Origin: Komagataeibacter sucrofermentans DSM 15973
GTDB lineage: Bacteria > Pseudomonadota > Alphaproteobacteria > Acetobacterales > Acetobacteraceae
Assembly: GCF_040581405.1 (NCBI RefSeq)
Contig: NZ_CP137157.1
Coordinates: forward strand, 1,554,001 to 1,618,000
Direction of reading: 5' to 3'
Length of the DNA stretch: 64,000 nucleotides
Positions 1-64,000 of the stretch are shown piece after piece (within the stretch, counting starts at the first letter, position 1; every line of letters begins with the position of its first letter). The notes below the pieces were generated by a model. That model saw nothing but the letters and a program-made list of their open reading frames with translations, searched no databases and was not told the DNA's origin. Position numbers and translations under genes: made by a program.

Positions 1-1244
1 GTGGTCAGCGCCTCGGTCAGCACGGTAACGTTGGGCAGGGTGGCCAGCTTGTCGCACAGCACCTTGTCGGCCTTGAGGTGCGAGCCACGCTGCAGCAGCG
101 TTACGTGCGCCACGATACCGGCAAGGTCGATGGCCGCTTCCACCCCGCTATTGCCGCCGCCTGCCACCGCCACGCGCTTGCCCTTGTAGAACGGGCCATC
201 GCAATGCGGGCAGTAGGCCACGCCCCTGTTGCGGTATTCCTCCTCGCCCGGCACGCCAAGGTGGCGCCAGTGCGCGCCAGTGGCCACGATAATGGTGCGG
301 GCGTGCAGGATCGCGCCACTTTCCAGCGCCACGCCATGCAGCCCGCCGGGGTGGGCTGCGGGAAAGAGTTCGGTGGCAACTTCGCCCGGTATGACGTCCA
401 CATCATAGGCGCGGACATGGGCTTCAAGTGCTGCGGAAAGCCTGGGGCCGGTTGTTTCGGGCACCGAGATGAAGTTCTCGATGCCTTCGGTATCCATCAT
501 CTGGCCGCCAAAACGCTCGGCCACCAGCCCGGTGCGCACGCCCTTGCGCGCGGCATAGACCGCAGCCGAAGCCCCCGCAGGCCCGCTGCCGATAATCAGC
601 ACATCAAAGGGCGCGATGTTCTTCAGCTTCTCCGCCGCGCGTTTTGGCGCGTCCGCATCGAGCTTCGCCAGAATCTGGCCTGCATCGGTGCGGCCGGTCT
701 CGAACAGCTTGCCGTTGAGGTAGACCTGCGGCACCGACATGATGTTGCGCGCCGCCACCTCATCGGGAAACAGCGCGCCATCGATCGTGACGTTGCGGAT
801 ATTGGGATTGATGACACTCATGGCGTTGAGCGCCTGCACCACGTCGGGGCAGTTCTGGCATGACAGCGCCACATAGGTCTCAAAGTCATAATGCCCCGGC
901 AGGGCGCGGATCTGGGCCACCATCTCATCAGAGAATTTGGGCGCGTGCCCCCCCACCTGCAGCATGGCCAGCACGAAGGAGGTGAATTCATGACCCATGG
1001 GGATGGCGGCAAAGCTCACGCCCCCCGCCTTCGCCCCGGCTGACTTGATGACAAAGGAGGGCCTGCGCGTGGCCTCGCCCTGCTCGCTGACCTGCACCCT
1101 GTCGGAAAGGGCGGCGACCTCGTGCAGCAGTTCATGCATCTCACGCGAGGGCGGGGTGTCATCTAGCGAGGCTTCGAGCACGATGGGGTGCGCGAGACTG
1201 GCGAGGTAACCCTTGAGCTGCGTCTTGATGGCATCTTGCAACAT
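1..1244 (-). CDS. ahpF: Alkyl hydroperoxide reductase subunit F (partial, 3' end off window)
   Basis: NADH-dependent flavoprotein disulfide reductase that recycles AhpC in the cytoplasm. About 414 residues are visible; the C-terminus lies beyond the left edge. The N-terminal double-thioredoxin-like domain ends with the CQNC pair at residues 129-132, an FAD-binding GSGPAG motif follows near 219-224, and the thioredoxin-reductase-type CPHC pair is at 345-348. These cysteine positions equal those of Escherichia coli AhpF. The ATG at 1244 has a good GGAGAG ribosome site. It lies 81 bases downstream of ahpC on the same strand, so the two should be co-transcribed. Both cysteine pairs are intact. 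The frame stays open to the window edge. Confidence 0.95.
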
Positions 1245-1282
1245 GGCACGTCTCTCCACTTTTTCAGGCAGGGTGTGCGGGT

Positions 1283-1318
1283 TCTGGCCCGGCCCGCGCA
1301 GTGCGGGGCCGGGCCAGA
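1283..1318 (-). promoter_or_regulatory. Strong GC-rich hairpin between ahpC and ahpF
   Basis: A near-perfect inverted repeat with arms TCTGGCCCGGCCCGC and GCGGGGCCGGGCCAGA fills the 81-base gap between the ahpC stop and the ahpF start. It has no T-run after it on the transcribed strand, so it does not look like a full terminator. A stem here could protect the ahpC message or attenuate transcription so that AhpC exceeds AhpF. The structure is seen; the role is inferred. Confidence 0.6.
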
Positions 1319-1325
1319 GGCGAAA

Positions 1326-1889
1326 TCAGATCTTGCCCACGAGGTCGAGCGAGGGGGTCAGCGTTTCACTGCCTTCCTTCCACTTCGCGGGGCAGACTTC
1401 ACCGGGGTGGGAGGCGACATACTGCGCCGCCTCGATCTTGGAGAGGAGTTCGGCGGCGCTGCGGCCAACGCTGCCTGCCGTGATCTCGATGTACTGGATC
1501 TTGCCTTCGGGATCGAGCAGGAACGCGCCACGGTCGGCCACGCCGGCTTCCTCGATATACACATCAAAATTACGTGCGATATGGCCCGTCGGGTCGCCAA
1601 GCATGACATACTTGATCTTGCTGATGGCAGGCGACGTATCGTGCCAGGCCTTGTGGGTGAAATGCTTGTCGGTCGAGACCGAATAGATTTCCACGCCAAG
1701 CTTCTGGAAGGCGGCATAATTATCCGCAAGGTCTTCGAGTTCCGTCGGGCAGACAAAGGTGAAATCCGCCGGATAGAAGAAGAATACGGACCATTTGCCC
1801 TTCACGTCGGCATCGGTCACCTTGATGAACTGGCCGTTATGGAAGGCGTCGGTCGTAAACGGTTTCAGCGAGTCATTGATGCGTGCCAT
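1326..1889 (-). CDS. ahpC: Peroxiredoxin AhpC
   Basis: Typical 2-Cys peroxiredoxin that reduces hydrogen peroxide and organic hydroperoxides and is reduced by AhpF. The protein has 187 residues, the usual length. The peroxidatic cysteine is Cys47 in FVCPTE and the resolving cysteine is Cys166 in GEVCPAKW, one residue off the E. coli numbering. The ATG at 1889 has an AAGGAG site. The gene is first in the ahpCF unit and divergent from oxyR, the usual peroxide-responsive arrangement, so OxyR activation from the 142-base gap is expected. Confidence 0.97.
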
Positions 1890-2031
1890 TGGAATGCTCC
1901 TTGGTTTCGCGTGTCAGTTATCGACGGGTTCTTATCCCACGCCCACGAAATGCGCAGAAACAGTTTCTGTCAATGTCTGTGATAGGAGAAACCTTTTTAC
2001 AAATGTTCCGAAATAGGTTCTATCTATACGC
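1890..2031. promoter_or_regulatory. Divergent ahpC/oxyR promoter region
   Basis: This 142-base gap separates the ahpC start from the oxyR start and is much richer in A and T than its surroundings near 1975-2030. LysR-type regulators normally bind such divergent gaps, autoregulate themselves and activate the neighbour. I could not place an OxyR site base by base, so only the region is annotated. Confidence 0.6.
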
Positions 2032-3009
2032 ATGACCTACATTCCTCTCTCTGGCCTCTCCCTGCGTGATATTGAATATGTTGTGGCGGTAGACGACCTG
2101 CGCAACTTTTCACGCGCAGCCGAGCGGTGCGGCGTGAGCCAGGGCGGCCTGTCGGAGCAGGTACGCAAACTCGAGGCGCTGCTGGGCGTGGTCCTGTTCG
2201 AGCGTTCGCGCCGCCATGTTGCCCCCACGCCTGATGGCGCGCGGCTGATCGGCATGGGGCGCGAGGTGCTGGCTGCCGCCCGCGCCATGATCGAGGCCGC
2301 GCGCGTGCGCACCGGCTCGCTTGAAGGGCTGCTGCGCATTGGCGTGATTGCAACGCTCGGCCCCTATTACGTGCCCAACCTGCTGCCGCTGCTGCGCCGC
2401 AACTACCCGCAGCTGCAACTGCGCCTGACCGACAGCCTGACCGACATCATGCTGCGCATGCTGCGCCATGATGAACTCGATATCGTGCTTGCGGCGCTGC
2501 CGGTCAGCGGCGAAGGCTTTCATAGCGTGCCGCTGTTCAGCGAGCCGTTCCTGGCCGCCTTCCCCGCCGAGCATGCGCTGGCCGAGCGCAAGAACCTGAC
2601 CATGCTCGACCTGAAGGGCCCGGACCTGCTTCTGCTCGAAGACGGGCACTGCCTGCGCGACCAGGCCCTGGCCCTGTGCGGCATGTCATCAAGCCACGCA
2701 CCCGAACGCCTGGCCGCGAGCCTCGAGATGTTGTGGCACATGATTGGCGCGGGCGAAGGCTATTCGCTCATTCCCCGCCTTGCCCTGCGCAATCGTGGCG
2801 AATGGGACGGGCTGATTACGGTCCAGCCCATTCCCGCCGCAAGCCGCACGATCGGACTGGTCTGGCGCGCCTCCGACCCGCGCGGGGCAGCCTTTGCCGA
2901 ATTCGCCACATGCCTGCGCAACAACACGCCCGAAGGCTGCACCCCGCTGCCGCACTTCCCTGCAAAAACCAGCCTTACCCTTGAGCCGGACATGCCACAG
3001 AAAGACTGA
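2032..3009 (+). CDS. oxyR: LysR-type peroxide sensor OxyR
   Basis: A 325-residue LysR-family regulator. The N-terminal winged helix-turn-helix covers about residues 10-70 (LRDIEYVVAV to FERSRRHV), and the effector domain follows from about 100. Cys207 and Cys216, within GHCLRDQALALC, are nine residues apart like the redox pair Cys199/Cys208 of E. coli OxyR, which identifies it as a peroxide sensor rather than a generic LysR protein. It is transcribed away from ahpCF, its expected target. No clear Shine-Dalgarno sequence precedes the ATG at 2032, so the start rests on the LysR N-terminal motif beginning a few residues later. Confidence 0.93.
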   Translation: MTYIPLSGLSLRDIEYVVAVDDLRNFSRAAERCGVSQGGLSEQVRKLEALLGVVLFERSRRHVAPTPDGARLIGMGREVLAAARAMIEAARVRTGSLEGLLRIGVIATLGPYYVPNLLPLLRRNYPQLQLRLTDSLTDIMLRMLRHDELDIVLAALPVSGEGFHSVPLFSEPFLAAFPAEHALAERKNLTMLDLKGPDLLLLEDGHCLRDQALALCGMSSSHAPERLAASLEMLWHMIGAGEGYSLIPRLALRNRGEWDGLITVQPIPAASRTIGLVWRASDPRGAAFAEFATCLRNNTPEGCTPLPHFPAKTSLTLEPDMPQKD

Positions 3010-3167
3010 TGGCTTCAGTTCACCATCAAATCGGGCATGAAAACCGCCCAATACCGCGTTGGACAATCAGGGAATTCGGTCTAGGATAGATTTTTCCGCA
3101 TGAATGAACGCTGCCTGGCGGTGTTCAGTTCTCCCTGTTTTCTTTCAGCACAAGCACGGAACCTGAT

Positions 3168-3665
3168 ATGCGCCGCACTGTTGTCTCATGGGGCAATATC
3201 TCTGCTTCCTCTTTGGTCATTGCTCTTTCCGTCCTCTGCGGTTTTTCAGGCCCAAGCCATGCCAGCGGCGATAATGACACCAGTCTGGTTATTAAATATT
3301 CCGCGCCAAATTATACAACTACCGTAGATGATGGATCAGACATTACACTCAAGGGGACAATAGAGTTTATTGAAACCAGGGATAAAGAGTCAGGATCTTA
3401 TTATAAATACGCCGTATTAAAAACGGATAAACCTTACCGGCTCACGGAAATTGAAAATACGGGGGAAGGTGACTTCATTGACGACAGCAACGTAACGCCC
3501 ACGACGTTCCTCCCGATCACGGAACATGACCCGAAGAATACAATCAGCGAGTTCACGTCCTATCTGGGGCAGTATGTCACGCTGACGGGCAAGATAAAAT
3601 CAACCAGTCACAATGGCCCGGTGCTGGAGTATCAATCCATCACCTTGCCCCAGAAAGATAACTGA
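3168..3665 (+). CDS. Secreted protein of unknown function, low GC
   Basis: A 165-residue protein with an N-terminal signal peptide: a hydrophobic stretch at about 14-27 and likely cleavage near the ASG at 32-34. The mature part is polar and beta-rich in appearance, and its last 40 residues (YLGQYVTLTGKI onward) resemble the small OB-like domain found in DUF4431-type secreted proteins; that match is weak and by eye. Codons in the middle are clearly richer in A and T than the neighbours (AAA, ATT, TAT frequent), which suggests recent acquisition. It stands alone after oxyR, tail to tail with the next gene. Confidence 0.7.
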   Translation: MRRTVVSWGNISASSLVIALSVLCGFSGPSHASGDNDTSLVIKYSAPNYTTTVDDGSDITLKGTIEFIETRDKESGSYYKYAVLKTDKPYRLTEIENTGEGDFIDDSNVTPTTFLPITEHDPKNTISEFTSYLGQYVTLTGKIKSTSHNGPVLEYQSITLPQKDN

Positions 3666-3699
3666 CGCCTGATCCGGGCCACCGCCGTGGGCTGGCCCG

Positions 3700-5136
3700 C
3701 TACCCGTTCAGGCGGGTCACAAGAAGCTGGTTGATGCGGAAACCTTCCACGTCAACGACTTCAAAGCGGAAGCCCATCGTGTCCACCCGGTCCGCCTTGC
3801 GCGCCATGCGGCGCAGGCGGTGCATGATGAAGCCACCGATCGTATCGAACGGGCCTGCTTCATCAAGATCGACTGCGTCGAGTTCACGCCGCACATCCCC
3901 GATCGAGGCGGCGCCGTCAATCAGCCACGAATTGGCATCACGCCGCACGATCAGCTGCTCCTCGAACGGGTTGGCCACGCCCCCCATCAGCGCCCCCATG
4001 ATATCCTTGAAGGTAATCAGCCCCACCACCAGCCCGTATTCATTCACCACCAGCGCAAAGCCTACGCCGTGGATGTCGAACTGGGCCAGCGTATCCCACA
4101 GATTGATGGTCTCGGGCACCGAAAGCACGTCGCGGCGCACCTGAAAGATCGGGCTCTCGGCCGAAGGGCCACCCTTGCGCACGGGCGGTGGACTGGCGGG
4201 GTCGCGATCCACCACGGCAGCCAGCACGTCTTCCGCGCGGATGGAACCCACCACGTTGTCCAGGCCGCCATTGCACAGAGGGTAGCGGGAATAGGGCTTG
4301 GCGCGTACCTTGACCTTCTGCATCTCGGTGGTTTCCTGCAGGTCGAGGAACACGATCTCGTCACGCGGGGTCATGGCGGAGGTAATCGAGCGGTCCTGCA
4401 GCCCCAGCACGTTCTGGATCATCTGGTGCTCCTGCTCGAGCAGCACGCCCGAGGCCGTGCCGGCGGCAAGGATGGCCCGCAGGTCCTCAGGCGTTACGGG
4501 CTCCACCGCCGAGGCGGCGGGAATGCGCAGCGCGCGCAGGATCGCATCCGACATCTTGGAAAATACCCACACGATGGGAAAGAGCAGCCGCAATGCCAGG
4601 GCGGGGAACCACCCCACGGCCAGCGCGATCTTGTCAGGCGCGTTCATGGCGATGCGCTTGGGCAGCAGGTCGGCAAACAGCACGAACAGGCCGGTGACGA
4701 GCATGAACCCCAGCACGGAGGCCAGCGTCTCGGCCGTGGCCTCGCTCAGGCCCCACTGCGTAAAGCCATGCGTGAGCGAGGGCGAGAGCATCTGCGAACT
4801 GATCATGCCGCCCAGCACGCCCACGCCGTTGAGGCAGATCTGGAGCACGGTCATGACCTGCCCGCTGTTGCGCCGCAATTTCAGGAAGGCGACGGCCCGT
4901 TCATCCCCCGCTTCGGCACGCGAGCGCAGACGGGCATCACGGGCGGCGGCAAATGATATTTCCGATAGCGAAATAAATATATTGAGTGCGACCAGAAGCA
5001 CAAGCGCAATCAGGCCAGAAAAAAACAGGACCACCAGAACACCCACAAAATAAATGTAGCACTGTATAACACGCACCCTGCCCCCATCGGCAGGAATATA
5101 TGCACGCAACGGATATTTTTTTACTTGCTCCATCAT
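3700..5136 (-). CDS. CNNM/CorC-family membrane protein with CBS domains
   Basis: A 478-residue protein of the HlyC/CorC (UPF0053) family. An N-terminal CNNM (DUF21) membrane domain with about four hydrophobic segments spans roughly 25-205 and includes the typical SEISFAAARDARL stretch. A CBS pair follows (MTPRDEIVFLDL near 255; VVNEYGLVVGLITFKDIMGALMG near 365-385), then a C-terminal CorC/HlyC domain (FDTIGGFIMHRL near 430). Family members are linked to divalent cation efflux or homeostasis; the substrate cannot be told here. The start is uncertain because the ATG at 5136 has a poor ribosome site and the first 25 residues are not typical of the family. Confidence 0.88.
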   Translation of the reverse strand: MMEQVKKYPLRAYIPADGGRVRVIQCYIYFVGVLVVLFFSGLIALVLLVALNIFISLSEISFAAARDARLRSRAEAGDERAVAFLKLRRNSGQVMTVLQICLNGVGVLGGMISSQMLSPSLTHGFTQWGLSEATAETLASVLGFMLVTGLFVLFADLLPKRIAMNAPDKIALAVGWFPALALRLLFPIVWVFSKMSDAILRALRIPAASAVEPVTPEDLRAILAAGTASGVLLEQEHQMIQNVLGLQDRSITSAMTPRDEIVFLDLQETTEMQKVKVRAKPYSRYPLCNGGLDNVVGSIRAEDVLAAVVDRDPASPPPVRKGGPSAESPIFQVRRDVLSVPETINLWDTLAQFDIHGVGFALVVNEYGLVVGLITFKDIMGALMGGVANPFEEQLIVRRDANSWLIDGAASIGDVRRELDAVDLDEAGPFDTIGGFIMHRLRRMARKADRVDTMGFRFEVVDVEGFRINQLLVTRLNG

Positions 5137-5550
5137 GCCGGAACAAAAAAAATCATGGACCCGCTGCCGCTTCGGACCTGACGATCCGCCAGGCGCAAAA
5201 GCGACCGGAACATAAGCGTTTTCGGGCCTCTCTCGTTTTGGGCGTAAAATCTTTTTCCACTTTGCTGGTCACCAGCCTGCCCGCATACTTGCCGTATCAT
5301 CAGAAGCGCTGTTGCGTTGGCTCTGGCCCGGAGGGGCAGGAGGGATCCATGCATGGAACCATTAATTATGGTGAAACCATAAAATCACTATTGATAGAGT
5401 TATAATTCTGCCTTATCTGTAAAATAAGATACATGACGCGCGTACGTCGCGCTTTTTCTCCCCGATATAAGGGGTAATTGTGGTCCCGCCTGCGTGCTTT
5501 CCCCGCACGCGGGTAGGCATTAACAGCCGTAGCAAGGAAACAGGTGATCC
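5137..5550. promoter_or_regulatory. Gap with possible leader ORF and hairpin before 5551
   Basis: This 414-base gap lies between two divergent genes. It holds an almost perfect AGGAGG ribosome site at about 5339-5344 followed by two very short ORFs: ATG at 5349 (18 codons, stop by 5405) and ATG at 5353 (nine codons). Further down, near 5491-5516, an imperfect hairpin pairs CCTGCGTGC with GCACGCGGG just before the next gene's ribosome site. A leader peptide or structured 5' leader is possible. I could not match it to a known riboswitch. Confidence 0.35.
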
Positions 5551-6711
5551 ATGAACGCAACGCCCTCCCCCGCCCCGGCACAGACAAAGGCCGTCCTGGC
5601 AGACCTGGCAACCCGTTTTGCGCAGCGCGCGGCGGCCTATGACCGATCGGGGGAGATTGCGACCGATAACCTTGATGATGTGCGCGCGGCGGGCCTGCTG
5701 GGCCTGACCATAGCCCGCGCGGATGGTGGCCTGGGGGGCGGCCTGCGGCAGATTGTGGAGGTGATCGGCACGCTGGCCAAAGGCGACCCCACCACGGCGC
5801 TCATTGTTGGCATGCATTACCTGCAGCACGCCGTCATTGCCAAAGCCACCAACTGGCCTCAGGCCGCGCGCAGGCAGGTGATCGAGACCGCCCTGCACGA
5901 AGGTGCGCTGATCAACGCGCTGCGGGTCGAGCCTGAATTGGGCACCCCCTCCCGCGGGGGGCTGCCCGGCACGCGCATCACATGGGTTGACGGCAAGCCC
6001 CGGCTGAACGGGCGCAAGATCTACTCCACTGGCTCCACCGCCCTGCGCTGGGGCACGGTCTGGGCCGCAACCGATGAGGCCACGCCACGCGTGGGGCAGG
6101 TGCTGGTGGACCTGACCCTGCCCGGCGTGAGCATAGAACGCAGCTGGAACCAGATGGGCATGCGCGCCACGGGCAGCCATACCGTTGTGTTCGATAATGT
6201 GGAACTGCCTGACACCGCGCTGGTGGACCTGCGCGCACCCGAAGAATGGCACACCCGCGATGGCTCGCTGGTGGTGGGACATGTGCTGGCCATTGCCTGC
6301 CTGTATGATGGCGTGGCGCGCGCGGCGCGAGACTGGCTGATTACCTTCCTGCATGAACGCGTTCCGACCGCGCTGGGCAAGCCGCTGGCCACGCTGCCGC
6401 GTTTCCAGACCCTGCTGGGTGAAATCGATGCGCTGCTGATGGTCAATGAAAGCCTGATTGAAACCGCGCTGACCAAGGCCGAAAGCGGCCACTACCCGCC
6501 GCATGAAGCCAACCTGGCCAAGTATGTGGTAACGGAAAACGCCATCAAGTCGGTTGAACTGGGCCTTGCCGCGATTGGCAACCCGGCCCTGAGCCAGGAC
6601 AGCCCGCTCGAGCGGCATTACCGCAATGTGTTATGCGCGCGCATCCATACCCCTCAGGCCGATGTGGCGCTGGCCGCCGCAGGCAAAGTTGCACTTGATA
6701 CGGGGCGGTAA
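5551..6711 (+). CDS. Acyl-CoA dehydrogenase-fold flavoprotein
   Basis: A 386-residue protein with the acyl-CoA dehydrogenase fold: an N-terminal helical domain (about 10-110), a central beta domain with the flavin-contact strand KIYSTG near 153 and WNQMGMRATGSHTV near 205-218, and a C-terminal helical domain. The overall look is that of the SfnB/DszC group, whose members are reduced-flavin monooxygenases or sulfur-scavenging enzymes rather than beta-oxidation enzymes. I do not see a clear catalytic glutamate, which fits that group. The ATG at 5551 follows AAGGAAACAGGTG. It is monocistronic, with no sulfonate or flavin reductase gene beside it, so the substrate stays unknown. Confidence 0.8.
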   Translation: MNATPSPAPAQTKAVLADLATRFAQRAAAYDRSGEIATDNLDDVRAAGLLGLTIARADGGLGGGLRQIVEVIGTLAKGDPTTALIVGMHYLQHAVIAKATNWPQAARRQVIETALHEGALINALRVEPELGTPSRGGLPGTRITWVDGKPRLNGRKIYSTGSTALRWGTVWAATDEATPRVGQVLVDLTLPGVSIERSWNQMGMRATGSHTVVFDNVELPDTALVDLRAPEEWHTRDGSLVVGHVLAIACLYDGVARAARDWLITFLHERVPTALGKPLATLPRFQTLLGEIDALLMVNESLIETALTKAESGHYPPHEANLAKYVVTENAIKSVELGLAAIGNPALSQDSPLERHYRNVLCARIHTPQADVALAAAGKVALDTGR

Positions 6712-6885
6712 GACGGTTTTGTGCCGGTTTCTTTTCATTCATGTACGATAATAACAGGCACATCCGATTATGAAAGTTATTGAAAATTACCTTTTCTAAA
6801 GGTGAAAGAATAATTATTTTCAACCCTGCATGCATTTCGTAGAATCAGGTCTGACCCAACCTTCGAGATCAGGCGTGTAAACATA

Positions 6886-7368
6886 ATGAAAAAACAATCT
6901 TTTCTTGCGCTTGGCGCGGCATGCCTGCTGGGCTTTGCAACATCAGCCCAGGCCCAGCCCTTTGGGGGGCCGCAAGGCCCTGGTCCGGGTGGCATGGGTG
7001 GCCCCGGCGGGGGCCCAGACCATGAAGGACCCCATGCAGGCATCGATCACCGCGGCCCCGGCCCGGAGCGCCGCCCTGCCCCGCATGGCCGCCTCGACCA
7101 CCGCATGGCAGGTCCCGGCCGCAACCGCGATGGCGGCTGGCATGACAACAATCCGGACATGAACCGCGTGTGGCATCAGGGCGAGCGTTATGATGGCCCA
7201 CGCAACAGCCGCTGGATTGTCAATGACTGGCAGGGCCACCGTGGCCTTTCCGCCCCGCCGTCAGGCTACCAGTGGATGCGCTACGGCAACCAGTACCTGC
7301 TGACCGCCATCACCACCGGCGTGATCGCCGGCGTGGTCAGCGCCACGCTAGGCGGCGGGATGCGCTGA
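6886..7368 (+). CDS. RcnB-like periplasmic protein
   Basis: A 160-residue exported protein. The signal peptide covers about residues 1-23 and ends AQA. Residues 24-85 form a low-complexity stretch rich in Gly, Pro, His and Arg. The C-terminal part carries the RcnB-family pattern: IVNDWQGHRGLSAPPSGYQW followed by a GNQYLL segment and a short hydrophobic helix (AITTGVIAGVVSATLGGG). RcnB was described as a periplasmic factor in nickel and cobalt homeostasis in E. coli; many proteobacterial relatives have no tested role. No metal-efflux gene is adjacent. The upstream region is AT-rich. Confidence 0.78.
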   Translation: MKKQSFLALGAACLLGFATSAQAQPFGGPQGPGPGGMGGPGGGPDHEGPHAGIDHRGPGPERRPAPHGRLDHRMAGPGRNRDGGWHDNNPDMNRVWHQGERYDGPRNSRWIVNDWQGHRGLSAPPSGYQWMRYGNQYLLTAITTGVIAGVVSATLGGGMR

Positions 7369-7918
7369 TACCTGTAGGGCAGATGAAGTCATGGGACCAG
7401 TCCACCCCATGACCCATCTTCAGTAAAGCGGGGCCCGGTTTGACTATACGCTGCGGGCCGTTATCGGCCCGTCAAACTTCATGACCGTGCTGCTGCAATC
7501 GTTTTCGGTCCGGCGGGGTACTGCCGCCGGATGCCCTCTGCCGCATGCACCTTCTCCCTGCTGTCAACATCGTGCTGTGGCTGGCATGTGACCTGCGGAA
7601 GTCATCAGCACGGCTGCTGCTCATGCGCGGGCTGGCCATCGCCCCGGTCATCCTACTTGACCATGTTTGTGCCTGACCGGCGCAACACATCGCGACCTGT
7701 GGCCATCCTGTCATGGGTCATGAGGGCAGTAATCCTCGTGCTCAATTTCAGGTTGCTGTTCACTACGCTTTCCTGACCGCCATATGGGGTCGTGCAGGGC
7801 AGTGTTGCAACAATGAACCATTCCCGCCCCTTCTGTGCCGGGCCAGACAGGCTATAACGCTCACAGCCCGTTATAACATGCGGGAGCGTGTCAATATCTA
7901 CCAGAATGGAAAACAGCC
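7369..7918. other. Gap without a recognised gene
   Basis: These 550 bases hold no ORF I can support. The best candidate is a 43-codon frame from ATG 7544 to a stop at about 7675 that would encode a hydrophobic peptide, but it has no ribosome site and only weak codon bias. The last 60 bases carry the promoter and GGAAAA ribosome site of the gene at 7919. Confidence 0.4.
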
Positions 7919-8224
7919 ATGTCCGTTGAAAACATGCTTCGTGACGCCATCAGCAAGAAAACCGTCGTCGGTTTTACTTTCGATGCCAAGAACTACATCG
8001 GCTCCCCCCACGCACTTGGCGAGCGTGATGGCAAGCCGCAGGTGCTCATCTATCGTGGCGAGGATGCCCACGAAAAACGCGTGCCCCCCATGGGTGAATG
8101 GAGCGTTCTGCCGCTTGACACCATCACGGACCTGAAGCTCCTGCCTGCGGAAGCCTTCCATGCCGGCCACCCCGATGCGAAGGTGGAAAAGGAACTGCAC
8201 AAGGTTACGCTGCGCGTCGCGTAA
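7919..8224 (+). CDS. Small conserved-looking protein with WYL-like pattern
   Basis: A 101-residue cytosolic protein with GC-biased codons, a good GGAAAA ribosome site and its own terminator. The order of features, a helix (MLRDAISKKTVVGFTFDAK) then a strand, a PHALG turn and QVLIYR, resembles the start of a WYL domain, the ligand-sensing Sm-like fold found in some regulators. There is no DNA-binding domain. The WYL resemblance is by eye and could be coincidental. Function unknown. Confidence 0.7.
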   Translation: MSVENMLRDAISKKTVVGFTFDAKNYIGSPHALGERDGKPQVLIYRGEDAHEKRVPPMGEWSVLPLDTITDLKLLPAEAFHAGHPDAKVEKELHKVTLRVA

Positions 8225-8235
8225 TACAGCCGGTC

Positions 8236-8276
8236 AAGGCCCCTGCCCGGTTCGTGGCAGGGGCCTTCTGTTTTTT
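8236..8276 (+). terminator. Rho-independent terminator after 7919-8224
   Basis: Arms AAGGCCCCTGCC and GGCAGGGGCCTT pair perfectly around an eight-base loop and are followed by TCTG and six T residues. It starts 11 bases after the stop of the small gene and runs into the tail of the convergent mscS-type gene. Confidence 0.9.
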
Positions 8277-10771
8277 CAGGCCTGCCCCTGCCGTGGGGGC
8301 GTCTTGGCCATGGCATCGACCTTGAGTTCGTTACCCGCCCAGTTATCAATCAGGTTGAGATAGCTTGGCACGGGGAACTTGATGCCCTCGACATTCATGC
8401 GCACGGCAACACGGCTGTAATACTGGCGGTACACGGTCCATTTGGAACCCGGCGCCGTGCGGATGGAGCCAAGAAAGCGTGCGCCATTGCCATCAGCCTG
8501 TTCAATGCCCAGAAACGTGAAATCCGACAGGATCAGATGCGTAAAGCGCGGGATCTTGCGCAGGGCGGCAAGTTCTTCCTGCAGTATTCTGGTCAGTTGC
8601 TGCGTATCCTGGCTGAGGTCGATCATGACATCAACCACCACAAGATTGTAATCGCGCGAAGTATTGGCAATAGACGACACCCCGGAGAACGGGATGATAT
8701 GCAGGTCGCCATTAACCGAGCGCAGCCGCAGGGTGCGGATGGACAGATGCTCCACCGTGCCCGACACGCCGCCCGCCGTAACCCAGTCTCCCACCTGTAT
8801 GGCGTTTTCCACCAGCATGAAGAAGCCGGTGATGAAATCCTTGACCAGACTCTGTGCGCCAAAGGCGATGGCCGCACCCATGATGCCCGCGCCGGTAAGC
8901 AGCGGTGCCACGTTGATGCCGATCTGCGAGAGCGTGGTCACCGCCACGATGATGATGATCAGCGCCAGCAGCACGGTCTTGATAATGGGCAGCACGGTGC
9001 GCAGGCGGCTCGCGCGTCCCTGCTGTGATGAATTCTCAAAGCGCGCGATCTGGCTCTGCAGCACGGCATTGGCCGCCTCCCAGATAAACACCGCGACCGT
9101 ATAGGCCACGATGACCGATGTGATCGTGGCCATCACCTTCTGCCCCAGCCTGCCGTGGAACAGGAAATTGATGGCTGGCAGCCCCAGCGCCTGCAGGAAC
9201 AGGATGATGGTGGCAAATGACAGCAGGAAAGACAGGATCTTGCGCGCAACAGGGTAATAATAATTCACCCGCGCCTGAAGGCCGGGATAACGTGCTTCCA
9301 TGCCGGGCGAGATATGGAACAGCCGGTTCTGCACATTATAGGCCAGCACCGAGAACAGGCGCGACAGGATCACGACCGCCGTGGTCAGGATGACCGTGCG
9401 GATGATCCACGCATAACCACCCTGGATGTGGGTGGCCCAGATCAGCCACAGCGCGAAGTTGAAGAACATGGCGGGCACCCACCACAGGTACACAAGGCGG
9501 CTCACAAACATCCAGAACGGCTGCTGGAGCAGGCGCGCCGAGGGTTGCAGCGCCGAGGCAACATGCCTGCGCACCCGCCATGTAAAGATGGCCACAAGCA
9601 CATGCTCGATCAGCACGACCGAGCGGATGATGGCCTCCGTGCCACGGGCAGGCATGTCGAACACGCCGCCAAGCGTGGAAAGACACACCACAACCGAGGG
9701 TGCCGCCACCAGAAAGTTGAGCCAGCGCGTTACCATGAAGGCGGTCTGGTCGCTCGCGCTGCATAGCCGGATGGCAGGCGAATACGGCACGAACAGCGTT
9801 TCCATAAGCAGGTACACCACCCGCGCCACCACATAGGCGTTGGTCAGCGTCAATGTCACCAGCATCGCCTGGTGGGTGGTGGTCAGCATATAGGCAAAAC
9901 CGGTGCCCAGCCCGAAGAACAGCCCAACCGGCACCAGCTTGATGAGCATGTGCATGAGCGAATACGGCACGCGCGCCAGCAGGCGCAGGGTGGCGTGCTG
10001 GGCCTGCATGTCCAGCTGCCGGGCCGCGGCTTCGGTCGCGGCCTGTTCGCCCGTGTCATCCGCAGCGGGCGCTGCCTGCGTGGAAGGGTCTGGCGCGGCA
10101 GGTGAGGCATCGGGCAGGTTGAGGCGTTTTTCCGTGGCGATCGCGCGGGCGGTTACTCCGCGCAGGGGCTTGCGTAATAGCAGCGAGAGTCCATGCTCGC
10201 CCGCCAGCGCCAGAAGCAGGATCAGCGTCGCCCTTCCCACCGCATCCAGCAGGATGCCGCGTGATTGCGGATCGGCGAAAATGGTATGGGTCCAGTGAAC
10301 GACGAATGCCAGATCCCCGAACAGGGCGACAAAATGCTGCGCCTGCACGATCAGGCTGGCCCGCAGGGCTTCCGTGTCCTGCACCAGGTCGCTGCCCAGG
10401 CTGTCGGGCTGCACGGTCAGTTGCTGGGCCGGGGCCGCCGCGTGCGCAGGTGGCGCGGCAGTCGGGGCGGGTGCTGGCGGAAGCCCGGCGCTCATGGCCG
10501 CGAGGGTATTTTCAAACTCGGCGCGGCGGGCGGGGTCATTGATGACTGCCAGCACCTGCCGTGCCTGCTCGGGGGTCATGCCATGTGCGCTCGTGGATGC
10601 GGGCGCCGCACTTTCATCCGCCGCACGGGCCGCGTGTGGCCCGTAAGCCGCCAACAGGACCAGCACCCCCAGAACAGCCGCGCGCAACAGGCCCGCGAAG
10701 CCCCTGCGTTGCCCGCTTGCGGAAAAATGCCGCCCCTCGCCCCGCTGGCCGGTTTGTGTTGAATGGCGCAT
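8276..10771 (-). CDS. Large MscS-family mechanosensitive channel
   Basis: An 831-residue inner-membrane channel. It has an N-terminal signal sequence (hydrophobic 28-46, then AARA) and a periplasmic Ala/Pro-rich region to about 140. Many transmembrane segments lie between about 160 and 600. The conserved MscS domain begins near 610 with the pore helix GAGIMGAAIAFGAQSLVKDF and continues through FMLVENAIQVGDWV into the beta domain (SIRTLRLRSVNGDLHIIPFS). The size matches the long MscS paralogues rather than the 286-residue MscS. Such channels open on osmotic downshock. It is convergent with the small gene at 7919 and stands alone. Confidence 0.93.
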   Translation of the reverse strand: MRHSTQTGQRGEGRHFSASGQRRGFAGLLRAAVLGVLVLLAAYGPHAARAADESAAPASTSAHGMTPEQARQVLAVINDPARRAEFENTLAAMSAGLPPAPAPTAAPPAHAAAPAQQLTVQPDSLGSDLVQDTEALRASLIVQAQHFVALFGDLAFVVHWTHTIFADPQSRGILLDAVGRATLILLLALAGEHGLSLLLRKPLRGVTARAIATEKRLNLPDASPAAPDPSTQAAPAADDTGEQAATEAAARQLDMQAQHATLRLLARVPYSLMHMLIKLVPVGLFFGLGTGFAYMLTTTHQAMLVTLTLTNAYVVARVVYLLMETLFVPYSPAIRLCSASDQTAFMVTRWLNFLVAAPSVVVCLSTLGGVFDMPARGTEAIIRSVVLIEHVLVAIFTWRVRRHVASALQPSARLLQQPFWMFVSRLVYLWWVPAMFFNFALWLIWATHIQGGYAWIIRTVILTTAVVILSRLFSVLAYNVQNRLFHISPGMEARYPGLQARVNYYYPVARKILSFLLSFATIILFLQALGLPAINFLFHGRLGQKVMATITSVIVAYTVAVFIWEAANAVLQSQIARFENSSQQGRASRLRTVLPIIKTVLLALIIIIVAVTTLSQIGINVAPLLTGAGIMGAAIAFGAQSLVKDFITGFFMLVENAIQVGDWVTAGGVSGTVEHLSIRTLRLRSVNGDLHIIPFSGVSSIANTSRDYNLVVVDVMIDLSQDTQQLTRILQEELAALRKIPRFTHLILSDFTFLGIEQADGNGARFLGSIRTAPGSKWTVYRQYYSRVAVRMNVEGIKFPVPSYLNLIDNWAGNELKVDAMAKTPPRQGQA

Positions 10772-11071
10772 TTTTCAAATTCCGTCCCGACTGCTCGATC
10801 CTGCCGATCTGCCGGGCAGATATGGCAAAGGAATGCACCACAGCCCGGACAGATGGCGCGATTTATCGCAGAGATGGATGTAAAAGCGCAGGCATGGGGA
10901 AGCCGGGCAGATATGCAATAAATTGCCCTACCCCTTTGTCCTATACTTTGTATCAGCAACAATTACTTTCCATGCTTAATTTTTATTTATATAATTCCTA
11001 TATAATAATTTTATATCGATTTATCTCATATCTGAAAAATAAATCAATCTGCCCCGCCTGCCACGCTCCCG
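10772..11071. other. AT-rich gap
   Basis: The 300-base gap contains a strongly AT-rich block at about 10965-11050, unlike anything near it. It lies downstream of the gene at 11072 and upstream of the mscS-type gene, whose promoter must be here. I see no gene, terminator or repeat in it. Confidence 0.4.
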
Positions 11072-11530
11072 TTACGGCTTGCCCACATGCTTGCGGATAA
11101 GCGGTATGGCATCAGGGTCATGCTGCAGGGCGCGCGCGAGCAGGTCCTGCCCCAGCGCCTTGAGCGCAAGCGGGTGCATGGTCTCGACCGCGCGGTCCAG
11201 GTCGTGCCGCTCCGTGTCAGACAGGTCGGGATCATCGACAATGCGCTGGCGCAGCGCTTTCAGCGTTGCAGGCCCCGATAGGGTGACGTGCATGTCATCG
11301 GGCCGGTCGAGGTAAGCGCGACCGGCTGGCGTCAGGCTGGTTTCGCCCGTAATGCCAAGGCCCGTGGGTCGTATGCCCACCCCACCCTTGCACAGGCCCT
11401 GCAGTTCAAGGTCCATCAGGTTGCGGGCATATTTTTCCTCATCCGCCGCCTGCACGGGCCGCAGGGTGGTCGTGCCGCCCTGATCGGCCATGTGGCGCAG
11501 CAACTGCCCCTGCAACTCACGGTCAATCAC
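11072..11530 (-). CDS. Protein of unknown function, GTG start
   Basis: A 152-residue cytosolic protein with GC-biased codons. I chose the GTG at 11530 because a GGAGG sequence lies six bases before it; the ATG at 11554 and the TTG at 11593 lack ribosome sites. The N-terminal half (LRHMADQGGTTTLRPVQAAD, then a glycine-rich turn and LTPAGRAYLD) has the outline of a small winged-helix protein, and the C-terminal half is helical and charged. I do not recognise a family. It follows a similar unknown gene on the same strand, with 94 bases between them. Confidence 0.65.
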   Translation of the reverse strand: MIDRELQGQLLRHMADQGGTTTLRPVQAADEEKYARNLMDLELQGLCKGGVGIRPTGLGITGETSLTPAGRAYLDRPDDMHVTLSGPATLKALRQRIVDDPDLSDTERHDLDRAVETMHPLALKALGQDLLARALQHDPDAIPLIRKHVGKP

Positions 11531-11624
11531 GTCCTGCCTCCGCTCATCATGCATACAGGCGCCATGTATGCTCCGGCACGATCGGGCAGACAATAGTCGT
11601 GTGAATACATACGGTTATGCAGCA

Positions 11625-11930
11625 TCAGTCACAATCGGGCGCATCGCGGCACCATTGCGGCACATCCGCAAGGGGCACGCACGTGCCTGCCGCCTGCTTG
11701 ACCCGGGCCAGCACGTCAAGCGCATGCGCGCGCACGGCGCGGGTGTTGACACGACTGGCGCCTTCGCGGCCCTGCGCCATGGCCTGCCCAAACTGACCGA
11801 GCCGCCGCAGCAGCGCCGCACGCTGGGCTTCATCAAGGTCAAGCACTGCTGCATGGAAGGCATTTTGCCAGATCTGCACGGCCAGACGCTCCTGTTCAGG
11901 CGCGGGCAGAGGGTCGTGGCCCTGTCTCAT
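11625..11930 (-). CDS. Small helical protein of unknown function
   Basis: A 101-residue protein, mostly helical, rich in Ala, Gln and Arg, ending in a Cys-containing tail (VPQWCRDAPDCD). No signal peptide or membrane segment is seen. The ribosome site before the ATG at 11930 is weak. It is probably co-transcribed with the gene at 11072-11530. I do not recognise it; the codon bias is the main reason to call it real. Confidence 0.55.
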   Translation of the reverse strand: MRQGHDPLPAPEQERLAVQIWQNAFHAAVLDLDEAQRAALLRRLGQFGQAMAQGREGASRVNTRAVRAHALDVLARVKQAAGTCVPLADVPQWCRDAPDCD

Positions 11931-11984
11931 GTTGGTTAATTATCCTGATCTATAGAGATTTTTTTGAAAATAAATCATTGATGA

Positions 11985-12055
11985 AAAAAGAAAAGTTTCC
12001 GGGTGTCACCTTTTTGAAAAAAAAGGCGATGCCTTCTGAAGCTTTTATAATTTCA
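11985..12055. repeat. Diverged copy of the dispersed GCCGCC hairpin element
   Basis: Reads, on the minus strand, as an AAAGCTTCAGAAGGC segment, then CGCCTTTTTTTTC, AAAAAGGTG and a GGAAACTTTTC tail. This is the same layout as the longer copy near 32240-32320, but the GCCGCC core is degraded. It lies in the gap between the small unknown gene and the glycosyltransferase. Confidence 0.5.
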
Positions 12056-12119
12056 GGGCATTACCGGAGTTGCCTTTTCAAACAGCCCCTTGAGCCGGAA
12101 GATATGACGAGCCAAGCCC

Positions 12120-13010
12120 TCAGGGCCGGGCCGCAGGCCACGTGGCGGGCAGCCCCATCGGGCAGGGCACATCATAGGTCAGGCGATCAGGGTGGATGTC
12201 GCGCAGGATTTCCATGTTGCGAAACAGTTCGCGCCGGTCGGGCCGCAGCGCCTGACGCGACAGGAACGCCCGCGCCTCGGCCTTTGCCGCCTGCATGGGG
12301 TAATCCTGCCCCGCAGGCTTGAGGTGTTCTATGGCTGTATAGTCCACAATGCCAACATTATGGTGGTTGCGGCGTGCCGCGTTGCAGAACGCGATATCCG
12401 TCGCCCACGCCCAGCGCAATTCGGGAAATGGGTAGACATAGGCCATGGCATCGCGGTGGAAGGCGGTAACCGGCCCGTCTTCCACATACCGGGTAACGCG
12501 CCCGAGACTGTTCCATTTGCGATAATTGAACGTAAAGGATGTATAGGAATGGTAACGATGGGCGGGCTGGGATATTTTCAGCCCCATGACTTCGCATAGC
12601 GATATGAACCCATCAAGAAAACGCGGCGGCAGGGCAACGTCATCATCGGTAATGACCACCCAGTCATAATCCTGTAGTTTTACTGTTGCGAGGGCTGTAT
12701 TGATGTTGGCAAACTTGCCCTTGTCACGCATCTGGGCGGTTACAAAATCTACCTTATGCTTTGTGTTTCTCAGCCGCCTGAACACCTCATGCAGCCTGCG
12801 TTCGCGTTTTGGCACCCGCACGGATGTGACGAGAATTCTGCGCACCGGCTGCCTGTGGGCAATATTCCTGACATGGCGGAAATACTTACGGTTATGGAAA
12901 TCAAACACCATATCCGCCAGAACGGAAACCTTGCGTTTTTGCCAGAAGTTCTTGTGCTGGCAGAAATCGGAATCAAAGAAATCCGTTTTTTCCTGTTCTG
13001 GTATTGTCAT
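12120..13010 (-). CDS. DUF707-like / GT-A glycosyltransferase-like protein
   Basis: A 296-residue cytosolic protein. I set the start at the ATG at 13010, which follows GGAGAGGAAAAC; a longer frame upstream has no ribosome site. A nucleotide-sugar-transferase-like core is visible: RRILVTSVRVPKRERR near 95, then YDWVVITDDDVALPPRFLD near 150 with the DDD metal-binding type motif, GLKISQPAHRYHS, VEDGPVTAFHRDAMAYVYP and a late W-A-T-D segment (RWAWATDIAFCN) before NVGIVDYTAIEHL. This order resembles DUF707 proteins and related GT-A enzymes. The sugar donor and acceptor are unknown. It stands alone. Confidence 0.75.
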   Translation of the reverse strand: MTIPEQEKTDFFDSDFCQHKNFWQKRKVSVLADMVFDFHNRKYFRHVRNIAHRQPVRRILVTSVRVPKRERRLHEVFRRLRNTKHKVDFVTAQMRDKGKFANINTALATVKLQDYDWVVITDDDVALPPRFLDGFISLCEVMGLKISQPAHRYHSYTSFTFNYRKWNSLGRVTRYVEDGPVTAFHRDAMAYVYPFPELRWAWATDIAFCNAARRNHHNVGIVDYTAIEHLKPAGQDYPMQAAKAEARAFLSRQALRPDRRELFRNMEILRDIHPDRLTYDVPCPMGLPATWPAARP

Positions 13011-13249
13011 GTTTTCCTCTCCATTACCATTCCCGGGGCCACAGGCGATGGATGACACACGCTGCAACCGGAGCGTGGATATGGCAGAACAAACATGATC
13101 CTGTTCGTGAAGTTTCAAATTATTTCTGGAAAAATCATATTCATGTACTGTCTGGAACTGTTTCTGCGCCAGCACGATACAACCAGGAGGGAATATGCCT
13201 GCAGGACTGCATCCATCCCTGCGCGTTTCTTTACAGAGGATAGAATATC

Positions 13250-13561
13250 ATGCGCATCATTTCTGTCTTTGCAGTAACGGGCGTGGTGCTCATGGCCAGT
13301 GGCCCGGCTGCCCTGGCCCAGAAACACCCGACCGACCGGAGCGTGAACCTGCCGGGGGACAATTCACCCTCTGCCATAGAACGGGCGCATCCGCAAAGCC
13401 GCAAGACCGTGCCGCTGCCTGAAAAGAGTGAACGGCCCGACCACCCTGCAGACCAGCCCGATCAGCCCCTGACCCGCCAACCCGCTGCCAATAAAAGCCC
13501 GGACGGTCCGGGCATGTCATCCAACCACCAGACCCTGCGCAGCCCATCTGCCCTGCAATAG
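13250..13561 (+). CDS. Small secreted Pro-rich protein
   Basis: A 103-residue protein with a clear signal peptide (hydrophobic 4-21, cleavage after ALA near 23). The mature part is disordered, rich in Pro, Gln, Asp and Ser, with a repeated HPADQPDQP-like texture. No enzymatic motif. The ATG at 13250 follows AGAGGATAGAATATC. Function unknown; proteins of this make-up are common in acetic acid bacteria envelopes. Confidence 0.65.
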   Translation: MRIISVFAVTGVVLMASGPAALAQKHPTDRSVNLPGDNSPSAIERAHPQSRKTVPLPEKSERPDHPADQPDQPLTRQPAANKSPDGPGMSSNHQTLRSPSALQ

Positions 13562-13713
13562 AAAACTGCCCGGCATCGCCTGTTAAAAAATAGCTTCACC
13601 AACAATTTTACTTATGACAACAGACTTTTGCGGGGCTGCTGCCGCAACCCCGCTTTGTCTGATGTTATCACGCTACAACCCAAAAATAAAAAACAGCGCC
13701 CGTTACACCTGCC

Positions 13714-13944
13714 TCAGGCGCAGCCTTTTGCGTGCGACATGGTCATGGCGTGGGTGGCAAGATAGCGGAACTGCGCCTGTTCTTCAGGAAAGGCAGGAAT
13801 ACCCTGCAAGGCATGCGTGGTTTTGCGGTAGCGATGCAGGTTGCTCAGCCGCCGCCAGGGGCGGTCGGGGTGCTGCTTGTTCCACAGGCTGATCGCCCGC
13901 AGTTCAACTTCCTGAATGTTTACATCATGATCTGACTTCGGCAT
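13714..13944 (-). CDS. Small basic protein of unknown function
   Basis: A 76-residue basic, helical protein. The start at the ATG at 13944 is supported by AAGGGAG six bases upstream; the in-frame ATG two codons earlier would sit directly on that site. Residues 12-40 (EVELRAISLWNKQHPDRPWR and following) are the most conserved-looking part. No family recognised. It is convergent with the small secreted protein. Confidence 0.6.
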   Translation of the reverse strand: MPKSDHDVNIQEVELRAISLWNKQHPDRPWRRLSNLHRYRKTTHALQGIPAFPEEQAQFRYLATHAMTMSHAKGCA

Positions 13945-14441
13945 GTCCATCTCCCTTGCATCTGCGTTGTGGGTATTGGAACTGTCACGAGGTTTATGCT
14001 GGTGCGGTGGGTCATACCCGCCACGCGCATCCAACGTCGCATCATAGCATGGGTTCCTGCGCGGTTGCGCACTCTCCCCATACTGTGATGGCAGGTGCGT
14101 TTACACGCGGCACTCAAACCTGGTTTTTCGTTATGGTCCCTGCGCAGCAGCGCCCGTCAAGATCGCGCCAGTATTATGAAATGACGTGGGCCGCGCATGA
14201 AACGGCGCTGCCATGGCCAGCGCCCTACACCCACCCTTATGCCAACAGACACGGTGGATGTATTTGACAACCCGGATCGGCAGAGCGGGTTAGATGCGGC
14301 CTGCCGTCATGCTGGTAGCCTGCCCGTTACAACGACCGGGAAATAGACACCCCGGCCGGGAGCGGCCTGTGGTCTGACATGCTGCACACCGCCATGCAGA
14401 CAGGCATGGGCATGCTCCACCATCAGCCGCTCCGCCACCTT
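13945..14441. other. Gap without a recognised gene
   Basis: About 500 bases between two minus-strand genes. The GC content stays near average, but no frame keeps codon bias or has a ribosome site. Near 14360-14420 there are short reiterated segments of the CATGC and CATGGGCATG type. I see no terminator for the upstream operon here. Confidence 0.35.
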
Positions 14442-14888
14442 TTACTTCACGCTGGCCGGGGTCGATTTGGGAAACATCATGTTTTTCAGCCCATCAAGGG
14501 TGGCAGGCAGGTCACGACTGCCTGCGGGCGCGCCATTTTCACGCAGCATGAACGCCAGCAGATCCGCATTCTGCGCGGGTGTCAGCGTGCCGGGCGCAAA
14601 AAGCGGCATGGCTTTTGCCATGTAGTCAAATAGCTGGCTCAACGGCGCCCCCGCCCAGTTGGCGGCAAAACGCCCTACAAGCGGCGGCACATCAAACGCC
14701 CCGCCCAGATCCGCCCCATGGCACACCGCGCAGGACTGCTGGTAGGTCGCAGCCCCCCGCTCGGCCTGTGCCGTCGTGTAATACGACATGGCGGCACGTG
14801 CAGGCGCTGCCTGGGCCACCTGCACTGTCAGGGCCAGCAGCCCGGCCCCCAGCGCGGCACCGCGCGCCTTTGCCTGTAGGCCGCGCAT
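14442..14888 (-). CDS. Periplasmic c-type cytochrome partner of the DAO-like protein
   Basis: A 148-residue monohaem cytochrome. A signal peptide covers about 1-32. The haem site CAVCH is at about 53-57 in GAATYQQSCAVCHGADLGG, and a likely axial methionine lies in AKAMPLFAPG near 90. The ATG overlaps the stop of the preceding flavoprotein gene (TGATG at 14888), so the two are translationally coupled. Its probable role is to take electrons from that flavoprotein in the periplasm and pass them to a quinol or terminal oxidase; this is inferred from the coupling. Confidence 0.9.
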   Translation of the reverse strand: MRGLQAKARGAALGAGLLALTVQVAQAAPARAAMSYYTTAQAERGAATYQQSCAVCHGADLGGAFDVPPLVGRFAANWAGAPLSQLFDYMAKAMPLFAPGTLTPAQNADLLAFMLRENGAPAGSRDLPATLDGLKNMMFPKSTPASVK

Positions 14889-16171
14889 CAGCCCTGCACC
14901 GCCGGGAAACGGGCGAAGAGGTTTTCAAATATGCCAATCGCCTTTTCCGCCTCGCTGCGGTCGGCATGTTCAAAACTGCTGCCCACACCATCCATTTCGC
15001 CCAGCCCCGACATGTCAAAACCCTGTATCATCAACCCGTCACTTTTCGAAAGCGCCGAGGCCCCCTTGTACCGCACCCCATACGTCACATCCGGCTGCGG
15101 CGGCAGCCACGCGGTCTGGCCACGCACGGGAATGAGCGAACGGTCCCCCCACAGGTCACGCGCCGCATAGCCGGGGCAATTGATGATGACAGGCTCGGGC
15201 AGGCTCTTCATGTCAGCAGGCGTATGGAACTCGCGGATAACGATCCGCCCCCCCGCCTGATAGAACTCGGACAGCAGCAGATGCCCATATGCCCCGAAAT
15301 TGAAGATCATGAGCGGCGTGCGCCGGGCATAGGGTACCGAAAAAGGATTTTCCTGCGCTGAAAGCAGCTCGGAGGCAGGAATGATATCGCGTATCCGCTC
15401 GCCATAACTGGCAAATTCGCTTGATTGCTGCGGCATGCCGGTCGTGGCGTAATCGCCCTTGCCGGCCGGATTTTCCGGCTCGGTTTCCGGCGCGTCAAAA
15501 GGCGTATCGGACAGGGCATAGCTGTCACGGAAATCGATCGGGTTGCCGGGCAGGCCGAGGTAATCACGGTAGCTTTTCCATGAATAACGGGCCATCCGCT
15601 CCCATGTATCGGCAAATTGCGGGCCTGCGGGGGCGGTCAGCGCCACGCGTGAATCCGGTGTCCAGCTACCATTGGCCCGGACCGAGCGGGTATGGGGCAG
15701 AAGGTCACGCGTATAGATCGTGACATCGAGCCCCGCGCGCTGCGCCGTGAGCGCCGTGGTCAGGCCAATGACCCCGCACCCCACCACCGCAATGCGCCGG
15801 GGCGACAGGGCGGCCGCCTTGCCCACCGCCATCTCGGCCGAGCCCCATGAAAGTGACCACCCGCTGCCGCCATGGCCATAATTATGGATGACAATCTTCT
15901 CGCCCACCCGCTCGACATCAAGCCGCGGGCCTGCCGCGCGGAACGGGCGCAGGCAGACCTTGATATCGGTTATCTGGTCGGCATGGGGGCGCATGGGCAC
16001 AAGCCGGGGCACCGTGCCGGGCACCGCCGTGCGGTGCAGGGCCGCCGCCGCGGCAGGCACGGACGCCCACCGGCCACCAGCCAGCGCACCAAGGGCGAGG
16101 GAGCCGGCAAACAGCCCCCTCCGGCCCAGGCGGGAGGGCATGTTTTTCAGGTCGTCAGGAAAACCGTTCAC
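14888..16171 (-). CDS. Tat-exported DAO-family flavoprotein with permuted motif order
   Basis: A 427-residue flavoprotein of the D-amino-acid oxidase family. The GTG at 16171 is preceded by AGAGG at a good distance. A Tat-type signal (GRRGLFAG at 16-23, then a hydrophobic stretch) indicates folded export. The order of motifs is odd. LRPFRAAGPRL (74-84) and IHNYGHGGSG (95-104), which in DAO enzymes lie at the C-terminal end and hold the substrate arginine and the flavin loop, come before the FAD-binding VVGCGVIG (129-136) that normally starts the protein. The C-terminus ends after the segment that precedes LRPFR in ordinary DAO. This is a circular permutation. A cytochrome c gene is coupled downstream, so it probably works as a dehydrogenase. 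Confidence 0.88.
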   Translation of the reverse strand: MNGFPDDLKNMPSRLGRRGLFAGSLALGALAGGRWASVPAAAAALHRTAVPGTVPRLVPMRPHADQITDIKVCLRPFRAAGPRLDVERVGEKIVIHNYGHGGSGWSLSWGSAEMAVGKAAALSPRRIAVVGCGVIGLTTALTAQRAGLDVTIYTRDLLPHTRSVRANGSWTPDSRVALTAPAGPQFADTWERMARYSWKSYRDYLGLPGNPIDFRDSYALSDTPFDAPETEPENPAGKGDYATTGMPQQSSEFASYGERIRDIIPASELLSAQENPFSVPYARRTPLMIFNFGAYGHLLLSEFYQAGGRIVIREFHTPADMKSLPEPVIINCPGYAARDLWGDRSLIPVRGQTAWLPPQPDVTYGVRYKGASALSKSDGLMIQGFDMSGLGEMDGVGSSFEHADRSEAEKAIGIFENLFARFPAVQG

Positions 16172-16472
16172 GTTCAAACCTCTGCTTGCCGGGTGCCTGT
16201 CACGAAAAATCCACGCGTTTCATGACAGGATCATTCATGCAAATCCGTTTTGGAAATATTCTGTATGCCGCTTTTTCAAATCCGCCATCATGGCCTGATA
16301 CATGCACGATGCGGCAGAGTAAATTTTCCCTGTCCCGCCGTCAAACCAGAGCCGGACAAAAACGCGCCCGGCACTCATTACGTCATGCAGGCACAGGTAA
16401 TGGATATGGTTGCGTGATTACTAATATTATGGCATTTTATATATGTTGAATATAATATTAAGGATTTAAGTA
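16172..16472. promoter_or_regulatory. Divergent promoter region, AT-rich on the right
   Basis: The 301-base gap separates the DAO-like operon (minus) from the unknown gene at 16473 (plus). The last 60 bases are AT-rich and end with an AAGGATTTAAGTA ribosome site for the right-hand gene. I see no clear operator palindrome. Confidence 0.45.
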
Positions 16473-17024
16473 ATGGGTTTCAATGCATCCTATCTGGCGT
16501 TCCATGGCGTGCGCCGTGAAGAAATACTCGCCCTTATGGAATTTGAGGATACCGGGATCGAGGATGAAGCACGCGAGGCCGATTTTTCCATCGCCGACAT
16601 GCCTACGGGCTGGACCATCCTGTGGTCCAGCCAGTGTGAATACCTGCCAGACAGCAAGCCGTTTCACCTGCCTTTCAGGTGCCAGCATAGCATCGTGGGC
16701 TGCTGCGTGCTCGAAACAACCATGATGAGCGTCGGCTTCGGGTGTGACTATGACGACCAGGGAAAAATGTACAATAGATGGAACATTTTCCACGAGGCCG
16801 CCAAGGGGCACGATAACCTTGAGCGCACCGGCACCCTCCCCCCTGAAAGCAGCGCCATCATCGAAGCCGCCCGCGCCGAGGCGGCCACGCGCACGAACGT
16901 GGATGTGTTTTTTGACATACCGGTCAGCGTGATCGAGAGCCTGACCGGCTTCCGCTACGACCGGCCGGTTTATGACGGCAAGGAAATCCTCTTTACCGAA
17001 CTGCGTTCCCTCGCCACCGCCTGA
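16473..17024 (+). CDS. Conserved-looking cytosolic protein of unknown function
   Basis: A 183-residue acidic cytosolic protein with a strong AAGGA ribosome site and GC-biased codons. The N-terminal part (MGFNASYLAFHGVRREEILA, then PTGWTILWSSQCEYL) alternates helices and strands, and two cysteine-containing strands follow near 70-90. The C-terminus (FFDIPVSVIESLTGFRYDRP) looks like a compact fold. No catalytic motif or family is recognised. It ends one base before the treY stop on the other strand, so the two units meet tail to tail with no terminator space. Confidence 0.68.
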   Translation: MGFNASYLAFHGVRREEILALMEFEDTGIEDEAREADFSIADMPTGWTILWSSQCEYLPDSKPFHLPFRCQHSIVGCCVLETTMMSVGFGCDYDDQGKMYNRWNIFHEAAKGHDNLERTGTLPPESSAIIEAARAEAATRTNVDVFFDIPVSVIESLTGFRYDRPVYDGKEILFTELRSLATA

Positions 17025-17025
17025 T

Positions 17026-19770
17026 TCAGGGCAGGCCCCGCCCGCCCGCATCATGCACGAGGCAGACAAGGGGCACCTGCCCGCGCGTAAACGGCACGGT
17101 GGCCTGCACGGGTAAGGCACCCAGCAGGCTGTGCCATGGGCCGACTGGCTGCGGCAGGGTCACGCGCAGCGCCATGTCGCGCCCCAGCGCCAGCGTATCG
17201 GCCTGTATTTCCATGCCCAGTGGCAGGCGCGGGGCCACCACCAGCAGGGTGAACCCGTCATGCTGGCGCAGAAAGGCGATGGCGTGGTCGCGATCCGCCC
17301 CATCCACCTCAAGCGGCTGGTAGCTCCCTTTGGCAAACAGGTCAGGATAGCGCGCCCGAAACGACAGGATGCGCCGGATCAGGTCAAGCTTGACCTGCCC
17401 CGTGCGCCACGTGGCGGCGGAGGCGGCAAAACTGCTCGTATGCTCCAGCAGCGCATGGCGCAGGCCAAAATCAACCGGGCGGCGGTTATCGGGGTCAACA
17501 AGGCTGAAATCCCACAAATCACAGCCCTGGTACAGGTCCGGCACGCCGGGCGTGGTCAGCCGCAGCAGGGTCTGCGCCAGCCCGTTGAGCGCGCCCGCCG
17601 GGGCAATCCGCGCCACCACCCGCTCCATCTGCGCCATGAAAGCGGCATCGGCGGCAAGGCGGCGCACAAAGGCCGTGCAGGCTTCTTCATACGCCGTGTC
17701 GGGGTCGAGCCAGTTCGTGTGGCGCTTGGCCTCGCGCAGGGCCTTGGTCTGCCATTGCACGATCCGTTCGCACCACACCTCACGTGCAGCCACGCTGGCC
17801 AAGGGAGTAAGCGGCCACGCGCCGAGCATGGTCTGGTACAGCATCAGTTCATCAATGCGGTCCGGCCCGATGGCGGCTTGCGCCCCATTGCGGGCAAACC
17901 ATGCGCTGACCTGCACACGCCATTGCGGCGCCATCTCGCTCAGCACGGCAAGGCGGGCGCGGCTGTCTTCGCCACGCTTGTGGTCGTGGGTCGCGGTCGT
18001 GAGCATGGCGGCAGGGTGCAGGCGCGCCCGCGCGGCGCAACCGGCATGGAAATCCGCAACCGTAAGGCCGAGCCGCGCCGGGTCTGACCCTACCTCGTTG
18101 CGCGAGATCAGCCGCGCATAGCGGTAGAAGGCCGTATCCTCCGTTGATTTGGCCGCCAGCGGCGCGGTCAGGTGCTCGAAGGCCTGCTCGGCGCGGCGCA
18201 CGCAGGCCGGGGGGGCGTGCTCCGGCCGGGCTGACAGCGCGCGCATGACCGCATCAAGCACCGGTTCCAGCCCGGCTCCCAGCCGTGGCCGGGCCGCCCT
18301 GGCTGCGGCGTGCAGGGCCGCGTCATCTTCGGCATGGTCCTGCACCGCTTCATCGCCAAAATAGGTGCGGTAGAGTGTGAAGGATACCAGAACGGCCTCA
18401 AGCACTGCCCGCAGGCCAGCAGGCGTGCACGCGGCCCCCTCCGCCTTCTCCGCCGTGGCCAGAAGGTGGACCAGACGCCCGAATTCAGCAGCAAAGCCAT
18501 TGGCAAGCAGTTGGGCGCGGGCCTCTCGTGCAATCAGGCCGCAGGCTTTGGCATCCGGCCCGCAGGCCGCCCACAACTGATCCAGAACCGGTGCCGCGCA
18601 GCCATCATGCAGCACGGCGGAAACCTGATCCATGAAGTCATAGCCCGTGGTGCCCGCAACCGGCCAGGCGGCGGGCAGGCTCTCATGGGTGGCGAGAATT
18701 TTTTCCACGTAAATGGCCGCCCCCGGCAGGGCGTTTTCAGGCCGCAGGCGGGCCAGCGCATCAAGCCGCGCGCGCAGGCGCTGGCAGTAGGCGGCGGGGG
18801 CGGTCAGTCCATCAATATGATCGACCCGCACGCCATCAATCAGTCCGCGCTGGTAAAGCGAGAACAGATAGCCATGCACCGCCTCAAATACCTCCGCGCG
18901 CTCCACGCACACGCCAACAAGGCCGGTAATATCAAAAAACCGCCGCCAGTTGATCCGTGTCGCGGCCTCACGCCAGCAGGCCAGACGCCACGGCTGCATG
19001 GCCAGCAGGCGTTCCAGCCGGGCACGGCCTTCGGGGTCGCACCCATCATGCAGGGCGGCAAGGCGCGTCAGGGCCGCCTGCCCCCGTTGTGTTGCCGCCC
19101 AGTGCCGCAGGGCCGCCTGCGCACAATCCGCTTCCGCCCCCGGCCCGCCACGCACCGCCACGGTGGTGAAGGCCGCAAGCAGCGCGCCGGGCGCGTCCAC
19201 CTGCGCCAGCAGGGCCGCATAGCTTGCCGGGCAGAGCGGAAAGCTGTGCTCATGGTGATGGATGTGGAACAGTCCCCCATCCCCGTCATAACGCAGAATA
19301 AGGCTGCCTGCCGCCATTGCCTTAAGCAGCGGGCGATCAAGGAAGGGCAGCAGCACGCGCCCGCGCAGATCCGGGTCGGGGTCATGCCAGTCAATGTCGA
19401 ACCATGTGGCATGGACCGAAGACTGCCCCCAGGCCAGTACATCCATCCACCACGCATTATGGGCATCGACAGCCATGTGGTTGGGCACGATATCAAGGAT
19501 CAGCCCCATGCCGTGGGCATGCAGCCGGTCGGCAAGGCGCGTCAGGGCCACCTCGCCCCCCAGCGCGGGGTCGATCCGGTCATGGGCTACGGTATCATAG
19601 CCATGGGTCGAGCCGGGGCGCGCGGCAAACAGGGGCGAGGCATAAAGATGGCTTATGCCAAGACGGGCGAATTGCGGCACGAGGGCCGTGGCGTCATCGA
19701 TCGTCATGCCCGCGCGGAACTGCAGCCGCAGCGTGGCCCGCACCAGGGCGGCAGGGGTGCTGCTATTCAT
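17026..19770 (-). CDS. treY: Malto-oligosyltrehalose synthase TreY
   Basis: Converts the reducing-end alpha-1,4 linkage of maltodextrins to a trehalose-type alpha,alpha-1,1 linkage, in the cytoplasm. It has 914 residues in the GH13 fold. The family start LRLQFRAGMTIDDA and the STHGYDTVAHDRIDP motif are near the N-terminus, the nucleophile region is GVRVDHIDGL, the acid is in IYVEKILA, and TATHDHKRGEDSRARL is the third conserved aspartate region. Start at the ATG at 19770, which overlaps the malQ stop by eight bases; the longer upstream frame is a shadow within malQ. It is the last gene of the glgA-to-treY operon and works with TreZ. Confidence 0.95.
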   Translation of the reverse strand: MNSSTPAALVRATLRLQFRAGMTIDDATALVPQFARLGISHLYASPLFAARPGSTHGYDTVAHDRIDPALGGEVALTRLADRLHAHGMGLILDIVPNHMAVDAHNAWWMDVLAWGQSSVHATWFDIDWHDPDPDLRGRVLLPFLDRPLLKAMAAGSLILRYDGDGGLFHIHHHEHSFPLCPASYAALLAQVDAPGALLAAFTTVAVRGGPGAEADCAQAALRHWAATQRGQAALTRLAALHDGCDPEGRARLERLLAMQPWRLACWREAATRINWRRFFDITGLVGVCVERAEVFEAVHGYLFSLYQRGLIDGVRVDHIDGLTAPAAYCQRLRARLDALARLRPENALPGAAIYVEKILATHESLPAAWPVAGTTGYDFMDQVSAVLHDGCAAPVLDQLWAACGPDAKACGLIAREARAQLLANGFAAEFGRLVHLLATAEKAEGAACTPAGLRAVLEAVLVSFTLYRTYFGDEAVQDHAEDDAALHAAARAARPRLGAGLEPVLDAVMRALSARPEHAPPACVRRAEQAFEHLTAPLAAKSTEDTAFYRYARLISRNEVGSDPARLGLTVADFHAGCAARARLHPAAMLTTATHDHKRGEDSRARLAVLSEMAPQWRVQVSAWFARNGAQAAIGPDRIDELMLYQTMLGAWPLTPLASVAAREVWCERIVQWQTKALREAKRHTNWLDPDTAYEEACTAFVRRLAADAAFMAQMERVVARIAPAGALNGLAQTLLRLTTPGVPDLYQGCDLWDFSLVDPDNRRPVDFGLRHALLEHTSSFAASAATWRTGQVKLDLIRRILSFRARYPDLFAKGSYQPLEVDGADRDHAIAFLRQHDGFTLLVVAPRLPLGMEIQADTLALGRDMALRVTLPQPVGPWHSLLGALPVQATVPFTRGQVPLVCLVHDAGGRGLP

Positions 19771-21838
19771 GGGCGCGGCCCGCGCGCAGGCGGTTGAAGC
19801 GCCGACGCGTATCATGCCCCGACAGCAGGGTTGCGGCCATGCCGGGGTAGCGGCGCTGCCAGTTGGGGTGGCCACTCGTGGTGCCCGGCAGGTTGGGCTG
19901 CTCGACAAGGCCGAGCATGTCCTCCACCGCCATGAGGGCCAGCGGGCACGCCGCCCGCCCCACGAAGCCGATGGCCTCCTCCACCACCCTTGCCGCCCCG
20001 GTGGCGTCAGGTGATGGCTTTTCCCCCGCCCGCCCCCGCGCGGCAGACGCGGGGCGGTCCTGCATCAGGGCGGACCACAGGGCGGTGCGGTCATTTTCAC
20101 GCTCGTCATGCACGGTGTTGGGGTCGAGGCCCGTGGGGAGCTGATGCAGCTTCTCGCGCCAGGCGATGTCCGTTCCCTGCCACCATCCCGCCACCGTGGG
20201 CAGGTCATGGGTGGTGGTCATGGCCGTGGCGTGGGGCGACCATGTGGCGGGCGGTTTGAACACCCCGTGCGGCGTGCGCTCGAAAAACAGCACGTTCATG
20301 CCCATGATGCCGTGCGCGCCCGCCGCCTTGCGAAAGGCGGTGGTGACCGTGCCCAGGTCCTCGCCAATCACCATGGCGTCGGCCCGCATGGCCTCAAGGG
20401 AGACGAGCCGCATCAGGTCGCGCACGGGAAAGGACAGGTAACTCCCCTCAGCCGAGGCGCCGCCCTGCGGTATGATCCACAGTCGTTCCAGCGCCATGAC
20501 ATGGTCAATGCGCAGCCCCCCGCCATGGGCGAAGCCTGCGCGCAGCGTATCGATAAAGGCGCGGTAGCCCGTGGCGCGCAGCCCCGCGGGCGAGAACGTG
20601 GTCAGCCCCCAGTCCTGCCCCAGCGGGCTGAGCGCATCGGGCGGCGCGCCAATGCCTGCACCGAGCAGGAACTCGGACTGCCGCGCCCAGCATTCGCTGC
20701 CCGTGGGGTCCACGCCCACCGCCATGTCCTTGATCAGGCCGATGCGCATGCCTGCCGCCCGCGCGCCCGCGCAGGCACGGGCCAGGCTGGTGGCCGCCAG
20801 CCACTGCACGAACACATGGAACGTCACGTCATGGGCGAATTCCTGCGCAAACCGCGCCACTTCGGGGCTGTCGGGCTGGCGCATGGCCACGGGCCAGCGC
20901 CGCCAGTCGCTGCCGCGTTCGCCACGGGTGGAGAAATAGGCATGCAGCGCCTCGAACAGGGCATGCTGCTCGAGCGCCCTGCCCCCCGCCGCGCGGAAGT
21001 CGCGCATGGCCTGTGGCGGACTGGCCGCGATCCGGTCATCATACAGCCGCCTGAGCAACTGGTAGCGGCATGTGCTGGCCCGTACCCAGTCGATCAGCGG
21101 CGCATCCTCAAGCTGCCTGAGCGTATCGACATAGGCGGCCCCCTGCTTGACTACGGCAGCCTGCACGGTTGCGGTGTCGAACACGGCATGCGGGTCGGCC
21201 AGCAACCCGTTGAGGAACAGGCGCGAGGAGGGTGAATACGGGCTGTATTGACCGGGGCGCGCGGCAAACATGGCATGGGCCGGGCTGATGGCCAGCGCAT
21301 CCGCCCCCCGTGCCGCAGCCACGCGGGCCAGCGTTTCCACCGCGCCAAAATGGCCAATGCCTCCATCGCCCGCCATGCGCAGGCCATAAACCTGCGCGCC
21401 CAGACCCCAGGCCCGCACGCTGCCCCCGCCGCATACCCGGCTCACGCGCGGGCAGGATGCAGGCGCTATGGCCAGGGTGGTGGGCGTGTCGCCCATTTCC
21501 AGCCGGTGGTAGCCGCACACCCCCACGGGGGGCAGCGCGGGGTGGCCACGCATCAGGCGCAGCCTGCCTTCAATCTCCCCGCCATTTTCCAGCACGAGGC
21601 GAAAGCGGCCCCCCGCATCGCCGGGTGGCAGGGGCAGCACGGTGGCCTGCCCGGCAACGCCCACCACCATGGCAGGGAGGGCCCCGCGCGGGCGTGGCGG
21701 CGGGGCATGACCTTCCAGCACGGCCAGCAGGCGGCGCAGGCTCTCGTTCGAGACGCGGTGCATCTCGCCCGCGGCATCGCGCCAGCGCAGGCTCAGCCCG
21801 GCATGGCGGGCGCGCTCGACAAGGGTGCGGTTATTCAT
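19763..21838 (-). CDS. malQ: 4-alpha-glucanotransferase (amylomaltase)
   Basis: Transfers maltodextrin segments between glucans; in this operon it would recycle short dextrins left by GlgX and TreYZ. It has 691 residues, close to E. coli MalQ. The GH77 motifs are present: LRIDHVMALERLW (nucleophile Asp), MVIGEDLGTV (acid Glu) and MTTTHDLPTVAGWW (third Asp). An N-terminal extension of about 150 residues matches the proteobacterial type. Its ATG overlaps the treZ stop by eight bases and its stop overlaps the treY start. Confidence 0.95.
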   Translation of the reverse strand: MNNRTLVERARHAGLSLRWRDAAGEMHRVSNESLRRLLAVLEGHAPPPRPRGALPAMVVGVAGQATVLPLPPGDAGGRFRLVLENGGEIEGRLRLMRGHPALPPVGVCGYHRLEMGDTPTTLAIAPASCPRVSRVCGGGSVRAWGLGAQVYGLRMAGDGGIGHFGAVETLARVAAARGADALAISPAHAMFAARPGQYSPYSPSSRLFLNGLLADPHAVFDTATVQAAVVKQGAAYVDTLRQLEDAPLIDWVRASTCRYQLLRRLYDDRIAASPPQAMRDFRAAGGRALEQHALFEALHAYFSTRGERGSDWRRWPVAMRQPDSPEVARFAQEFAHDVTFHVFVQWLAATSLARACAGARAAGMRIGLIKDMAVGVDPTGSECWARQSEFLLGAGIGAPPDALSPLGQDWGLTTFSPAGLRATGYRAFIDTLRAGFAHGGGLRIDHVMALERLWIIPQGGASAEGSYLSFPVRDLMRLVSLEAMRADAMVIGEDLGTVTTAFRKAAGAHGIMGMNVLFFERTPHGVFKPPATWSPHATAMTTTHDLPTVAGWWQGTDIAWREKLHQLPTGLDPNTVHDERENDRTALWSALMQDRPASAARGRAGEKPSPDATGAARVVEEAIGFVGRAACPLALMAVEDMLGLVEQPNLPGTTSGHPNWQRRYPGMAATLLSGHDTRRRFNRLRAGRAHE

Positions 21839-23612
21839 CCTGTGCCTCGTTCAGGCAGGCCATCATGGCATAAGGGGGCAACGTGGCCGAGAACAGGTCC
21901 GCCCCGTACGGCAGCACCGCATGCAGGCAGCGCCCCTGCGGCATGTCTGGCAGGGGGACTGCTGCATCGGCCAGGTTGAGGGCAATGGACAGCACCGCCC
22001 CATCGCCCATGCGCCACCGGGCAAAAACCGCCCCGGCCCCCAGAACCCGTGCGCCCATGGCGCGCGCGCCGGGCAGGCGAGGCGTAATCTCGGCATGGCG
22101 CAGGGCCAGCAGTTCCGCAATCTGCGCGTTCCATTCCCTGTGGGCGGGGGCATCGCGCTCGGCGGGGTCAAGGCACGAGGCGGCATAGGTTTCAGGCGCG
22201 TTGGGGTCGGGGATGGTGTCGCGCTTTTCCGCCGAGGCGAAATGCGAAAAACCGGCGAACTCCTGCCGCCGCCCCTCGCGCACGATCCGGCCCAGCGCCG
22301 GGCTGTAATCGGTAAAGAACAGGAAGGGCTGGCGCGAGCCCCATTCCTCGCCCATGAACAGCATCGGGATCTGCGGGCACAGGAGCACCAGCCCGTAAGC
22401 CGCACGCAGGGCCTGAGGCGTGGCCAGCACGCCCAGCCGCTCGCCTAGCGCGCGGTTGCCAATCTGGTCGTGGTTCTGCAGGAAGATGATGAAGCGGTCA
22501 GGCGCAAGGTCAGCGCTCGGGCTGCCCCTTGCCTTGCCATTGACCGGCTGTACTTCGCCCTGAAAGGCAAAACCCTCGGCCAGCACGCGCGCCAGCGCAG
22601 GCGCCGGATCGGGGGCGAAATTGCCGTAATAGCCCTCGTCCTCGCCGGTCAGCAGCACATGCAGGGCGTTATGGGCATCATCATTCCACTGGGCGCGATA
22701 GCCCGCGCGCAGCAGACCGGCATCATTGTTTTCATTTTCCACGATCAGGTGCACATGCCGCCCGCGCTCGACATGGTTGCGGATGAAAGCGGGCAGTGCC
22801 AGCAGCCAGTCCCGATCCACAATCGCCTGCACGGCATCGAGCCGCAGGCCGTCAAAGCGGAACTCCATGAGCCAGTACAGCGCGTTATCGATAAAGAACT
22901 GACTGACCGCTTCCTGCCCGAAATCGATGGCCGCTCCCCACGGCGTGGCCGTATCATACCTAAAGAAGGGTGTTGCGTAGTCGGCCAGGTAATTTCCGTC
23001 AGGGCCGAAATGGTTGTACACCACGTCGAGAAACACCATCAGCCCCAGCCCGTGCGCCGCATCAACCAGCGCCTTGAGCGCATCGGGCGGGCCGTAGGCG
23101 GATTCCGGGGCAAAAGGCAGCACGCCGTCATAACCCCAGTTGCGCCCGCCTGGCACCTCGGCCAGCGGCATGAGTTCGATGGCCGTGACCCCAAGGGCGG
23201 CAAGGCGCGGCAGTTCGCGGGCCACACCATCATAGCCGCCCATCAGGCCCACATGCACCTCGTATATGACCACCTCATGCCACGGGCGGCCCGACCATGT
23301 GGCATGCTGCCAGGCATAGGCGGCGGGATCGACCACCTCGCTTGGGCCACGCACGTCATCGGGCTGGTAGCATGAGGCGGGGTCCGGCACCGCAAGGTCG
23401 CGGGCCACGCGGTAGCGGTAGCGCGTGCCCGCCCCGCAGGGAAACACGCATTCAAACCACCCTTCCCTGTCGCGGGCCATGGCGACCGGCGCATGACCCT
23501 GCGCCTCGAGCAGAACCGTGTGGCATGAAGGCGCCCAGAACCGGAAGCGGGTATGCCTGGCATCAAGCAACGTGGCCCCGGCGTAGCGGTCAGAGTGGAA
23601 ATGGGTGCTCAT
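21831..23612 (-). CDS. treZ: Malto-oligosyltrehalose trehalohydrolase TreZ
   Basis: Cleaves trehalose from the end of the TreY product. It has 593 residues, normal for the family. An N-terminal CBM48-like domain (TRFRFWAPSCHTVLLEA) precedes the GH13 barrel with LDVVYNHFGPDGNYL, FRFDGLRLDAVQAI (nucleophile), HLIVENENND (acid) and IIFLQNHDQIGNR. These four regions and the GPDGNY stretch separate it from GlgB and GlgX. Its ATG overlaps the glgX stop by four bases (ATGA), so it is translationally coupled. Confidence 0.95.
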   Translation of the reverse strand: MSTHFHSDRYAGATLLDARHTRFRFWAPSCHTVLLEAQGHAPVAMARDREGWFECVFPCGAGTRYRYRVARDLAVPDPASCYQPDDVRGPSEVVDPAAYAWQHATWSGRPWHEVVIYEVHVGLMGGYDGVARELPRLAALGVTAIELMPLAEVPGGRNWGYDGVLPFAPESAYGPPDALKALVDAAHGLGLMVFLDVVYNHFGPDGNYLADYATPFFRYDTATPWGAAIDFGQEAVSQFFIDNALYWLMEFRFDGLRLDAVQAIVDRDWLLALPAFIRNHVERGRHVHLIVENENNDAGLLRAGYRAQWNDDAHNALHVLLTGEDEGYYGNFAPDPAPALARVLAEGFAFQGEVQPVNGKARGSPSADLAPDRFIIFLQNHDQIGNRALGERLGVLATPQALRAAYGLVLLCPQIPMLFMGEEWGSRQPFLFFTDYSPALGRIVREGRRQEFAGFSHFASAEKRDTIPDPNAPETYAASCLDPAERDAPAHREWNAQIAELLALRHAEITPRLPGARAMGARVLGAGAVFARWRMGDGAVLSIALNLADAAVPLPDMPQGRCLHAVLPYGADLFSATLPPYAMMACLNEAQDE

Positions 23613-25738
23613 GCGGCATCCTCCCCTGCGTTATCGCCACCGGGCACGAAGGCCAGCAGCACAAGCCCATGGGCGGGCACATTGATGTCATGCACGTCAG
23701 CACCCAGCGCCTGGGCCGAGCGTTCGGGCTGCGTGGTGTCGAGCAGCAGGGTCCACTGCCCTGCGGGTGCGGGCAGCGTCGCGTTCACGTCGCTCCCGCC
23801 GGGGTTGAGCAGCATGTAGGTGATGTCGAGCGTGCCATCGGCCTCGGTGCTGGCGCGGCGCACGCCCAGCAGGTGGAATGTCTCGTCAGTCCACTGCTCC
23901 ACCCCCATGGGCGTGCCATCATGGCCGAACCAGCCAATATCGGGCATGTCAGGCAGCGGCTTGTGGCGGCCATGCATGTAGCGTGCCGCCCGCAGCGAGG
24001 CGTGGGCACGGCGCAACGTGGCAAGGCGGGCAACAAAACCGGTCATCAGTTCGCCTTGGGGCGTGGCGGCGCGGCGCCAGTCCAGCCAGCTTGTGGGGTT
24101 GTCCTGGCAGTAGGTATTGTTGTTGCCGTTCTGGGTCTGGCCAAACTCATCGCCCGCCAGCAGCATGGGCGTGCCGTGCGAGAACATGAGGGTGGCCATC
24201 ATGGCGCGCTGCACGCGGCCACGCAGGTCAAGGATGGCGGGGTCATCGGTCGGGCCTTCCACGCCCCAGTTGGCGCTGTTGTTATCAGCGCTGCCGTCCT
24301 GGCCGTCTTCCCCGTTGGCCTCGTTATGGCGCTCGGCGTAACTGACCACATCCTCGAGCGTGAAGCCGTCATGCGCGGTGATGAGATTGACCGAACTCCA
24401 CGGCCTGCGCCCCCTGCGGTCGAGCAGGTCGCCCGATCCTGCGATGCGGGCTGCAATATCGCCCTGCTGCTGGCCATCGCCACGCCAGAAGCGCCGCGTG
24501 GTATCGCGGAAGCGGTCATTCCACTCGGCAAAGCCGGGCGGAAAGTTGCCGAACTGGTAACCACCGGGGCCGGGATCCCACGGTTCGGCGATCAGCTTGC
24601 GCGTCGAGAGCACGGGGTCCTGGATGATGGCATCGAAAAAGCCCGATCCCTGATCAAAGCCGTAGGGTTCGCGCCCGAGCACCGGGGCGAGGTCGAAGCG
24701 GAAGCCATCGATGTGGAATTCGTTGGCCCAGTAGCGCAGCGAGTCCAGCACCATCTGCAGCACGCGCGGGTGCGACAGGTTGAGCGTGTTGCCGCAGCCG
24801 GTATCGTTGATGAGGTGACGCTCATCGCCGGGCACGAGACTGTAATAGGTGGCGTTGTCCAGCCCCCGGTAGCACAGCGTGGGCCCGAGTTCGCTGCCCT
24901 CGCAGGTGTGGTTATAGACCACATCCATCACCACCTCGATGCCCGCCTTGTGCAGCCGCCTGATGGCCGCGCGCAGTTCATGCGGCGAGCCACTGGCCAG
25001 ATAACCCGCATGCGGCACGAAAAACGCCAGCGTGTTGTAGCCCCAGTAATTGGTCAGCCCGCGCTCGATCAGGTAGCGCTCGGGGGCGAAGCACTGGATG
25101 GGCAGCAGCTCAAGCGTGGTCACGCCCAGCCGGTGCAGGTGCGCGATCATCTGCGGCGCGCCAAGGGCCTGGAACGTGCCGGGCTGGGGGTTGCGCTCCA
25201 GCGCGCGCTGCATGGTCAGGCCTTTGACATGCGCCTCCATGATGACGGTATCGTGCCACGGCACGCGGGGCAGGATGTCATCCTCCCACTCATAGGCATC
25301 GTTCACCACCACGCATTTGGGCATGGAGGGGGCGCTGTCGCGCCGGTCGAAGGACAGGTCGGCGCGTGGCGAATGCAGGCGGTAGCCGAACTGCGTGTCC
25401 GACCATGAAATCGGCCCCGTGAGCCTGCGGGCATAGGGGTCGATCAGCAGCTTGTGCGGGTTGAAGCGGTGGCCGTTGGCCGGGTCATACGGGCCGAAGG
25501 CACGAAAGCCGTATAACAGCCCCGGCTCGGCATCGGGCAGGTAGCCGTGCCAGATTTCATCGGTATATTCGGGCAGGCGGAAACGCGCGATCTCGCGCCG
25601 GTCGCGCGGATCGAAAATGCACAGGTCCACCTGCTGGGCATTGGCCGAGAACACCGCGAAATTGACGCCAAGCCCATCCCAGCATGCGCCAAGGCGCAGG
25701 GGGCTGCCGGGCGAGAGCGCGGGCGGGAAGCGCATCAT
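23609..25738 (-). CDS. glgX: Glycogen debranching enzyme GlgX
   Basis: Isoamylase-type enzyme that hydrolyses alpha-1,6 branches in limit dextrins. It has 709 residues: an N-terminal CBM48 domain ([20 protein letters not shown]), then the GH13 motifs [38 protein letters not shown] and [14 protein letters not shown]. The start codon is the first of two adjacent ATGs at 25738, overlapping the glgB stop; GGGAGAGGG lies just upstream. Linear dextrins released here are substrates for TreY, which explains the gene order. Confidence 0.95.
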
Positions 25739-27954
25739 GAGCCCTCTCCCGCAGGCTGAAGGTAGAGGGCTGCCAGTGGCGGCAGGGTCAGCACGCACGA
25801 GCAGGGCTGGCCGTGGGCGGGCTCGGCCTGCGCTACAACACCACCGCCATTGCCCTCACCGCTGCCGCCATAGACGCTGGCATCGGAATTGAGGCGCTCA
25901 CGCCACGCCCCGCCCACCGGCACGCCCACGCGGTAGCCATGACGCGCCACGGGTGTCAGGTTGAGCACCACCAGAACCGGGGCATGGCCCGGCGCCAGCC
26001 GCAGCCAGGCCAGCACGGCGTTGGCGGTGTCATCACCAATCACCCACGCAAAACCGGCGGGGTCGCTGTCAAGCGCATGGAGCGCGGGCAGGTCGCGATA
26101 GAGGCGGTTGAGGTCGGAGATGAGCCCAAGCATGCCCGCCTTGAGCGGGTCATCCAGGCTGCGCCACGGGGGCTCGCCCTCATGCGACCATTCGGCCTCC
26201 TGCGCGAACTCGCCCCCCATGAATAACAGCTTGCGCCCGGGATGGGCCCACATGAAGGCGAAAAACACCCGCAGGTTGGCATGGCGCTGCCAGCCATCAC
26301 CGGGCATGCGGGCCAGAAGCGAGCCTTTGCCGTGCGTCACCTCATCATGCGACAGGCACAGGATGAAGTGCTCGCTGAAGGCATAATGCAGCCCGAACAG
26401 GATTTCATTAAGATGATAGCCACGCCAGAGCGGGTCACACGCAAAAAAGCGCAGGCTGTCATGCATCCAGCCCATGTTCCATTTATATGAAAAGCCAAGA
26501 CCGCCCTGCGCCACGGGGCGGGTCACGCCGGGCCAGGCGGTGGATTCCTCGGCGATCATCATCGCATCGGGGCAGGTTTCGCGCACGGTCTCGTTAAGCT
26601 GGCGCAGGAAGGCCACGGCCTCGAGGTTCTCACGCCCGCCATGGATGTTGGGTATCCACTCCCCTTCCCTGCGGCTGTAATCACGATACAGCATGGAGGC
26701 CACCGCATCGACGCGCAGCCCGTCGATATGAAAGCGCTCAAGCCACATCAGCGCGCTGGCGATAAGGAAGCCGCGCACCTCGTGGCGGCCAAAATTGTAG
26801 ATATGGGTGTTCCAGTCCCGGTGCACGCCCTCGCGCGGGTCCTGATGCTCGTACAGCGCGCAGCCGTCGAAACAGGCAAGCCCGTGCACATCATTGGGAA
26901 AATGGGCAGGCACCCAGTCGAGGATCACGCCGATGCCCGCTGCGTGGCAGGCATCGATAAAGGCGGCGAAATCAGCGGGCGTGCCATGCCGGGCGGAGGG
27001 CGCAAACAGCCCGAGCGGCTGGTAGCCCCATGAGCCGCCAAACGGATATTCCATGACCGGCATGAGTTCGACATGCGTAAAGCCCGCCGCCTGCACGTAG
27101 GGAATGAGTTCGCCCGCAAGTTCGCGCCACGACATGATGCGGTCCGGGTCGCCCTGCGGCCTGCGCCATGAGGGAACATGCAGCTCGTATATGGCAAGCG
27201 GCGCATCATCGGCCTGTAACCGCCCGCGCATGGCCATCCAGTCCGCATCGTTCCAGGCAAAAGGTGCTGGCGAGGCCACGACCGAGGCCGTGGCGGGCGG
27301 GCGCTCGGCAAACCGGGCGAAGGGATCGGCCTTGTGGGGCAGGATATGGCCCTCGCGCGTCATGATCTCGAACTTGTAGCGCTCGCCGGGGCCAAGGCCG
27401 GGAATGAACAGCTCCCACACCCCTGCGCCGTGGCGCAGCCGCATGGGGTGGCGCCTGCCATCCCAGAAATTGAAATCCCCGATGACCGAAACCCGCCGCG
27501 CATTGGGCGCCCAGACGGCAAAGCGCACGCCCACCGTGCTATCAATCACCATGGGCTGTGCACCCATGAGGTGGTCAAGATGGCGGTGGCGTCCTGCGGC
27601 AAACAGTTCGAGGTCAGTCTCGTCCAGCAATAGGCCGAATGCGTAGGGATCGGCGGTTTCCTCCACCGCATCGGCCCAGACGATTTTCAGGTGATAGCGC
27701 GCGCCCGCGGGAACGGTGCCGACATGCAGCCCCGTCTCGCCCATGCACCGCATGGGGCGCTCGATCGGGCTGGCACGGGGGCGTTCAACCACCAGCCGCA
27801 CGCGGGCCGCATCATGGTACAGCACGCGGATGACATCGACACGCCCCATGTTATGGCGGCCAAGAATGGCAAACGGATCAGAACTGCGCCCCTGCACAAG
27901 ATCATCAATACCATCGGGAAGAACATAGTGGGCTGCATCGTGCCTGATCCGCAT
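25735..27954 (-). CDS. glgB: 1,4-alpha-glucan branching enzyme GlgB
   Basis: Forms alpha-1,6 branches in glycogen. It has 739 residues with the usual two N-terminal beta domains: a first module to about 110, and a CBM48 module with [20 protein letters not shown] near 145-165. The GH13 barrel carries [25 protein letters not shown] (nucleophile), [13 protein letters not shown] (acid) and [14 protein letters not shown]. It follows glgA by 65 bases and overlaps glgX, as the second gene of the operon. Confidence 0.96.
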
Positions 27955-28019
27955 GCCGGGGCCTTTACTGTGCTGTAGGGATGTGCCGTGAACATGGCCC
28001 AGCAGGGGGGCCAGGCGTA

Positions 28020-29654
28020 TTAATGGGGGGCTGCCAGCGCGCGTGACAGCCGCGGTGGCCTGCGCGCGATGCGCCGCCTACGGCCCTCACGCAGGCCATG
28101 CCGCCCCGATGGCAGGCTGATCACGTTTGAATCAGCCCGTCCGCCCGCATCCATGCCCAGCATCTCGGCAAACAGCCTGACATAATGGGCGGCCTTGTCG
28201 TTCCATGACACGTCATAGGCCGCGCCGGTAAGCTGGAGCTGACGCCACATGCGGCGGTTGCGCCGGTAAAGCTGGCGCGCGCGGGCCACGGTGGCGAGCA
28301 GGGTCTCGCCATCAACGGGCGTGAACAGGAAGCCCGTCGCCGCACCCTGGGCAATGGCGGCGGGGTTGGCGTTGACGATCGTATCGGCCAGGCCGCCCAC
28401 GCGGGCGGCAACCGGCACCGCGCCATAACGCAGCGCGCCAAGCTGGGTCAGCCCGCAGGGCTCGAAACGCGAGGGGATGAGCAGCGCATCAACCGCCGAA
28501 GGCAGCCGGTGACCAAGGGATTCACTATAGCCGAGATGGCAGGCAAAGCGGCCGGGAAACTGGCGTTGCAGGGCAGCAAGACGGCGCTCGATTTCGCGGT
28601 CGCCCTCGCCCACCACGATAAGCTGGGTGTTGCCTGCCAGCAGGCGCGGGGTCACGTCAGCCAGCAGGTCGATGCCCTTTTGCGCGGTCAGGCGGCTGAC
28701 CACACCCACCACAAAGGCGTCCGGGTCGGCCCACAGGCCGAATTCCGCCTGCAGGTCGCGCTTGTTGGGTGCGCGCCCTACGGTATCGCCCACCATGTAG
28801 GGAAAATGCACTGCCGGGTCGGAGGCCGGGTTCCAGGTCTCGGTGCTGATGCCGTTGAGAATGCCCTCGAGCTGGTCGCTGCGGTGACGCAGCAGGCCAT
28901 CGAGGCCCATGCCGCCTTCGGGGGTCTGGATTTCCTGCGCGTAGGATGGCGAGACGGTGGTGATGCGATCGGCATGGTACAGCCCCGCCTTGAGGAAGCT
29001 GATGGCCCCATAGCATTCGCATCCCTCGACCGAGAACGCCTCGGGCGGGAGGCCGAATTCAGCCACGCACCGCGCGGGAAAGCGCCCCTGGAAGGCAAGG
29101 TTATGGATGGTCTGGATGACCGGCACGCGGGCGGCCACTGGCTGCCCGCCGCGTTCAGCCGCCTGCTGGTCGTAATGCAGGTAGGCTGCCGTAAGTCCGG
29201 CCTGCCAGTCATGCGCCTGCACAAGGTCGGGGCGCGGGTGCGGGGTGCGGCCCTGGGCAATATCGGCCGCCATGCGCGCAAGGACTGCGAAGCGGAGGCC
29301 ATTATCGGGCCAGTCCTGCCCCTCCGGGCCCAGATAGGGATTGCCGGCACGGTTGAACAGCGCGGGCACGTCAAGCACCAGCAGGTCCAGCCCGGCCACA
29401 TGGGCCGACCACAGCGTGGCCTCATGCCCCAGCAGGGCGGGCTGACGCATCACCTGCGTGCGCGCGGACAGCGCCGCCATGACGGCAGGGTAGCCGGGCA
29501 GCAGGGTCGTGACCTCCACGCCATAAGGGGCCAGCGCATGAGGCAGGGAACCCACCACATCGCCCAGGCCCCCGGTCTTGACGAAGGGAAACATCTCTGC
29601 CGCGACTGAAAGCAGGCGGATTGGGGTTGAAAAAGGTGTAACCGCATTCATCAT
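28020..29654 (-). CDS. glgA: Glycogen synthase GlgA (GT5)
   Basis: ADP-glucose-dependent alpha-1,4-glucan synthase. It has 544 residues, longer than the usual 480 or so. The GT5 sugar-nucleotide motif [13 protein letters not shown] is at about 26-38 and the C-terminal donor motif [14 protein letters not shown] near 398-411. The extra 35-40 residues at the C-terminus are very rich in Arg and probably disordered. Two adjacent ATGs are possible at 29654/29651, with AAGGA upstream. It is the first gene of the six-gene operon. No glgC for the ADP-glucose donor is in this window. Confidence 0.95.
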
Positions 29655-30331
29655 CGGCCTGTTTCCTTGCAGGAGGAGAAACCGGTCCTATTTCTGGATC
29701 TGTAGCGGTTAACGGGTTATTAACCCCATGGTCTCACCCACACGGTTAAGTGATCCCTTTTATGGATTCTCATTACTTATTTTATCAGTGAAGATTCAAT
29801 AAAAATGGCAATTCCGTGTCATTATTTACAGTACTGATTCATAGGGTTATTATTGACCCGGTCGGGGCGTGGCATGAACATGACAGAGCATGATCCCAGT
29901 CATGCCAGTCATCGCAAATGGCCTGAGCCGCCACATATCCCGGTTGCCTGACAGTAACGGCCATGCATTCCGCACCGCCGTAAAAAAGAAGCCCATCAAG
30001 CCCGATTGCCCGATCCGTTATGGATAATGGACCACGCACGGCGAAACGGCGCCTGACGGTTATCTTGATTTTTACGAACCCCTGCCAATGCCGGATGACG
30101 GCGCGTTCAGGATGGAAGAACAGCACGCCACCCGCCGCGATGCGCTGGGCGCGCGCCACGCCTCCCCATATGCCGGGCTGGCAGATGACCTCCGAACGAT
30201 ATGATGATGACATTACCAGCCTGACAACCGCGCACGCCTTCTGGCCCTGCCCGCCAGGTGGTGGTTCAATACGGCATCCGACAGGATTTGTTTCGTGCCT
30301 GAAAGCAGCAGACCAGTCGCGAAACAGTAAG
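29655..30331. other. glgA promoter region and gene-poor gap
   Basis: The first 200 bases upstream of glgA are AT-rich (29700-29860) and must hold the promoter of the glycogen-trehalose operon. The rest has no intact gene. A plus-strand frame with coding-like codon usage at 29890-30204 is listed separately as a possible remnant. Confidence 0.5.
29890..30204 (+). pseudogene. Possible decayed gene with in-frame TAA
   Basis: Reading the frame from the ATG at 29890 gives 45 codons, an in-frame TAA at 30025, then 58 more codons to TGA at 30202. Both parts have GC-rich third positions typical of genes here. The second part (ETAPDGYLDFYEPLPMPDDG and following) is acidic and protein-like. No ribosome site precedes the ATG and no family is recognised. 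It may be a remnant, or chance. Confidence 0.3.
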
Positions 30332-30356
30332 GCCGCCTTTGTTGAAAAAAGGCGGC
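30332..30356. repeat. GCCGCC/GGCGGC hairpin element, terminator-like
   Basis: Arms GCCGCCTTT and AAAGGCGGC around a GTTGAAA loop, in the tail of the minus-strand gene at 30379. It is one member of a dispersed family in this window. It may act as a bidirectional terminator. Confidence 0.7.
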
Positions 30357-30378
30357 TTTACAGGCAGTGCCGCCACGA

Positions 30379-30564
30379 TCAGAACCGTGGCAGCGGGATA
30401 CGGGGCGCGAAAAGGCACGCCATCACGATAAGCGTTACAAAAAACACCACCATGCCCCCCACAATAAAGACATGCCGTTTGTCTGCCGGGGTGGCTAGAG
30501 GCGTGTCGCGGTGCGGGTCGGTCATCGCCCCACCGCGCAGTTGTTTGTCTTGACCGTATTGCAT
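30379..30564 (-). CDS. Small single-pass membrane protein
   Basis: A 61-residue protein with a cytosolic, charged N-terminus (about 1-30) and one strong transmembrane helix near 33-53 (VFIVGGMVVFFVTLIVMACL), ending in a short Pro/Arg tail. The ATG at 30564 follows AAGGGAG at eight bases. No family recognised. It is followed closely by a hairpin of the GCCGCC family. Confidence 0.6.
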   Translation of the reverse strand: MQYGQDKQLRGGAMTDPHRDTPLATPADKRHVFIVGGMVVFFVTLIVMACLFAPRIPLPRF

Positions 30565-30643
30565 GGGAAGTACTCCCTTGGCAGGTATTGCCTTCCCTTT
30601 TCATGCCCGTTGGGCAGAACAGGGTGGTGTCGTGCCTGCGGTT

Positions 30644-31177
30644 TTACTGTGGCAGATCCTTGGCCATCTGCAGGTGGTTTTCAAGCGTGGGCAGTGTATT
30701 GCCAGCCCATGTCTTGAGGGCTGCGTTATCACCGCTCTGCGCATAACGGCGGAAGAGCGAGACAGCATCTTCATGCCCCGCGATCTGGTCCGCGCGGTAC
30801 TGCAGGGCGAAGTCACGGCCATGCAGGGTCTTGAGGTGATCGAGCTTGTCCTGATGGGCCTCGTCAACCGAACCAGGCGGACTGATCTGTACATTGCCGC
30901 TCTGGATCAGGTCTTTCAGGGCGGCGGATGTTTTCTTGTGGTCTTCGATCATCCGGTTGGCAAAGGCGGTCAGCTTGGGGTCATTGGCCTGCAATGCCAG
31001 TTCGCTTGACTGGATTTCGAACATATCACTGATCGTAGCGATCTTGATGAAATCCTCCGTGCGGGGTGCAACACCCATCAGGGAATTGATGCCTGCCTTT
31101 TCGGGTATGGACTGCGCCAGGACAGGCCCGGGCACGCAGGCCACCAGCCCCAGTATCACCATCATGCTTTTTTTCAT
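30644..31177 (-). CDS. DUF4142 exported protein
   Basis: A 177-residue protein with a signal peptide (1-21, ending VLA). The mature part is an all-helical ferritin-like bundle of the DUF4142 type: DFIKIATISDMFEIQSSELA, FANRMIEDHKKTSAALKDLI, LDHLKTLHGRDFALQYRADQ, then the HEDAVSLFRRYAQSGDN and LPTLENHLQMAKDL helices. DUF4142 proteins are common in envelope stress settings; no activity is established. The ATG follows GGAG. Two other small stress-type genes lie nearby. Confidence 0.88.
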   Translation of the reverse strand: MKKSMMVILGLVACVPGPVLAQSIPEKAGINSLMGVAPRTEDFIKIATISDMFEIQSSELALQANDPKLTAFANRMIEDHKKTSAALKDLIQSGNVQISPPGSVDEAHQDKLDHLKTLHGRDFALQYRADQIAGHEDAVSLFRRYAQSGDNAALKTWAGNTLPTLENHLQMAKDLPQ

Positions 31178-31273
31178 TGTTTTACTCCAGATGGATCAGA
31201 AATCCGTATCATCCCGGACCGGCCGGGCAATGGAAGGAGCGGAACCCGGCAGGGATTCAACGCCCTGCATCAA

Positions 31274-31432
31274 TCAGGATTTATCGTGATCGTGACCATA
31301 CTGGCCGCCCTTGTGGCCTGCTTCCGGGGCTTTCTTGCGCTCATTGGCGAAGTTGCCCGGATTGTGCCGGCTATCAGCCAACGCCAGGGTGGCAGTACGG
31401 ATGCGTTCTTGCATGGGAATGCGATCAGCCAT
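31274..31432 (-). CDS. KGG-motif stress-type small protein
   Basis: A 52-residue hydrophilic protein. Its core NPGNFANERKKAPEAGHKGG (about 24-43) matches the KGG repeat of general-stress proteins such as Bacillus GsiB and fungal Con-10. Only one repeat is present, and the C-terminus is His/Asp-rich. The ATG at 31432 has an AAAAGGTGA site upstream. It lies 96 bases upstream of the DUF4142 gene on the same strand. A longer frame on the opposite strand has no such support. Confidence 0.75.
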   Translation of the reverse strand: MADRIPMQERIRTATLALADSRHNPGNFANERKKAPEAGHKGGQYGHDHDKS

Positions 31433-31736
31433 GATCATTCACCTTTTCCAGATTACAGCGTGGATACGGAATCCTTGTTTTTTCTCGCCGCCTCATGGGG
31501 CAGTGGCGAGAAAGCAATCCCGGCAACAGGCGCTGTCGAGGGTTCAACGAGGCAACCGGCAGGCGGTTTCGGCATGGCCATGGAAAATAAAAAATAAATA
31601 TTCAGCACCAGAAACGCTGAATATGGACCGAATCCATAATAAAGCGAAGCCTCGCCCTCACTTCGCCTGCAACCCATCCCCGCGCTACGCGATAGGAAGC
31701 CCATGCCCATGACGACTGCATCAGGAAAAGGAAAAC
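31433..31736. promoter_or_regulatory. Divergent gap with two small hairpins
   Basis: This 304-base gap separates the KGG gene from the membrane protein at 31737. It holds the inverted repeats TTCTCGCC/GGCGAGAA (about 31480-31512) and TTCAGC/GCTGAA (about 31600-31620), with AT-rich sequence between. They could be operators or leader structures; no known motif is recognised. Confidence 0.35.
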
Positions 31737-32207
31737 ATGCAACACCTGTCCCGCTTCGCGTTCGCCTGCGCCAGCCTGCTGCTCATGATGCTGGCCCTTT
31801 TCCTGCTGACATTTGGCATGTTCGACCTGATCAGGGCGGTGGGGCAGTCGTGGCATACGGGTCGCAATGCCATATTGCAGGCCATAAGCTATGTCGTGAT
31901 TGCGGTGGCGGTTTTTGACGTGGCCAAATATTTTGTCGAGGAGGAAGTGATCCAGACCAGTGGCAAGAAAAGCCTGGGCGAGGCACGGGCCAGCCTGACC
32001 AAGTTCATTACCACCATCATCATCGCCGTATTCATTGAGGGGCTGGTTGGTGTTTTCGAGACAAGTACAAGCGAACCGGCTGCCATTCTCTACCCTGCAA
32101 GCCTGCTGGTGGTGGCAACCTTCATTGTTCTCTCACTTGGCGCGTTCCAGCGCATGAGCGTGGATGCCGAGCGTGAAAAGAAAAAGGTGGGCGGGGGTGA
32201 GGAGTAA
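31737..32207 (+). CDS. Integral membrane protein of unknown function
   Basis: A 156-residue protein with four predicted membrane helices: 7-33, 48-62, 88-106 and 118-136. A charged cytosolic segment between helices 2 and 3 contains FDVAKYFVEEEVIQTSGKKS. The C-terminus is short and charged (DAEREKKKVGGGEE). The ribosome site AGGAAAAGGAAAAC is very good. I know no function for it. It sits in the group of stress-type genes. Confidence 0.75.
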   Translation: MQHLSRFAFACASLLLMMLALFLLTFGMFDLIRAVGQSWHTGRNAILQAISYVVIAVAVFDVAKYFVEEEVIQTSGKKSLGEARASLTKFITTIIIAVFIEGLVGVFETSTSEPAAILYPASLLVVATFIVLSLGAFQRMSVDAEREKKKVGGGEE

Positions 32208-32252
32208 ACATTCCTCACGTAAAATGGCCCCAGAATTTCAAAAGTTTTTGGT

Positions 32253-32306
32253 GAAGCTTTTTTTGAAAGCTTCAAAAGTAATGCCGCCTTTAAAAAAAGG
32301 CGGCAT
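32253..32306. repeat. Double-hairpin copy of the GCCGCC element
   Basis: The most complete copy. Hairpin 1 is GAAGCTTT/GAAAGCTTC (32253-32273) and hairpin 2 is ATGCCGCCTTT/AAAGGCGGCAT (32281-32306), with T-rich flanks. It lies between two convergent genes, so it may terminate both. Confidence 0.75.
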
Positions 32307-32350
32307 CCACAAATTTTATTTACCCAAGCAGTTTTTACATCCGTAGCAGA

Positions 32351-33043
32351 TTATTTCTGCGCGGGAGCAGCCGAGGTTTTGGCACCCGGAGGGGCCAGCG
32401 TCTCGGACACATCTTCCGAGACGAACACGATGCCATCAAGCACCTGCTGCAGGGCGGCGGAAGCCTCCTTCGGGTGGCGGGCCTCGGTGAAGACAGTGGC
32501 GCGGTTGATCGCCCCCTGCGTGGGCTCAAGCGCGGTCAGCGCCATGATGAAATCGGCATCCTCGCCCACCACCTGCAGCGTCTGCGCGGCCTGCTTGGTC
32601 TGGCCAGCCTTAAGCTGGGTATTGGCGGTGGCGATGGCGGCCTTCTTCTCGGGGGCCAGCGTCTCGCTACCAACGATTTCACCGCCAACCGGAATCCAGG
32701 TCACGGGCGTGGTGCCTGTCACATGACCAGGTGCCGCCGGGTGCTGCGGAACCGGGTGGAGGCTGGTCTCGGCGGCAATGAACTGCGTGCTGGCCTTGCC
32801 TGCGGCGGTCAGGCGCTTGGTTGCGTCATACAGCGCGGGAATGGCGGCGTCGGTCTGGCCTGCATCGAGCACCTGCTTGGCATTGAGCACGTCGAGCATG
32901 GCGCGCTGCCCATCAGCCGAGAGGTGATTGAACGCACGGGTGGCCTTGAACTTTTCCCAATCCGTATGCACCGATGCCGCGTGGGCCCCCAGTGGTGCGG
33001 CGAGCAGTCCCGCCACGGCGGCCAATGAAGCGATAAAACGCAT
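32351..33043 (-). CDS. YfdX-family periplasmic protein
   Basis: A 230-residue protein with a signal peptide (1-22, ending AHA). The mature part is helical, with a pair of related segments (LNAKQVLDAGQTDAAIPALY and TQLKAGQTKQAAQTLQVVGE) and the WIPVGGEIVGSETL stretch typical of YfdX. E. coli YfdX is an acid-response-regulated protein and others have been linked to virulence or stress; no enzymatic role is certain. The start is supported by AAAGGGAAACC. Monocistronic. Confidence 0.85.
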   Translation of the reverse strand: MRFIASLAAVAGLLAAPLGAHAASVHTDWEKFKATRAFNHLSADGQRAMLDVLNAKQVLDAGQTDAAIPALYDATKRLTAAGKASTQFIAAETSLHPVPQHPAAPGHVTGTTPVTWIPVGGEIVGSETLAPEKKAAIATANTQLKAGQTKQAAQTLQVVGEDADFIMALTALEPTQGAINRATVFTEARHPKEASAALQQVLDGIVFVSEDVSETLAPPGAKTSAAPAQK

Positions 33044-33084
33044 GGTTTCCCTTTTCAGAGCAATCTGTCTGTTATCTATTATAT

Positions 33085-33102
33085 GGCCCGGATATCCGGG
33101 CC
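33085..33102. promoter_or_regulatory. 18-base perfect palindrome upstream of yfdX-type gene
   Basis: GGCCCGGATATCCGGGCC reads the same on both strands. It is 42 bases upstream of the yfdX-type start codon, a position suited to an operator. No T-run follows, so a terminator is unlikely. The regulator is unknown. Confidence 0.45.
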
Positions 33103-33244
33103 CGGGCGGAATGTTACAAAAAATGGCATGCGGGGTCCATGACTATTGCCATTATGGCCCAGTGGGCTGCAGGCGGGCGGTTGTCTGCCCGCGGCACACC
33201 GTGCCATGATCGCGCCAGACCATTATCGCTTAGGGAGAAACTGC

Positions 33245-33628
33245 ATGTTCAGCCATATTGCTGTTGGCGCAAACGACATTGAAGCCGCGAAGAAATTCTA
33301 CGATAGCATATTTGCAACCCTTGGCGTGCCCGCCGCCACCATCAATGCCAAGGGCAAACTGGTCTATAATGGCGATACGGGTTTTTTCCTCGTAACAAAG
33401 CCGGTGAACGGCCAGCCCGCCACGGCCGCCAATGGTGGCACGATCGGCTTTGCCGCCCCCTCACCTGAAGTGATCGACGCATGGCACGCCGCAGGCGTAG
33501 CCAACGGCGGCACCACCTGCGAAGACCCGCCGGGTATCCGTCATATGCCCAATGGCGACCTGTACCTGGCCTATCTGCGCGACCCGACCGGCAACAAGCT
33601 GTGCGCGCTCTATCGCGTCAAGTCCTGA
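33245..33628 (+). CDS. VOC-family (glyoxalase-like) protein
   Basis: A 127-residue protein of the vicinal oxygen chelate fold with the paired beta-alpha-beta layout: MFSHIAVGANDIEAAKKFYD at the N-terminus and YLAYLRDPTGNKLCALYR at the C-terminus. Metal-ligand candidates are His4 and residues in the C-terminal strands, but the pattern is not that of classical glyoxalase I, so the substrate is open. The ATG at 33245 follows AGGGAGA; a longer frame upstream lacks a ribosome site. A GCCGCC-type hairpin follows. Confidence 0.88.
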   Translation: MFSHIAVGANDIEAAKKFYDSIFATLGVPAATINAKGKLVYNGDTGFFLVTKPVNGQPATAANGGTIGFAAPSPEVIDAWHAAGVANGGTTCEDPPGIRHMPNGDLYLAYLRDPTGNKLCALYRVKS

Positions 33629-33645
33629 TCCGGGCTACCTTATGA

Positions 33646-33672
33646 GCGCCGCTTTTTTTGAAAGGCGGCGTT
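33646..33672 (+). repeat. GCCGC/GCGGC hairpin element after VOC gene
   Basis: Arms GCCGCTTT and AAAGGCGGC with a short T-rich loop, followed by TTCTTTTAAA. It lies 18 bases after the VOC stop and would serve as a terminator. It belongs to the dispersed family. Confidence 0.65.
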
Positions 33673-33727
33673 CTTTTAAAGATTTTTACTGCGCTATGCT
33701 TCGTAACAGGCAGGACGAATACAGGCC

Positions 33728-34207
33728 ATGAGTTGCCAGCCTATTGTCTTTTCAGGGCGATGGCGCCTCTGCGCCGCTGCCATTGTGGCCAGTACGGTGG
33801 CATGGGGGCAACCCGGCCACGCACACGGGCCAGACGCCCCTGCCCCTGATCCGCTACAGGCCGCCTGCACGGCGCTGCACGCTCCGCCCGTGCTACAGGT
33901 CTCGCTTCTGTTCGGCCTCAACCGGCCTGATGGCGGGCATGTCAGCCAGCGTGACTGGACCCATTTTGTGCGTGACATCGTCACCCCGCGCTTTCCCGCC
34001 GGTTTTTCGGTCCTGCGCATGACGGGGCAATGGCGGGATGAACGCAGCGGACGCATCATACGCGAACCCTCTCGCATCATATGGGTGGCAACTCCTTTCA
34101 CCTCCGACCTCAGGCCACAACTTGAGGCGATACGCCAGGCCTATCGCCAGCGCTTCGGGCAGGATTCCGTGGGACTGGTCATCACGCCGGGCTGCGCCGC
34201 GTTCTGA
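33728..34207 (+). CDS. DUF3574 exported protein
   Basis: A 159-residue protein with a signal peptide (hydrophobic 11-30, cleavage after AHA). The mature part shows the DUF3574 outline: VSLLFGLNRPDGGHVSQRDW, then FVRDIVTPRFPAGFSVLRMTGQWRD and a C-terminal helix ending in QDSVGLVITPGCAAF. The family is uncharacterised; its fold looks like a small ferredoxin-like alpha/beta sandwich. No partner gene is apparent. Confidence 0.82.
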   Translation: MSCQPIVFSGRWRLCAAAIVASTVAWGQPGHAHGPDAPAPDPLQAACTALHAPPVLQVSLLFGLNRPDGGHVSQRDWTHFVRDIVTPRFPAGFSVLRMTGQWRDERSGRIIREPSRIIWVATPFTSDLRPQLEAIRQAYRQRFGQDSVGLVITPGCAAF

Positions 34208-34301
34208 GAAGAGGCTTCCGGACTTTAGTTTCACTCGTCATGCTTCTCTTAACTTGAGGAGTTTAAAGTGCTTACGTTATCAAATTTATTGAAAATTTAG
34301 T

Positions 34302-34873
34302 TCACGGTCTATGAACGGAAAAACGTGGTTTCAAGATAATCCCGTACCAGAGGGCTTTGCCCGCTCGGGCGTGCAATTCTGCCAATAAAACTGCCATCAT
34401 AAGCATGGCCAGGATGGCCCAGACCTTTCGCATTCTCTTTAAAAAAGCCCGGTTGCGCTTCAGATCCCATTCGGGTGAATCATCCAGGCGGAGTTCGGCA
34501 TCCAGACCACCTTCCTCATACAGTTGACCCAGCACTCATTACCCTTCAGGCGCGCCCGTACCACTCAAAGGCCTGGGAAATATCTTGTGCCACGCCGTAC
34601 AGCCCCATCTGGCAAGCCCGACCGACTGCGAACATGCCCTGTCCGCTTCCTTCCGCGGCGGCCTTTCGCATCCGTTGCCGTGCCGAACTGATGCCGCATG
34701 GAAACGGCCAGATGCAACATGACATCCGTGCTGCCTCTATCCGCCACTGCCTGCAGGCGTGCCCGTGACAGGGGCGCAGGCACGGGCCGGATGGGCGCGT
34801 CATGTGCTTCCGTCGTGATGTAATCATCAAGGATGGTCAGTATTTCCGCATCCGGAATATGTTTGGATTTTTC
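34302..34873 (-). pseudogene. Broken Sel1-repeat membrane protein gene
   Basis: Three frames on the minus strand carry successive parts of what looks like one gene. The first (from 34873, no start codon) has LSRARLQAVADRGSTDVMLH. After a one-base shift near 34665 the second reads AAAEGSGQGMFAVGRACQMG, then GVAQDISQAFEWYGRA and a stop near 34546. The third opens with a GTG at 34535 as VLGQLYEEGG and ends in a membrane helix and a basic tail. Sel1 repeats normally run AEG-LG-YG-D-A-WY-A-A, so frame changes interrupt consecutive repeats. The last part (77 residues) could still be expressed alone. A sequencing error is the other explanation. Confidence 0.5.
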
Positions 34874-35176
34874 TTAAATCTGAAATTCTTCTGTTAACAA
34901 ATACATTACTGAGATTAATAAATGAATATTAATTTCATATTATCATGAAATTGCATGACTGTATTATGCATGAAAACGATCAATAGATGAAAGTGCCGAT
35001 TACTTTCAGGAAGGCAGCATGCCCTGAAGCCGACAGCCGGGGATCATGAAACGGTTCACCCCTTGCGCGGGCGGATCAGGCCGGGTCGCGGGTTGCATTG
35101 CGCGACTTTGTCAATGCGGGTTCAATCGGGTTACGTATGGCAGCCAGCGCCCCACAGCATGAAGGACCGGATAACC
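34874..35176. promoter_or_regulatory. AT-rich gap before nucleoside hydrolase
   Basis: The left half (34874-34985) is very AT-rich with TTAAT and ATTAA stretches; the right half returns to high GC. It must carry the promoter of the gene at 35177. No gene or palindrome stands out. Confidence 0.4.
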
Positions 35177-36118
35177 GTGACCCCACGCAAGATCATCATC
35201 GATACCGATCCGGGGCAGGACGATGCGATTGCCATCATGCTCGCCCTCGCCGCCCCTGAGCTTGACGTGCTGGGCGTGGTCAGCGTGGCGGGCAACGTGT
35301 CGGTGCAGCACACGACCACCAATGCCTGCAAGGTGCTGGAACTCACCGGGCGCACCGACATTCCGGTTCATGCCGGTTGCGCAGCCCCACTGCGCCGCAC
35401 GCCCATTACCGCTGCGCATGTGCATGGCCAGACCGGCATGGATGGTCCCACCCTGCCCGACCCCATCCTGCGGCCCCACACGCAGCATGGCGTGGATTTC
35501 CTGATCGATACGATCAGGGCGCACCCCCCGGGCAGCATAACGGTGGTGACACTGGGGCCGATGACCAACCTGGCCATGGCGCTGGTCAAGGCGCCCGATA
35601 TTGCACAGCGTATGGCGGGCCTTGTTTCCATGGCGGGCGCATGGGCACAAGGCGGCAATATCACGCCCAGCGCCGAGTTCAACGTCTATGCCGACCCCGA
35701 TGCGGCCGATATCGTGCTGCGCCACGCCATTGCGCACACGCTTGTGCCGCTGGATGTGACCCATCGCTTTCTGGTCACACCGGCACGGATGGCGCAGCTC
35801 AGCGCGCTGAAGGGGCGCTGCGCGCGGGCGGCAGCGGCGATGCTGGGCTTTTCGGAGCGATTTGACCTGACCAAATACGGGTGGGACGGCGCGCCCCTGC
35901 ACGACCCCTGCACCATTGGCTGGCTGCTCGCCCCCCACCTGTTTGCCGGGCGGGAGGTAAATGTATCAATTGAGGTAGATAGTCCGCTCATGCAGGGAGC
36001 CACGGCTGTTGACTGGTGGCATGTGACTGACCGGCCCCGTAACGCGCTTTTCCTTAATGACGTGGAAAGTGACGGACTATGGGCGCTGCTGCTGGCGCAT
36101 CTGGAGCGCCTGCCCTGA
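35177..36118 (+). CDS. Inosine-uridine preferring nucleoside hydrolase
   Basis: Hydrolyses ribonucleosides to base and ribose. It has 313 residues. The signature DTDPGQDDAIAIMLAL near the N-terminus supplies the calcium-binding aspartates, and FNVYADPDAADIVLRH plus the GWDGAPLHDPCTIGWLL segment complete the active site; the last aspartate of the family is in LHDP. I chose the GTG at 35177 because GAAGGA lies ten bases upstream; an ATG at 35159 overlaps that site. Cytosolic, no signal peptide. No transporter is next to it. Base specificity cannot be read off. Confidence 0.92.
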   Translation: MTPRKIIIDTDPGQDDAIAIMLALAAPELDVLGVVSVAGNVSVQHTTTNACKVLELTGRTDIPVHAGCAAPLRRTPITAAHVHGQTGMDGPTLPDPILRPHTQHGVDFLIDTIRAHPPGSITVVTLGPMTNLAMALVKAPDIAQRMAGLVSMAGAWAQGGNITPSAEFNVYADPDAADIVLRHAIAHTLVPLDVTHRFLVTPARMAQLSALKGRCARAAAAMLGFSERFDLTKYGWDGAPLHDPCTIGWLLAPHLFAGREVNVSIEVDSPLMQGATAVDWWHVTDRPRNALFLNDVESDGLWALLLAHLERLP

Positions 36119-36212
36119 AGCGTGCCGACTCGCAGGCCGTTTATTGCATTACGTAAAATAACCATCCTGATCCTGCCGCAATCCGGGGCTTACCTGCCAG
36201 CAGGAGGACGCC

Positions 36213-36446
36213 ATGAAAAAGATGATTCTGGCTACTTTTACCGCCCTGCTCTTGCTCGGTACCCATAATGGAGCGCAGGCCCAGCCCTGGGGATGGCATG
36301 GCGAGCCACGCTGGCACGCACCCTATGGCGGCGGGCCACGCCACCCGCACTGGCGCGAGAGTGGCTGGCGCTATGGCCGCCCCCCACCACCACGTCGGTG
36401 GGCATGGCGGGCACCGCCGCCGCCCTATCCCTACTACCCTTACTGA
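36213..36446 (+). CDS. Small exported Pro/Trp/His-rich protein
   Basis: A 77-residue protein with a signal peptide (1-23, ending AQA) and a mature part made almost wholly of Pro, Trp, Arg, His, Gly and Tyr, ending PPYPYYPY. The composition suggests an unstructured envelope peptide, perhaps metal-binding through histidines. The ribosome site CAGGAGG is strong and a terminator follows directly, so expression is likely. No family recognised. Confidence 0.72.
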   Translation: MKKMILATFTALLLLGTHNGAQAQPWGWHGEPRWHAPYGGGPRHPHWRESGWRYGRPPPPRRWAWRAPPPPYPYYPY

Positions 36447-36452
36447 TGATGG

Positions 36453-36477
36453 AACCCGGCCCCGTGCCGGGTTTTTT
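36453..36477 (+). terminator. Terminator after the Pro/Trp-rich gene
   Basis: Arms AACCCGGC and GCCGGGTT around CCCGT, followed by a run of T. It begins seven bases after the stop codon. Confidence 0.9.
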
Positions 36478-36638
36478 CTATTTTACGCGATACCTGCAAA
36501 AATAATGGGGCAGCTTATTAACGATCAGGCTTGTGTCTGCCCATAATTCCACGTAGAAAATTGGACAGATGCCGAATAATTCACTTTATCGTATCGTATT
36601 TTTAGCGCCAGGCGATCAGAAACGGATAACCCGCCATC

Positions 36639-37424
36639 ATGCCCCTGCTTGAATCCATCAACCTGCTTTATGTTCTCTCCGGTCTTGGCGTTGGCTTCCT
36701 TGTGGGCATGACCGGAGTGGGCGGTGGCTCGCTCATGACGCCGCTGCTGATCCTGCTGTTCAAGGTGCACCCGCAATCCGCCGTAGGCACCGACCTGCTC
36801 TATGCCGCCCTGACCAAGACGGTGGGCACGCTGGTGCACGGGCGCAAACAGTCGGTGGAGTGGCATGTGGTGGGCCGCCTGGCGCTGGGCAGCATACCGG
36901 CAACACTGCTGACCATTGCCGCCCTGCACTGGGCGGGCAGTCCCTCACCTGCGGTGACGCATGTCATCTCGGTCGCACTGGGCATTGCCCTGCTCATTAC
37001 CGCGCCGAGTGTACTGTTCCGGCACAAATTGCAGGATCTCTCGCGCCGCAAGGCCGTTCCCATCGCCCCCGCCACGACCGCGCGCCTGACCACACTGCTC
37101 GGCGCGGTGCTTGGCGTCATGGTCACGCTGTCCTCTGTCGGCGCGGGTGCGATTGGCATGGCGGCGTTGATCTTTTTATACCCCGGCCTTGAAATCCGTC
37201 GCCTTGTGGGCTGCGACATCGCCCATGCTGTGCCGCTCACGGCCATTGCGGGCATGGGGCACTGGTGGATCGGGGATATCGACATGCCCCTGCTGGCGTC
37301 GCTGCTGTGCGGGTCTGTTCCGGGCATTATATTGGGCAGCCTGTGCATCGGCCTTATTCCTGACCGGGCGCAGCGGATCATACTGGCCGCCATCCTGCTG
37401 ACAGTGGGCCTCAAGGTTATCTGA
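36639..37424 (+). CDS. TSUP (TauE/SafE) family membrane transporter
   Basis: A 261-residue inner-membrane protein with about eight hydrophobic helices in two halves. The N-terminal half has the typical GVGFLVGMTGVGGGSLMTPL glycine motif followed by HPQSAVGTDLLYAALTK; the second half repeats it as VMVTLSSVGAGAIGMAALIF. Family members export or import sulfite, sulfoacetate or other small organosulfur anions; the substrate here is open. It is monocistronic, upstream of the convergent mucR. Confidence 0.9.
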   Translation: MPLLESINLLYVLSGLGVGFLVGMTGVGGGSLMTPLLILLFKVHPQSAVGTDLLYAALTKTVGTLVHGRKQSVEWHVVGRLALGSIPATLLTIAALHWAGSPSPAVTHVISVALGIALLITAPSVLFRHKLQDLSRRKAVPIAPATTARLTTLLGAVLGVMVTLSSVGAGAIGMAALIFLYPGLEIRRLVGCDIAHAVPLTAIAGMGHWWIGDIDMPLLASLLCGSVPGIILGSLCIGLIPDRAQRIILAAILLTVGLKVI

Positions 37425-37570
37425 CGCACACACCGGAGGTAGACCGGCAATAATCAGGGAAACGCTTTTCTCAGGAAAGGTCACTTCCCTGACCTTCCAT
37501 CAATAGAAGTTTTTTAAAATATCTTCCTGATAATAGCGGTAAATCTGCTTTTTTTGCCTGATACAACAAA

Positions 37571-37604
37571 AAAACACCCGCTCCGTTACCGGAGCGGGTG
37601 TTTT
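37571..37604 (-). terminator. Strong terminator after mucR
   Basis: Arms AAAACACCCGCTCCG and CGGAGCGGGTGTTTT with a four-base loop. It has T-runs on both strands, so it can terminate mucR and possibly the TSUP gene from the other side. Confidence 0.92.
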
Positions 37605-37626
37605 GTGTTTACGTAACCGGGCTGGC

Positions 37627-38136
37627 TCAGACCAGCGTGTCGTCGGTGTTCTTCTTGCTGCGGCGCGTGCGGGTCTTGCGCGCGGGCTTTGCAGCAGGTG
37701 TTTCCTCGACTTCCTCGGCCACGGGCTCAACCACGACTTTACGGCCAAGCCCGATCTTCTGGGCGAGCGACGAGCGGTGTGCTGCATAGCTCGGCGCCGT
37801 CATCGGGTAGTTGGCGGGCAGGCCCCACTTCTCGCGATACTGCTCCGGCGTCATGCCGTAAGCGGTCTGCAGGTGGCGCTTGAGCATTTTCAGCTTCTTG
37901 CCGTCTTCAAGGCAGACGATGTAATCGGGGAAAACCGACTTCTTGATGGGCACGGCAGGCTGCAGCGGCGCGGGTTCAACCGCCTTTTCCGCCCCGAGCG
38001 CCTTGAGCGCAGTATAAACGGTCTCGACAAGGGTGGGGATCTGGTCGACAGCAACCGTATTGTGATTGGTGTGCGCGGCCACGATCTCGGTGGTCATGGA
38101 TACCAGTTCGGTATGCGGGATTTCTTTATTATCCAA
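37627..38136 (-). CDS. mucR: MucR/Ros-family zinc-finger regulator
   Basis: A 169-residue regulator. The central domain has the prokaryotic Ros/MucR outline: SVFPDYIVCLEDGKKLKMLK, then RHLQTAYGMTPEQYREKWGL. It has one Cys and a His in the zinc-finger-equivalent positions; the second Cys is replaced, as in several MucR members. The C-terminus is a basic Lys/Arg tail. The best start is a TTG at 38136, preceded by AAGGAAAG at eight bases, giving the family's usual N-terminus DNKEIPHTELVSMTTEIVAA. MucR proteins control exopolysaccharide and surface genes in alphaproteobacteria; the targets here are unknown. Confidence 0.88.
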   Translation of the reverse strand: MDNKEIPHTELVSMTTEIVAAHTNHNTVAVDQIPTLVETVYTALKALGAEKAVEPAPLQPAVPIKKSVFPDYIVCLEDGKKLKMLKRHLQTAYGMTPEQYREKWGLPANYPMTAPSYAAHRSSLAQKIGLGRKVVVEPVAEEVEETPAAKPARKTRTRRSKKNTDDTLV

Positions 38137-38944
38137 TGTCGGTACTTTCCTTGGTGGTCGGGTCATCAGGGGATGATTGACCCTATGAGTAATAATCATG
38201 CGTGTATTATGCAACCACAATAAAGCATTTTAATCCGTATTTTTTACGCCACCCCCATTACAGCCCCGCCTGCTTTTGCCGCCAGCATAGGGTACATAGG
38301 GTGTGCCATGCTGTTCTTGCAGATCATGATTACATCATAATAATCCAACCATTATCCCGCTCCCAACATATATGCAATTATTTTGTTTATAATAATTAAA
38401 TGAAGCGCGCCCGGCAAAGAGCCTGTTACTGCTTTTGCATTACGGATTTTTCATTGTATCCGCGTCAATAACAGGAACGGAGTATAAACACATAATGTTA
38501 CGACAATTTTTAGGATTAACGGTTTATATTAAGATCGAAATATAATATATCTTCATCAATAATCACAAATGTTCCGATTCATTATGCATGCCAGAAGGCA
38601 GGACCCTCCATCATGTCTTGCCAAAATACTTTTATATATCAGCACTTTTCCAGCATAATTCTTGAATACAGTATTCATGATCGCACCATACCGCCACATG
38701 GGCACTGCATGCCCCGGGACATGGGCCCGCAATAAAGAGACCACCCCTCATAGCCGGGTTCACGCTATTGTAATGCACTGTATAACGGGCTGCATTGCAG
38801 GCATTGCCCATCAGTACCCGCCCTTCCCTGTTGTTATGACAGGCGGCGTGTTACTTATGATTCGCCCCCCGGCCCCCGCAGGCAGGCTGGCGAAATATCC
38901 ATTATGTAATGAATTGTAATTTTGATCAGGTCTCGAATCCCGAC
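38137..38944. promoter_or_regulatory. Long AT-rich gap upstream of mucR
   Basis: About 800 bases without a supported gene. The stretch 38200-38680 is rich in A and T with TTAAT-type motifs, as is usual for MucR targets, including its own promoter. A 16-codon frame at 38493 follows GGAACGGAG, but too far upstream for a normal ribosome site. The right end is the tail of the ABC operon. Confidence 0.45.
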
Positions 38945-39724
38945 CTAACGCAGGCCATCAACCATAACGTGCGGGAGGCCCCGGCTGCATTTTTCCACCC
39001 GCGCCACAATATCATAGGTCTGGCCCAGCGTTGCGGGCGTAATAACGGCCTGTGGCGGGCCTGCGGCAATGATCCGCCCTTCGCGCAGGATCACGTCGTA
39101 ATCGGTCATCCGCACGGCAATATTGAGGTCATGCAGCACCATCACGGTCACGATCTGCCGTGAAGCGGTTTCACGCTGCAGGATGTCCATCACCGCAAAC
39201 TGGTGGTGCAGGTCGAGTGCGCTGAGCGGTTCATCAAGCAGCAGGGCATCGGGGTGGCGGCCAAGCGCCTGTGCCAGCCCCACAAGCTGCCGCTGCCCGC
39301 CCGAGAGTTCATCCATATACCGCATGGACAGATCGGCTATGCCAAACACATCGAGCATATGCAGGGCGGCATCGATTTCATCGCCCTGCACATCGGATGG
39401 AACAACGCCGGTGGCATGCTGGGCCGCGAGCATGGATTCCAGCACCTGCAGGTGCACCATGGCAGGCAGGGCCTGCGGCAGGTACAGGCAGCGCCGGGTG
39501 CGCTGAGCCAGATTGAGCCGTGTCAGGTCATCAGCGCCCAGCATGACCCTGCCGGTTGCCTCGCCCAGCCCGGCCATGGCGCGCAGCAGCGTTGACTTGC
39601 CGCTGCCATTGGGGCCAAGCAGCGCCGAGACCCGGCCGGGCGGAAATGGTCCGGCACTTATATCATCCAGCACCGTGCGCCTGCCGTAGCGCACGGTCAT
39701 GTGCTCGCAGTACAGCCTATCCAT
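38945..39724 (-). CDS. Iron-chelate-type ABC transporter ATPase
   Basis: A 259-residue ATPase of the FecE/FhuC group. Walker A is GPNGSGKS near 38-45, the signature LSGGQRQL near 140, and Walker B ALLLDEPLSALD near 160, followed by the H-loop in MVLHDLN. The ATG overlaps the stop of the permease gene (TGATG). It energises the permease encoded just upstream. It is the last gene of the iron-regulated operon 42491-38945. Confidence 0.93.
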   Translation of the reverse strand: MDRLYCEHMTVRYGRRTVLDDISAGPFPPGRVSALLGPNGSGKSTLLRAMAGLGEATGRVMLGADDLTRLNLAQRTRRCLYLPQALPAMVHLQVLESMLAAQHATGVVPSDVQGDEIDAALHMLDVFGIADLSMRYMDELSGGQRQLVGLAQALGRHPDALLLDEPLSALDLHHQFAVMDILQRETASRQIVTVMVLHDLNIAVRMTDYDVILREGRIIAAGPPQAVITPATLGQTYDIVARVEKCSRGLPHVMVDGLR

Positions 39725-40827
39725 CAGTTCATGCTCCGCCTGCGCAGCACAATGGCCAGAAAGAACGGGATGCCAACCAGTGCTGTCACAATACCGGTGG
39801 GAATGACCACGCCCGGCAGCAGGTTACGCGCCGCGATGGATGAGAGCGACATGACCAGCGCGCCCACCAGCATGCTGCCCGGCAGGTAGAAACGGTGGTC
39901 CTCGCCCAGCAGGCGGCGGGCGATATGCGGCGCCACCAGCCCCACGAAACCGATCGTGCCCACAAAGGACACGGCCAGGGCCGACAGGATGCTCACCCGC
40001 AGCAGCGCGCCACGCCGCACGCGCGGCACATCCACGCCCAGGCTCGCGGCGCGTTCCTCCCCCATGCGTAGCACGGTCAGCTTCCATGATGCGGCAAAGG
40101 AAAGAGGGGCCACGATCACGCAGGCGGCGGCCAGCAGGCCCAGCTTGGGCCATGTTGCCCGGGTCAGGCTGCCCATGGTCCAGAACACAAGGTCCTGCAA
40201 CGCATCTTCATTGGCCACGAACTGCAGCAGCGACACCAGTGCATGAAAGGCGAAAACAAGCGCGATGCCAAACAGCACCACCGTGCCGGTGCCCGCATTG
40301 CGCCTGCGCGAGACCATGTCGAGCAGCAGCACCGAGCCTATGGCAAAAACGAACGCATCGCCCGACACCACCCATGCATCGGGCACGCCGGGCAGCCGCC
40401 AGCCCAGAATAATGGCGAGTGATGCGCCAAACGCCGCCGCGGCCGAGACCCCGAGCGTAAACGGGCTTGCCAGCGGGTTGGCCAGCACGGTCTGCATTTC
40501 CGCGCCCGCCAGCCCCAGTGATGCCCCGACACAGACCGCCATGAGCGCATAGGGCAGCCTGATCTGCCATACGATCACGCCCTGCCCTGCGGGTACGTGG
40601 TGCGGGTGCAACAGGGTGCGGATGAGCGCTGAAGGCGAAAGCCCCGATGGCCCGAGCGAGAAATCAAGCACTACCGAGGCCACGATCAGCGCAAGCAGCA
40701 GGCCAAGCAGCCCCATGCGCCGCCGCAGCAAGCTCTGGTAGCGCCCGCGCACCTCACGCGCATAAACCGACAGGCCCGCGGAGGGGGAAACACAAGGCGT
40801 GCCGATCGGTTCCTCAGGGACGCGCAT
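39724..40827 (-). CDS. FecCD-family ABC permease
   Basis: A 367-residue permease with about ten hydrophobic helices. Typical FecCD stretches are SLGLAGAEMQTVLANPLASP, FTLGVSAAAAFGASLAI and the C-terminal VGTIGFVGLVAPHIARRLLG coupling motif. The start is the ATG at 40827, a codon after a TTG; GGGACC precedes it. It overlaps the binding-protein gene by 14 bases. A single polypeptide of this size works as a homodimer. The family takes up Fe-siderophores, haem or cobalamin; the Fur boxes nearby point to iron. Confidence 0.93.
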   Translation of the reverse strand: MRVPEEPIGTPCVSPSAGLSVYAREVRGRYQSLLRRRMGLLGLLLALIVASVVLDFSLGPSGLSPSALIRTLLHPHHVPAGQGVIVWQIRLPYALMAVCVGASLGLAGAEMQTVLANPLASPFTLGVSAAAAFGASLAIILGWRLPGVPDAWVVSGDAFVFAIGSVLLLDMVSRRRNAGTGTVVLFGIALVFAFHALVSLLQFVANEDALQDLVFWTMGSLTRATWPKLGLLAAACVIVAPLSFAASWKLTVLRMGEERAASLGVDVPRVRRGALLRVSILSALAVSFVGTIGFVGLVAPHIARRLLGEDHRFYLPGSMLVGALVMSLSSIAARNLLPGVVIPTGIVTALVGIPFFLAIVLRRRSMN

Positions 40828-41950
40828 CAATCCAGAAGGTCCCTTCCTGCTTTACGGGGAGGAAACGGCCGTAGAGTTCCTTCTGCGTGGCATCGGGGTC
40901 GATATCGGCAAACAGGTCGGGGTGAAACCACTTCGCCATGACTTCGATGGCGAGAATATTGTATGGCGAATCATAAAACGAATGCCAGATGCCATGCGCA
41001 TGCCCATCCGTTACGGCGCGTAGCGATGAAATGCCGGGGCGTTCCATGACCTTGAGCAACGAGGCGCGGGCCACATCCGGCATCACTTCCGCACCCATGC
41101 GCACGCCGGGCCCGCTGGCCTTTGGCCCCTTGGTGCCATCAGCAATATAGATGTCGGGGTCAGAGGCGATCACTTTTTCGAGGTCAATATCACCAATATA
41201 GCCCGGCAGGAGCGGGGCCGCGATGTTCTGGCCGCCAGCGGCTGCAATAAACGCCCCCATATTGCCCTTGCCCGCCGTGTGGCAGCAGCTCTCGCGCATG
41301 GCGGCCAGCATTTCAATGAACACCTTTGGCTTCTGGCTTTCGGGCAGCGGGGCCACACGATCGGTAATGCGCTTGAGGTGCGACTGATAGAAGTCAAGAT
41401 AATCAGCAGCTTCGCGCTCGCGGTGCAGCACCTGACCAAGGATCTGCATGGAGCGGATGGTGTCCTTTACCGGGTCGGCGCGGAAATCGACGAAGATGAC
41501 CGGAATATGCGCGCTTTCAAGCTGGCCCACGAGTTCGCTCGCCTTGCCCGGCCCATGGCCCGACACGGTCAGGATCGCAAGGTCGGGGTGCAGGTCGAGC
41601 ACGCGTTCGGGGCTGACGGTATCCGCCGTGGTCTTGCCGATCAGCGCGACATCCGCCGCCTGCGGAAAGGTGGCCACATACTGGTCATAGCTCTGCGTAT
41701 CCGCCCCGCGGAACTCACCCTGCCAGCCCACGATCCGGTCAAACAGGTGCTGTTTTTCCAGCGGGGCAAGGGCGTAGATCAGCCGCCCTTCCCCCAGTAT
41801 GATGCGATGGACACTGACCGGCACGTCAACCTTGCGGCCTGCAAGATCGGTCACGGTATCAGCCCGCGCGGCAGGGGCGTAACCCGCAAGCCCCATGGCC
41901 ATGACCGCGCCACAGGCCACGGCCCGCCATCCGTCCAGTATCCGTTTCAT
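40814..41950 (-). CDS. Periplasmic iron-chelate binding protein
   Basis: A 378-residue protein with a signal peptide (1-30, ending ARA). It has the helical-backbone class III fold of siderophore-binding proteins: RIILGEGRLIYALAPLEKQ, then DLHPDLAILTVSGHGPGK and VIFVDFRADPVKDTIRSMQI, and a second lobe with the KVIASDPDIYIADGT motif. The C-terminal region has HAHGIWHSFYDSPYN, which is characteristic of binding proteins in this transporter group. The ATG follows AGGGTA. It feeds the FecCD-type permease encoded after it. Confidence 0.92.
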   Translation of the reverse strand: MKRILDGWRAVACGAVMAMGLAGYAPAARADTVTDLAGRKVDVPVSVHRIILGEGRLIYALAPLEKQHLFDRIVGWQGEFRGADTQSYDQYVATFPQAADVALIGKTTADTVSPERVLDLHPDLAILTVSGHGPGKASELVGQLESAHIPVIFVDFRADPVKDTIRSMQILGQVLHREREAADYLDFYQSHLKRITDRVAPLPESQKPKVFIEMLAAMRESCCHTAGKGNMGAFIAAAGGQNIAAPLLPGYIGDIDLEKVIASDPDIYIADGTKGPKASGPGVRMGAEVMPDVARASLLKVMERPGISSLRAVTDGHAHGIWHSFYDSPYNILAIEVMAKWFHPDLFADIDPDATQKELYGRFLPVKQEGTFWIDARP

Positions 41951-41963
41951 GATGATACCCTGC

Positions 41964-42491
41964 TTATTTCTGGGGATAGGCGAAGTTGAATTTCTCGCTG
42001 AACGGCTGCCAGAAGCCCGGCGTGCCGGTTTCCTTGTCTACATGGTGCAGGAAGCCGTTCTGCTCGGGCGAGGAATAGGTCAGCACCACCGTATAGCGGC
42101 CCGGGCCGTTCATCTGCACGTTATCGGCATAATGCGGGCCATCCTTGGCAGTCATGAAGTGCATGGTGCCCTCGGCCTTCCACGGCGTGCCATCCTTGGT
42201 CAGCCTGTAGCCGATGTTCAGATACGGCACCCAGGCGCCATCGGGGTAGCCCCACACGTTATCGGCCGTGGCATGCACGTCGGTTTCAAGGTGGATGGTG
42301 TCGGGCTTGGTGTTGTCCATCATGCCCGCGGGCATGGGGTCGACCATGATGCCGGTCAGGTAGCTTGAGGCGATTTCCATGTCATGTTCATGGACCGGGC
42401 CACCGATCGGGTATTCACGCGCCTGTGCAGCGGTGGAAAGAACAGGCAGCGCCGCGACGGCGAAGGCCAGAATGGAACATTTCTTGTTCAT
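41964..42491 (-). CDS. P19/Tp34-type periplasmic iron protein
   Basis: A 175-residue exported protein with a signal peptide (about 1-24). It matches the P19/FetP/Tp34 family: EYPIGGPVHEHDMEIASSYL at the mature N-terminus, then HLETDVHATADN and WVPYLNIGYRL. The family binds copper and iron through conserved Met and His residues; these are present (the Met in HDMEI and the His residues in HLETDVHA). In other bacteria P19 partners an FTR1-type permease; here it is instead in one operon with an ABC system. The start is the ATG at 42491 with GGAAA upstream. Confidence 0.9.
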   Translation of the reverse strand: MNKKCSILAFAVAALPVLSTAAQAREYPIGGPVHEHDMEIASSYLTGIMVDPMPAGMMDNTKPDTIHLETDVHATADNVWGYPDGAWVPYLNIGYRLTKDGTPWKAEGTMHFMTAKDGPHYADNVQMNGPGRYTVVLTYSSPEQNGFLHHVDKETGTPGFWQPFSEKFNFAYPQK

Positions 42492-42607
42492 GATGACGGT
42501 TTCCATACTTAATTGAATTAAGTCCGGGTGCCTGCTGCCATTTATTGTTGTTTACAGTCACACCCGGGCCTGATCGCAGCTTCCCAACCGGCTGATTTCC
42601 AAGTCCT

Positions 42608-42626
42608 GATAATGATAATTGTTATC
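42608..42626. promoter_or_regulatory. Fur-box-like palindrome in the divergent iron promoter
   Basis: GATAATGATAATTGTTATC differs from the classical 19-base Fur consensus at two positions. It lies between the P19-type gene (minus) and the membrane protein gene at 42677 (plus), so it can control both directions. Binding itself is inferred. Confidence 0.85.
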
Positions 42627-42676
42627 ACTGTCAACGGATGGTATGCCCTCTCCAAGGTAACGGAGAGCCACCTGCC

Positions 42677-43195
42677 ATGATCACCCACCCCTTCGCATTC
42701 ATGCGCCTGCCCTATGCGGTCCTGATGGCGCTGGACAGTCGGATGTTCCACTTCTGGCTCCAGCCGGTCCATTACCTGATCCGCATCGTGCATATCATCA
42801 GCATGGCCATGTTCTTTGGCATGGACATGCTGTTCGACCTTGGCGTGCTCCGGCCCCGCATGGCCGCGCGCATCGCACCCGCAGCCCAGCTCATGGTGCG
42901 GCCACTGCACGTAACATTCGCCATCGCCATGGTCTCGGGCGTGGTGCTGTTCTTTTATGACCCGGTGCATATCGGCAGCCGCGCGTATCTTACCCCCAAG
43001 CTGCTGCTCATTACGCTGGCCATGCTCAACGCGCTGTGGTGCCACCGCAGCGTCTATCTGCCCGTGCTGCGCGGCAATGCCGCCATGAGCGTGCGCGGGC
43101 GCATCGGGGCCAGTCTTTCGCTGCTGTTGTGGAGCGGGGTGATGATCATGTCGTGTCTCAACAGCGAAGGCGTGCCCAAGGTTTTTCTGAGATAA
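42677..43195 (+). CDS. Small membrane protein of the iron block
   Basis: A 172-residue protein with four membrane helices: about 27-47, 73-95, 104-122 and 143-165. Several histidines sit at or near helix ends (HYLIRIVHIISMAMFFGMDM, RPLHVTFAIAM, WCHRSVYLP), which could bind haem b or metal; this is a guess. It resembles uncharacterised DUF6644-like membrane proteins. The ATG follows GGAGAG. A Fur-box-like palindrome lies upstream and another follows, so it belongs to the iron regulon. Confidence 0.72.
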   Translation: MITHPFAFMRLPYAVLMALDSRMFHFWLQPVHYLIRIVHIISMAMFFGMDMLFDLGVLRPRMAARIAPAAQLMVRPLHVTFAIAMVSGVVLFFYDPVHIGSRAYLTPKLLLITLAMLNALWCHRSVYLPVLRGNAAMSVRGRIGASLSLLLWSGVMIMSCLNSEGVPKVFLR

Positions 43196-43253
43196 TGGCA
43201 GGATTGCAATATGCGCATACCGGTTTGAATTGACGGTTTCACGTCGAAATGTA

Positions 43254-43288
43254 ATTGAGAGTCATTATTAATGATAACAATTCTCAAT
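43254..43288 (+). promoter_or_regulatory. Second Fur-type palindrome before OprB-family gene
   Basis: An extended inverted repeat with outer arms ATTGAGA and TCTCAAT encloses an AATGATAACAATT core, as in overlapping Fur sites. It is about 14 bases upstream of the OprB-family start, on top of the likely promoter. Confidence 0.75.
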
Positions 43289-43301
43289 ACGGCGGACCCC
43301 A

Positions 43302-44984
43302 ATGAGCCCCTCATCCCTCGTGACTGCCATAGCCAGATATGCCTTTATCCGCTGCCCGGGCCTTCAGCCCGCCAGCCTGACGCGCCACCGCCTGCGCGCG
43401 GGCTCCTGCCTGGTCTGCTTCGGGCTGGTGCTGCCTGCAACCGGCTTCGCGCAGGTGCAGACCCAGATCGAGGAAGACCGCGCCCGCCTCGGCAACTCCA
43501 CCCCGCTGGTTGAACAGATCGACCCCGCCACGGTGCGTGATTCCGAACGCGCCACCGCCGAGGCGGAAGAAAAAGCCGCAGGCGATGGCGACAAGCTCGA
43601 TACAAGCGGCAACCTGCTGGGCAACATGTGGGGCGCACGGCCGTGGCTATACAAACATGGCATCAGCTTTGACATTCAGGAAGTCGATGAAGTCTGGGGC
43701 AACGGTACCGGCGGCACGGCTTCGGGCAATGACATGGGGGCCGGGTCCGGCACCGGGCCGTCCTATGACGGCGTGACCATGCCCACCCTGACCGTCGATA
43801 CCGAAAAGCTGTTCGGGCTGAAGGGCGGCCTGTTCAATGTCAGCGCACTACAGACCCGCGGGCGCTCGATCTCGCAGGATCATCTGGCCAATTTCAACCC
43901 CGTCAGCGGGTTCGAGGCCGATCGCTCCACGCGGCTGTTCGAGCTGTGGTACCAGCAGTCCTTTCTCAATGGCAAACTGGATGTGAAAATCGGCCAGCAG
44001 GATCTCGATACCGAGTTCCTGATCAGCGATTACGCCTCGCTTTACCTCAACGCCAATTTTGGCTGGCCCATGGCGCCTTCGGTCAACCTGTATGGTGGCG
44101 GCCCATCCTGGCCGCTGTCCTCGCCCGCCATCCGCATCCGCTACCGCCCGAGCGAGAAGTTCACCTTCATGTTCGCCGCCGCCGATGACAACCCGCCGGG
44201 CAACCGGTACAATTCCCTGCCCATCCAGCAGGCGACCGGCGCGGCCCTCGGCAGCAACTCCGACCCCACCAGCCAGACCTATAACGGCGCTAACGGCACC
44301 AACTTCAACATGGGCACCGGCGCGCTGCTGATGACCGAACTGCAATACGCCATCAACCCCCAGCCCGCCGATATGTCGAACGTGACCAAGAACCCCGGCC
44401 TGCCGGGCGTGTACAAGCTGGGCGGGTATTACGACACCGCGAAGTTTGCCGATTACCGCTATAACAATATGGGCCAGGCGCTCGGCGGCCCGAATGACAC
44501 CACCGGCATACCGCGCTGGGACCGGGGCAACTGGATGGTGTACGGCATCATAGACCAGATGATCTGGCGGCCCTCGCTCAGGTCAGCCCGGTCGCTCGGC
44601 CTGTTCGCGCGCGCCACGGGCAATGGCGGGGATCGCAACCAGATCAGCTTCGCCATTGATGCGGGCCTGAACCTCAAGGCGCCGTTCAAGGGCCGCGACA
44701 ACGACACGATCGGGCTGGGCTGGGGCATTGGCCGCGCCAGTTCGGGCCAGCGCCAGTTTGACCGCAACGTGGCCCAGACGGCCGGGGCCGGTACCTACAA
44801 CCCGGTGCAGGGTAATGAAAACCACCTTGAACTGACCTATCAGGCGCAGGTCACGCCGTGGATGGTGATGCAGCCTGACTTCCAGTATGTCTGGCACCCT
44901 TCGGGCACTGTGGCGGACTGGACTGGCATGCGCCGCGTCGGCGATGAGGCAATTTTTGGCCTGCACAGCAATATTACGTTCTGA
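43302..44984 (+). CDS. OprB-family carbohydrate-selective porin
   Basis: A 560-residue outer-membrane beta-barrel with a signal sequence (hydrophobic 35-48, cleavage after GFA near 50). A short coiled region (VRDSERATAEAEEKAAGDG) precedes the barrel. OprB signatures include GQQDLDTEFLISDYASLYLN, PAIRIRYRPSEKFTFMFAAA and the WDRGNWMVYGIIDQMIWRP segment; the C-terminus ends in an aromatic residue (HSNITF). OprB porins pass sugars, but this copy lies under a Fur-type palindrome, so its real substrate may be linked to iron. The ATG at 43302 has a weak ribosome site. Confidence 0.9.
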   Translation: MSPSSLVTAIARYAFIRCPGLQPASLTRHRLRAGSCLVCFGLVLPATGFAQVQTQIEEDRARLGNSTPLVEQIDPATVRDSERATAEAEEKAAGDGDKLDTSGNLLGNMWGARPWLYKHGISFDIQEVDEVWGNGTGGTASGNDMGAGSGTGPSYDGVTMPTLTVDTEKLFGLKGGLFNVSALQTRGRSISQDHLANFNPVSGFEADRSTRLFELWYQQSFLNGKLDVKIGQQDLDTEFLISDYASLYLNANFGWPMAPSVNLYGGGPSWPLSSPAIRIRYRPSEKFTFMFAAADDNPPGNRYNSLPIQQATGAALGSNSDPTSQTYNGANGTNFNMGTGALLMTELQYAINPQPADMSNVTKNPGLPGVYKLGGYYDTAKFADYRYNNMGQALGGPNDTTGIPRWDRGNWMVYGIIDQMIWRPSLRSARSLGLFARATGNGGDRNQISFAIDAGLNLKAPFKGRDNDTIGLGWGIGRASSGQRQFDRNVAQTAGAGTYNPVQGNENHLELTYQAQVTPWMVMQPDFQYVWHPSGTVADWTGMRRVGDEAIFGLHSNITF

Positions 44985-45033
44985 ATGTCTTGATTTAAGA
45001 AGATAACCCGCACCCTGTCAGGACATTTCTGGA

Positions 45034-45059
45034 GTGCCGCCTTTTTTAAAAGGCGGCAC
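45034..45059. repeat. GCCGCC/GGCGGC hairpin element
   Basis: Arms GTGCCGCCTTTT and AAAAGGCGGCAC form a perfect stem 50 bases after the OprB stop. A good T-run is missing on the plus strand, but the stem may still stop transcription. Family copy. Confidence 0.75.
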
Positions 45060-45202
45060 GTTGGTGTGTGTCACCATATCATAAGCAGCATTTATCAAAA
45101 TATCATGACAAACGATTGGACCCCTCCATAGGGCTGCCTTCATCCTCCGCCACATCTGGCCTTACAGGCTGAACCCGGCACATGATGTAAAGGCATAAGA
45201 CA

Positions 45203-47206
45203 ATGGGGGGACAGAGCACCGCATTTCCCCTGCACGGCGCCCCGGATACGGGCCTGCTGCGCCATATCCGGCGTTTTTCATGGATTTACGCGCCTTCGCT
45301 GGCCGATCTGGGCTTTGCGGTGCGCACGTCGTGCGCCGCTATCCTCTCGCTGCTCATCGCCATGTGGATGGAACTCGACAGCCCGCAATGGGCACCGCTG
45401 ACCGTGTGGGTCGTGGCGCAGTCCTCACGCGGGGAGAGCCTGTCAAAGGCGCGATGGCGGATTGTGGGCACGCTGGCGGGCAGTGTGGCCGCGATTACGC
45501 TCATGGCCGCCTTTCCGCAGGCCCCGGCCATGTTCTTTGTCTGCCTGGCACTCTGGATCGGGCTGTGCTGCGCCCTTGCCACCCTGCTTGATCAGTATCG
45601 CGCCTACGGGCTGGTGCTGACGGGGTTCACCTCCGCCATCATCGCAACCGGGGCCATCGTGCAGCCCGATGATGTGTTTGCCGTAAGCGTTGCGCGTAGC
45701 AGCTACATCATACTGGGCGTGCTGTGCGAGGCGGTGCTAGCCGTACTGTTCATGCCCAACATGGTCGAACGCACCCGCGCGCAGTTGCAGGCGCGGCTGG
45801 ACGATACATTCCACGCCACCTGCGCCGCCATTCCGCAATTACTGGGCATGACCGCGCCTGCTGCCCGGCAGGCCGCGACCGGCAGGCTGCTGGACCGGAT
45901 CATGGCTTTTAGCGGGCAGATCGAATTCGCGGCCCTCGAACTCGGGCCGCGCAACCGGGTGGGCGATCATGCCCGCCGCGCGCTGGCGGGCATGCTGGTC
46001 ATGCTTGCCCATGCCCGCGCCCTGCAGATCCTCTCCCCCCGGCCTGATGCCAGCCCCCTGCCCGCGCATGAGCCACCCGAGCGCGCGCTGGCCACATGGC
46101 TGCACGACCATGCGCCCCCGCCCGACCCTGACAACATGGCGGCACACGCCTGGCAGCCGGTTGCCGTGGCGCTGACGCATGAAGCCACGGTGGTGCATGA
46201 TGAAATGCTGGCCTGCCAGGCCACCCGCCATGACGACCGGTTCCGCTTCAGCCTGACCTCGCGCCGCCATGCGCGTGAGGCGGTGCATAACGGCATCCGC
46301 TCCAGCACTGCCATCATGATGGCAGCCGTGATGTGGGAGATCACGGCATGGCATCATGGCCCGGCCTTCATCTCGTTCGTGGCGCTGATCTACGGGCTGA
46401 TGGCCACGCGCGAGAACCCGCTGGTCGCCACCCTTCCCTTCCTCAAGGGGGGGCTGTGGTGCACGGCCACCGCCGCCATCATGGCGCTGTGGGTCATACC
46501 GGCCATCACCTCGCCCGAGATGCTGCTCGCGGCCCTGCTGGTGCCCATGACCATTGGCGGGCTGGCCGCGCGCAGGCCGCAGCTTGCGGGCCATGCCTTC
46601 TCGTTCAACATGTTCCTGCCCGTGCTGATCGGCCCGATGAACCAGGGGCGGTATGACGAGGTCGCCTTTCTCAACAACGCGCTGGCCTTCGTGGCCAGTA
46701 TCGTGTTCGTTCTGCTGACCTACAGGCTGGTCATCCCCTTCCGGCTTGATGTGCATATCCGCCGCACCGCTGCGGCCATAAACCGCCGGCTGCGCCATCT
46801 GGCCCAGAGCCGCGATCGCACCAATGCCACGGCGTGGCTGGGCGCCTGCGCGGCAAGCCTCGTACGCATCCTGCATCAGGCCACCGCCGTGCCGCAGCCT
46901 ACCGTCAATGCCTGCCTGAGCGAGCAGATCGGGGCGATGACGGTGGGCCTGTACATCATCCGCCTGCGCGACATGTTGCGCACGGGCGCACTGCCGCCAC
47001 GGGCCATGCGCATGGTCGCGCTTTTTCTGGCGCGGTGGCAGCGCGGGCAGGCTGGCCCCACCACCGCACATGTGCTGGCCTGGCTGCGCCATGAACAGAC
47101 CCGCCCCCATGCGGCGCACGACCGCGCAAGCCTGGCCGAGGCCGTGGCCTGCCTGCACATCATTGCCGCAAGCCTGCATGAGCATGAGCCGGACGTGCCA
47201 TGGTAA
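45203..47206 (+). CDS. FUSC-family (AaeB-like) efflux protein
   Basis: A 667-residue inner-membrane protein with the duplicated FUSC design: a first set of about six helices at 38-185 (FAVRTSCAAILSLLIAMWME, with SPQWAPLTVWVVAQSSRGES), a soluble domain to about 370, and a second set at 370-530. It resembles AaeB and other aromatic-acid efflux or multidrug proteins. There is no AaeA membrane-fusion gene next to it, so its partner is unknown. The ATG follows AAAGGC. Confidence 0.88.
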   Translation: MGGQSTAFPLHGAPDTGLLRHIRRFSWIYAPSLADLGFAVRTSCAAILSLLIAMWMELDSPQWAPLTVWVVAQSSRGESLSKARWRIVGTLAGSVAAITLMAAFPQAPAMFFVCLALWIGLCCALATLLDQYRAYGLVLTGFTSAIIATGAIVQPDDVFAVSVARSSYIILGVLCEAVLAVLFMPNMVERTRAQLQARLDDTFHATCAAIPQLLGMTAPAARQAATGRLLDRIMAFSGQIEFAALELGPRNRVGDHARRALAGMLVMLAHARALQILSPRPDASPLPAHEPPERALATWLHDHAPPPDPDNMAAHAWQPVAVALTHEATVVHDEMLACQATRHDDRFRFSLTSRRHAREAVHNGIRSSTAIMMAAVMWEITAWHHGPAFISFVALIYGLMATRENPLVATLPFLKGGLWCTATAAIMALWVIPAITSPEMLLAALLVPMTIGGLAARRPQLAGHAFSFNMFLPVLIGPMNQGRYDEVAFLNNALAFVASIVFVLLTYRLVIPFRLDVHIRRTAAAINRRLRHLAQSRDRTNATAWLGACAASLVRILHQATAVPQPTVNACLSEQIGAMTVGLYIIRLRDMLRTGALPPRAMRMVALFLARWQRGQAGPTTAHVLAWLRHEQTRPHAAHDRASLAEAVACLHIIAASLHEHEPDVPW

Positions 47207-47276
47207 GGTGACAAAATATGTCGTATCGGATATGCCATGAGCGCATTATTATCACATGCACAAAAGGGACTATTTC

Positions 47277-47642
47277 ATGCGTAAGATTGTTACAGCTGCC
47301 GCCATCGCGGCCATCACATGCGTTACCGCCACCGCGCAGGCCGAGCCGGGCGGCTGCCTGAAATATGGCGCCGTAGGGGCCGTGGGCGGCCATGTAGCAG
47401 GTAAGCACACCATGCTCGGCGCTGCCGCCGGTTGCGTGACCGGCATGTACAAGCGCCACGAATACCGCAAGGAAGCCCGTGCCAAAGCCAAGCTGTATGA
47501 CCAGGAACACCCCGGCGCGAAGGGCACCTACATGGAGAAGGCAACGGCCTATGACGTGGAACACTCGACCACGCCGGGCAAGATGACGCCTGAAACCCCG
47601 GCCACCACTCCCGCGCAGCCGGACAGCAGCGCGAAGATGTAA
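47277..47642 (+). CDS. Glycine-zipper exported protein
   Basis: A 121-residue protein with a signal peptide (1-22, ending AQA). After a short Cys-containing segment comes a glycine-zipper pair (YGAVGAVGGHVAGKHTMLGA, AAGCVTG) as found in outer-membrane-associated 2TM zipper proteins; then a charged helix and a Thr/Pro-rich tail. I chose the ATG at 47277 because AAGGGAC precedes it. Function unknown; it follows the FUSC gene closely. Confidence 0.75.
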   Translation: MRKIVTAAAIAAITCVTATAQAEPGGCLKYGAVGAVGGHVAGKHTMLGAAAGCVTGMYKRHEYRKEARAKAKLYDQEHPGAKGTYMEKATAYDVEHSTTPGKMTPETPATTPAQPDSSAKM

Positions 47643-47725
47643 GCTTGCGGGTCCGCAGGGCGCGTGCTTCGGGCCGCCCTGCGGACCCCTGCGCTTTACC
47701 CCTGCCCACACGGCCAAGGACCGCC

Positions 47726-48001
47726 ATGCGCGCCATTCTCTTCCTGTTTCGCTCGACACTGGCCATTGCGCTGGTGGCAGGCCTTACATGGTGGCTGGCC
47801 GGGCCTTTCTTCCACATGCCAGTGCTCGGCGTGGCGCTGGCGGTGGAAGCCGTTGCCTTCTGGGTGTGCGGGCTGCTCTATACAGAGGACTATCCGCACC
47901 ACATGGCCACGTTCGCGGGCATGACCATTGCGCTCGGGCTGCTGAGCATTGGCGTCATGCTGCCCTTTGCGCGGCAATATGTCATGATTCACCCGGCCTG
48001 A
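47726..48001 (+). CDS. Small two- or three-helix membrane protein
   Basis: A 91-residue, very hydrophobic protein with helices near 5-22, 29-47 and 62-80. The ATG at 47726 has AAGGACCGCC upstream; a longer frame starting at 47645 has no ribosome site. No conserved motif is seen. It may be in an operon with the glycine-zipper gene 83 bases before it. Confidence 0.65.
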   Translation: MRAILFLFRSTLAIALVAGLTWWLAGPFFHMPVLGVALAVEAVAFWVCGLLYTEDYPHHMATFAGMTIALGLLSIGVMLPFARQYVMIHPA

Positions 48002-48703
48002 CGGGCACGGACAATTATTTTTTCATATTGGCTCAATTTAAGGAAAACTATTATCCATAAATGAAGTTAATGGGATGTGGCTTTCGTGACACCACAACGT
48101 CTCCCAATCCCTAAACTTGGCGTCCCGTCTTCCGGCGGGACGCCCTTTTTTTTGCTCAGGCTTTCTGCAGGCCGGGCTGGCATAGGTCAACAACCTGCCA
48201 TCGCGCCCCCTCACCTTGTCGGGCACCTTGAGCTCGGCTCGGCGCGCCATACATCCGGCCCCACCCGGACGGAGTGGCGGTGCGCATCGCCCTTCCCGTT
48301 CACCACATTGCCGGGACAATGCCGGTCGATGCACTGCAACAGGCGGTTGCGGCTGTACGGGGAGCCTGATCCGGGGCCCATGCTGCAAAACAGCTCACCC
48401 TGTGGGGTGCGAAGCCTTCTCCTGCCGAGAGGGCAACCATTTTTCGCTCAACGGCTTCCCCATCCCATCTGGTGCTGCTGGAAAAGACCGTTGCTGTGTA
48501 AGGATTTCAAAGAAAGCATTTGTGACAGTTTCATGAAATTTGCCTGTCCATGACAGGACAGACGTTTTCTGTTTCTGTCATTGTGTCATGATCCGCCTCA
48601 ACGGCGCCCTGCGCACAAACCCCGCTTCATGCGCGCAGGCCACCAGATGAATACGCGCCTGACCCTGCCCTTTCGTAACCTCCAGTGTTGTTCAAGCCAT
48701 ACC
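48002..48703. other. Gap with candidate sRNA and gene remnant
   Basis: About 700 bases. The left part holds a stem-rich stretch ending in a strong terminator (48119-48153) with no ORF before it, so a small RNA transcribed from the AT-rich region at 48010-48060 is possible. Further on, about 48240-48375, a plus-strand frame after a stop reads VRIALPVHHIAGTMPVDALQ and then AVAAVRGA before a stop; it looks like the tail of a lost protein. Confidence 0.35.
48119..48153 (+). terminator. Strong intrinsic terminator, possible sRNA end
   Basis: Arms GGCGTCCCG and CGGGACGCC around TCTTCCGG, followed by a run of T (nine bases with one interruption). It lies 118 bases after the preceding stop codon, beyond an independent small hairpin (TGTGG/CCACA). 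Confidence 0.85.
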
Positions 48704-49558
48704 ATGACCAGATCCAGACCTGCCGCCCTTTTCGCCCACCCTGCATGGGGGCTGGGGCTGCCCCTTCTGGCGGGGCTGTTTGCCGCAGCCGCGCTGGCCA
48801 GCACGCCCTGCCCCGCGGCCGACCCGCTTGAGCCCACAACGCCCGAGACGGGATATTTCACCCCCGCCACCCAGCCGGATGCAACCGCCTACCTGCCACC
48901 TCCGCCCCAGCCCGGCACGGTGCGGCAGGCGAATGATGACCAGGCTTTCGCCGCCACCCGCGCCTTGCGGGGCAGTCCACGCTGGGCGCTTGCAACGGCG
49001 GATGCCGACCTGCATGAAAATGCGCTGCTGCACAGCTTCTCCTGTGCGGCCAGCCTGCCCCTGAGCACCAGAAATGCGCCAAAACTCAGCGCGATCATTC
49101 ACAAGATGGATGTGTCGGAAATTGCCGACATGCGTCAAAGCAAGGCCTACTGGCACCGGCCGCGGCCCTTTATAGGGAACAGCCAGCCCATCTGCACCGA
49201 AAAGGATCGGGCGCATCTGGCCACGTCGGGCGCCTATCCTTCCGGCCACACCATGCTGGGCTGGAGCACGGCGCTTGTGCTGGCCGAACTGCTGCCTGAC
49301 CGCGCAACGCAGATCCTGCAACGTGGCCGGGTGTTTGGCGAGAGCCGGATCATATGCGGCGTGCATTGGGAAAGTGACGTGCAGGCAGGCTACATGCTGG
49401 GCTCAGCCGAGATTGCCGCCCTGCATGGAAGCCCGGCCTTCCGCGCGGATATGGATACGGCCCGGACGGAACTGGCCGCCCTGCGCGGCAAGGCCCCAAC
49501 GGCAGCGACGCCATCATGCGCCCTTGAGCAGGAGGCAGCCAGCCATTCGCCCCTGTAA
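48704..49558 (+). CDS. Class A nonspecific acid phosphatase
   Basis: A 284-residue PAP2-superfamily phosphatase with a signal peptide (hydrophobic 15-33, ending AAD). The three-part motif is complete: KAYWHRPRPF, YPSGHTMLGW and GESRIICGVHWESD. The catalytic histidines are the one in PSGH and the one in VHWESD. Such periplasmic enzymes release phosphate from many monoesters. I prefer the ATG at 48704 because it begins a standard signal peptide; no start has a strong ribosome site, and ATG 48647 is an alternative. Confidence 0.88.
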   Translation: MTRSRPAALFAHPAWGLGLPLLAGLFAAAALASTPCPAADPLEPTTPETGYFTPATQPDATAYLPPPPQPGTVRQANDDQAFAATRALRGSPRWALATADADLHENALLHSFSCAASLPLSTRNAPKLSAIIHKMDVSEIADMRQSKAYWHRPRPFIGNSQPICTEKDRAHLATSGAYPSGHTMLGWSTALVLAELLPDRATQILQRGRVFGESRIICGVHWESDVQAGYMLGSAEIAALHGSPAFRADMDTARTELAALRGKAPTAATPSCALEQEAASHSPL

Positions 49559-49799
49559 TGAATTCAACAGGCTCTGACCCAGCGTCGATTTATCGCCGCC
49601 CCGTGCCTCACTATGTCATTGCGTTGCAACAGGATGTGGATTTGTGAACACAGGCATGGGCCAAATCACATGAAGGCCGCCGCCCGCGCGGAGGACGATA
49701 TAGGCAGTGCGCCTGCTTTATAATAGGATCGACTAGGAAACGATTGAAAAGCCTGTTTTTCCGACGGCTTCAAATAATTGCCATATCTGGAAACGATCG

Positions 49800-50258
49800 A
49801 TGAAAAAAAGACTGCTGGCCGCCCTGTTCTCCCTTTCCCTTCCCGCAGCGCCTGCCCTCGCGGCGGATGGCGCAGCCCTGTTCCAGACCAACTGCAGCGC
49901 CTGCCACCAGGCCGATGGCCAGGGCGTGCCCGGGCAGTTCCCGCCGCTGGCCGGGCGCGTAAGCAAGATCGCCGCAACACCGGAAGGCAGGCAGTATGTC
50001 ATTGCCGTGGCGCTGAATGGCCTGATGGGGCCGATTACCGCTGCGGGCAATACCTATGCAAGCTTCATGCCGCCCTTCAAGACCCTGCCCGATGACCAGA
50101 TCGCAGCCATTCTGAACCATGTTGCGGGCCTGCCCTCAGGCCCCGATGCAACCGTGTTTACTGCTGAAGACGTTGCCGCGGGCCGCAAGGAATCCCTGAC
50201 CCCACCCGCCGTAATTGAAAAGCGCAAGGCGCTTGACGCGCAGCATCCGCTGCCCTGA
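49800..50258 (+). CDS. Periplasmic c-type cytochrome
   Basis: A 152-residue monohaem cytochrome c with a signal peptide (1-21, ending ALA). The haem site CSACH is at 32-36 in TNCSACHQADGQGVPG, and the axial methionine is likely in FMPPFKTLPDDQ. A C-terminal extension of about 40 residues is polar. It converges on the RidA-cytochrome-amine oxidase operon with a terminator between. It may serve that operon or another periplasmic dehydrogenase. Confidence 0.9.
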   Translation: MKKRLLAALFSLSLPAAPALAADGAALFQTNCSACHQADGQGVPGQFPPLAGRVSKIAATPEGRQYVIAVALNGLMGPITAAGNTYASFMPPFKTLPDDQIAAILNHVAGLPSGPDATVFTAEDVAAGRKESLTPPAVIEKRKALDAQHPLP

Positions 50259-50275
50259 GCCGCAGGCACAAAAAA

Positions 50276-50303
50276 GGGGGATCGAGCCGATCCCCCTTTT
50301 TTT
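50276..50303 (+). terminator. Terminator after cytochrome c gene
   Basis: Arms GGGGGATCG and CGATCCCCC around a three-base loop, with a run of T after and a run of A before. It can work in both directions. Confidence 0.92.
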
Positions 50304-50319
50304 ATGGCGTTTGGCAAGA

Positions 50320-50345
50320 ATGCCGCCTTTTTGACAAGGCGGCAT
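50320..50345. repeat. GCCGCC/GGCGGC hairpin element
   Basis: Arms ATGCCGCCTT and AAGGCGGCAT around TTTGAC. It lies just after the ridA-type stop on the minus strand, so it may end that operon. Family copy. Confidence 0.75.
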
Positions 50346-50355
50346 GCGGAAAGGT

Positions 50356-50868
50356 TTATTTGCCCGGCGCGCGCACGGCCGTGGTCTCGATTTCAATCAG
50401 CCATCCCGGATTGGCCAGATGCGCCACGCCAAAGGCCGAGCGCACCGGCAGGTTGGGCTGCTTGGCCGAAGGACCGTAGAACTGGGTGTAGGCTTTCATC
50501 ATGCCGTCAAAGTCAAGCTTGCCCAGCTTGGGGTCTTCCACCATGTAGACATGCATCTGCACCACGTCGCCCATGCCCAGACCCAGCTTTTTCAGCTCAT
50601 CCTGAATGCGCTGCAGGGCTGCATAGGTCTGCGCCTGCGTATCGCCATAGGCGGCAAGGCTCTTGGGGTCGGCCTTCTTGTCCTGCACCGGCGCGCCCAT
50701 GCCGCTGAGATAGACGGTGGAGGCCCCCGCAGGCACCTCGATGGCGGTGGAAATGGGGAATTTCCCCTCCACATGGCGCACGATACCATCATCGGCATAA
50801 GCAGGCATGGCAGCCGCCATGCCGCCAAGAACGGCCATGGCGGCAACGGTTTTTTTCAGGTCGAACAT
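50356..50868 (-). CDS. Exported RidA-family imine deaminase
   Basis: A 170-residue RidA (YjgF/YER057c/UK114) protein with an N-terminal signal peptide (hydrophobic 9-21, ending AYA). Cytosolic RidA hydrolyses reactive 2-imino acids to 2-keto acids. The catalytic arginine in PVRSAFGVAHL and the glutamate in LIEIETTAV are both present, so activity is likely. Its start (ATG 50868, AGGAG upstream) follows the cytochrome c stop by four bases. Export places it with the flavin amine oxidase, whose imine product it could hydrolyse. A periplasmic location is unusual for RidA. Confidence 0.88.
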   Translation of the reverse strand: MFDLKKTVAAMAVLGGMAAAMPAYADDGIVRHVEGKFPISTAIEVPAGASTVYLSGMGAPVQDKKADPKSLAAYGDTQAQTYAALQRIQDELKKLGLGMGDVVQMHVYMVEDPKLGKLDFDGMMKAYTQFYGPSAKQPNLPVRSAFGVAHLANPGWLIEIETTAVRAPGK

Positions 50869-50872
50869 TCTC

Positions 50873-51298
50873 TTACTGCTCCTGTGGTGTTGCGGGGGGC
50901 CGCTGGGCCGCCACGTCAGACGCACTTACGGCATCGGTATAGTGATTGCCAAAATGGGTGCGGATATAATTCACCACATTGGCGATCTGGTCATCTTTGA
51001 GCGTGCCTGAAAACCACGGCATGCCACCATAACCATTCAGGATCACATAAACCGGGTAGGCGCTGCTCTGCAGCTTGGCGTTGCCTGCAAAGGCCGGGAA
51101 CTGCGCCCCGGCCCCCATCGCGCCCTTGCCATCAGGCATGTGGCAGCCCTGGCAGACATGGCGGTACACATCCTCGCCGGTATTGAGCGGCTGCACGCTG
51201 CCCACCACGGCGGCGGCGCTATCGGCGCGCGCGGGGCCAACGGGGGCGGCAAGCAGCGGCAGGGCCGCAAGCGCGGACAGGAGAAGGATCTTACGCAT
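50873..51298 (-). CDS. Periplasmic c-type cytochrome of the amine oxidase operon
   Basis: A 141-residue monohaem cytochrome with a signal peptide (1-25, ending ARA). The haem site CQGCH is at about 49-53 in HVCQGCHMPDGKGAMG, and the axial methionine is probably in GGMPWFSG. The start overlaps the amine oxidase stop by one base, so translation is coupled. It is the probable electron acceptor of that flavoprotein. Confidence 0.92.
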   Translation of the reverse strand: MRKILLLSALAALPLLAAPVGPARADSAAAVVGSVQPLNTGEDVYRHVCQGCHMPDGKGAMGAGAQFPAFAGNAKLQSSAYPVYVILNGYGGMPWFSGTLKDDQIANVVNYIRTHFGNHYTDAVSASDVAAQRPPATPQEQ

Positions 51299-52902
51299 CA
51301 GCTGGCTCCCTGCGCGCGCTTGTGCAACTGGGTTACGGCATCAAGGGCGGACAGGATGGCGCCTTCCTGCCAGCAGCCGACATAGGATGCGTGCTCGCCT
51401 GCCAGAACCACGCGGTTATCCATCGCGCACAGGGCCTTGTAGTGGGTCTTGCGGGCCTGCTCGCTCCACATCGAGCAGCAGCCCATGGACCACGGCACGC
51501 GGCTCCAGGCGAAGCTCACGCCGTTGGAGAATTCCTTGCGGTAATGCCTGGGGTGGATGGCCTCGCCCTGTGCCAGCGCGTGCTCGATGCGCTCCTGCGG
51601 CGTCATGCCCGCAAAATCGTAGGCTGCCGGGCCAAACATGTAGCCGCCAAGCAGCACGGCTGGCCCGCGCGAGAAGTAACCATGGCTGGGATAGGAGATC
51701 TGGCTGATGGGCTGGTCGGTAAAGCTGATGCCGCCGTAGATCTGGTCTTCTTCCTCCCAGAAGCGGCGCTTGAACTCCAGCCCGAGCTTGACGGAGGAGG
51801 CATAGGGCACCGCCATGATCGCGGCCTTGAGCGGCGCGCTGACCTGCACGTCAAGCTGCGAGAGCACGGGCAGCGGTATGGTGCATACGCAGTAATCGGC
51901 CTTGGCCTCACGCACGACGCCGCCATGGTTCATGTCGTTATAGGTAACGCTTACGCCCTTGTCGTCCTGATGGATGGACGTGACCTTGCAGTTGAGCGTG
52001 ATGAGATCGTGCACCTGGCGGTTGAAGCCCTTGCCGATCATGTCCATGCCGCCCACGGGCTGGAACATGGTGGTCTGCATGTCGAGGCGTTCGTGGAAGG
52101 CCATCCACGTCCACAGGCCCGAACCCAGCACGTCCTTGCGGTCGAACAGGTCAGAGGGCACCGGCTCGCCATTCAGGCCGCCGCCCTGCGCCTTTTCATA
52201 GCCACGACATTCGGAGCTGATCACGCCCTTGCGGTAGTTCAGCCCGGAATCAAGGCTGCCCCACTGGCGCATGGCCGTGCGCAGGTGCTCGCGCTCATCA
52301 GGCGAGACCACATCATCAAGCTTGTGCTGGTCAATCGCCTTGCCCAGCAATTCGGCGGTAAAGCCATTGAAGTCAGCGGCATACTCGCGGTAGCGCACGG
52401 CCTTGCCGCCAAATGCCTTGCTCGAATGCAGCCATGAATTGTGGTTGAGCTCGACAAACGGCTCGAGTTCCACACCAAATTCCCGGCAGTAATGCAGCAG
52501 GCCCTGATGGTGGTAGGGAATGCGCCACGGGCCGGGATTGATGTAGTTGCCCGATGCGAAACCGACCTTCTGGGTGGCGCCGCCAAGCTCGGTTACCGTG
52601 TCACCGCCACGCAGGCTGATGTTGCGGCCACCGGCGCGCCCCTGAAACTCCAGTATCTGAACCTGATAGCCCGCCTTGCGTAGTTCGTAAGCGGAAAGCA
52701 TGCCCGCAAGCCCTGCGCCAAGCACCAGCACGCGGGTGCCGCGCTTTGCACCCGACAGAACGGGCGGCGCGGTAAAGTCCGTGCCCTGCGCATGGCCCAT
52801 GGAAGTCATGGCTTGATACAGCGCGGCACTACCGGCCAACGTACCGATACGGGTAAGGAGTTGCCTACGCGTGGGGGCTTTGCGTGGATGAGCGTTTGTC
52901 AT
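51298..52902 (-). CDS. Tat-exported flavin amine oxidase
   Basis: A 534-residue flavoprotein of the monoamine/L-amino-acid oxidase family. The Tat signal is TRRQLLTRIGTLAG (11-24). The FAD dinucleotide motif is VLGAGLAGMLSAYELRKAG (60-78) with the GRAGGR loop near 86-91. The C-terminal FAD segment VVLAGEHASYVGCWQEGAI with a conserved aromatic pair is present. The start at the ATG at 52902 gives the Tat motif near the N-terminus; the ribosome site is weak. Likely substrates are amines or L-amino acids. Coupling to a cytochrome c suggests dehydrogenase action rather than hydrogen peroxide production. Confidence 0.92.
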   Translation of the reverse strand: MTNAHPRKAPTRRQLLTRIGTLAGSAALYQAMTSMGHAQGTDFTAPPVLSGAKRGTRVLVLGAGLAGMLSAYELRKAGYQVQILEFQGRAGGRNISLRGGDTVTELGGATQKVGFASGNYINPGPWRIPYHHQGLLHYCREFGVELEPFVELNHNSWLHSSKAFGGKAVRYREYAADFNGFTAELLGKAIDQHKLDDVVSPDEREHLRTAMRQWGSLDSGLNYRKGVISSECRGYEKAQGGGLNGEPVPSDLFDRKDVLGSGLWTWMAFHERLDMQTTMFQPVGGMDMIGKGFNRQVHDLITLNCKVTSIHQDDKGVSVTYNDMNHGGVVREAKADYCVCTIPLPVLSQLDVQVSAPLKAAIMAVPYASSVKLGLEFKRRFWEEEDQIYGGISFTDQPISQISYPSHGYFSRGPAVLLGGYMFGPAAYDFAGMTPQERIEHALAQGEAIHPRHYRKEFSNGVSFAWSRVPWSMGCCSMWSEQARKTHYKALCAMDNRVVLAGEHASYVGCWQEGAILSALDAVTQLHKRAQGAS

Positions 52903-53001
52903 CAAGAAATCCCAAGCAATCAACGAAAACAGCTCATTACCCTTAACCAACAAACAGGAACTTAACCATATCTGCTCCGAAATCATTTTTTATCGGAACG
53001 A

Positions 53002-53027
53002 TTGATGTTGCTGTTATGCAACATCAA
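53002..53027. promoter_or_regulatory. Perfect 10-base inverted repeat upstream of amine oxidase operon
   Basis: Arms TTGATGTTGC and GCAACATCAA pair perfectly around a six-base spacer. It lies 100 bases upstream of the amine oxidase start. The size and symmetry suit the operator of a dimeric regulator. The regulator is not in the neighbourhood. Confidence 0.7.
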
Positions 53028-53142
53028 GCTACAGCCCCGCGCCCTATAGGCCACTCCTTGCCCCCCGATGCACAAAATAATGCTGAAAGGGCTTTAAATA
53101 TGCTTGCGTCGGGACAAACGGCATGTGTACGGGCCAAACCCG

Positions 53143-53721
53143 TCACGCCCCTGCTCCGGCATGACGAAAGCAGCCAGCCTCATGGTCATGGATCATGCCG
53201 GCGGCCTGCATCCAGGCATAGGCCGTGACCGGACCGACAAAACGAAAGCCCCGCGCCTTCAGCGCCGCTGCCATGGCCTGCGACAGGGGCGAGGCGGCCT
53301 GCACGGCCAGAGCCGGCTCATGCACCGCCTGACCGCCGGGCAACAGGCCCCACGCGAAGGTGGCAAAGTCCTCGCCCGCCGCCCGCATGGCAACATAGGC
53401 ACGGGCATTGCCGATTGCCGCCACGATCTTGGCACGGGCGCGGATAATGCCGGGATCGGCCATGAGGCGGTTGATATCGGCCTCGGCAAACCGCGCGACG
53501 CGATCAGGATCAAACCCCATGAAGGCACGGCGAAACCCCTCACGCCGCCGCAGGATCGTGCGCCATGACAGCCCCGCCTGAAAGCTTTCGAGCACCAGCA
53601 TTTCCCATAACTGGCGGCTGTCATGCACGGGCACGCCCCATTCCTCATCATGATAGGTCATCATCATGGCATCGGCCTGCGCCCATTTGCAGCGTGGGCG
53701 GGCGGGATCGGGTCTGTTCAT
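53143..53721 (-). CDS. tag: 3-methyladenine DNA glycosylase I
   Basis: Removes 3-methyladenine from DNA. It has 192 residues. Zinc-site residues are present: Cys in RPRCKWAQ and His in TYHDEEWGVPVHD at the N-terminus, His and Cys in MIHDHEAGCF at the C-terminus. The core helix-hairpin segment LVLESFQAGLSWRTILRRRE is typical. Start at the ATG at 53721 (GGAATCAGAC upstream); an ATG four codons before is possible. Independent of the neighbours in function. Confidence 0.95.
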   Translation of the reverse strand: MNRPDPARPRCKWAQADAMMMTYHDEEWGVPVHDSRQLWEMLVLESFQAGLSWRTILRRREGFRRAFMGFDPDRVARFAEADINRLMADPGIIRARAKIVAAIGNARAYVAMRAAGEDFATFAWGLLPGGQAVHEPALAVQAASPLSQAMAAALKARGFRFVGPVTAYAWMQAAGMIHDHEAGCFRHAGAGA

Positions 53722-53764
53722 GTCTGATTCCATGCGCCGGGTGGCATGCTGTCCGCTCCCGATC

Positions 53765-54358
53765 CTATGGCAGGGTAAATGCCAGCGTGTCGGCCAGATG
53801 CTGGCGATAGCGCTGGATATCCGCCTCGATCGACGGGTTCTTGATCACGTCCGTGGCAAGGAAGGTTGGCAGGGCCGAGAGCGCAAGAAACTGATTGGCC
53901 TTGTGGAAAGGAAAATAGACGGCATCGATCCCCCTGCCCTCAAAGAACTGCGCGGGGTCGACAACGGCCTCTTCCGGTGCATTCCATGTCAATGAAAGCA
54001 TGTAATGCCTGCCATGCAGCAGGCCACCTGAGCCGTATTTGCGCTCGGGGTGGGCGCGGCTGCGGCCATCGCTGGCGTAAAGCGCGCCGTGACCGGCGGT
54101 AAAGACCTCATCCATGTATTTCTTGACGATCCACGGCGCGCCCATCCACCACCCCGGCATCTGGTAGATCACCAGGTCGGCCCACAGGAAGTTCTGCACT
54201 TCTTCTGTAATGTCATAGCCTGAATCAATCTTTGTCTGCCGCAGGGCAAAACCTGCCGCCGCCAGCGTCTCGGCTGCGACAGCCTGCAAGGTATCATTCA
54301 GCCGACCGTGCGAATGGGCAAACTTTTTTCCGCCGTTCAGAAGAAGGATGTTTTTCAC
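53765..54358 (-). CDS. mdaB: NADPH:quinone reductase MdaB
   Basis: A 197-residue flavodoxin-fold FAD-dependent quinone reductase. The start at the GTG at 54358, preceded by GAGGGG, gives the family N-terminus VKNILLLNGGKKFAHSHGRL. The conserved FLWADLVIYQMPGWWMGAPW and VKKYMDEVFTAGHGALYASDGR stretches follow, then HYMLSLTWNAPEEA. MdaB keeps quinones two-electron reduced and protects against oxidative stress. It lies between tag and sldBA, with a terminator between it and sldA. Confidence 0.93.
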   Translation of the reverse strand: MKNILLLNGGKKFAHSHGRLNDTLQAVAAETLAAAGFALRQTKIDSGYDITEEVQNFLWADLVIYQMPGWWMGAPWIVKKYMDEVFTAGHGALYASDGRSRAHPERKYGSGGLLHGRHYMLSLTWNAPEEAVVDPAQFFEGRGIDAVYFPFHKANQFLALSALPTFLATDVIKNPSIEADIQRYRQHLADTLAFTLP

Positions 54359-54448
54359 GCTCTGTCCCCTCATGTTCGACCATCAGGGATAAGGTCTGCT
54401 TTCGCGCCACACAACGGGCAAACACTGGGCCTGCCCGGCAAAGGGCAT

Positions 54449-54481
54449 AAAAAAACCGGGGCCGCATTGCACGGCCCCGGT
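54449..54481 (-). terminator. Terminator after sldA
   Basis: Arms ACCGGGGCCG and CGGCCCCGGT around CATTGCA, followed on the minus strand by seven T residues. It lies 28 bases beyond the sldA stop. Confidence 0.93.
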
Positions 54482-54509
54482 CGGGTCAGTCAGATCCTGA
54501 CGGGTCGGA

Positions 54510-56714
54510 TCAGTTCACGTCGTCCAGCGCATAGACCACAAGGTCATCCGTCACCGGCGTCATCATGAAGTGGTGGCCACCGGCCATGATGGCGACATAC
54601 TGCTTGCCCTTGTATTCATACGTCATGGGCGTGGCCTGGCCGCCACCGGGCAGCACGTCGTTCCACACTTCTTTGCCGGTATGGATATCGAAGGCATGGA
54701 TCATGTTGTCGGTTGTCGCGGCAACAAAGATCAGCCCGCCAGCGGTAATGACCGGGCCGCCATTGTTAGGCGTGCCGATGGTCAGCGGCAGGTGCGTGGG
54801 CAGGCCAAACGGGCCGTTGGCGCGCGCGCTGCCCAGCGGGTGCTGCCACAGCACTTTCTGGGTGTGCATGTCGATCGCGGTAATCATGCCATAGGGCGGG
54901 CGGTTGCACATCATGCCCGTATATTCATCCCAGAACGGCGAGACCACGATGCCATAAGGCGTTTCCGCCATGGCGCCAGCACCTTCGGCACCGCCGCCGC
55001 CGGGCTTGAAGTTGGGGTCATCCACCGGCATCAGGCCCAGCTTGTCGGCCTTCTTGCGGCTGACCAGCTGGTCATACATCGGCGTGTTGTTCCAGTTGGC
55101 GATCAGGATACCGGTCTTTTCGTCATACGCCACGCTGCCCCAGTCCGAGCCACCGTTATAGCCGGGATATTCCAGCCAGGGCTTGTCGATGCTGGGCGGG
55201 GTGAACTCACCCACGTAATGCGCGCGCCGGTATTTCAGGCGGCAGTAAAGCTGATCGATGGGGGACATGCCCCACATGTCGGCTTCCTTGAGCGGAGCGA
55301 AGCCAAGGCGCGGCATGCCAACCGACCAGGGCTGCGTGGGCGAGCGCGTGTCACCCGGCACCATGCCTGGCGAAGGCGCGGGCCGTTCTTCAACCGGCAG
55401 CACCGGGTCGCCCGTGCGGCGGTCGAGCACGAACGTCTGGCCACGCTTGGTGGGCATGATCAGGGCCGGAACCGTCGAGCCATCAGGCTTGGTGAAGTCC
55501 ATCAACGTGGGCTGCGAGCCGATGTCGTAGTCCCACACATCCTTGTGCACGGTCTGGAACACCCAGCGCGGCTCGCCGGTTTTCACGTCAATCGCCACGA
55601 CGGCGGAGGAGACCTTGTTTTCTTCCGGGCTACGCATGGCGCTGTAGTAATCGGCAGCCGAGTTACCTGTGGGCACGTAAACCAGCCCCAGCGCGTTATC
55701 ACCAATCATGGCCGCCCAGGAGTTGGGGGTGCCGCGACTGTAATGCTCGCCTTCCTTCGGCTCGCCATGTTCATGCGGACGGTTGACATCCCACGCCCAC
55801 AGGAAGCGCCCGGTCTCGGCGTCATACCCACGGATCACGCCCGAGGGCGCCCAGCGGCGCTGGCCATCGAGAATTTCCTGGTTGGTGATGATCGCGCCAT
55901 TGACGATGGGCGGCGGCGCGGTCTCGGCCACGAAGCCGGGCACCGACTCACCCATGCCCTTCATCAGGTTGACCATGCCGTGCCAGCCAAAGCCTTCGCA
56001 CACCTTGCCATCTTCGCTGTCCACCTCGATCAGGCGTTCATCAAGCGTGGCTTCAAGAATACGGTGATGACAGTGCTCGCCTTCCGGCACGGTGGAGGAA
56101 GTGTAATACACCACCGCCTTACACGCCGCCGTGTAGGGGATGCTCTCGTATTTCTCGTTGGCATGGAAATGCCAGACTTCCTTGCCGGTAGCGGGGTCGA
56201 TGCGCATCATGTCGTTCAGCGCGGAACACATGTACAGGCCGTCACCCACCTTGATGGGCGTGGTCTCGGCCGCCCATTTATTGGTCTGCCCCGGCCCCGG
56301 CTTGCTGCCGGTGTGGTAGATGAAGGCACGCTTGAGGTGGCCGATATTGGCAGGCGTGATCTGGTCAAGCGGCGAGAAGCGGGTCGCCTTGTCATCACGC
56401 CCGTAGCCGGGCCAGTCATCATGCGCGGGGTTGGCCGTGACCTGGTCCACCATGGGGGTGGCTTCGCTCGGCTCGGCAGGCGGACCGTCAGGGATGTTGG
56501 CAGCGTTCACACCCGGAGACTGGGGCGCATTGGGCGAAGGCGCCGAGAACGCATCGGTCGGCGGTGTTGGCGTGCCGGGCGCAACCGTGGCATTGCCATT
56601 GCCGGGCGGCTGGTCAGCAGGGGGAACCTGCGCAAGTGCCGAGGCGCCAACGGTGCCCGCAATAATGGTGGCGCCGAGCAGCAGAGTGCGCAGCATGGGG
56701 GTTTTGGCGGACAT
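54510..56714 (-). CDS. sldA: PQQ-dependent polyol (glycerol/sorbitol) dehydrogenase large subunit
   Basis: Membrane-bound quinoprotein that oxidises glycerol, D-sorbitol, D-arabitol and similar polyols at the periplasmic face and reduces ubiquinone. It has 734 residues with a signal peptide (1-28, ending ALAQ) and a Pro-rich linker, then an eight-bladed PQQ propeller starting DDWPGYGRDDKATRFSPLDQ. Tryptophan-docking repeats include TGKEVWHFHA and TGEPRWVFQT. No haem site is present, which separates it from the alcohol dehydrogenases. The start overlaps the sldB stop (TAATG) with GGGAGG upstream. Size and the separate small membrane subunit point to SldA rather than glucose dehydrogenase. Confidence 0.92.
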   Translation of the reverse strand: MSAKTPMLRTLLLGATIIAGTVGASALAQVPPADQPPGNGNATVAPGTPTPPTDAFSAPSPNAPQSPGVNAANIPDGPPAEPSEATPMVDQVTANPAHDDWPGYGRDDKATRFSPLDQITPANIGHLKRAFIYHTGSKPGPGQTNKWAAETTPIKVGDGLYMCSALNDMMRIDPATGKEVWHFHANEKYESIPYTAACKAVVYYTSSTVPEGEHCHHRILEATLDERLIEVDSEDGKVCEGFGWHGMVNLMKGMGESVPGFVAETAPPPIVNGAIITNQEILDGQRRWAPSGVIRGYDAETGRFLWAWDVNRPHEHGEPKEGEHYSRGTPNSWAAMIGDNALGLVYVPTGNSAADYYSAMRSPEENKVSSAVVAIDVKTGEPRWVFQTVHKDVWDYDIGSQPTLMDFTKPDGSTVPALIMPTKRGQTFVLDRRTGDPVLPVEERPAPSPGMVPGDTRSPTQPWSVGMPRLGFAPLKEADMWGMSPIDQLYCRLKYRRAHYVGEFTPPSIDKPWLEYPGYNGGSDWGSVAYDEKTGILIANWNNTPMYDQLVSRKKADKLGLMPVDDPNFKPGGGGAEGAGAMAETPYGIVVSPFWDEYTGMMCNRPPYGMITAIDMHTQKVLWQHPLGSARANGPFGLPTHLPLTIGTPNNGGPVITAGGLIFVAATTDNMIHAFDIHTGKEVWNDVLPGGGQATPMTYEYKGKQYVAIMAGGHHFMMTPVTDDLVVYALDDVN

Positions 56715-57100
56715 TATGCGACCTCCCGCACGGATGTTGAGTGAGCGCTTTCCATGCGGCGCAGGGCGGGCAGGCACAGAGCCACGGCAATGGCGAGGAT
56801 GGTCGGCCCGAACACGCGGGGCAGCAGGCCCCAGCCATCAAACCCGACTTCCCAGAAAGCCCACAGCCACGTCACGCCAACAGCGGCCAGATACAGCATG
56901 GCCCCCATGGAGCGGCCCATGGCCATGAGCACGCCCGCTGCCGTGACGGCAATGCCAATAATGACATAATACCAGGAGCCACCCAGAAACATGAGTTCGG
57001 CACCCATATAGGCAAGGGGCAGCCCCAGAAGAACGATAACAACCGCAAGACCCAGGATCGCCCACGCGGCGGGGGTCTGTGGTTTTATGAAAGCTGACAT
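56714..57100 (-). CDS. sldB: Membrane subunit of polyol dehydrogenase
   Basis: A 128-residue protein with five hydrophobic helices (about 13-30, 34-50, 54-66, 67-83 and 92-110), equal in size to SldB of Gluconobacter and similar to the N-terminal membrane domain of glucose dehydrogenase. It is needed to anchor and activate SldA. Its ATG at 57100 is preceded by GGAGG (about ten bases upstream). The pair is transcribed from the long gap on the right. Confidence 0.9.
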   Translation of the reverse strand: MSAFIKPQTPAAWAILGLAVVIVLLGLPLAYMGAELMFLGGSWYYVIIGIAVTAAGVLMAMGRSMGAMLYLAAVGVTWLWAFWEVGFDGWGLLPRVFGPTILAIAVALCLPALRRMESAHSTSVREVA

Positions 57101-58166
57101 GATGGATATTCCTCCAGTATCATGTAACGGAAGCTAATCCCGTTAATATCATGCATGAAAAAACTTAATCGTGAGGTCGGTAACGGATTTATTATAATTG
57201 TATCAATATTTACAGTAATCCGCCAAAAAAACGGCAGACTCATGCCGCTTCTGGCAATCTGCCTTGCAAGCGAAGCGTAGTGGAGGAATATTTTTTACTT
57301 CGCGGCCTCGCCTGAGGAAACTATTTCGGTTTTACCGTAAAACAGCCATGCGTCATGCGATCTTCAATAGCGGGAAGGCACAGGGGCAGCACGCGGTGCC
57401 GAAGAAACATAACGCAAATAAATCTGCCTCAAAAACGGGCATGTTATGGCCTGTTGCATTATAGAGGCATTAAAGACCACCCCGAAGCATGGCGTTGTAA
57501 AGGGGTACAAATATTTTCTTTCCCCTTGCCATCCGCAAGCCAGATGGCACGGGGCCTGCCCATAACAGGTTTACAGGCGCGGGTATAATGAGGGGTGGAC
57601 CTTATATAAAGGTGTATCATCCCTCTTTATGATGATCGAAACGGCACTCTTTTCATCATCCCGGGTTAATGCCAGCAAGACTGACATTGTGCCTGCCAGC
57701 CCCGCACGCGGCATATCTGATGACACAATGTTTCAACATCGGCAGTAGGGACACGGATGAACATGGCACGCCCATCTCACGCAACAGGAATGACCAGACA
57801 TGCTCCGTCTGGCTGCAAAACCGTGTGGGATGGATAGCAGGGCAAAAGCGCATGGACCGAACAATCATTGCGCCAGCCTAATCGGGCGCTCCATTCATGC
57901 TGTCATTTGAAATGAGAAAACTGCTTGAATAGTATCTCAGCATGAAGAGCGCTTCCCTTCTGGCAGAACATGCCAGCGCGCGCAGCACGGCAGGGCGCGG
58001 ATCGTGTTTTGCTTCAGCAACCGCCCCGATTGCGCCCGCTGCCATTGCGGGCCGAGACCATGCCAACCATGGGATCAGTATATGGCCTACAGGCCCAGAT
58101 CAGCATCATCTATATACGATTATATATAGACAATGACAGACCTGTTCCTCATCATATGCTGTCATG
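57101..58166. promoter_or_regulatory. Long gene-poor gap upstream of sldBA
   Basis: About 1070 bases. AT-rich near 57170-57220 (the likely sldBA promoter), near 57600 and near 58090-58140. An imperfect palindrome ACCTT/AAGGT with a TATA core lies at about 57598-57614. Short ORFs on both strands lack ribosome sites and codon bias. No insertion-sequence ends are visible. Its length suggests regulatory sites or a decayed gene. Confidence 0.4.
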
Positions 58167-58580
58167 TCAGGCAACCTGTCGGGGCAGAAGATCGTGCAGC
58201 GTGGTCTGGTCCAGCACATCAAGGAAAGCCGTAAGCGAGCGGGCCAGCAGATGACGCAGGCGGCACATATCGGCCAGCACGCAGGCCTGCCCGTATTCTG
58301 GCTCGCAGGCTTTCATGGAGAGCATGTCCGCCTCCATCATGCGCACGATGTCGCCTATGATGATCTCATGCGGCATGCGTGGCAGTTCCAGCCCCCCTGC
58401 CCGGCCCCGACGCGTATCGACAACCCCGTTGGTAGAAAGCCGATTGACCACCTTGACGAGGTGATTATGGGAAATGCCATGATTTTCGGAAATTTCATGA
58501 ACGGAAACGCGTCGACCAGGGTTTTGTCCCAGATAAACCAGAACGCGAATGGCGTAGTCGGTATGAAGGGTCAGGCGCAT
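58167..58580 (-). CDS. Rrf2-family regulator, copy 2
   Basis: A 137-residue winged-helix regulator of the Rrf2 family. It starts MRLTLHTDYAIRVLVYLGQN, with the DNA-binding helix HNHLVKVVNRLS. Three cysteines spaced C-x7-C-x5-C (EPEYGQ and VLADM between) fall where NsrR and IscR hold their iron-sulfur cluster. It is a paralogue of the next gene upstream: 92 identical residues over 137 aligned without gaps, by my count. It lies 331 bases after it and has its own AT-rich promoter. Confidence 0.9.
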   Translation of the reverse strand: MRLTLHTDYAIRVLVYLGQNPGRRVSVHEISENHGISHNHLVKVVNRLSTNGVVDTRRGRAGGLELPRMPHEIIIGDIVRMMEADMLSMKACEPEYGQACVLADMCRLRHLLARSLTAFLDVLDQTTLHDLLPRQVA

Positions 58581-58911
58581 GGTGTCTGTGCTCTGGCTCC
58601 CTGTCTTGTAAGGCCCGCCTGCATGATGATGCAGCAGGCGGTAGGCCAAGGCGACGGCGTGCGGGACATGGTATTCCTGTTATTACACTATGTGAGCCAA
58701 CTTCCTCGTACCATAACAAAAAAGACTGCTCTTGTCCTTATTGCAACCGGAAAATATGGTCTTTCTGTTATATATACAAATCTTATGTCACTATAATTTA
58801 AACTGATAAATGACTCGGCACGGATCATGCCGGCACCCGCGATCCTTCACCATCACGCGTACCGGATTTCCCGAAAATCACATGCCTTCAGCCTGCCTGC
58901 ATGGGCCTGAT
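58581..58911. promoter_or_regulatory. AT-rich promoter gap between the two Rrf2 genes
   Basis: This 331-base gap holds an AT-rich block (58740-58815) that should be the promoter of the left Rrf2 copy. No terminator with a T-run is seen after the right copy, so read-through from the c-di-GMP operon is possible. Confidence 0.45.
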
Positions 58912-59328
58912 TTACAGTTTTTTAGGCTCATGCAGGATATCATGCAGGGTAATGCGATCGAGCACCGACAGGAAGGCATTGACCGATTTGGCGAACAGCC
59001 CGCGCAGGCGGCAGGCATCCGCCAAAACGCATGCCTGTCCGTTTTCAGGATTGCAGGACACAATTTTGCCCATATCCGCCTCCATAAGGCGAATGATGTC
59101 GCCGATAATGATCTGGTGCGGCGCGCCGGCCAACTCCAGCCCGCCACTACGCCCGCGCCGCGCCAGAATGACACCGTTGCTGGACAGACGGTTCACCACC
59201 TTGACCAGATGATTCTGGGAAATGCTGTGCGTCTGGGCAATCTCCTGAATCGCGACCCGTCTACCGGGATTCTGCCCAAGATAGATAAGGGTCCGAATGG
59301 AGTAGTCGGTGTAAAGGGTAAGGCGCAT
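58912..59328 (-). CDS. Rrf2-family regulator in the c-di-GMP operon
   Basis: A 138-residue Rrf2 protein like NsrR. It starts MRLTLYTDYSIRTLIYLGQN; the helix QNHLVKVVNRLSSNGV binds DNA, and CNPENGQACVLADAC supplies three cysteines with the NsrR spacing, so it likely holds an iron-sulfur cluster that senses NO or redox state. It begins six bases after the cyclase stop, so it is co-transcribed as the last gene of the c-di-GMP operon. Confidence 0.92.
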   Translation of the reverse strand: MRLTLYTDYSIRTLIYLGQNPGRRVAIQEIAQTHSISQNHLVKVVNRLSSNGVILARRGRSGGLELAGAPHQIIIGDIIRLMEADMGKIVSCNPENGQACVLADACRLRGLFAKSVNAFLSVLDRITLHDILHEPKKL

Positions 59329-59334
59329 GGCGTG

Positions 59335-61077
59335 TCATGACGCCTGTAACGTGATCTCGGTATGATCTGGCGCAATGATGTGTTCCGCAAGCACAAGATT
59401 TGCGGCCGAAATCGGGGGAGAAATATAAAAACCCTGAATCCGGTCAGCGCCCATCTCGCGCAGCGCGTCCATCTGGGCTTTCGTTTCCACGCCGCTCACG
59501 GTCACGCTCAGCCCAAATGCATGGGCCAACCCGATCAGATGTGCCACCACATCGCACGCCTGCTGGCTGGTTTCAATGTCCTTGACCAGCCCGCGTGAAA
59601 TTTTGGCCTGCGTGAAAGAAATCGTGCGCAGAACCGAGATTGGCAGCGTCGCCAGCCCGAAATCATCCAGTGTCAGCTGAAAGCCAAGTTCCTTGAGTTC
59701 CTGCAGGCGCTGCAGCACGCGATCGGAGCGCCTGCCCGCCAGAACGCTTTCCGATACTTCCAGCACGTAATCGGATGCCTTGCCGCCCTGCCGCTTTATT
59801 TCAGCCTCAAGATCATTCTGGAAGCCGATATTAAGCAGGTCCAGCCGCGAGAGATTGATGGTCAGGTTGGGATACGTGTCGAGGCTTGTATTCCACATCC
59901 GCATGTCATTCTGGAAGGACTTGACCAGGCGCGGGCTCATGACCTGGGCCAGGGCTGCATCAAGGAACACATCGCGGAAACTTTCCGCCGCCAGCAGGCC
60001 GCGCTGCGGGTGGTGCCAGCGCAGCAGCGCCTCGATCTGATCGCACCTGCCGGTGCTGAAGTTCATGATCGGCTGGTAGTAAAGCTCGAACTGGTCCTTC
60101 TGCACCCCTTCACGCGCATCATTGAGGATCTGGGCCCGCTCAAGCGCATGCTGGTGCAGGGTAATGTCAAACATGCGCGCCTGGTGGCCACCCGCGCGCT
60201 TGGCGGCATAAAGCGCGATATCGGCATTCTTCTGAAGCGATTCAGCACTTTCCTGGCTGGCAATGGGGCTGACCCCGATGCTGCCCGACACGTTGACCAT
60301 GGTGTTGCCCACCTCGATCGGCGCTTCAAGCTCGGCCAGAAGCTTCTCCAGCATGAGGGAAAGCGGGTATTTGTGCAGCGTGTGGTTGAGGATGAGCGCA
60401 AACTCATCGCCCCCCAGCCGGCAGACCGCATCTTCAGGATGAACAAGGGCAAGAAGGCGGTTGGAAATCACCTTCAGCACCACATCGCCCGCATGGTGGC
60501 CATGGATGTCGTTGATCTGCTTGAAGCCATCGAGATCGAACATGACCAGCATGATATCGCGGGTAATGTTCTGCGATTTGTCTTCCACCGCGGCCTGCAG
60601 CATGTTGTTGAAACCGCCACGGTTGAACAGCCCCGTCAACGGGTCGGTTGCGGCAAGCGACTTGAGCCGGTCACGGGTGTTCATGAGTTCGGTAATCTCG
60701 AAGCGGGTCGCAACATACCCCTCCACCGCGCCAAGCGAGTTGGGCTTGGGCATGATGGTGGTCGCCACCCAGTACAGCGTGCCATCCTTGGCCCGGTTGC
60801 AGATATTGCCACGCCATATCTCGCCACCCCGAATGGTGCGGTACATCTGCCTGAAAAAGCTCGCATCATGATAGCCGGAATTGACGATGCGGTGCGTCGC
60901 CCCCAGCAGTTCCTCACGCGGGTAGCGGCTGATCTCGCAAAAGCGGTCATTCACATAGGTAATCACACCGCGCACATCGGTAATGGCCACGATCAGGACA
61001 TTATCCACAACATCCGCCCAGAAATCAGAATCCTGGTGGGTCAGCGCGCGCAGGCGGTCATCGTGCTTGAGTGACAT
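59335..61077 (-). CDS. dgc: PAS-GGDEF-EAL diguanylate cyclase
   Basis: A 580-residue cytosolic protein. A PAS domain spans about 20-120, the GGDEF domain about 140-300 with an intact RLGGDEFAL, and the EAL domain about 315-570. GGDEF is active-looking; the RxxD inhibitory site is absent (HPED at that place). The EAL domain keeps EALLRW and DDFG, but loop 6 reads DDFGLATLP instead of DDFGTGYSS and KIDRSF is KISRGL, so phosphodiesterase activity is doubtful. It should make c-di-GMP. Start at the ATG at 61077, with GGAG upstream. Gene order matches the pdeA-dgc pairs of Komagataeibacter. Confidence 0.92.
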   Translation of the reverse strand: MSLKHDDRLRALTHQDSDFWADVVDNVLIVAITDVRGVITYVNDRFCEISRYPREELLGATHRIVNSGYHDASFFRQMYRTIRGGEIWRGNICNRAKDGTLYWVATTIMPKPNSLGAVEGYVATRFEITELMNTRDRLKSLAATDPLTGLFNRGGFNNMLQAAVEDKSQNITRDIMLVMFDLDGFKQINDIHGHHAGDVVLKVISNRLLALVHPEDAVCRLGGDEFALILNHTLHKYPLSLMLEKLLAELEAPIEVGNTMVNVSGSIGVSPIASQESAESLQKNADIALYAAKRAGGHQARMFDITLHQHALERAQILNDAREGVQKDQFELYYQPIMNFSTGRCDQIEALLRWHHPQRGLLAAESFRDVFLDAALAQVMSPRLVKSFQNDMRMWNTSLDTYPNLTINLSRLDLLNIGFQNDLEAEIKRQGGKASDYVLEVSESVLAGRRSDRVLQRLQELKELGFQLTLDDFGLATLPISVLRTISFTQAKISRGLVKDIETSQQACDVVAHLIGLAHAFGLSVTVSGVETKAQMDALREMGADRIQGFYISPPISAANLVLAEHIIAPDHTEITLQAS

Positions 61078-61107
61078 GGCATATGGCTCCATCTATCCCG
61101 TAGCGGA

Positions 61108-63432
61108 TCAGGACTTTGCGGGGGTTGCGGGGCTTGCAGCGGCAGGCCTGGCTGTGGAAGCAGCTTCTTTCTTGCCGCTATTCTCGGGCTTGCCATCCTT
61201 CCTGGCGCGGGCTGCCTCAATCTCGCGAATGACGGCAGGCGCTCCGCCACGGCGCACCCAGGCTTCAAGATCCTGCGGTGCCAGAGGCTTGGCGAACAGG
61301 TAGCCCTGCATCACGTCGCAGTTCAGTTTTTCCAGCAGGTCACGCTGCTGTTCGGTCTCGACGCCTTCGGTCACCACCGTCATGCCCAGCCGCGAGCCGA
61401 TGCCGATCACCGCCATGGTCACGGCCTGGGCATTGGTGTCGTATTCAAAATCGTTGATGAAGCTGCGGTCGATCTTGATCTCGGTCAGTGGCAGGCGCGT
61501 CAGTCGCGACAGCGATGAGTAGCCGGTGCCGAAATCATCCATCGACAGGCCGCAGCCGATATTGCGGATCGACTGGAGCACTTCCTCGGTGTCGCGGCTG
61601 TTATCCATCATCACGCTTTCGGTGATTTCCACCGTCAGGCGTGCGGGCTTGAGGTTGTGGTCCTTGAGCAGGGCGGCGATATGCTCGGGCAGCGCGCGAT
61701 TGCGGAAATGCACGGCAGACAGGTTCACGGCCACGGTGGGCACATGCACGCCGTCACGGTCCCACTTCACGATCTGGCGGCAGGCCTCAAGCAGCGACCA
61801 GCGGCCAATGGCCTCGATCTGGCCGGTCTCTTCCGCCACAGCGATGAAGCGCGAGGGGAAGATGTTGCCCAGATGCGGATGATGCCAGCGCGACAGCGCT
61901 TCGACGCCACTTAGTTCAAGCGTATGGGTGCGCACCTGCGGCTGATAGTGCAGTTGCAGCATGCCCTGCGCCAGCGAATCACGCAGCGCCGAGCCGAGCA
62001 CCAACCGGTCCTGCGCCACCTGGTTCTTTTCCAGATTGGCGAAGCGGAAAATGCCGCGTCCGTCTTCCTTCGCCTGCCGCATGGCGGTATCGGCGTGGCT
62101 GAGCAGGGATTCGCTGTCCGGACCGTTGGCAGGGAAGGTGCTGATGCCGATCGAGCACGAAATCGACAGCGTGTTCTGCCCGATCTGAAGCGGCCGACCG
62201 ATGGTTTCAAGCAGCTGGCGGCCGATATCCTCGATCTGCTTGCCGTCGCAATCGGGCACCACCACCACGAATTCGTCACCGCCCGAGCGGCTGAGCACGT
62301 AATCTTCCTTGGCGATGGAGCGGATGCGCCCTGCGATCTCGACAAGGAATTGGTCGGCATAGACATGGCCAAGCGCATCGTTGATATCGCGGAAACGGTC
62401 AATATCGAGCATGAAAATGGCCAGCGTGCGGTTGCCGGGCTGGGCGATGATGTCTTCCATGACGCGATGCAGCGCGCCACGGTTGAGCAGGCCGGTCAGG
62501 CTGTCATAGCGGGCAAGCTGGGTCATGTGGGTCTTGGTGGCGTGCTGCTCCAGCGCCAGCGCACAGAAGGGCAGGCACGCGCCCACCAGGCGCTGCGGCC
62601 ATGCGCCAAGCTGATTGGGCTCGCGCAGGTACAGCGCGAAAATGCCCGTCACGCGCCCGTCACCTGCCATGACGGGTGCTGCATAGCACGACTGCAGCCC
62701 CAGCGAGCGGCACATGGACTGATAATTATCCCACACCAGGCGGCCGGTATAGGAGGCATTGGCCTTGAGCTTTTCCACATCCGAAGGCGACGGCACGGTG
62801 GTTTCAAGCGCATTGCGGATGCGCGGCGGCAGGGCGGAGGTGCAGATCACCCGCCAGGGCTGCGCATCATCAAGCACCAGCAGGGCCGCGACCGAATTGG
62901 GCACGAAGGCTTCAACCTTGCGGCAGATCAGCTCGCCAATATCCTGAATCAGCATGTCACTGGCCGGCGCCTGCAGCACGTCGTTCTGCAGGATCAGGAT
63001 CTTGCGGCGCTGGCTCTCTTCCGTGACGTTCTTCATCACGCCCATGTAGTACGTGAGCCGCTTGTCCCCCGTGCCGATCTGCACCTTGGAGAGCGAAAGC
63101 TCGCCACAGATGTATTCCCCATCCGCGCGGGTGAATTCCACCTCGCGCGATGTGCCGACAATGCGGTTATGCCCGGTCTCGCGATTGCGGTCGATGTAGC
63201 GGTCGTGCTCATGGCGCAGGCGGGTGGGCACCAGGCAGTCGACATTGCGGCCGATCACGTCAGCCCGGGGAATGCCCCACAGCGATTCCGCCGCCTGATT
63301 ATAGAAGATGATCTCGTTTTCCTGCCCGATGATGACGGTTGCATCAATGGCCTGCTCAAGGGCGGGAAGAAGGATTTCTGTGGTGAGGGCAGTGATGTCG
63401 GGCATCGTCGTGCTGTCTTTCTTCGCTATCAT
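61108..63432 (-). CDS. pdeA: PAS-GAF-GGDEF-EAL c-di-GMP phosphodiesterase (PdeA type)
   Basis: A 774-residue cytosolic protein that likely hydrolyses c-di-GMP. Domains: PAS (20-135), GAF (150-310), GGDEF (330-490, motif SGGDEF near 385) and EAL (500-760). The EAL motifs are complete: VEALSRWHHP, VNLSAVHF, EITESVMM, MDDFGTGYSSL, IKIDRSF, EGVETEQQ and MQGYLFAKPL. The PAS region has RHEHDRYIDRNRETGHNRI, like the haem-histidine segment of FixL, so an oxygen-sensing haem is likely, as in the A. xylinum PDEA1 described earlier. The start at 63432 overlaps the Crp/Fnr stop; an ATG at 63405 is the alternative. Confidence 0.93.
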   Translation of the reverse strand: MIAKKDSTTMPDITALTTEILLPALEQAIDATVIIGQENEIIFYNQAAESLWGIPRADVIGRNVDCLVPTRLRHEHDRYIDRNRETGHNRIVGTSREVEFTRADGEYICGELSLSKVQIGTGDKRLTYYMGVMKNVTEESQRRKILILQNDVLQAPASDMLIQDIGELICRKVEAFVPNSVAALLVLDDAQPWRVICTSALPPRIRNALETTVPSPSDVEKLKANASYTGRLVWDNYQSMCRSLGLQSCYAAPVMAGDGRVTGIFALYLREPNQLGAWPQRLVGACLPFCALALEQHATKTHMTQLARYDSLTGLLNRGALHRVMEDIIAQPGNRTLAIFMLDIDRFRDINDALGHVYADQFLVEIAGRIRSIAKEDYVLSRSGGDEFVVVVPDCDGKQIEDIGRQLLETIGRPLQIGQNTLSISCSIGISTFPANGPDSESLLSHADTAMRQAKEDGRGIFRFANLEKNQVAQDRLVLGSALRDSLAQGMLQLHYQPQVRTHTLELSGVEALSRWHHPHLGNIFPSRFIAVAEETGQIEAIGRWSLLEACRQIVKWDRDGVHVPTVAVNLSAVHFRNRALPEHIAALLKDHNLKPARLTVEITESVMMDNSRDTEEVLQSIRNIGCGLSMDDFGTGYSSLSRLTRLPLTEIKIDRSFINDFEYDTNAQAVTMAVIGIGSRLGMTVVTEGVETEQQRDLLEKLNCDVMQGYLFAKPLAPQDLEAWVRRGGAPAVIREIEAARARKDGKPENSGKKEAASTARPAAASPATPAKS

Positions 63433-64000
63433 TCGGGATGGGCCACGATCGCCCGCAGGCGGTCAGGATCGAGAATATGGATGGCGCGGCGTTCCCGGGA
63501 GATAAGCTGCTCCCGATGGAAGGCGCTGAGCAGGCGGCTGACGGTCTCGGTTGTCAGGCCAAGGAAATCAGCCATGTCGGCGCGTGAGATGGCCGGATCA
63601 ACGGGCCAGAGTTCACCTGACCCCATACGTGTGCCCTGACCGAGCAGGAAGGTTGCGAGGCGCTCGCGCGCGGTCTGGCGGCCAAGCATGAGCAGCCGGT
63701 TATGCAGGCTGACCAGCAGTTGGCGGGCAGAATTCAGCGAAGCCGCGCAGGCACCGGGCGAGGTTTCATGCAGGTGGCTCAGATAGGGCGCGGGCACGCA
63801 CACCACCTGTAGCGTGCGCATGGCTTCGGCGCTGTAGTGGTAGCGGGTGCAGGGATAGGCGGGAAGCACGTCGCCTTTATGGGCAAAACCGATAATCTGC
63901 CGCCGCCCGTCAGGCAGTGATTTGAAAAGACGCGCCCCTCCGGCCACCACATGGAAATGCATGCTGGCGGGCATATCTTCCGTCATGAATTCCCGACGTT
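63429..64000 (-). CDS. Crp/Fnr-family regulator (partial, 5' end off window)
   Basis: About 190 residues are visible; the frame is open to the right edge. The cyclic-nucleotide-type beta roll shows LFKSLPDGRRQIIGFAHKGD, and the C-terminal helix-turn-helix has SRADMADFLGLTTETVSRLL, with Glu and Ser-Arg placed as in FNR (E209, S212, R213), so FNR-type half-sites are expected. A cysteine in QVVCVPAPYL corresponds to FNR Cys122. The N-terminal cluster cysteines, if any, are outside the window. It is the first gene of the c-di-GMP operon. Confidence 0.88.
   Translation of the reverse strand, partial: RREFMTEDMPASMHFHVVAGGARLFKSLPDGRRQIIGFAHKGDVLPAYPCTRYHYSAEAMRTLQVVCVPAPYLSHLHETSPGACAASLNSARQLLVSLHNRLLMLGRQTARERLATFLLGQGTRMGSGELWPVDPAISRADMADFLGLTTETVSRLLSAFHREQLISRERRAIHILDPDRLRAIVAHPE

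Follow-up and report, generated by a model that had tools for sequence, protein, structure and literature searches.

The window, that is, the whole 64,000-nucleotide stretch of Komagataeibacter sucrofermentans DSM 15973 DNA that was analysed, carries on its minus strand an open reading frame for an FAD flavoprotein (14888–16171) and another for a cytochrome c (14442–14888). These coordinates agree with the original prediction, and so does the proposed TGATG coupling of the two genes, in which the flavoprotein stop and the cytochrome start have base 14888 in common. Residues of the flavoprotein, P0001, are counted here from the TTG at 16177, and D-amino-acid oxidase and D-aspartate oxidase are abbreviated as DAO and DASPO. 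The features of the locus are the following.

14888–16171, minus strand: gene of the permuted DAO-like flavoprotein, an open reading frame starting with GTG at 16171 (alternative starts TTG 16177 and ATG 16141)
16040–16171, minus strand: putative twin-arginine (Tat) signal region, with the RR codons at 16118–16123 (SRLGRRGLFAG) and then an Ala-rich cleavage region
15806–15970, minus strand: relocated segment, residues 70–124, equivalent to the DAO C-terminus (LRPFR...HNYGHGG...WGSA), located by phmmer and by PF01266 profile positions 294–350
15938–15949, minus strand: RPFR, residues 77–80, invariant in 73 of 73 relatives, with Arg77 placed by alignments as the equivalent of pig DAO Arg283
15866–15886, minus strand: HNYGHGG motif, residues 98–104, without variation in the His, the Tyr or any of the glycines among the 73 relatives aligned (73 of 73)
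15764–15787, minus strand: VVGCGVIG, the FAD dinucleotide-binding motif, which ordinary DAO has at its N-terminus, located by sequence, profile and phmmer
14891–15805, minus strand: equivalent of DAO residues 1–269, residues 125–429, located by VIA-align to 1kif and by PF01266 positions 1–299
14442–14888, minus strand: monohaem cytochrome c with a signal peptide, TGATG-coupled, matching PF13442 with 48.1 bits (cut-off 27)
14718–14732, minus strand: haem-binding CAVCH, from the sequence

The GTG at 16171 is likely to be the start codon of the flavoprotein gene. It is favoured because an AGAGG Shine–Dalgarno sequence (16179–16183) lies 7 nt 5' of it and because the alternative ATG at 16141 is replaced by ACG in a relative from K. 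xylinus (L036, 96% identical). Export of the flavoprotein by the Tat pathway, as proposed earlier, is supported by its N-terminal signal motif; a simple pattern search found a twin arginine in 78 of the 82 relatives scanned and a lipobox-like Cys after it in about half of them.

The segments of the flavoprotein do not stand in the canonical N-to-C order of the DAO fold. LRPFRAAGPRL (76–86) comes first, then IHNYGHGGSG (97–106) and only then the GxGxxG dinucleotide motif VVGCGVIG (131–138), each in one copy, which bears out the original reading that C-terminal DAO motifs precede the N-terminal FAD motif. The first ~55 mature residues correspond to the C-terminal end of DAO and DASPO, and the remainder to their residues 1–269. 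The HNYGHGG signature of the DAO family, which we take to be the PROSITE pattern PS00677, is satisfied by VIHNYGHGGSGWSLSWGSA, and its core is invariant in all 73 aligned relatives. The original prediction had allowed that a second, C-terminal copy might have been missed; a search found none in the flavoprotein or in the 82 relatives scanned, and an ordinary DAO with an overlooked C-terminal motif was ruled out by the single motif copies throughout. A duplicated intermediate with two motif copies, of the sort that would hint at how the permutation arose, was likewise not seen among the relatives.

The same arrangement appears in profile comparisons. The flavoprotein scores 76 bits against PF01266 (curated profile cut-off 27.9), a profile matched by 73 of 73 relatives as well. 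In the native order only profile positions 1–299 are covered, by residues 127–425, and an own-genome profile search matched positions 294–350 upstream, in the N-terminal part. When phmmer was run against solved structures, DAO and DASPO were aligned in two to three pieces in swapped order, and the N-terminal piece matched 7ct4 325–370 (domain i-E 3.7e-7), 6rkf 282–330 and pig DAO 283–326. Shifting residues 70–124 (TDIKVCLRPF...AAAL) to the C-terminus changes this picture: PF01266 is then matched as a single stretch over positions 1–350 of 353 with 86.5 bits, as against 73.4 bits over 1–299 in the native order, and the DAO of R. emersonii (Rasamsonia) is aligned in one stretch (25–369) instead of in pieces. 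As a control on the rotation, a family profile of 68 sequences was cut at 33 places, every 12 columns and including the native order, and each version was scored against the Rasamsonia DAO. The best single alignment peaked at 105.4 bits when the cut lay immediately ahead of the FAD strand, compared with 50.9 for the native order. We take the one-piece matches after rotation, together with this optimum, to show at the level of sequence a circular permutation of the DAO fold with two defined breakpoints, namely, the loop before the RPxR strand, which is the new N-terminus, and the junction of the last helix with the FAD strand, which forms a short linker. The permuted architecture first proposed therefore stands, with its segments present once each and swapped, a full-length alignment after rotation and an optimum at the proposed cut. 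Because the segment order is permuted, the protein belongs to a permuted branch of the DAO family and is not an ordinary member. Chance is excluded because of the N-terminal match to 7ct4, the match to PF01266 1–299 and the conservation of the order in 85 loci. That the order might instead reflect a frame error, a misassembly or a missed C-terminal motif in an ordinary DAO has next to no probability, given that the reading frame is intact, that each motif occurs once, that those 85 loci, which come from many genomes, all show this order, and that the rotation test has a clean optimum.

An AlphaFold model built from 68 relatives has a pLDDT of 90.6 and a pTM of 0.88, with only the signal region poor, and it supports an overall DAO fold. 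The superposition on pig DAO envisaged in the original prediction bore the fold out for residues 115–411, which fit residues 1–269 of 1kif with Z 19.6, an rmsd of 2.7 and 21% identity (VIA-align). The top structural match is human DASPO (Z 20.7), with model residues 113–411 laid on residues 1–269 of DASPO and of pig and human DAO. In the model, the N-terminal piece consists of strands 59–68, 76–79 and 82–86 and a helix 98–110, and runs directly into the FAD strand 116–120. Modelled alone, the relocated segment gave a weak and uninformative prediction (pLDDT 73.6), for which Foldseek returned nothing significant, a DAO (3wgt_A) appearing at E 4.9.

Eleven positions in the relocated segment show no variation in the alignment (73 of 73 sequences): Arg77, Arg80, His98, Tyr100, Gly101, His102, Gly103, Gly104, Gly106, Trp111 and Gly112. 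In phmmer and profile alignments Arg77 falls on pig DAO Arg283, the arginine that binds the substrate carboxylate. The active-site Tyr228 of the pig enzyme aligns with Ser374, in a register less certain than that of the other residues; a Tyr is found at this position in 11 of 73 sequences, and Tyr366 (66 of 73) and Tyr370 (54 of 73) are conserved nearby. With a Ser in place of the canonical Tyr, the substrate or specificity of the permuted enzyme may differ from that of ordinary DAO. This exchange, shared by the window protein and most relatives, is one reason to weigh a reading in which the permuted fold acts on something other than a free D-amino acid, such as an N-substituted amino acid, an opine, a small D-peptide or another amine acid, with cytochrome c still as the acceptor. 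Flavin opine dehydrogenase, the glycine and sarcosine oxidases and related enzymes also have the same fold. Their Z values are lower, however: DAO and DASPO match best in both structure and sequence (Z 18–21, as against ~15 for the sarcosine and glycine oxidases), and the Arg–HNYGHGG set typical of them is invariant. We regard such a substrate as a minority reading that nevertheless deserves to be kept in mind, and a D-amino acid as the preferred one.

The original prediction presented the flavoprotein as an oddity. Its permutation held up, while its singularity did not, as bacterial relatives with this rearrangement are widespread. In the taxonomic family of the window, strong full-length matches were found in 8 of 150 genomes, the window genome included, and 15 of 299 Pseudomonadota genomes in a phylum sample (~5%) match at E 1e-20. 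The best 80 relatives from a scan of species genomes come from Acetobacteraceae, Sphingomonadales, Caulobacterales, Bradyrhizobium, Azospirillaceae, Xanthomonadales, Burkholderiales, Acidobacteriota and Opitutaceae, and a plasmid collection added Kozakia, Niveispirillum, Rhizobium, Bradyrhizobium and Nonomuraea (Actinomycetota). The homologues with the same domain order, for which the original prediction proposed a search, proved to be the rule: all 85 related loci examined, from Pseudomonadota, Acidobacteriota, Verrucomicrobiota and Actinomycetota, are permuted, the distance from HNYGHGG to the FAD strand is nearly always 35–39 residues, and none has the motif twice. At five of these loci a strict pattern missed the second motif, and the tblastn match extends through it. 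Presence is patchy, two further genomes of the same genus as the window being devoid of a permuted DAO. Deposited annotation describes family members merely as 'FAD-dependent oxidoreductase'. The phmmer comparison with solved structures turned up none that has the permuted order, and a search of the open-access literature yielded no description of this family.

More distant permuted relatives (~26% identical) in Bradyrhizobium, Rhizobium and Nonomuraea (L033 4935–5987, L034 4920–5981 and L035 4854–6017) have no Tat signal. In the two rhizobia the gene has an FAD-binding oxidoreductase on one side and a thiamine-pyrophosphate enzyme on the other; this conserved context is a different one and perhaps a biosynthetic operon. 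At three further places (L137, L138 and G389:C2:795706–796683) the permuted DAO has an internal stop codon or is split into two matches, which suggests gene decay or, for G389, divergence in the middle of the gene.

The class I domain of the partner cytochrome contains a single CxxCH and is preceded by a signal-like N-terminal stretch. The downstream cytochrome c that the original prediction proposed to look for among homologues was found in one clade and not in the family as a whole. Only the nearest relatives have an adjacent cytochrome c like that of the window, and most of the family have none, so cytochrome c is not a universal acceptor and the other members must use another. In a maximum-likelihood tree the coupled members, from Acetobacteraceae and Sphingomonadales, form a single clade (16 of 16, support 100/99), and the trait needs one change, against a mean of 14.8 with shuffled labels. 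Of the loci, 13 were checked for spacing, and in these the cytochrome gene begins either in overlap with the flavoprotein stop or at most 11 nt from it. This single coupled clade and the tight spacing are strong evidence that the flavoprotein and cytochrome c form a stable functional pair within it. A different view of the pair would make the permuted protein a true oxidase, reducing O2 to H2O2 in the periplasm, with the cytochrome c an independent partner that, for example, handles peroxide or serves another respiratory step. The nearest solved relatives are indeed oxidases, and the lack of an adjacent cytochrome c in most family members agrees with this view. Against it, the cytochrome is translationally coupled across the whole clade in both Acetobacteraceae and Sphingomonadales, and the sphingomonad locus L045 has a gene run in which both a flavin amine oxidase and the permuted DAO have a cytochrome c directly after them (amine oxidase, cytochrome c, permuted DAO, cytochrome c, the middle two overlapping as TGATG). 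We therefore hold a true oxidase to be improbable, clearly more so than the alternative substrates considered above, and prefer a dehydrogenase that is served by its own cytochrome.

Genes within 6 kb of the permuted DAO genes offer some indication of substrate. They encode imine deaminases of the RidA type that have a signal-like N-terminus (8 loci), beta-lactamase-family hydrolases resembling AmpH and D-aminopeptidase (7 loci), DadA-like D-amino acid dehydrogenases (3 loci, in Kozakia and Gluconobacter), an amidohydrolase nearest to PRK09061, which we take to be D-glutamate deacylase (3 loci), flavin amine oxidases (3 loci) and TonB receptors (11 loci). At a background of ~1.3 RidA and ~1.3 beta-lactamase-family genes per Mb, ~1.2 of each would be expected in 80 stretches and 7–8 were seen, a rough count in which the loci are phylogenetically non-independent. 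These enrichments are modest, and the context supports D-amino acid oxidation without proving it. The neighbours at some loci, TonB receptors and hydrolases without a known substrate, would suit a substrate other than a free D-amino acid, whereas the DadA-, RidA-, D-acylase- and D-aminopeptidase-like neighbours speak against one.

Several of these surroundings are distinctive in themselves. A flavin amine oxidase with a small adjacent cytochrome c lies near the permuted DAO at L045 (3769–7560), L044 (7261–13235) and L048 (3250–7182). A hybrid histidine kinase and a response regulator stand beside the permuted DAO–cytochrome pair in the sphingomonad loci L042, L043 and L045 (~0.7–1.1 kb after the flavoprotein) and in L044, where they may possibly regulate it. 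On a Kozakia plasmid (L031 223–11039) serine hydrolases, a DadA-like dehydrogenase, an alpha/beta hydrolase, the permuted DAO, cytochrome c, a CocE/NonD hydrolase and a TonB receptor make up a cluster that resembles a catabolic island, its substrate perhaps being a compound that contains D-amino acids. A conserved exported protein of ~490 residues (PWxRGFVVxxYEYAFRYGG) is encoded near the permuted DAO at L069 (2620–4110, minus strand) and L047 (5619–7082); the L069 protein has no match in Pfam or NCBIfam.

We consider it reasonably probable that the window encodes a naturally permuted, Tat-exported periplasmic D-amino-acid dehydrogenase of the DAO fold that passes electrons to its own cytochrome c; the invariant catalytic residues and the neighbouring genes are in keeping with such an activity, and its substrate, electron acceptor and physiological role are inferred. 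In this enzyme the C-terminal segment of DAO, comprising the strand with the carboxylate Arg, the HNYGHGG flavin and substrate loop and the last helix, is linked ahead of the FAD dinucleotide-binding strand, and the new termini fall in what is, in ordinary DAO, the loop that leads from the helix near residue 269 to the RPxR strand. The Tat system would export the folded protein with FAD bound. Judging from homology, Arg77 and the HNYGHGG loop would hold a D-amino acid or a close relative, whose hydride would pass to FAD, leaving an imino acid product in the periplasm; hydrolysis of the imino acid may be assisted by RidA in some lineages. The coupling of the genes suggests that the reduced FAD would be re-oxidized by the co-translated monohaem cytochrome c, with transfer to the respiratory chain. 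A broader and more tentative scenario, which we put forward as rather less than an even prospect, is that an ancient permutation founded a separate and mostly exported D-amino-acid dehydrogenase family across several phyla, that cytochrome c joined it in one clade, and that in some sphingomonads it sits with a flavin amine oxidase that has its own cytochrome c, and with the imine deaminase RidA, so that amino acids of both enantiomeric forms would be respired by one periplasmic pathway.

One would not expect an entire FAD oxidoreductase fold to be circularly permuted in nature, yet this rearrangement is what characterizes the family. With the active-site HNYGHGG loop now N-terminal and right before the FAD strand, these proteins offer a natural experiment on folding, on flavin loading before Tat export and on the control of oxidase versus dehydrogenase activity in DAO enzymes; if the proposed function is true, they also provide a route by which D-amino acids are respired in the periplasm through a cytochrome. 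The permuted, exported and cytochrome-coupled form is a variant of known fold and chemistry. It shares with DAO (1kif, 2du8, 1c0k and 7ct4) and DASPO (6rkf and 9vpf) the FAD Rossmann motif, the carboxylate Arg, the HNYGHGG loop, the fold of residues 1–269 and, when rotated, the whole of PF01266; it differs from them in the swapped segments, the Tat signal, the Tyr-to-Ser exchange and the cytochrome c partner, and its nearest solved match is ~20% identical. DadA has the canonical segment order, lies on the cytoplasmic side and is quinone-linked. With DadA (PRK00711) and the dye-linked D-amino acid dehydrogenases the flavoprotein has its likely chemistry in common, the oxidation of D-amino acids into the respiratory chain. 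Its score against PRK00711 is 28.7 bits, where the cut-off is 383, and the family scores rule out an ordinary DadA or glycine oxidase. The gluconate, fructose and 2-ketogluconate dehydrogenases of acetic acid bacteria have a GMC-type flavoprotein, a triheme cytochrome and a small subunit. In these, too, an exported flavoprotein delivers electrons to a co-encoded cytochrome c, whereas the permuted pair has a DAO fold and one haem; flavoprotein–cytochrome c dehydrogenase complexes of these bacteria are the topic of PMC9692623. A natural circular permutation in an extracytosolic flavoprotein has been recognized from predicted models in the FMN-bind1 proteins (PMC11334425), yet FMN-bind1 is an unrelated small FMN-binding domain, while the protein described here is an FAD oxidoreductase of the DAO type.

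Follow-up and report, generated by a model that had tools for sequence, protein, structure and literature searches.

A predicted periplasmic L-amino acid dehydrogenase operon pairing a flavoprotein with a cytochrome c and a Rid3 protein in Komagataeibacter sucrofermentans

RidA proteins have been studied as guards of PLP enzymes in the cytosol, and an exported group of them therefore raises the question of which imines do harm, or merit clearing, outside it. We analysed a locus of Komagataeibacter sucrofermentans DSM 15973 that lies within a window of 64,000 nucleotides, the whole stretch of DNA analysed here (contig NZ_CP137157.1, positions 1,554,001 to 1,618,000), in a genome of 3.44 Mb. A sequence-only reading of the window had described a flavin amine oxidase, a cytochrome c and a RidA that together form a periplasmic pathway. 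Papers cited by PMC number are represented by the passages covered, and statements about them refer to those passages.

Operon layout and the flavoprotein's probable substrate

Three coupled genes do lie at this place: the minus strand carries three tightly spaced open reading frames, with correct reading frames, in the order flavoprotein, cytochrome c and Rid protein. The flavoprotein and cytochrome genes overlap by one base (TGATG), and 4 bases separate the cytochrome gene from the Rid gene. At this locus, the nearest named relative is Komagataeibacter xylinus, with identities of 97% for the Rid protein and 99% for the flavoprotein. The features are as follows.

51298..52902, minus strand: lao, predicted flavin-dependent L-amino acid oxidase/dehydrogenase, 534 aa (open reading frame, Pfam, match to 2jae, identity to the PAL5 protein)
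52785..52902, minus strand: flavoprotein Tat signal region, with TRRQLL (sequence)
51478..51480, minus strand: Cys475 codon; the residue aligns with Cys397, the flavin link of MAO-B (alignment)
50873..51298, minus strand: cccA, small monohaem cytochrome c, predicted to be exported, 141 aa (Pfam, alignment of relatives)
51140..51154, minus strand: haem-binding motif CQGCH of the cytochrome (sequence)
50356..50868, minus strand: rid, putative Rid3-type imine deaminase with a signal peptide, 170 aa (Pfam, solved relatives, alignment)
50794..50868, minus strand: predicted Rid signal peptide, residues 1-25 (AYA/DD cleavage placed by eye; agrees with a crude rule)
50440..50442, minus strand: Arg143 codon; the residue corresponds to RidA's catalytic Arg (alignment of relatives; passages of PMC4433059 and PMC5619798)
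50392..50394, minus strand: Glu159 codon; the residue corresponds to the Glu in the active site of RidA (alignment of relatives)
50270..50303, no strand assigned: GC-rich inverted repeat with A and T runs on its flanks, candidate two-way terminator (by eye)

A 3-methyladenine DNA glycosylase gene lies on the same strand, 240 bases upstream of the operon. Downstream, a second cytochrome c gene (49800-50258) is convergent with it; we considered this gene as a further member of the operon and rejected it, as among the mapped loci elsewhere it occurs only in the nearest species (L105). The promoter scan returned no promoter-like site and the terminator scan returned only chance-level matches. The inverted repeat at 50270..50303, which sits between the convergent genes, is absent from the terminator scan's list.

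The flavoprotein (52902-51298) begins MTNAHPRKAPTRRQLLTRIG and has the Pfam domain Amino_oxidase (2.2e-54). Its Tat signal region has the twin arginine of TRRQLL, whose second Arg is found in 115/115 aligned flavoproteins and whose first Arg is found in 114, with Lys in the remaining one. The earlier assignment to a general amine oxidase does not hold, however, because L-amino acid oxidases (LAAOs) match much more strongly. The best solved match is the Rhodococcus opacus LAAO (2jae, 303 bits, E 3.4e-89), homologous over its full length and followed by other LAAOs, whereas the match to MAO-B is far weaker (E about 1e-11). The carboxylate binders of the R. opacus enzyme, which we take to be Arg84 and Tyr371, have counterparts here in Arg127 and Tyr421. 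Arg127 aligns with the R. opacus Arg and is present in 115/115 aligned flavoproteins; position 421, whose placement is a hand count good to two positions, is Tyr in 112 of the 115 and Phe in three. By sequence, the flavoprotein is a relative of the L-amino acid oxidases with predicted L-amino acid activity. Its Pfam family says no more than amine oxidoreductase, which would suit an amine or a D-amino acid as substrate; we regard such a substrate as very unlikely, considering the E-values of the LAAO and MAO-B matches and the failure of the orthologue's mutants on L-tryptophan in Gluconacetobacter diazotrophicus PAL5 (PMC5053998).

A published orthologue and other known systems

The three genes are, by sequence, orthologous to lao-cccA-ridA of G. 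diazotrophicus PAL5. Between our flavoprotein and the LAAO of PAL5, identity is 83%, and we located all six published primers (PMC5053998) at the expected places in the PAL5 locus (L118), five of them exactly and one with a single mismatch. The two operons share their genes, gene order, single strand and Tat signal. They differ in genus, and in that the substrate and the role in auxin synthesis are known from PAL5, while here we have the genes alone.

According to Rodrigues et al. 2016 (PMC5053998), two Tn5 mutants of PAL5, both unable to convert tryptophan to auxin, were interrupted in GDI2456, which is lao and shares an operon with cccA and ridA (GDI2456-2454). The lao mutants produce no IAA and leave tryptophan in the medium. 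The same paper reports the Tat signal on the LAAO, proposes a part in LAAO electron transfer for the cytochrome and imine hydrolysis for RidA, and cites earlier work in which cytochrome c maturation (ccm) mutants make 5% of wild-type IAA. All three transcripts fall together in the lao mutant, and consequently the roles of cccA and ridA are not separated by that mutant. The sequence-only reading had called the arrangement new, and for the operon that claim falls, since the operon and a mutant phenotype were already in print (PMC5053998). For the exported Rid it stands in part: the passages covered of PMC5053998, including both uses of 'signal peptide', make no mention of a RidA signal peptide, and this part of the earlier observation therefore adds something. 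What appears to be new is confined to three observations from sequence comparison, namely that export is predicted to be general in this Rid group, that the group also pairs with a second kind of flavoprotein, and that the cytochrome goes together with a cysteine of its flavoprotein partner.

Three further published systems resemble parts of the operon. In Chlamydomonas (PMC10805672, also cited in PMC5053998), a periplasmic L-amino acid oxidase, LAO1, has a RidA partner (LAO2/RidA) and yields auxin from tryptophan; unlike the present system, it belongs to a eukaryote and is described as a peroxide-making oxidase, and no dedicated cytochrome is mentioned for its cluster in the passages covered. 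NicA2 and Pnao of Pseudomonas putida S16 are exported relatives of the flavin amine oxidases that are encoded with a cytochrome c, CycN, and pass electrons to it (PMC9396064), which sets a precedent for a cytochrome c as the electron acceptor of such enzymes; here it is the gene pairing that we observe. Their substrates are nicotine and pseudooxynicotine, the operon as described in the passages covered has no Rid, and neither enzyme is named among the best 60 of 86 solved matches to our flavoprotein. Lastly, genes for Rid3 proteins and for FAD amine oxidases have been reported to lie at times in one cluster (Niehaus 2015; PMC4433059).

Conserved linkage and the cytochrome-paired clade

We quantified the linkage in three samples. 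Profile searches of 398 genomes of the phylum found the Rid gene in 25, the flavoprotein gene in 27 and both in 24, and in 24/24 genomes with both genes their distance is at most 3.5 kb (hypergeometric P about 4e-34, ignoring kinship). The Rid gene stands alone in G457, as a partial gene, and the flavoprotein gene stands alone in G222, G286 and G468. The co-occurrence is thus far beyond chance; the phylum search for the flavoprotein is the less biased one, though its profile was also built from linked loci. In the family (150 genomes), we kept 20 strong Rid matches, our own among them, with E-values no higher than 3.1e-28; a further 28 weaker rows were set aside as belonging to other types of Rid. 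The order flavoprotein, cytochrome and Rid on one strand recurs in 16 of the 19 other family relatives; the exceptions are L040 and L049, with neither partner nearby, and L048, a fragment with the cytochrome on the opposite strand.

The third sample contains 80 named loci that were found through Rid, using an alignment drawn mostly from linked Rids, and its linkage figure is accordingly not blind: 65 loci have the exact order, two have Rid first, and two cyanobacterial loci have the flavoprotein and Rid with no cytochrome. In the remaining 11, one of which is a 3.8-kb contig (L109), the stretch covered contains no such flavoprotein. The linkage of Rid to this flavoprotein therefore holds in most relatives and fails in a minority, a finding that the sequence-only reading had itself named as counting against it. 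Six of the 11 are Pseudomonas loci in which a DAO-family flavoprotein with a Tat signal lies just upstream of Rid (called by Pfam for L122 and L124, and by tblastn for all six). Elsewhere among the 11, a Halomonas locus has an MFS transporter beside Rid and a Dyella locus has a GntR-aminotransferase gene.

The cytochrome (51298-50873) has a single CQGCH motif and the Pfam domain Cytochrome_CBB3 (7.1e-13), and it resembles c6-like and cbb3-type domains; its best solved match is the haem subunit of quinone alcohol dehydrogenases (E 2.8e-8). Among the 31 flavoprotein copies of the phylum survey, those scoring above 600 bits have an A3-type cytochrome adjoining in 20/20 cases, with Rid present in 14 and absent from six. 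None of the 11 copies scoring 376-460 bits has an A3-type cytochrome, and 10 of them have Rid within 3.5 kb. Three weaker-scoring copies (L084, L085 and L088) have another cytochrome of 206-220 aa, with two Cytochrom_C stretches, between the flavoprotein and Rid; the gene found there in L092 and L094 encodes a TonB-dependent receptor. A tree of 115 flavoproteins, which pools all samples and includes some genomes twice (110 different rows), requires two changes of the cytochrome label and seven of the Rid label, and one branch (SH-aLRT 91) splits its 105 cytochrome-paired rows from the 10 unpaired ones. From the survey counts and the label changes, we conclude that flavoproteins of this clade consistently keep the cytochrome as partner, and that Rid is common but losable; its absence beside 6/20 copies of the cytochrome-paired clade indicates that Rid is not essential.

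Cys397 of MAO-B is the covalent link to its flavin. An alignment with a MAO-B fragment, subsequently checked, places Cys475 of our flavoprotein at the same position; the R. opacus LAAO has Ala there, reading the alignment by eye. The cysteine is found in 95/102 rows with an A3-type cytochrome, in 3/3 rows with the other cytochrome and in 0/10 rows with no cytochrome, an association that rests on few independent events (two changes of the cytochrome label). Altogether, 98/105 cytochrome-paired flavoproteins have the cysteine, and the remaining seven have Gly. With so few events and these exceptions, the Fisher P overstates the association. These data suggest a MAO-like covalent flavin at Cys475, which would suit one-electron transfer to haem. 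We found no report of the clade-wide cytochrome pairing or of this cytochrome-cysteine pattern in the open-licence literature. Together, the cytochrome pairing and the linked cysteine may provide a sequence mark that separates amino acid dehydrogenases from peroxide-making oxidases.

Type and predicted export of the Rid protein

The Rid protein (50868-50356; Pfam Ribonuc_L-PSP, 3.4e-15) has as its best solved relatives PFL1385 and PSPTO3006 (9bkc and 9bka; E 7.7e-29 and 2.9e-27). It keeps Arg143 and Glu159, both nearly invariant (at least 90% conserved) in 19 aligned relatives, and has Ile, within an FPIS motif, where RidA has Tyr. Retention of Arg and Glu with Ile in place of Tyr is the Rid3 pattern (PMC4433059), which the two solved relatives share; both are classed as Rid3 and hydrolyse in vitro the imines made by L-amino acid oxidase (PMC5619798). 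By sequence, the protein belongs to the Rid3 subfamily and is a putative imine deaminase by relationship.

Its N-terminus has the form of a Sec-type signal with likely cleavage after AYA, at residue 25, in agreement with the earlier claim of a signal peptide joined to intact catalytic residues. An alternative GTG start lies 19 codons upstream of the ATG; the N-termini of relatives support the ATG. We assessed export by a crude, home-made rule (not SignalP) that calls for a hydrophobic, uncharged stretch of 10 residues, no net negative charge before that stretch and small residues before the cut. The rule holds in 18/20, 21/24 and 78/80 Rid relatives, or 117/124 over these three partly overlapping samples. 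Among other PF01042 proteins of this and related genomes, which include the genome's other three PF01042 genes and leave out locus L209, it holds in 1/31, and in that false hit the stretch extends into the domain. Four relatives (L077-L080) have lipobox-like ends, judged by eye. The failures are of several kinds: L048, L049 and L109 have the look of exported proteins on visual inspection, yet either violate the rule or have no start codon at the expected position, L169 was read out of frame, L098 is a broken fragment, and two Pseudomonas proteins (L093 and L095) truly have no signal. A matching loss of the flavoprotein's Tat region in L093 and L095 was considered and dropped, as neither is among the ten least hydrophobic computed.

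These two Pseudomonas relatives would be at home with a Rid that stays in the cytosol, its hydrophobic N-terminus being unused or a product of chance. We hold this to be highly improbable, and chance in particular is rejected, given the frequency of the signal among relatives against its near absence from the controls, and the lipobox-like ends. Export is therefore predicted nearly throughout this Rid3 group, with action in the periplasm as the probable consequence. No statement that Rid3 proteins are exported was found in the open-licence literature; in the passages covered, export of the two solved relatives is not mentioned, 'periplasm' and 'signal' have no hits in PMC5619798, and 'periplasm' and 'signal peptide' have none in PMC4433059.

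An exported Rid could also partner the flavoprotein mainly for structure or stability, and not as an imine hydrolase. Imines hydrolyse spontaneously in water, and PLP enzymes are not expected in the periplasm, both of which favour this reading. The Chlamydomonas enzyme provides a precedent, cited in PMC5053998 as a periplasmic LAAO complex with a non-catalytic RidA subunit. Against this stand the retention of Arg143 and Glu159 in nearly all of the 19 relatives, the imine hydrolysis by two Rid3 proteins in vitro (PMC5619798), and the six Pseudomonas loci that combine an exported Rid3 with the DAO Tat flavoprotein, for which shared imine chemistry is the better fit. On this evidence, a mainly structural role is unlikely.

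Proposed mechanism and the outlet for electrons

The reading we favour, and consider probable, is that the three products work together as a periplasmic L-amino acid dehydrogenase unit, in which a flavoprotein reduces a cytochrome c and an exported Rid3 clears the imine. The Tat-exported flavoprotein would convert L-amino acids to imino acids, with tryptophan as the substrate in the published orthologue, and its reduced flavin would hand electrons singly to the partner cytochrome c, and not mainly to O2; such direct transfer from flavin to cytochrome is suggested by the gene pairing. In the same compartment, the exported Rid3 would speed hydrolysis of the imine, which yields ammonia and a keto acid. 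For tryptophan this keto acid is indole-pyruvate, from which the plant-associated orthologue's host would make auxin, and the route would connect the oxidation of amino acids with the supply of auxin in plant-associated bacteria. The pathway chemistry of the sequence-only reading is likely right, although it had been proposed before for the orthologue (PMC5053998).

The same reading sent the electrons on to the respiratory chain, which is awkward in this genome. A COX1 search returned two genes, a bo3-type quinol oxidase of 664 aa and a COX1-like protein of 471 aa, which appears to be a decayed paralogue. By eye, the latter is without the CuB and haem histidines; its gene adjoins a CtaB-like gene and matches the 'deranged' COX1-like gene described for Acetobacter (PMC10715153). 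No intact cytochrome c oxidase came to light in the COX1 search of this genome. As far as that search goes, the usual oxidase seems to be absent, and the outlet for the cytochrome must be something else. The genome has a cytochrome c1 gene, and a CCP_MauG gene lies about 4 kb away; in acetous taxa, peroxidases of this type may return cytochrome c to its oxidised form (PMC10715153).

This inventory would also accord with a flavoprotein that is an ordinary, peroxide-releasing oxidase with O2 as its acceptor, the cytochrome serving elsewhere, for example with a peroxide-removing cytochrome c peroxidase: a CCP_MauG gene is present, an intact cytochrome c oxidase was not found, peroxidases of this kind may re-oxidise the cytochrome (PMC10715153), and the best solved match to the flavoprotein, the R. 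opacus LAAO, is named an oxidase. Such an oxidase would leave unexplained the pairing with a cytochrome throughout the clade, in which two different cytochromes occupy the same slot, and the fall of auxin in ccm mutants to 5% of the wild-type amount (cited in PMC5053998). We judge it improbable, and retain the dehydrogenase unit. More tentatively, and with doubt prevailing, these systems may constitute a distinct class of bacterial periplasmic L-amino acid dehydrogenases, with a dedicated cytochrome c, a MAO-type covalent flavin (Cys475) and a relocated group of imine-clearing Rid proteins, from which acetic acid bacteria with no working cytochrome c oxidase might drain amino acid electrons via an unrecognised cytochrome c outlet, for example a peroxidase or a membrane quinoprotein's haem subunit.

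Partners and copies of the exported Rid3

We found that the exported Rid3 is also paired with a Tat-signal flavoprotein of the DAO family, in six Pseudomonas loci (L122, L123, L124, L126, L128 and L135). This flavoprotein would be another type of exported enzyme that supplies imines. In two further loci, a TonB-dependent receptor gene is flanked by a Rid gene and by a relative of the lao flavoprotein that has no cytochrome gene alongside:

L092:3323-5992, TonB-dependent receptor
L094:4628-7285, TonB-dependent receptor

The receptor's position between flavoprotein and Rid hints that a larger substrate is taken up. At locus L096, a single genome (G303) has the flavoprotein-cytochrome pair twice, together with two Rid genes, in a span of about 10 kb.

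Genes around lao-cccA-ridA and elsewhere in the genome

45203-47206, efflux protein of the FUSC family with a distant resemblance to AaeB, an exporter of aromatic acids
48581-49558, exported acid phosphatase of the PAP2 type (PhoC match, below cut-off)
49800-50258, second small cytochrome c, convergent with the operon
54510-57100, PQQ-dependent membrane dehydrogenase, split over two ORFs
L219:1138-2553 (the window's own genome), decayed COX1-like gene adjoining a CtaB-like gene

Among the mapped loci of relatives, the second cytochrome c gene has no counterpart adjoining the operon in other genera. The dehydrogenase comprises a membrane part of 128 aa and a propeller part of 755 aa, both matching TIGR03074 with scores under its cut-off, in an arrangement resembling that of the SldB/SldA polyol dehydrogenase. 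The FUSC-family gene lies close to the operon, whose orthologue leads to aromatic keto acids.
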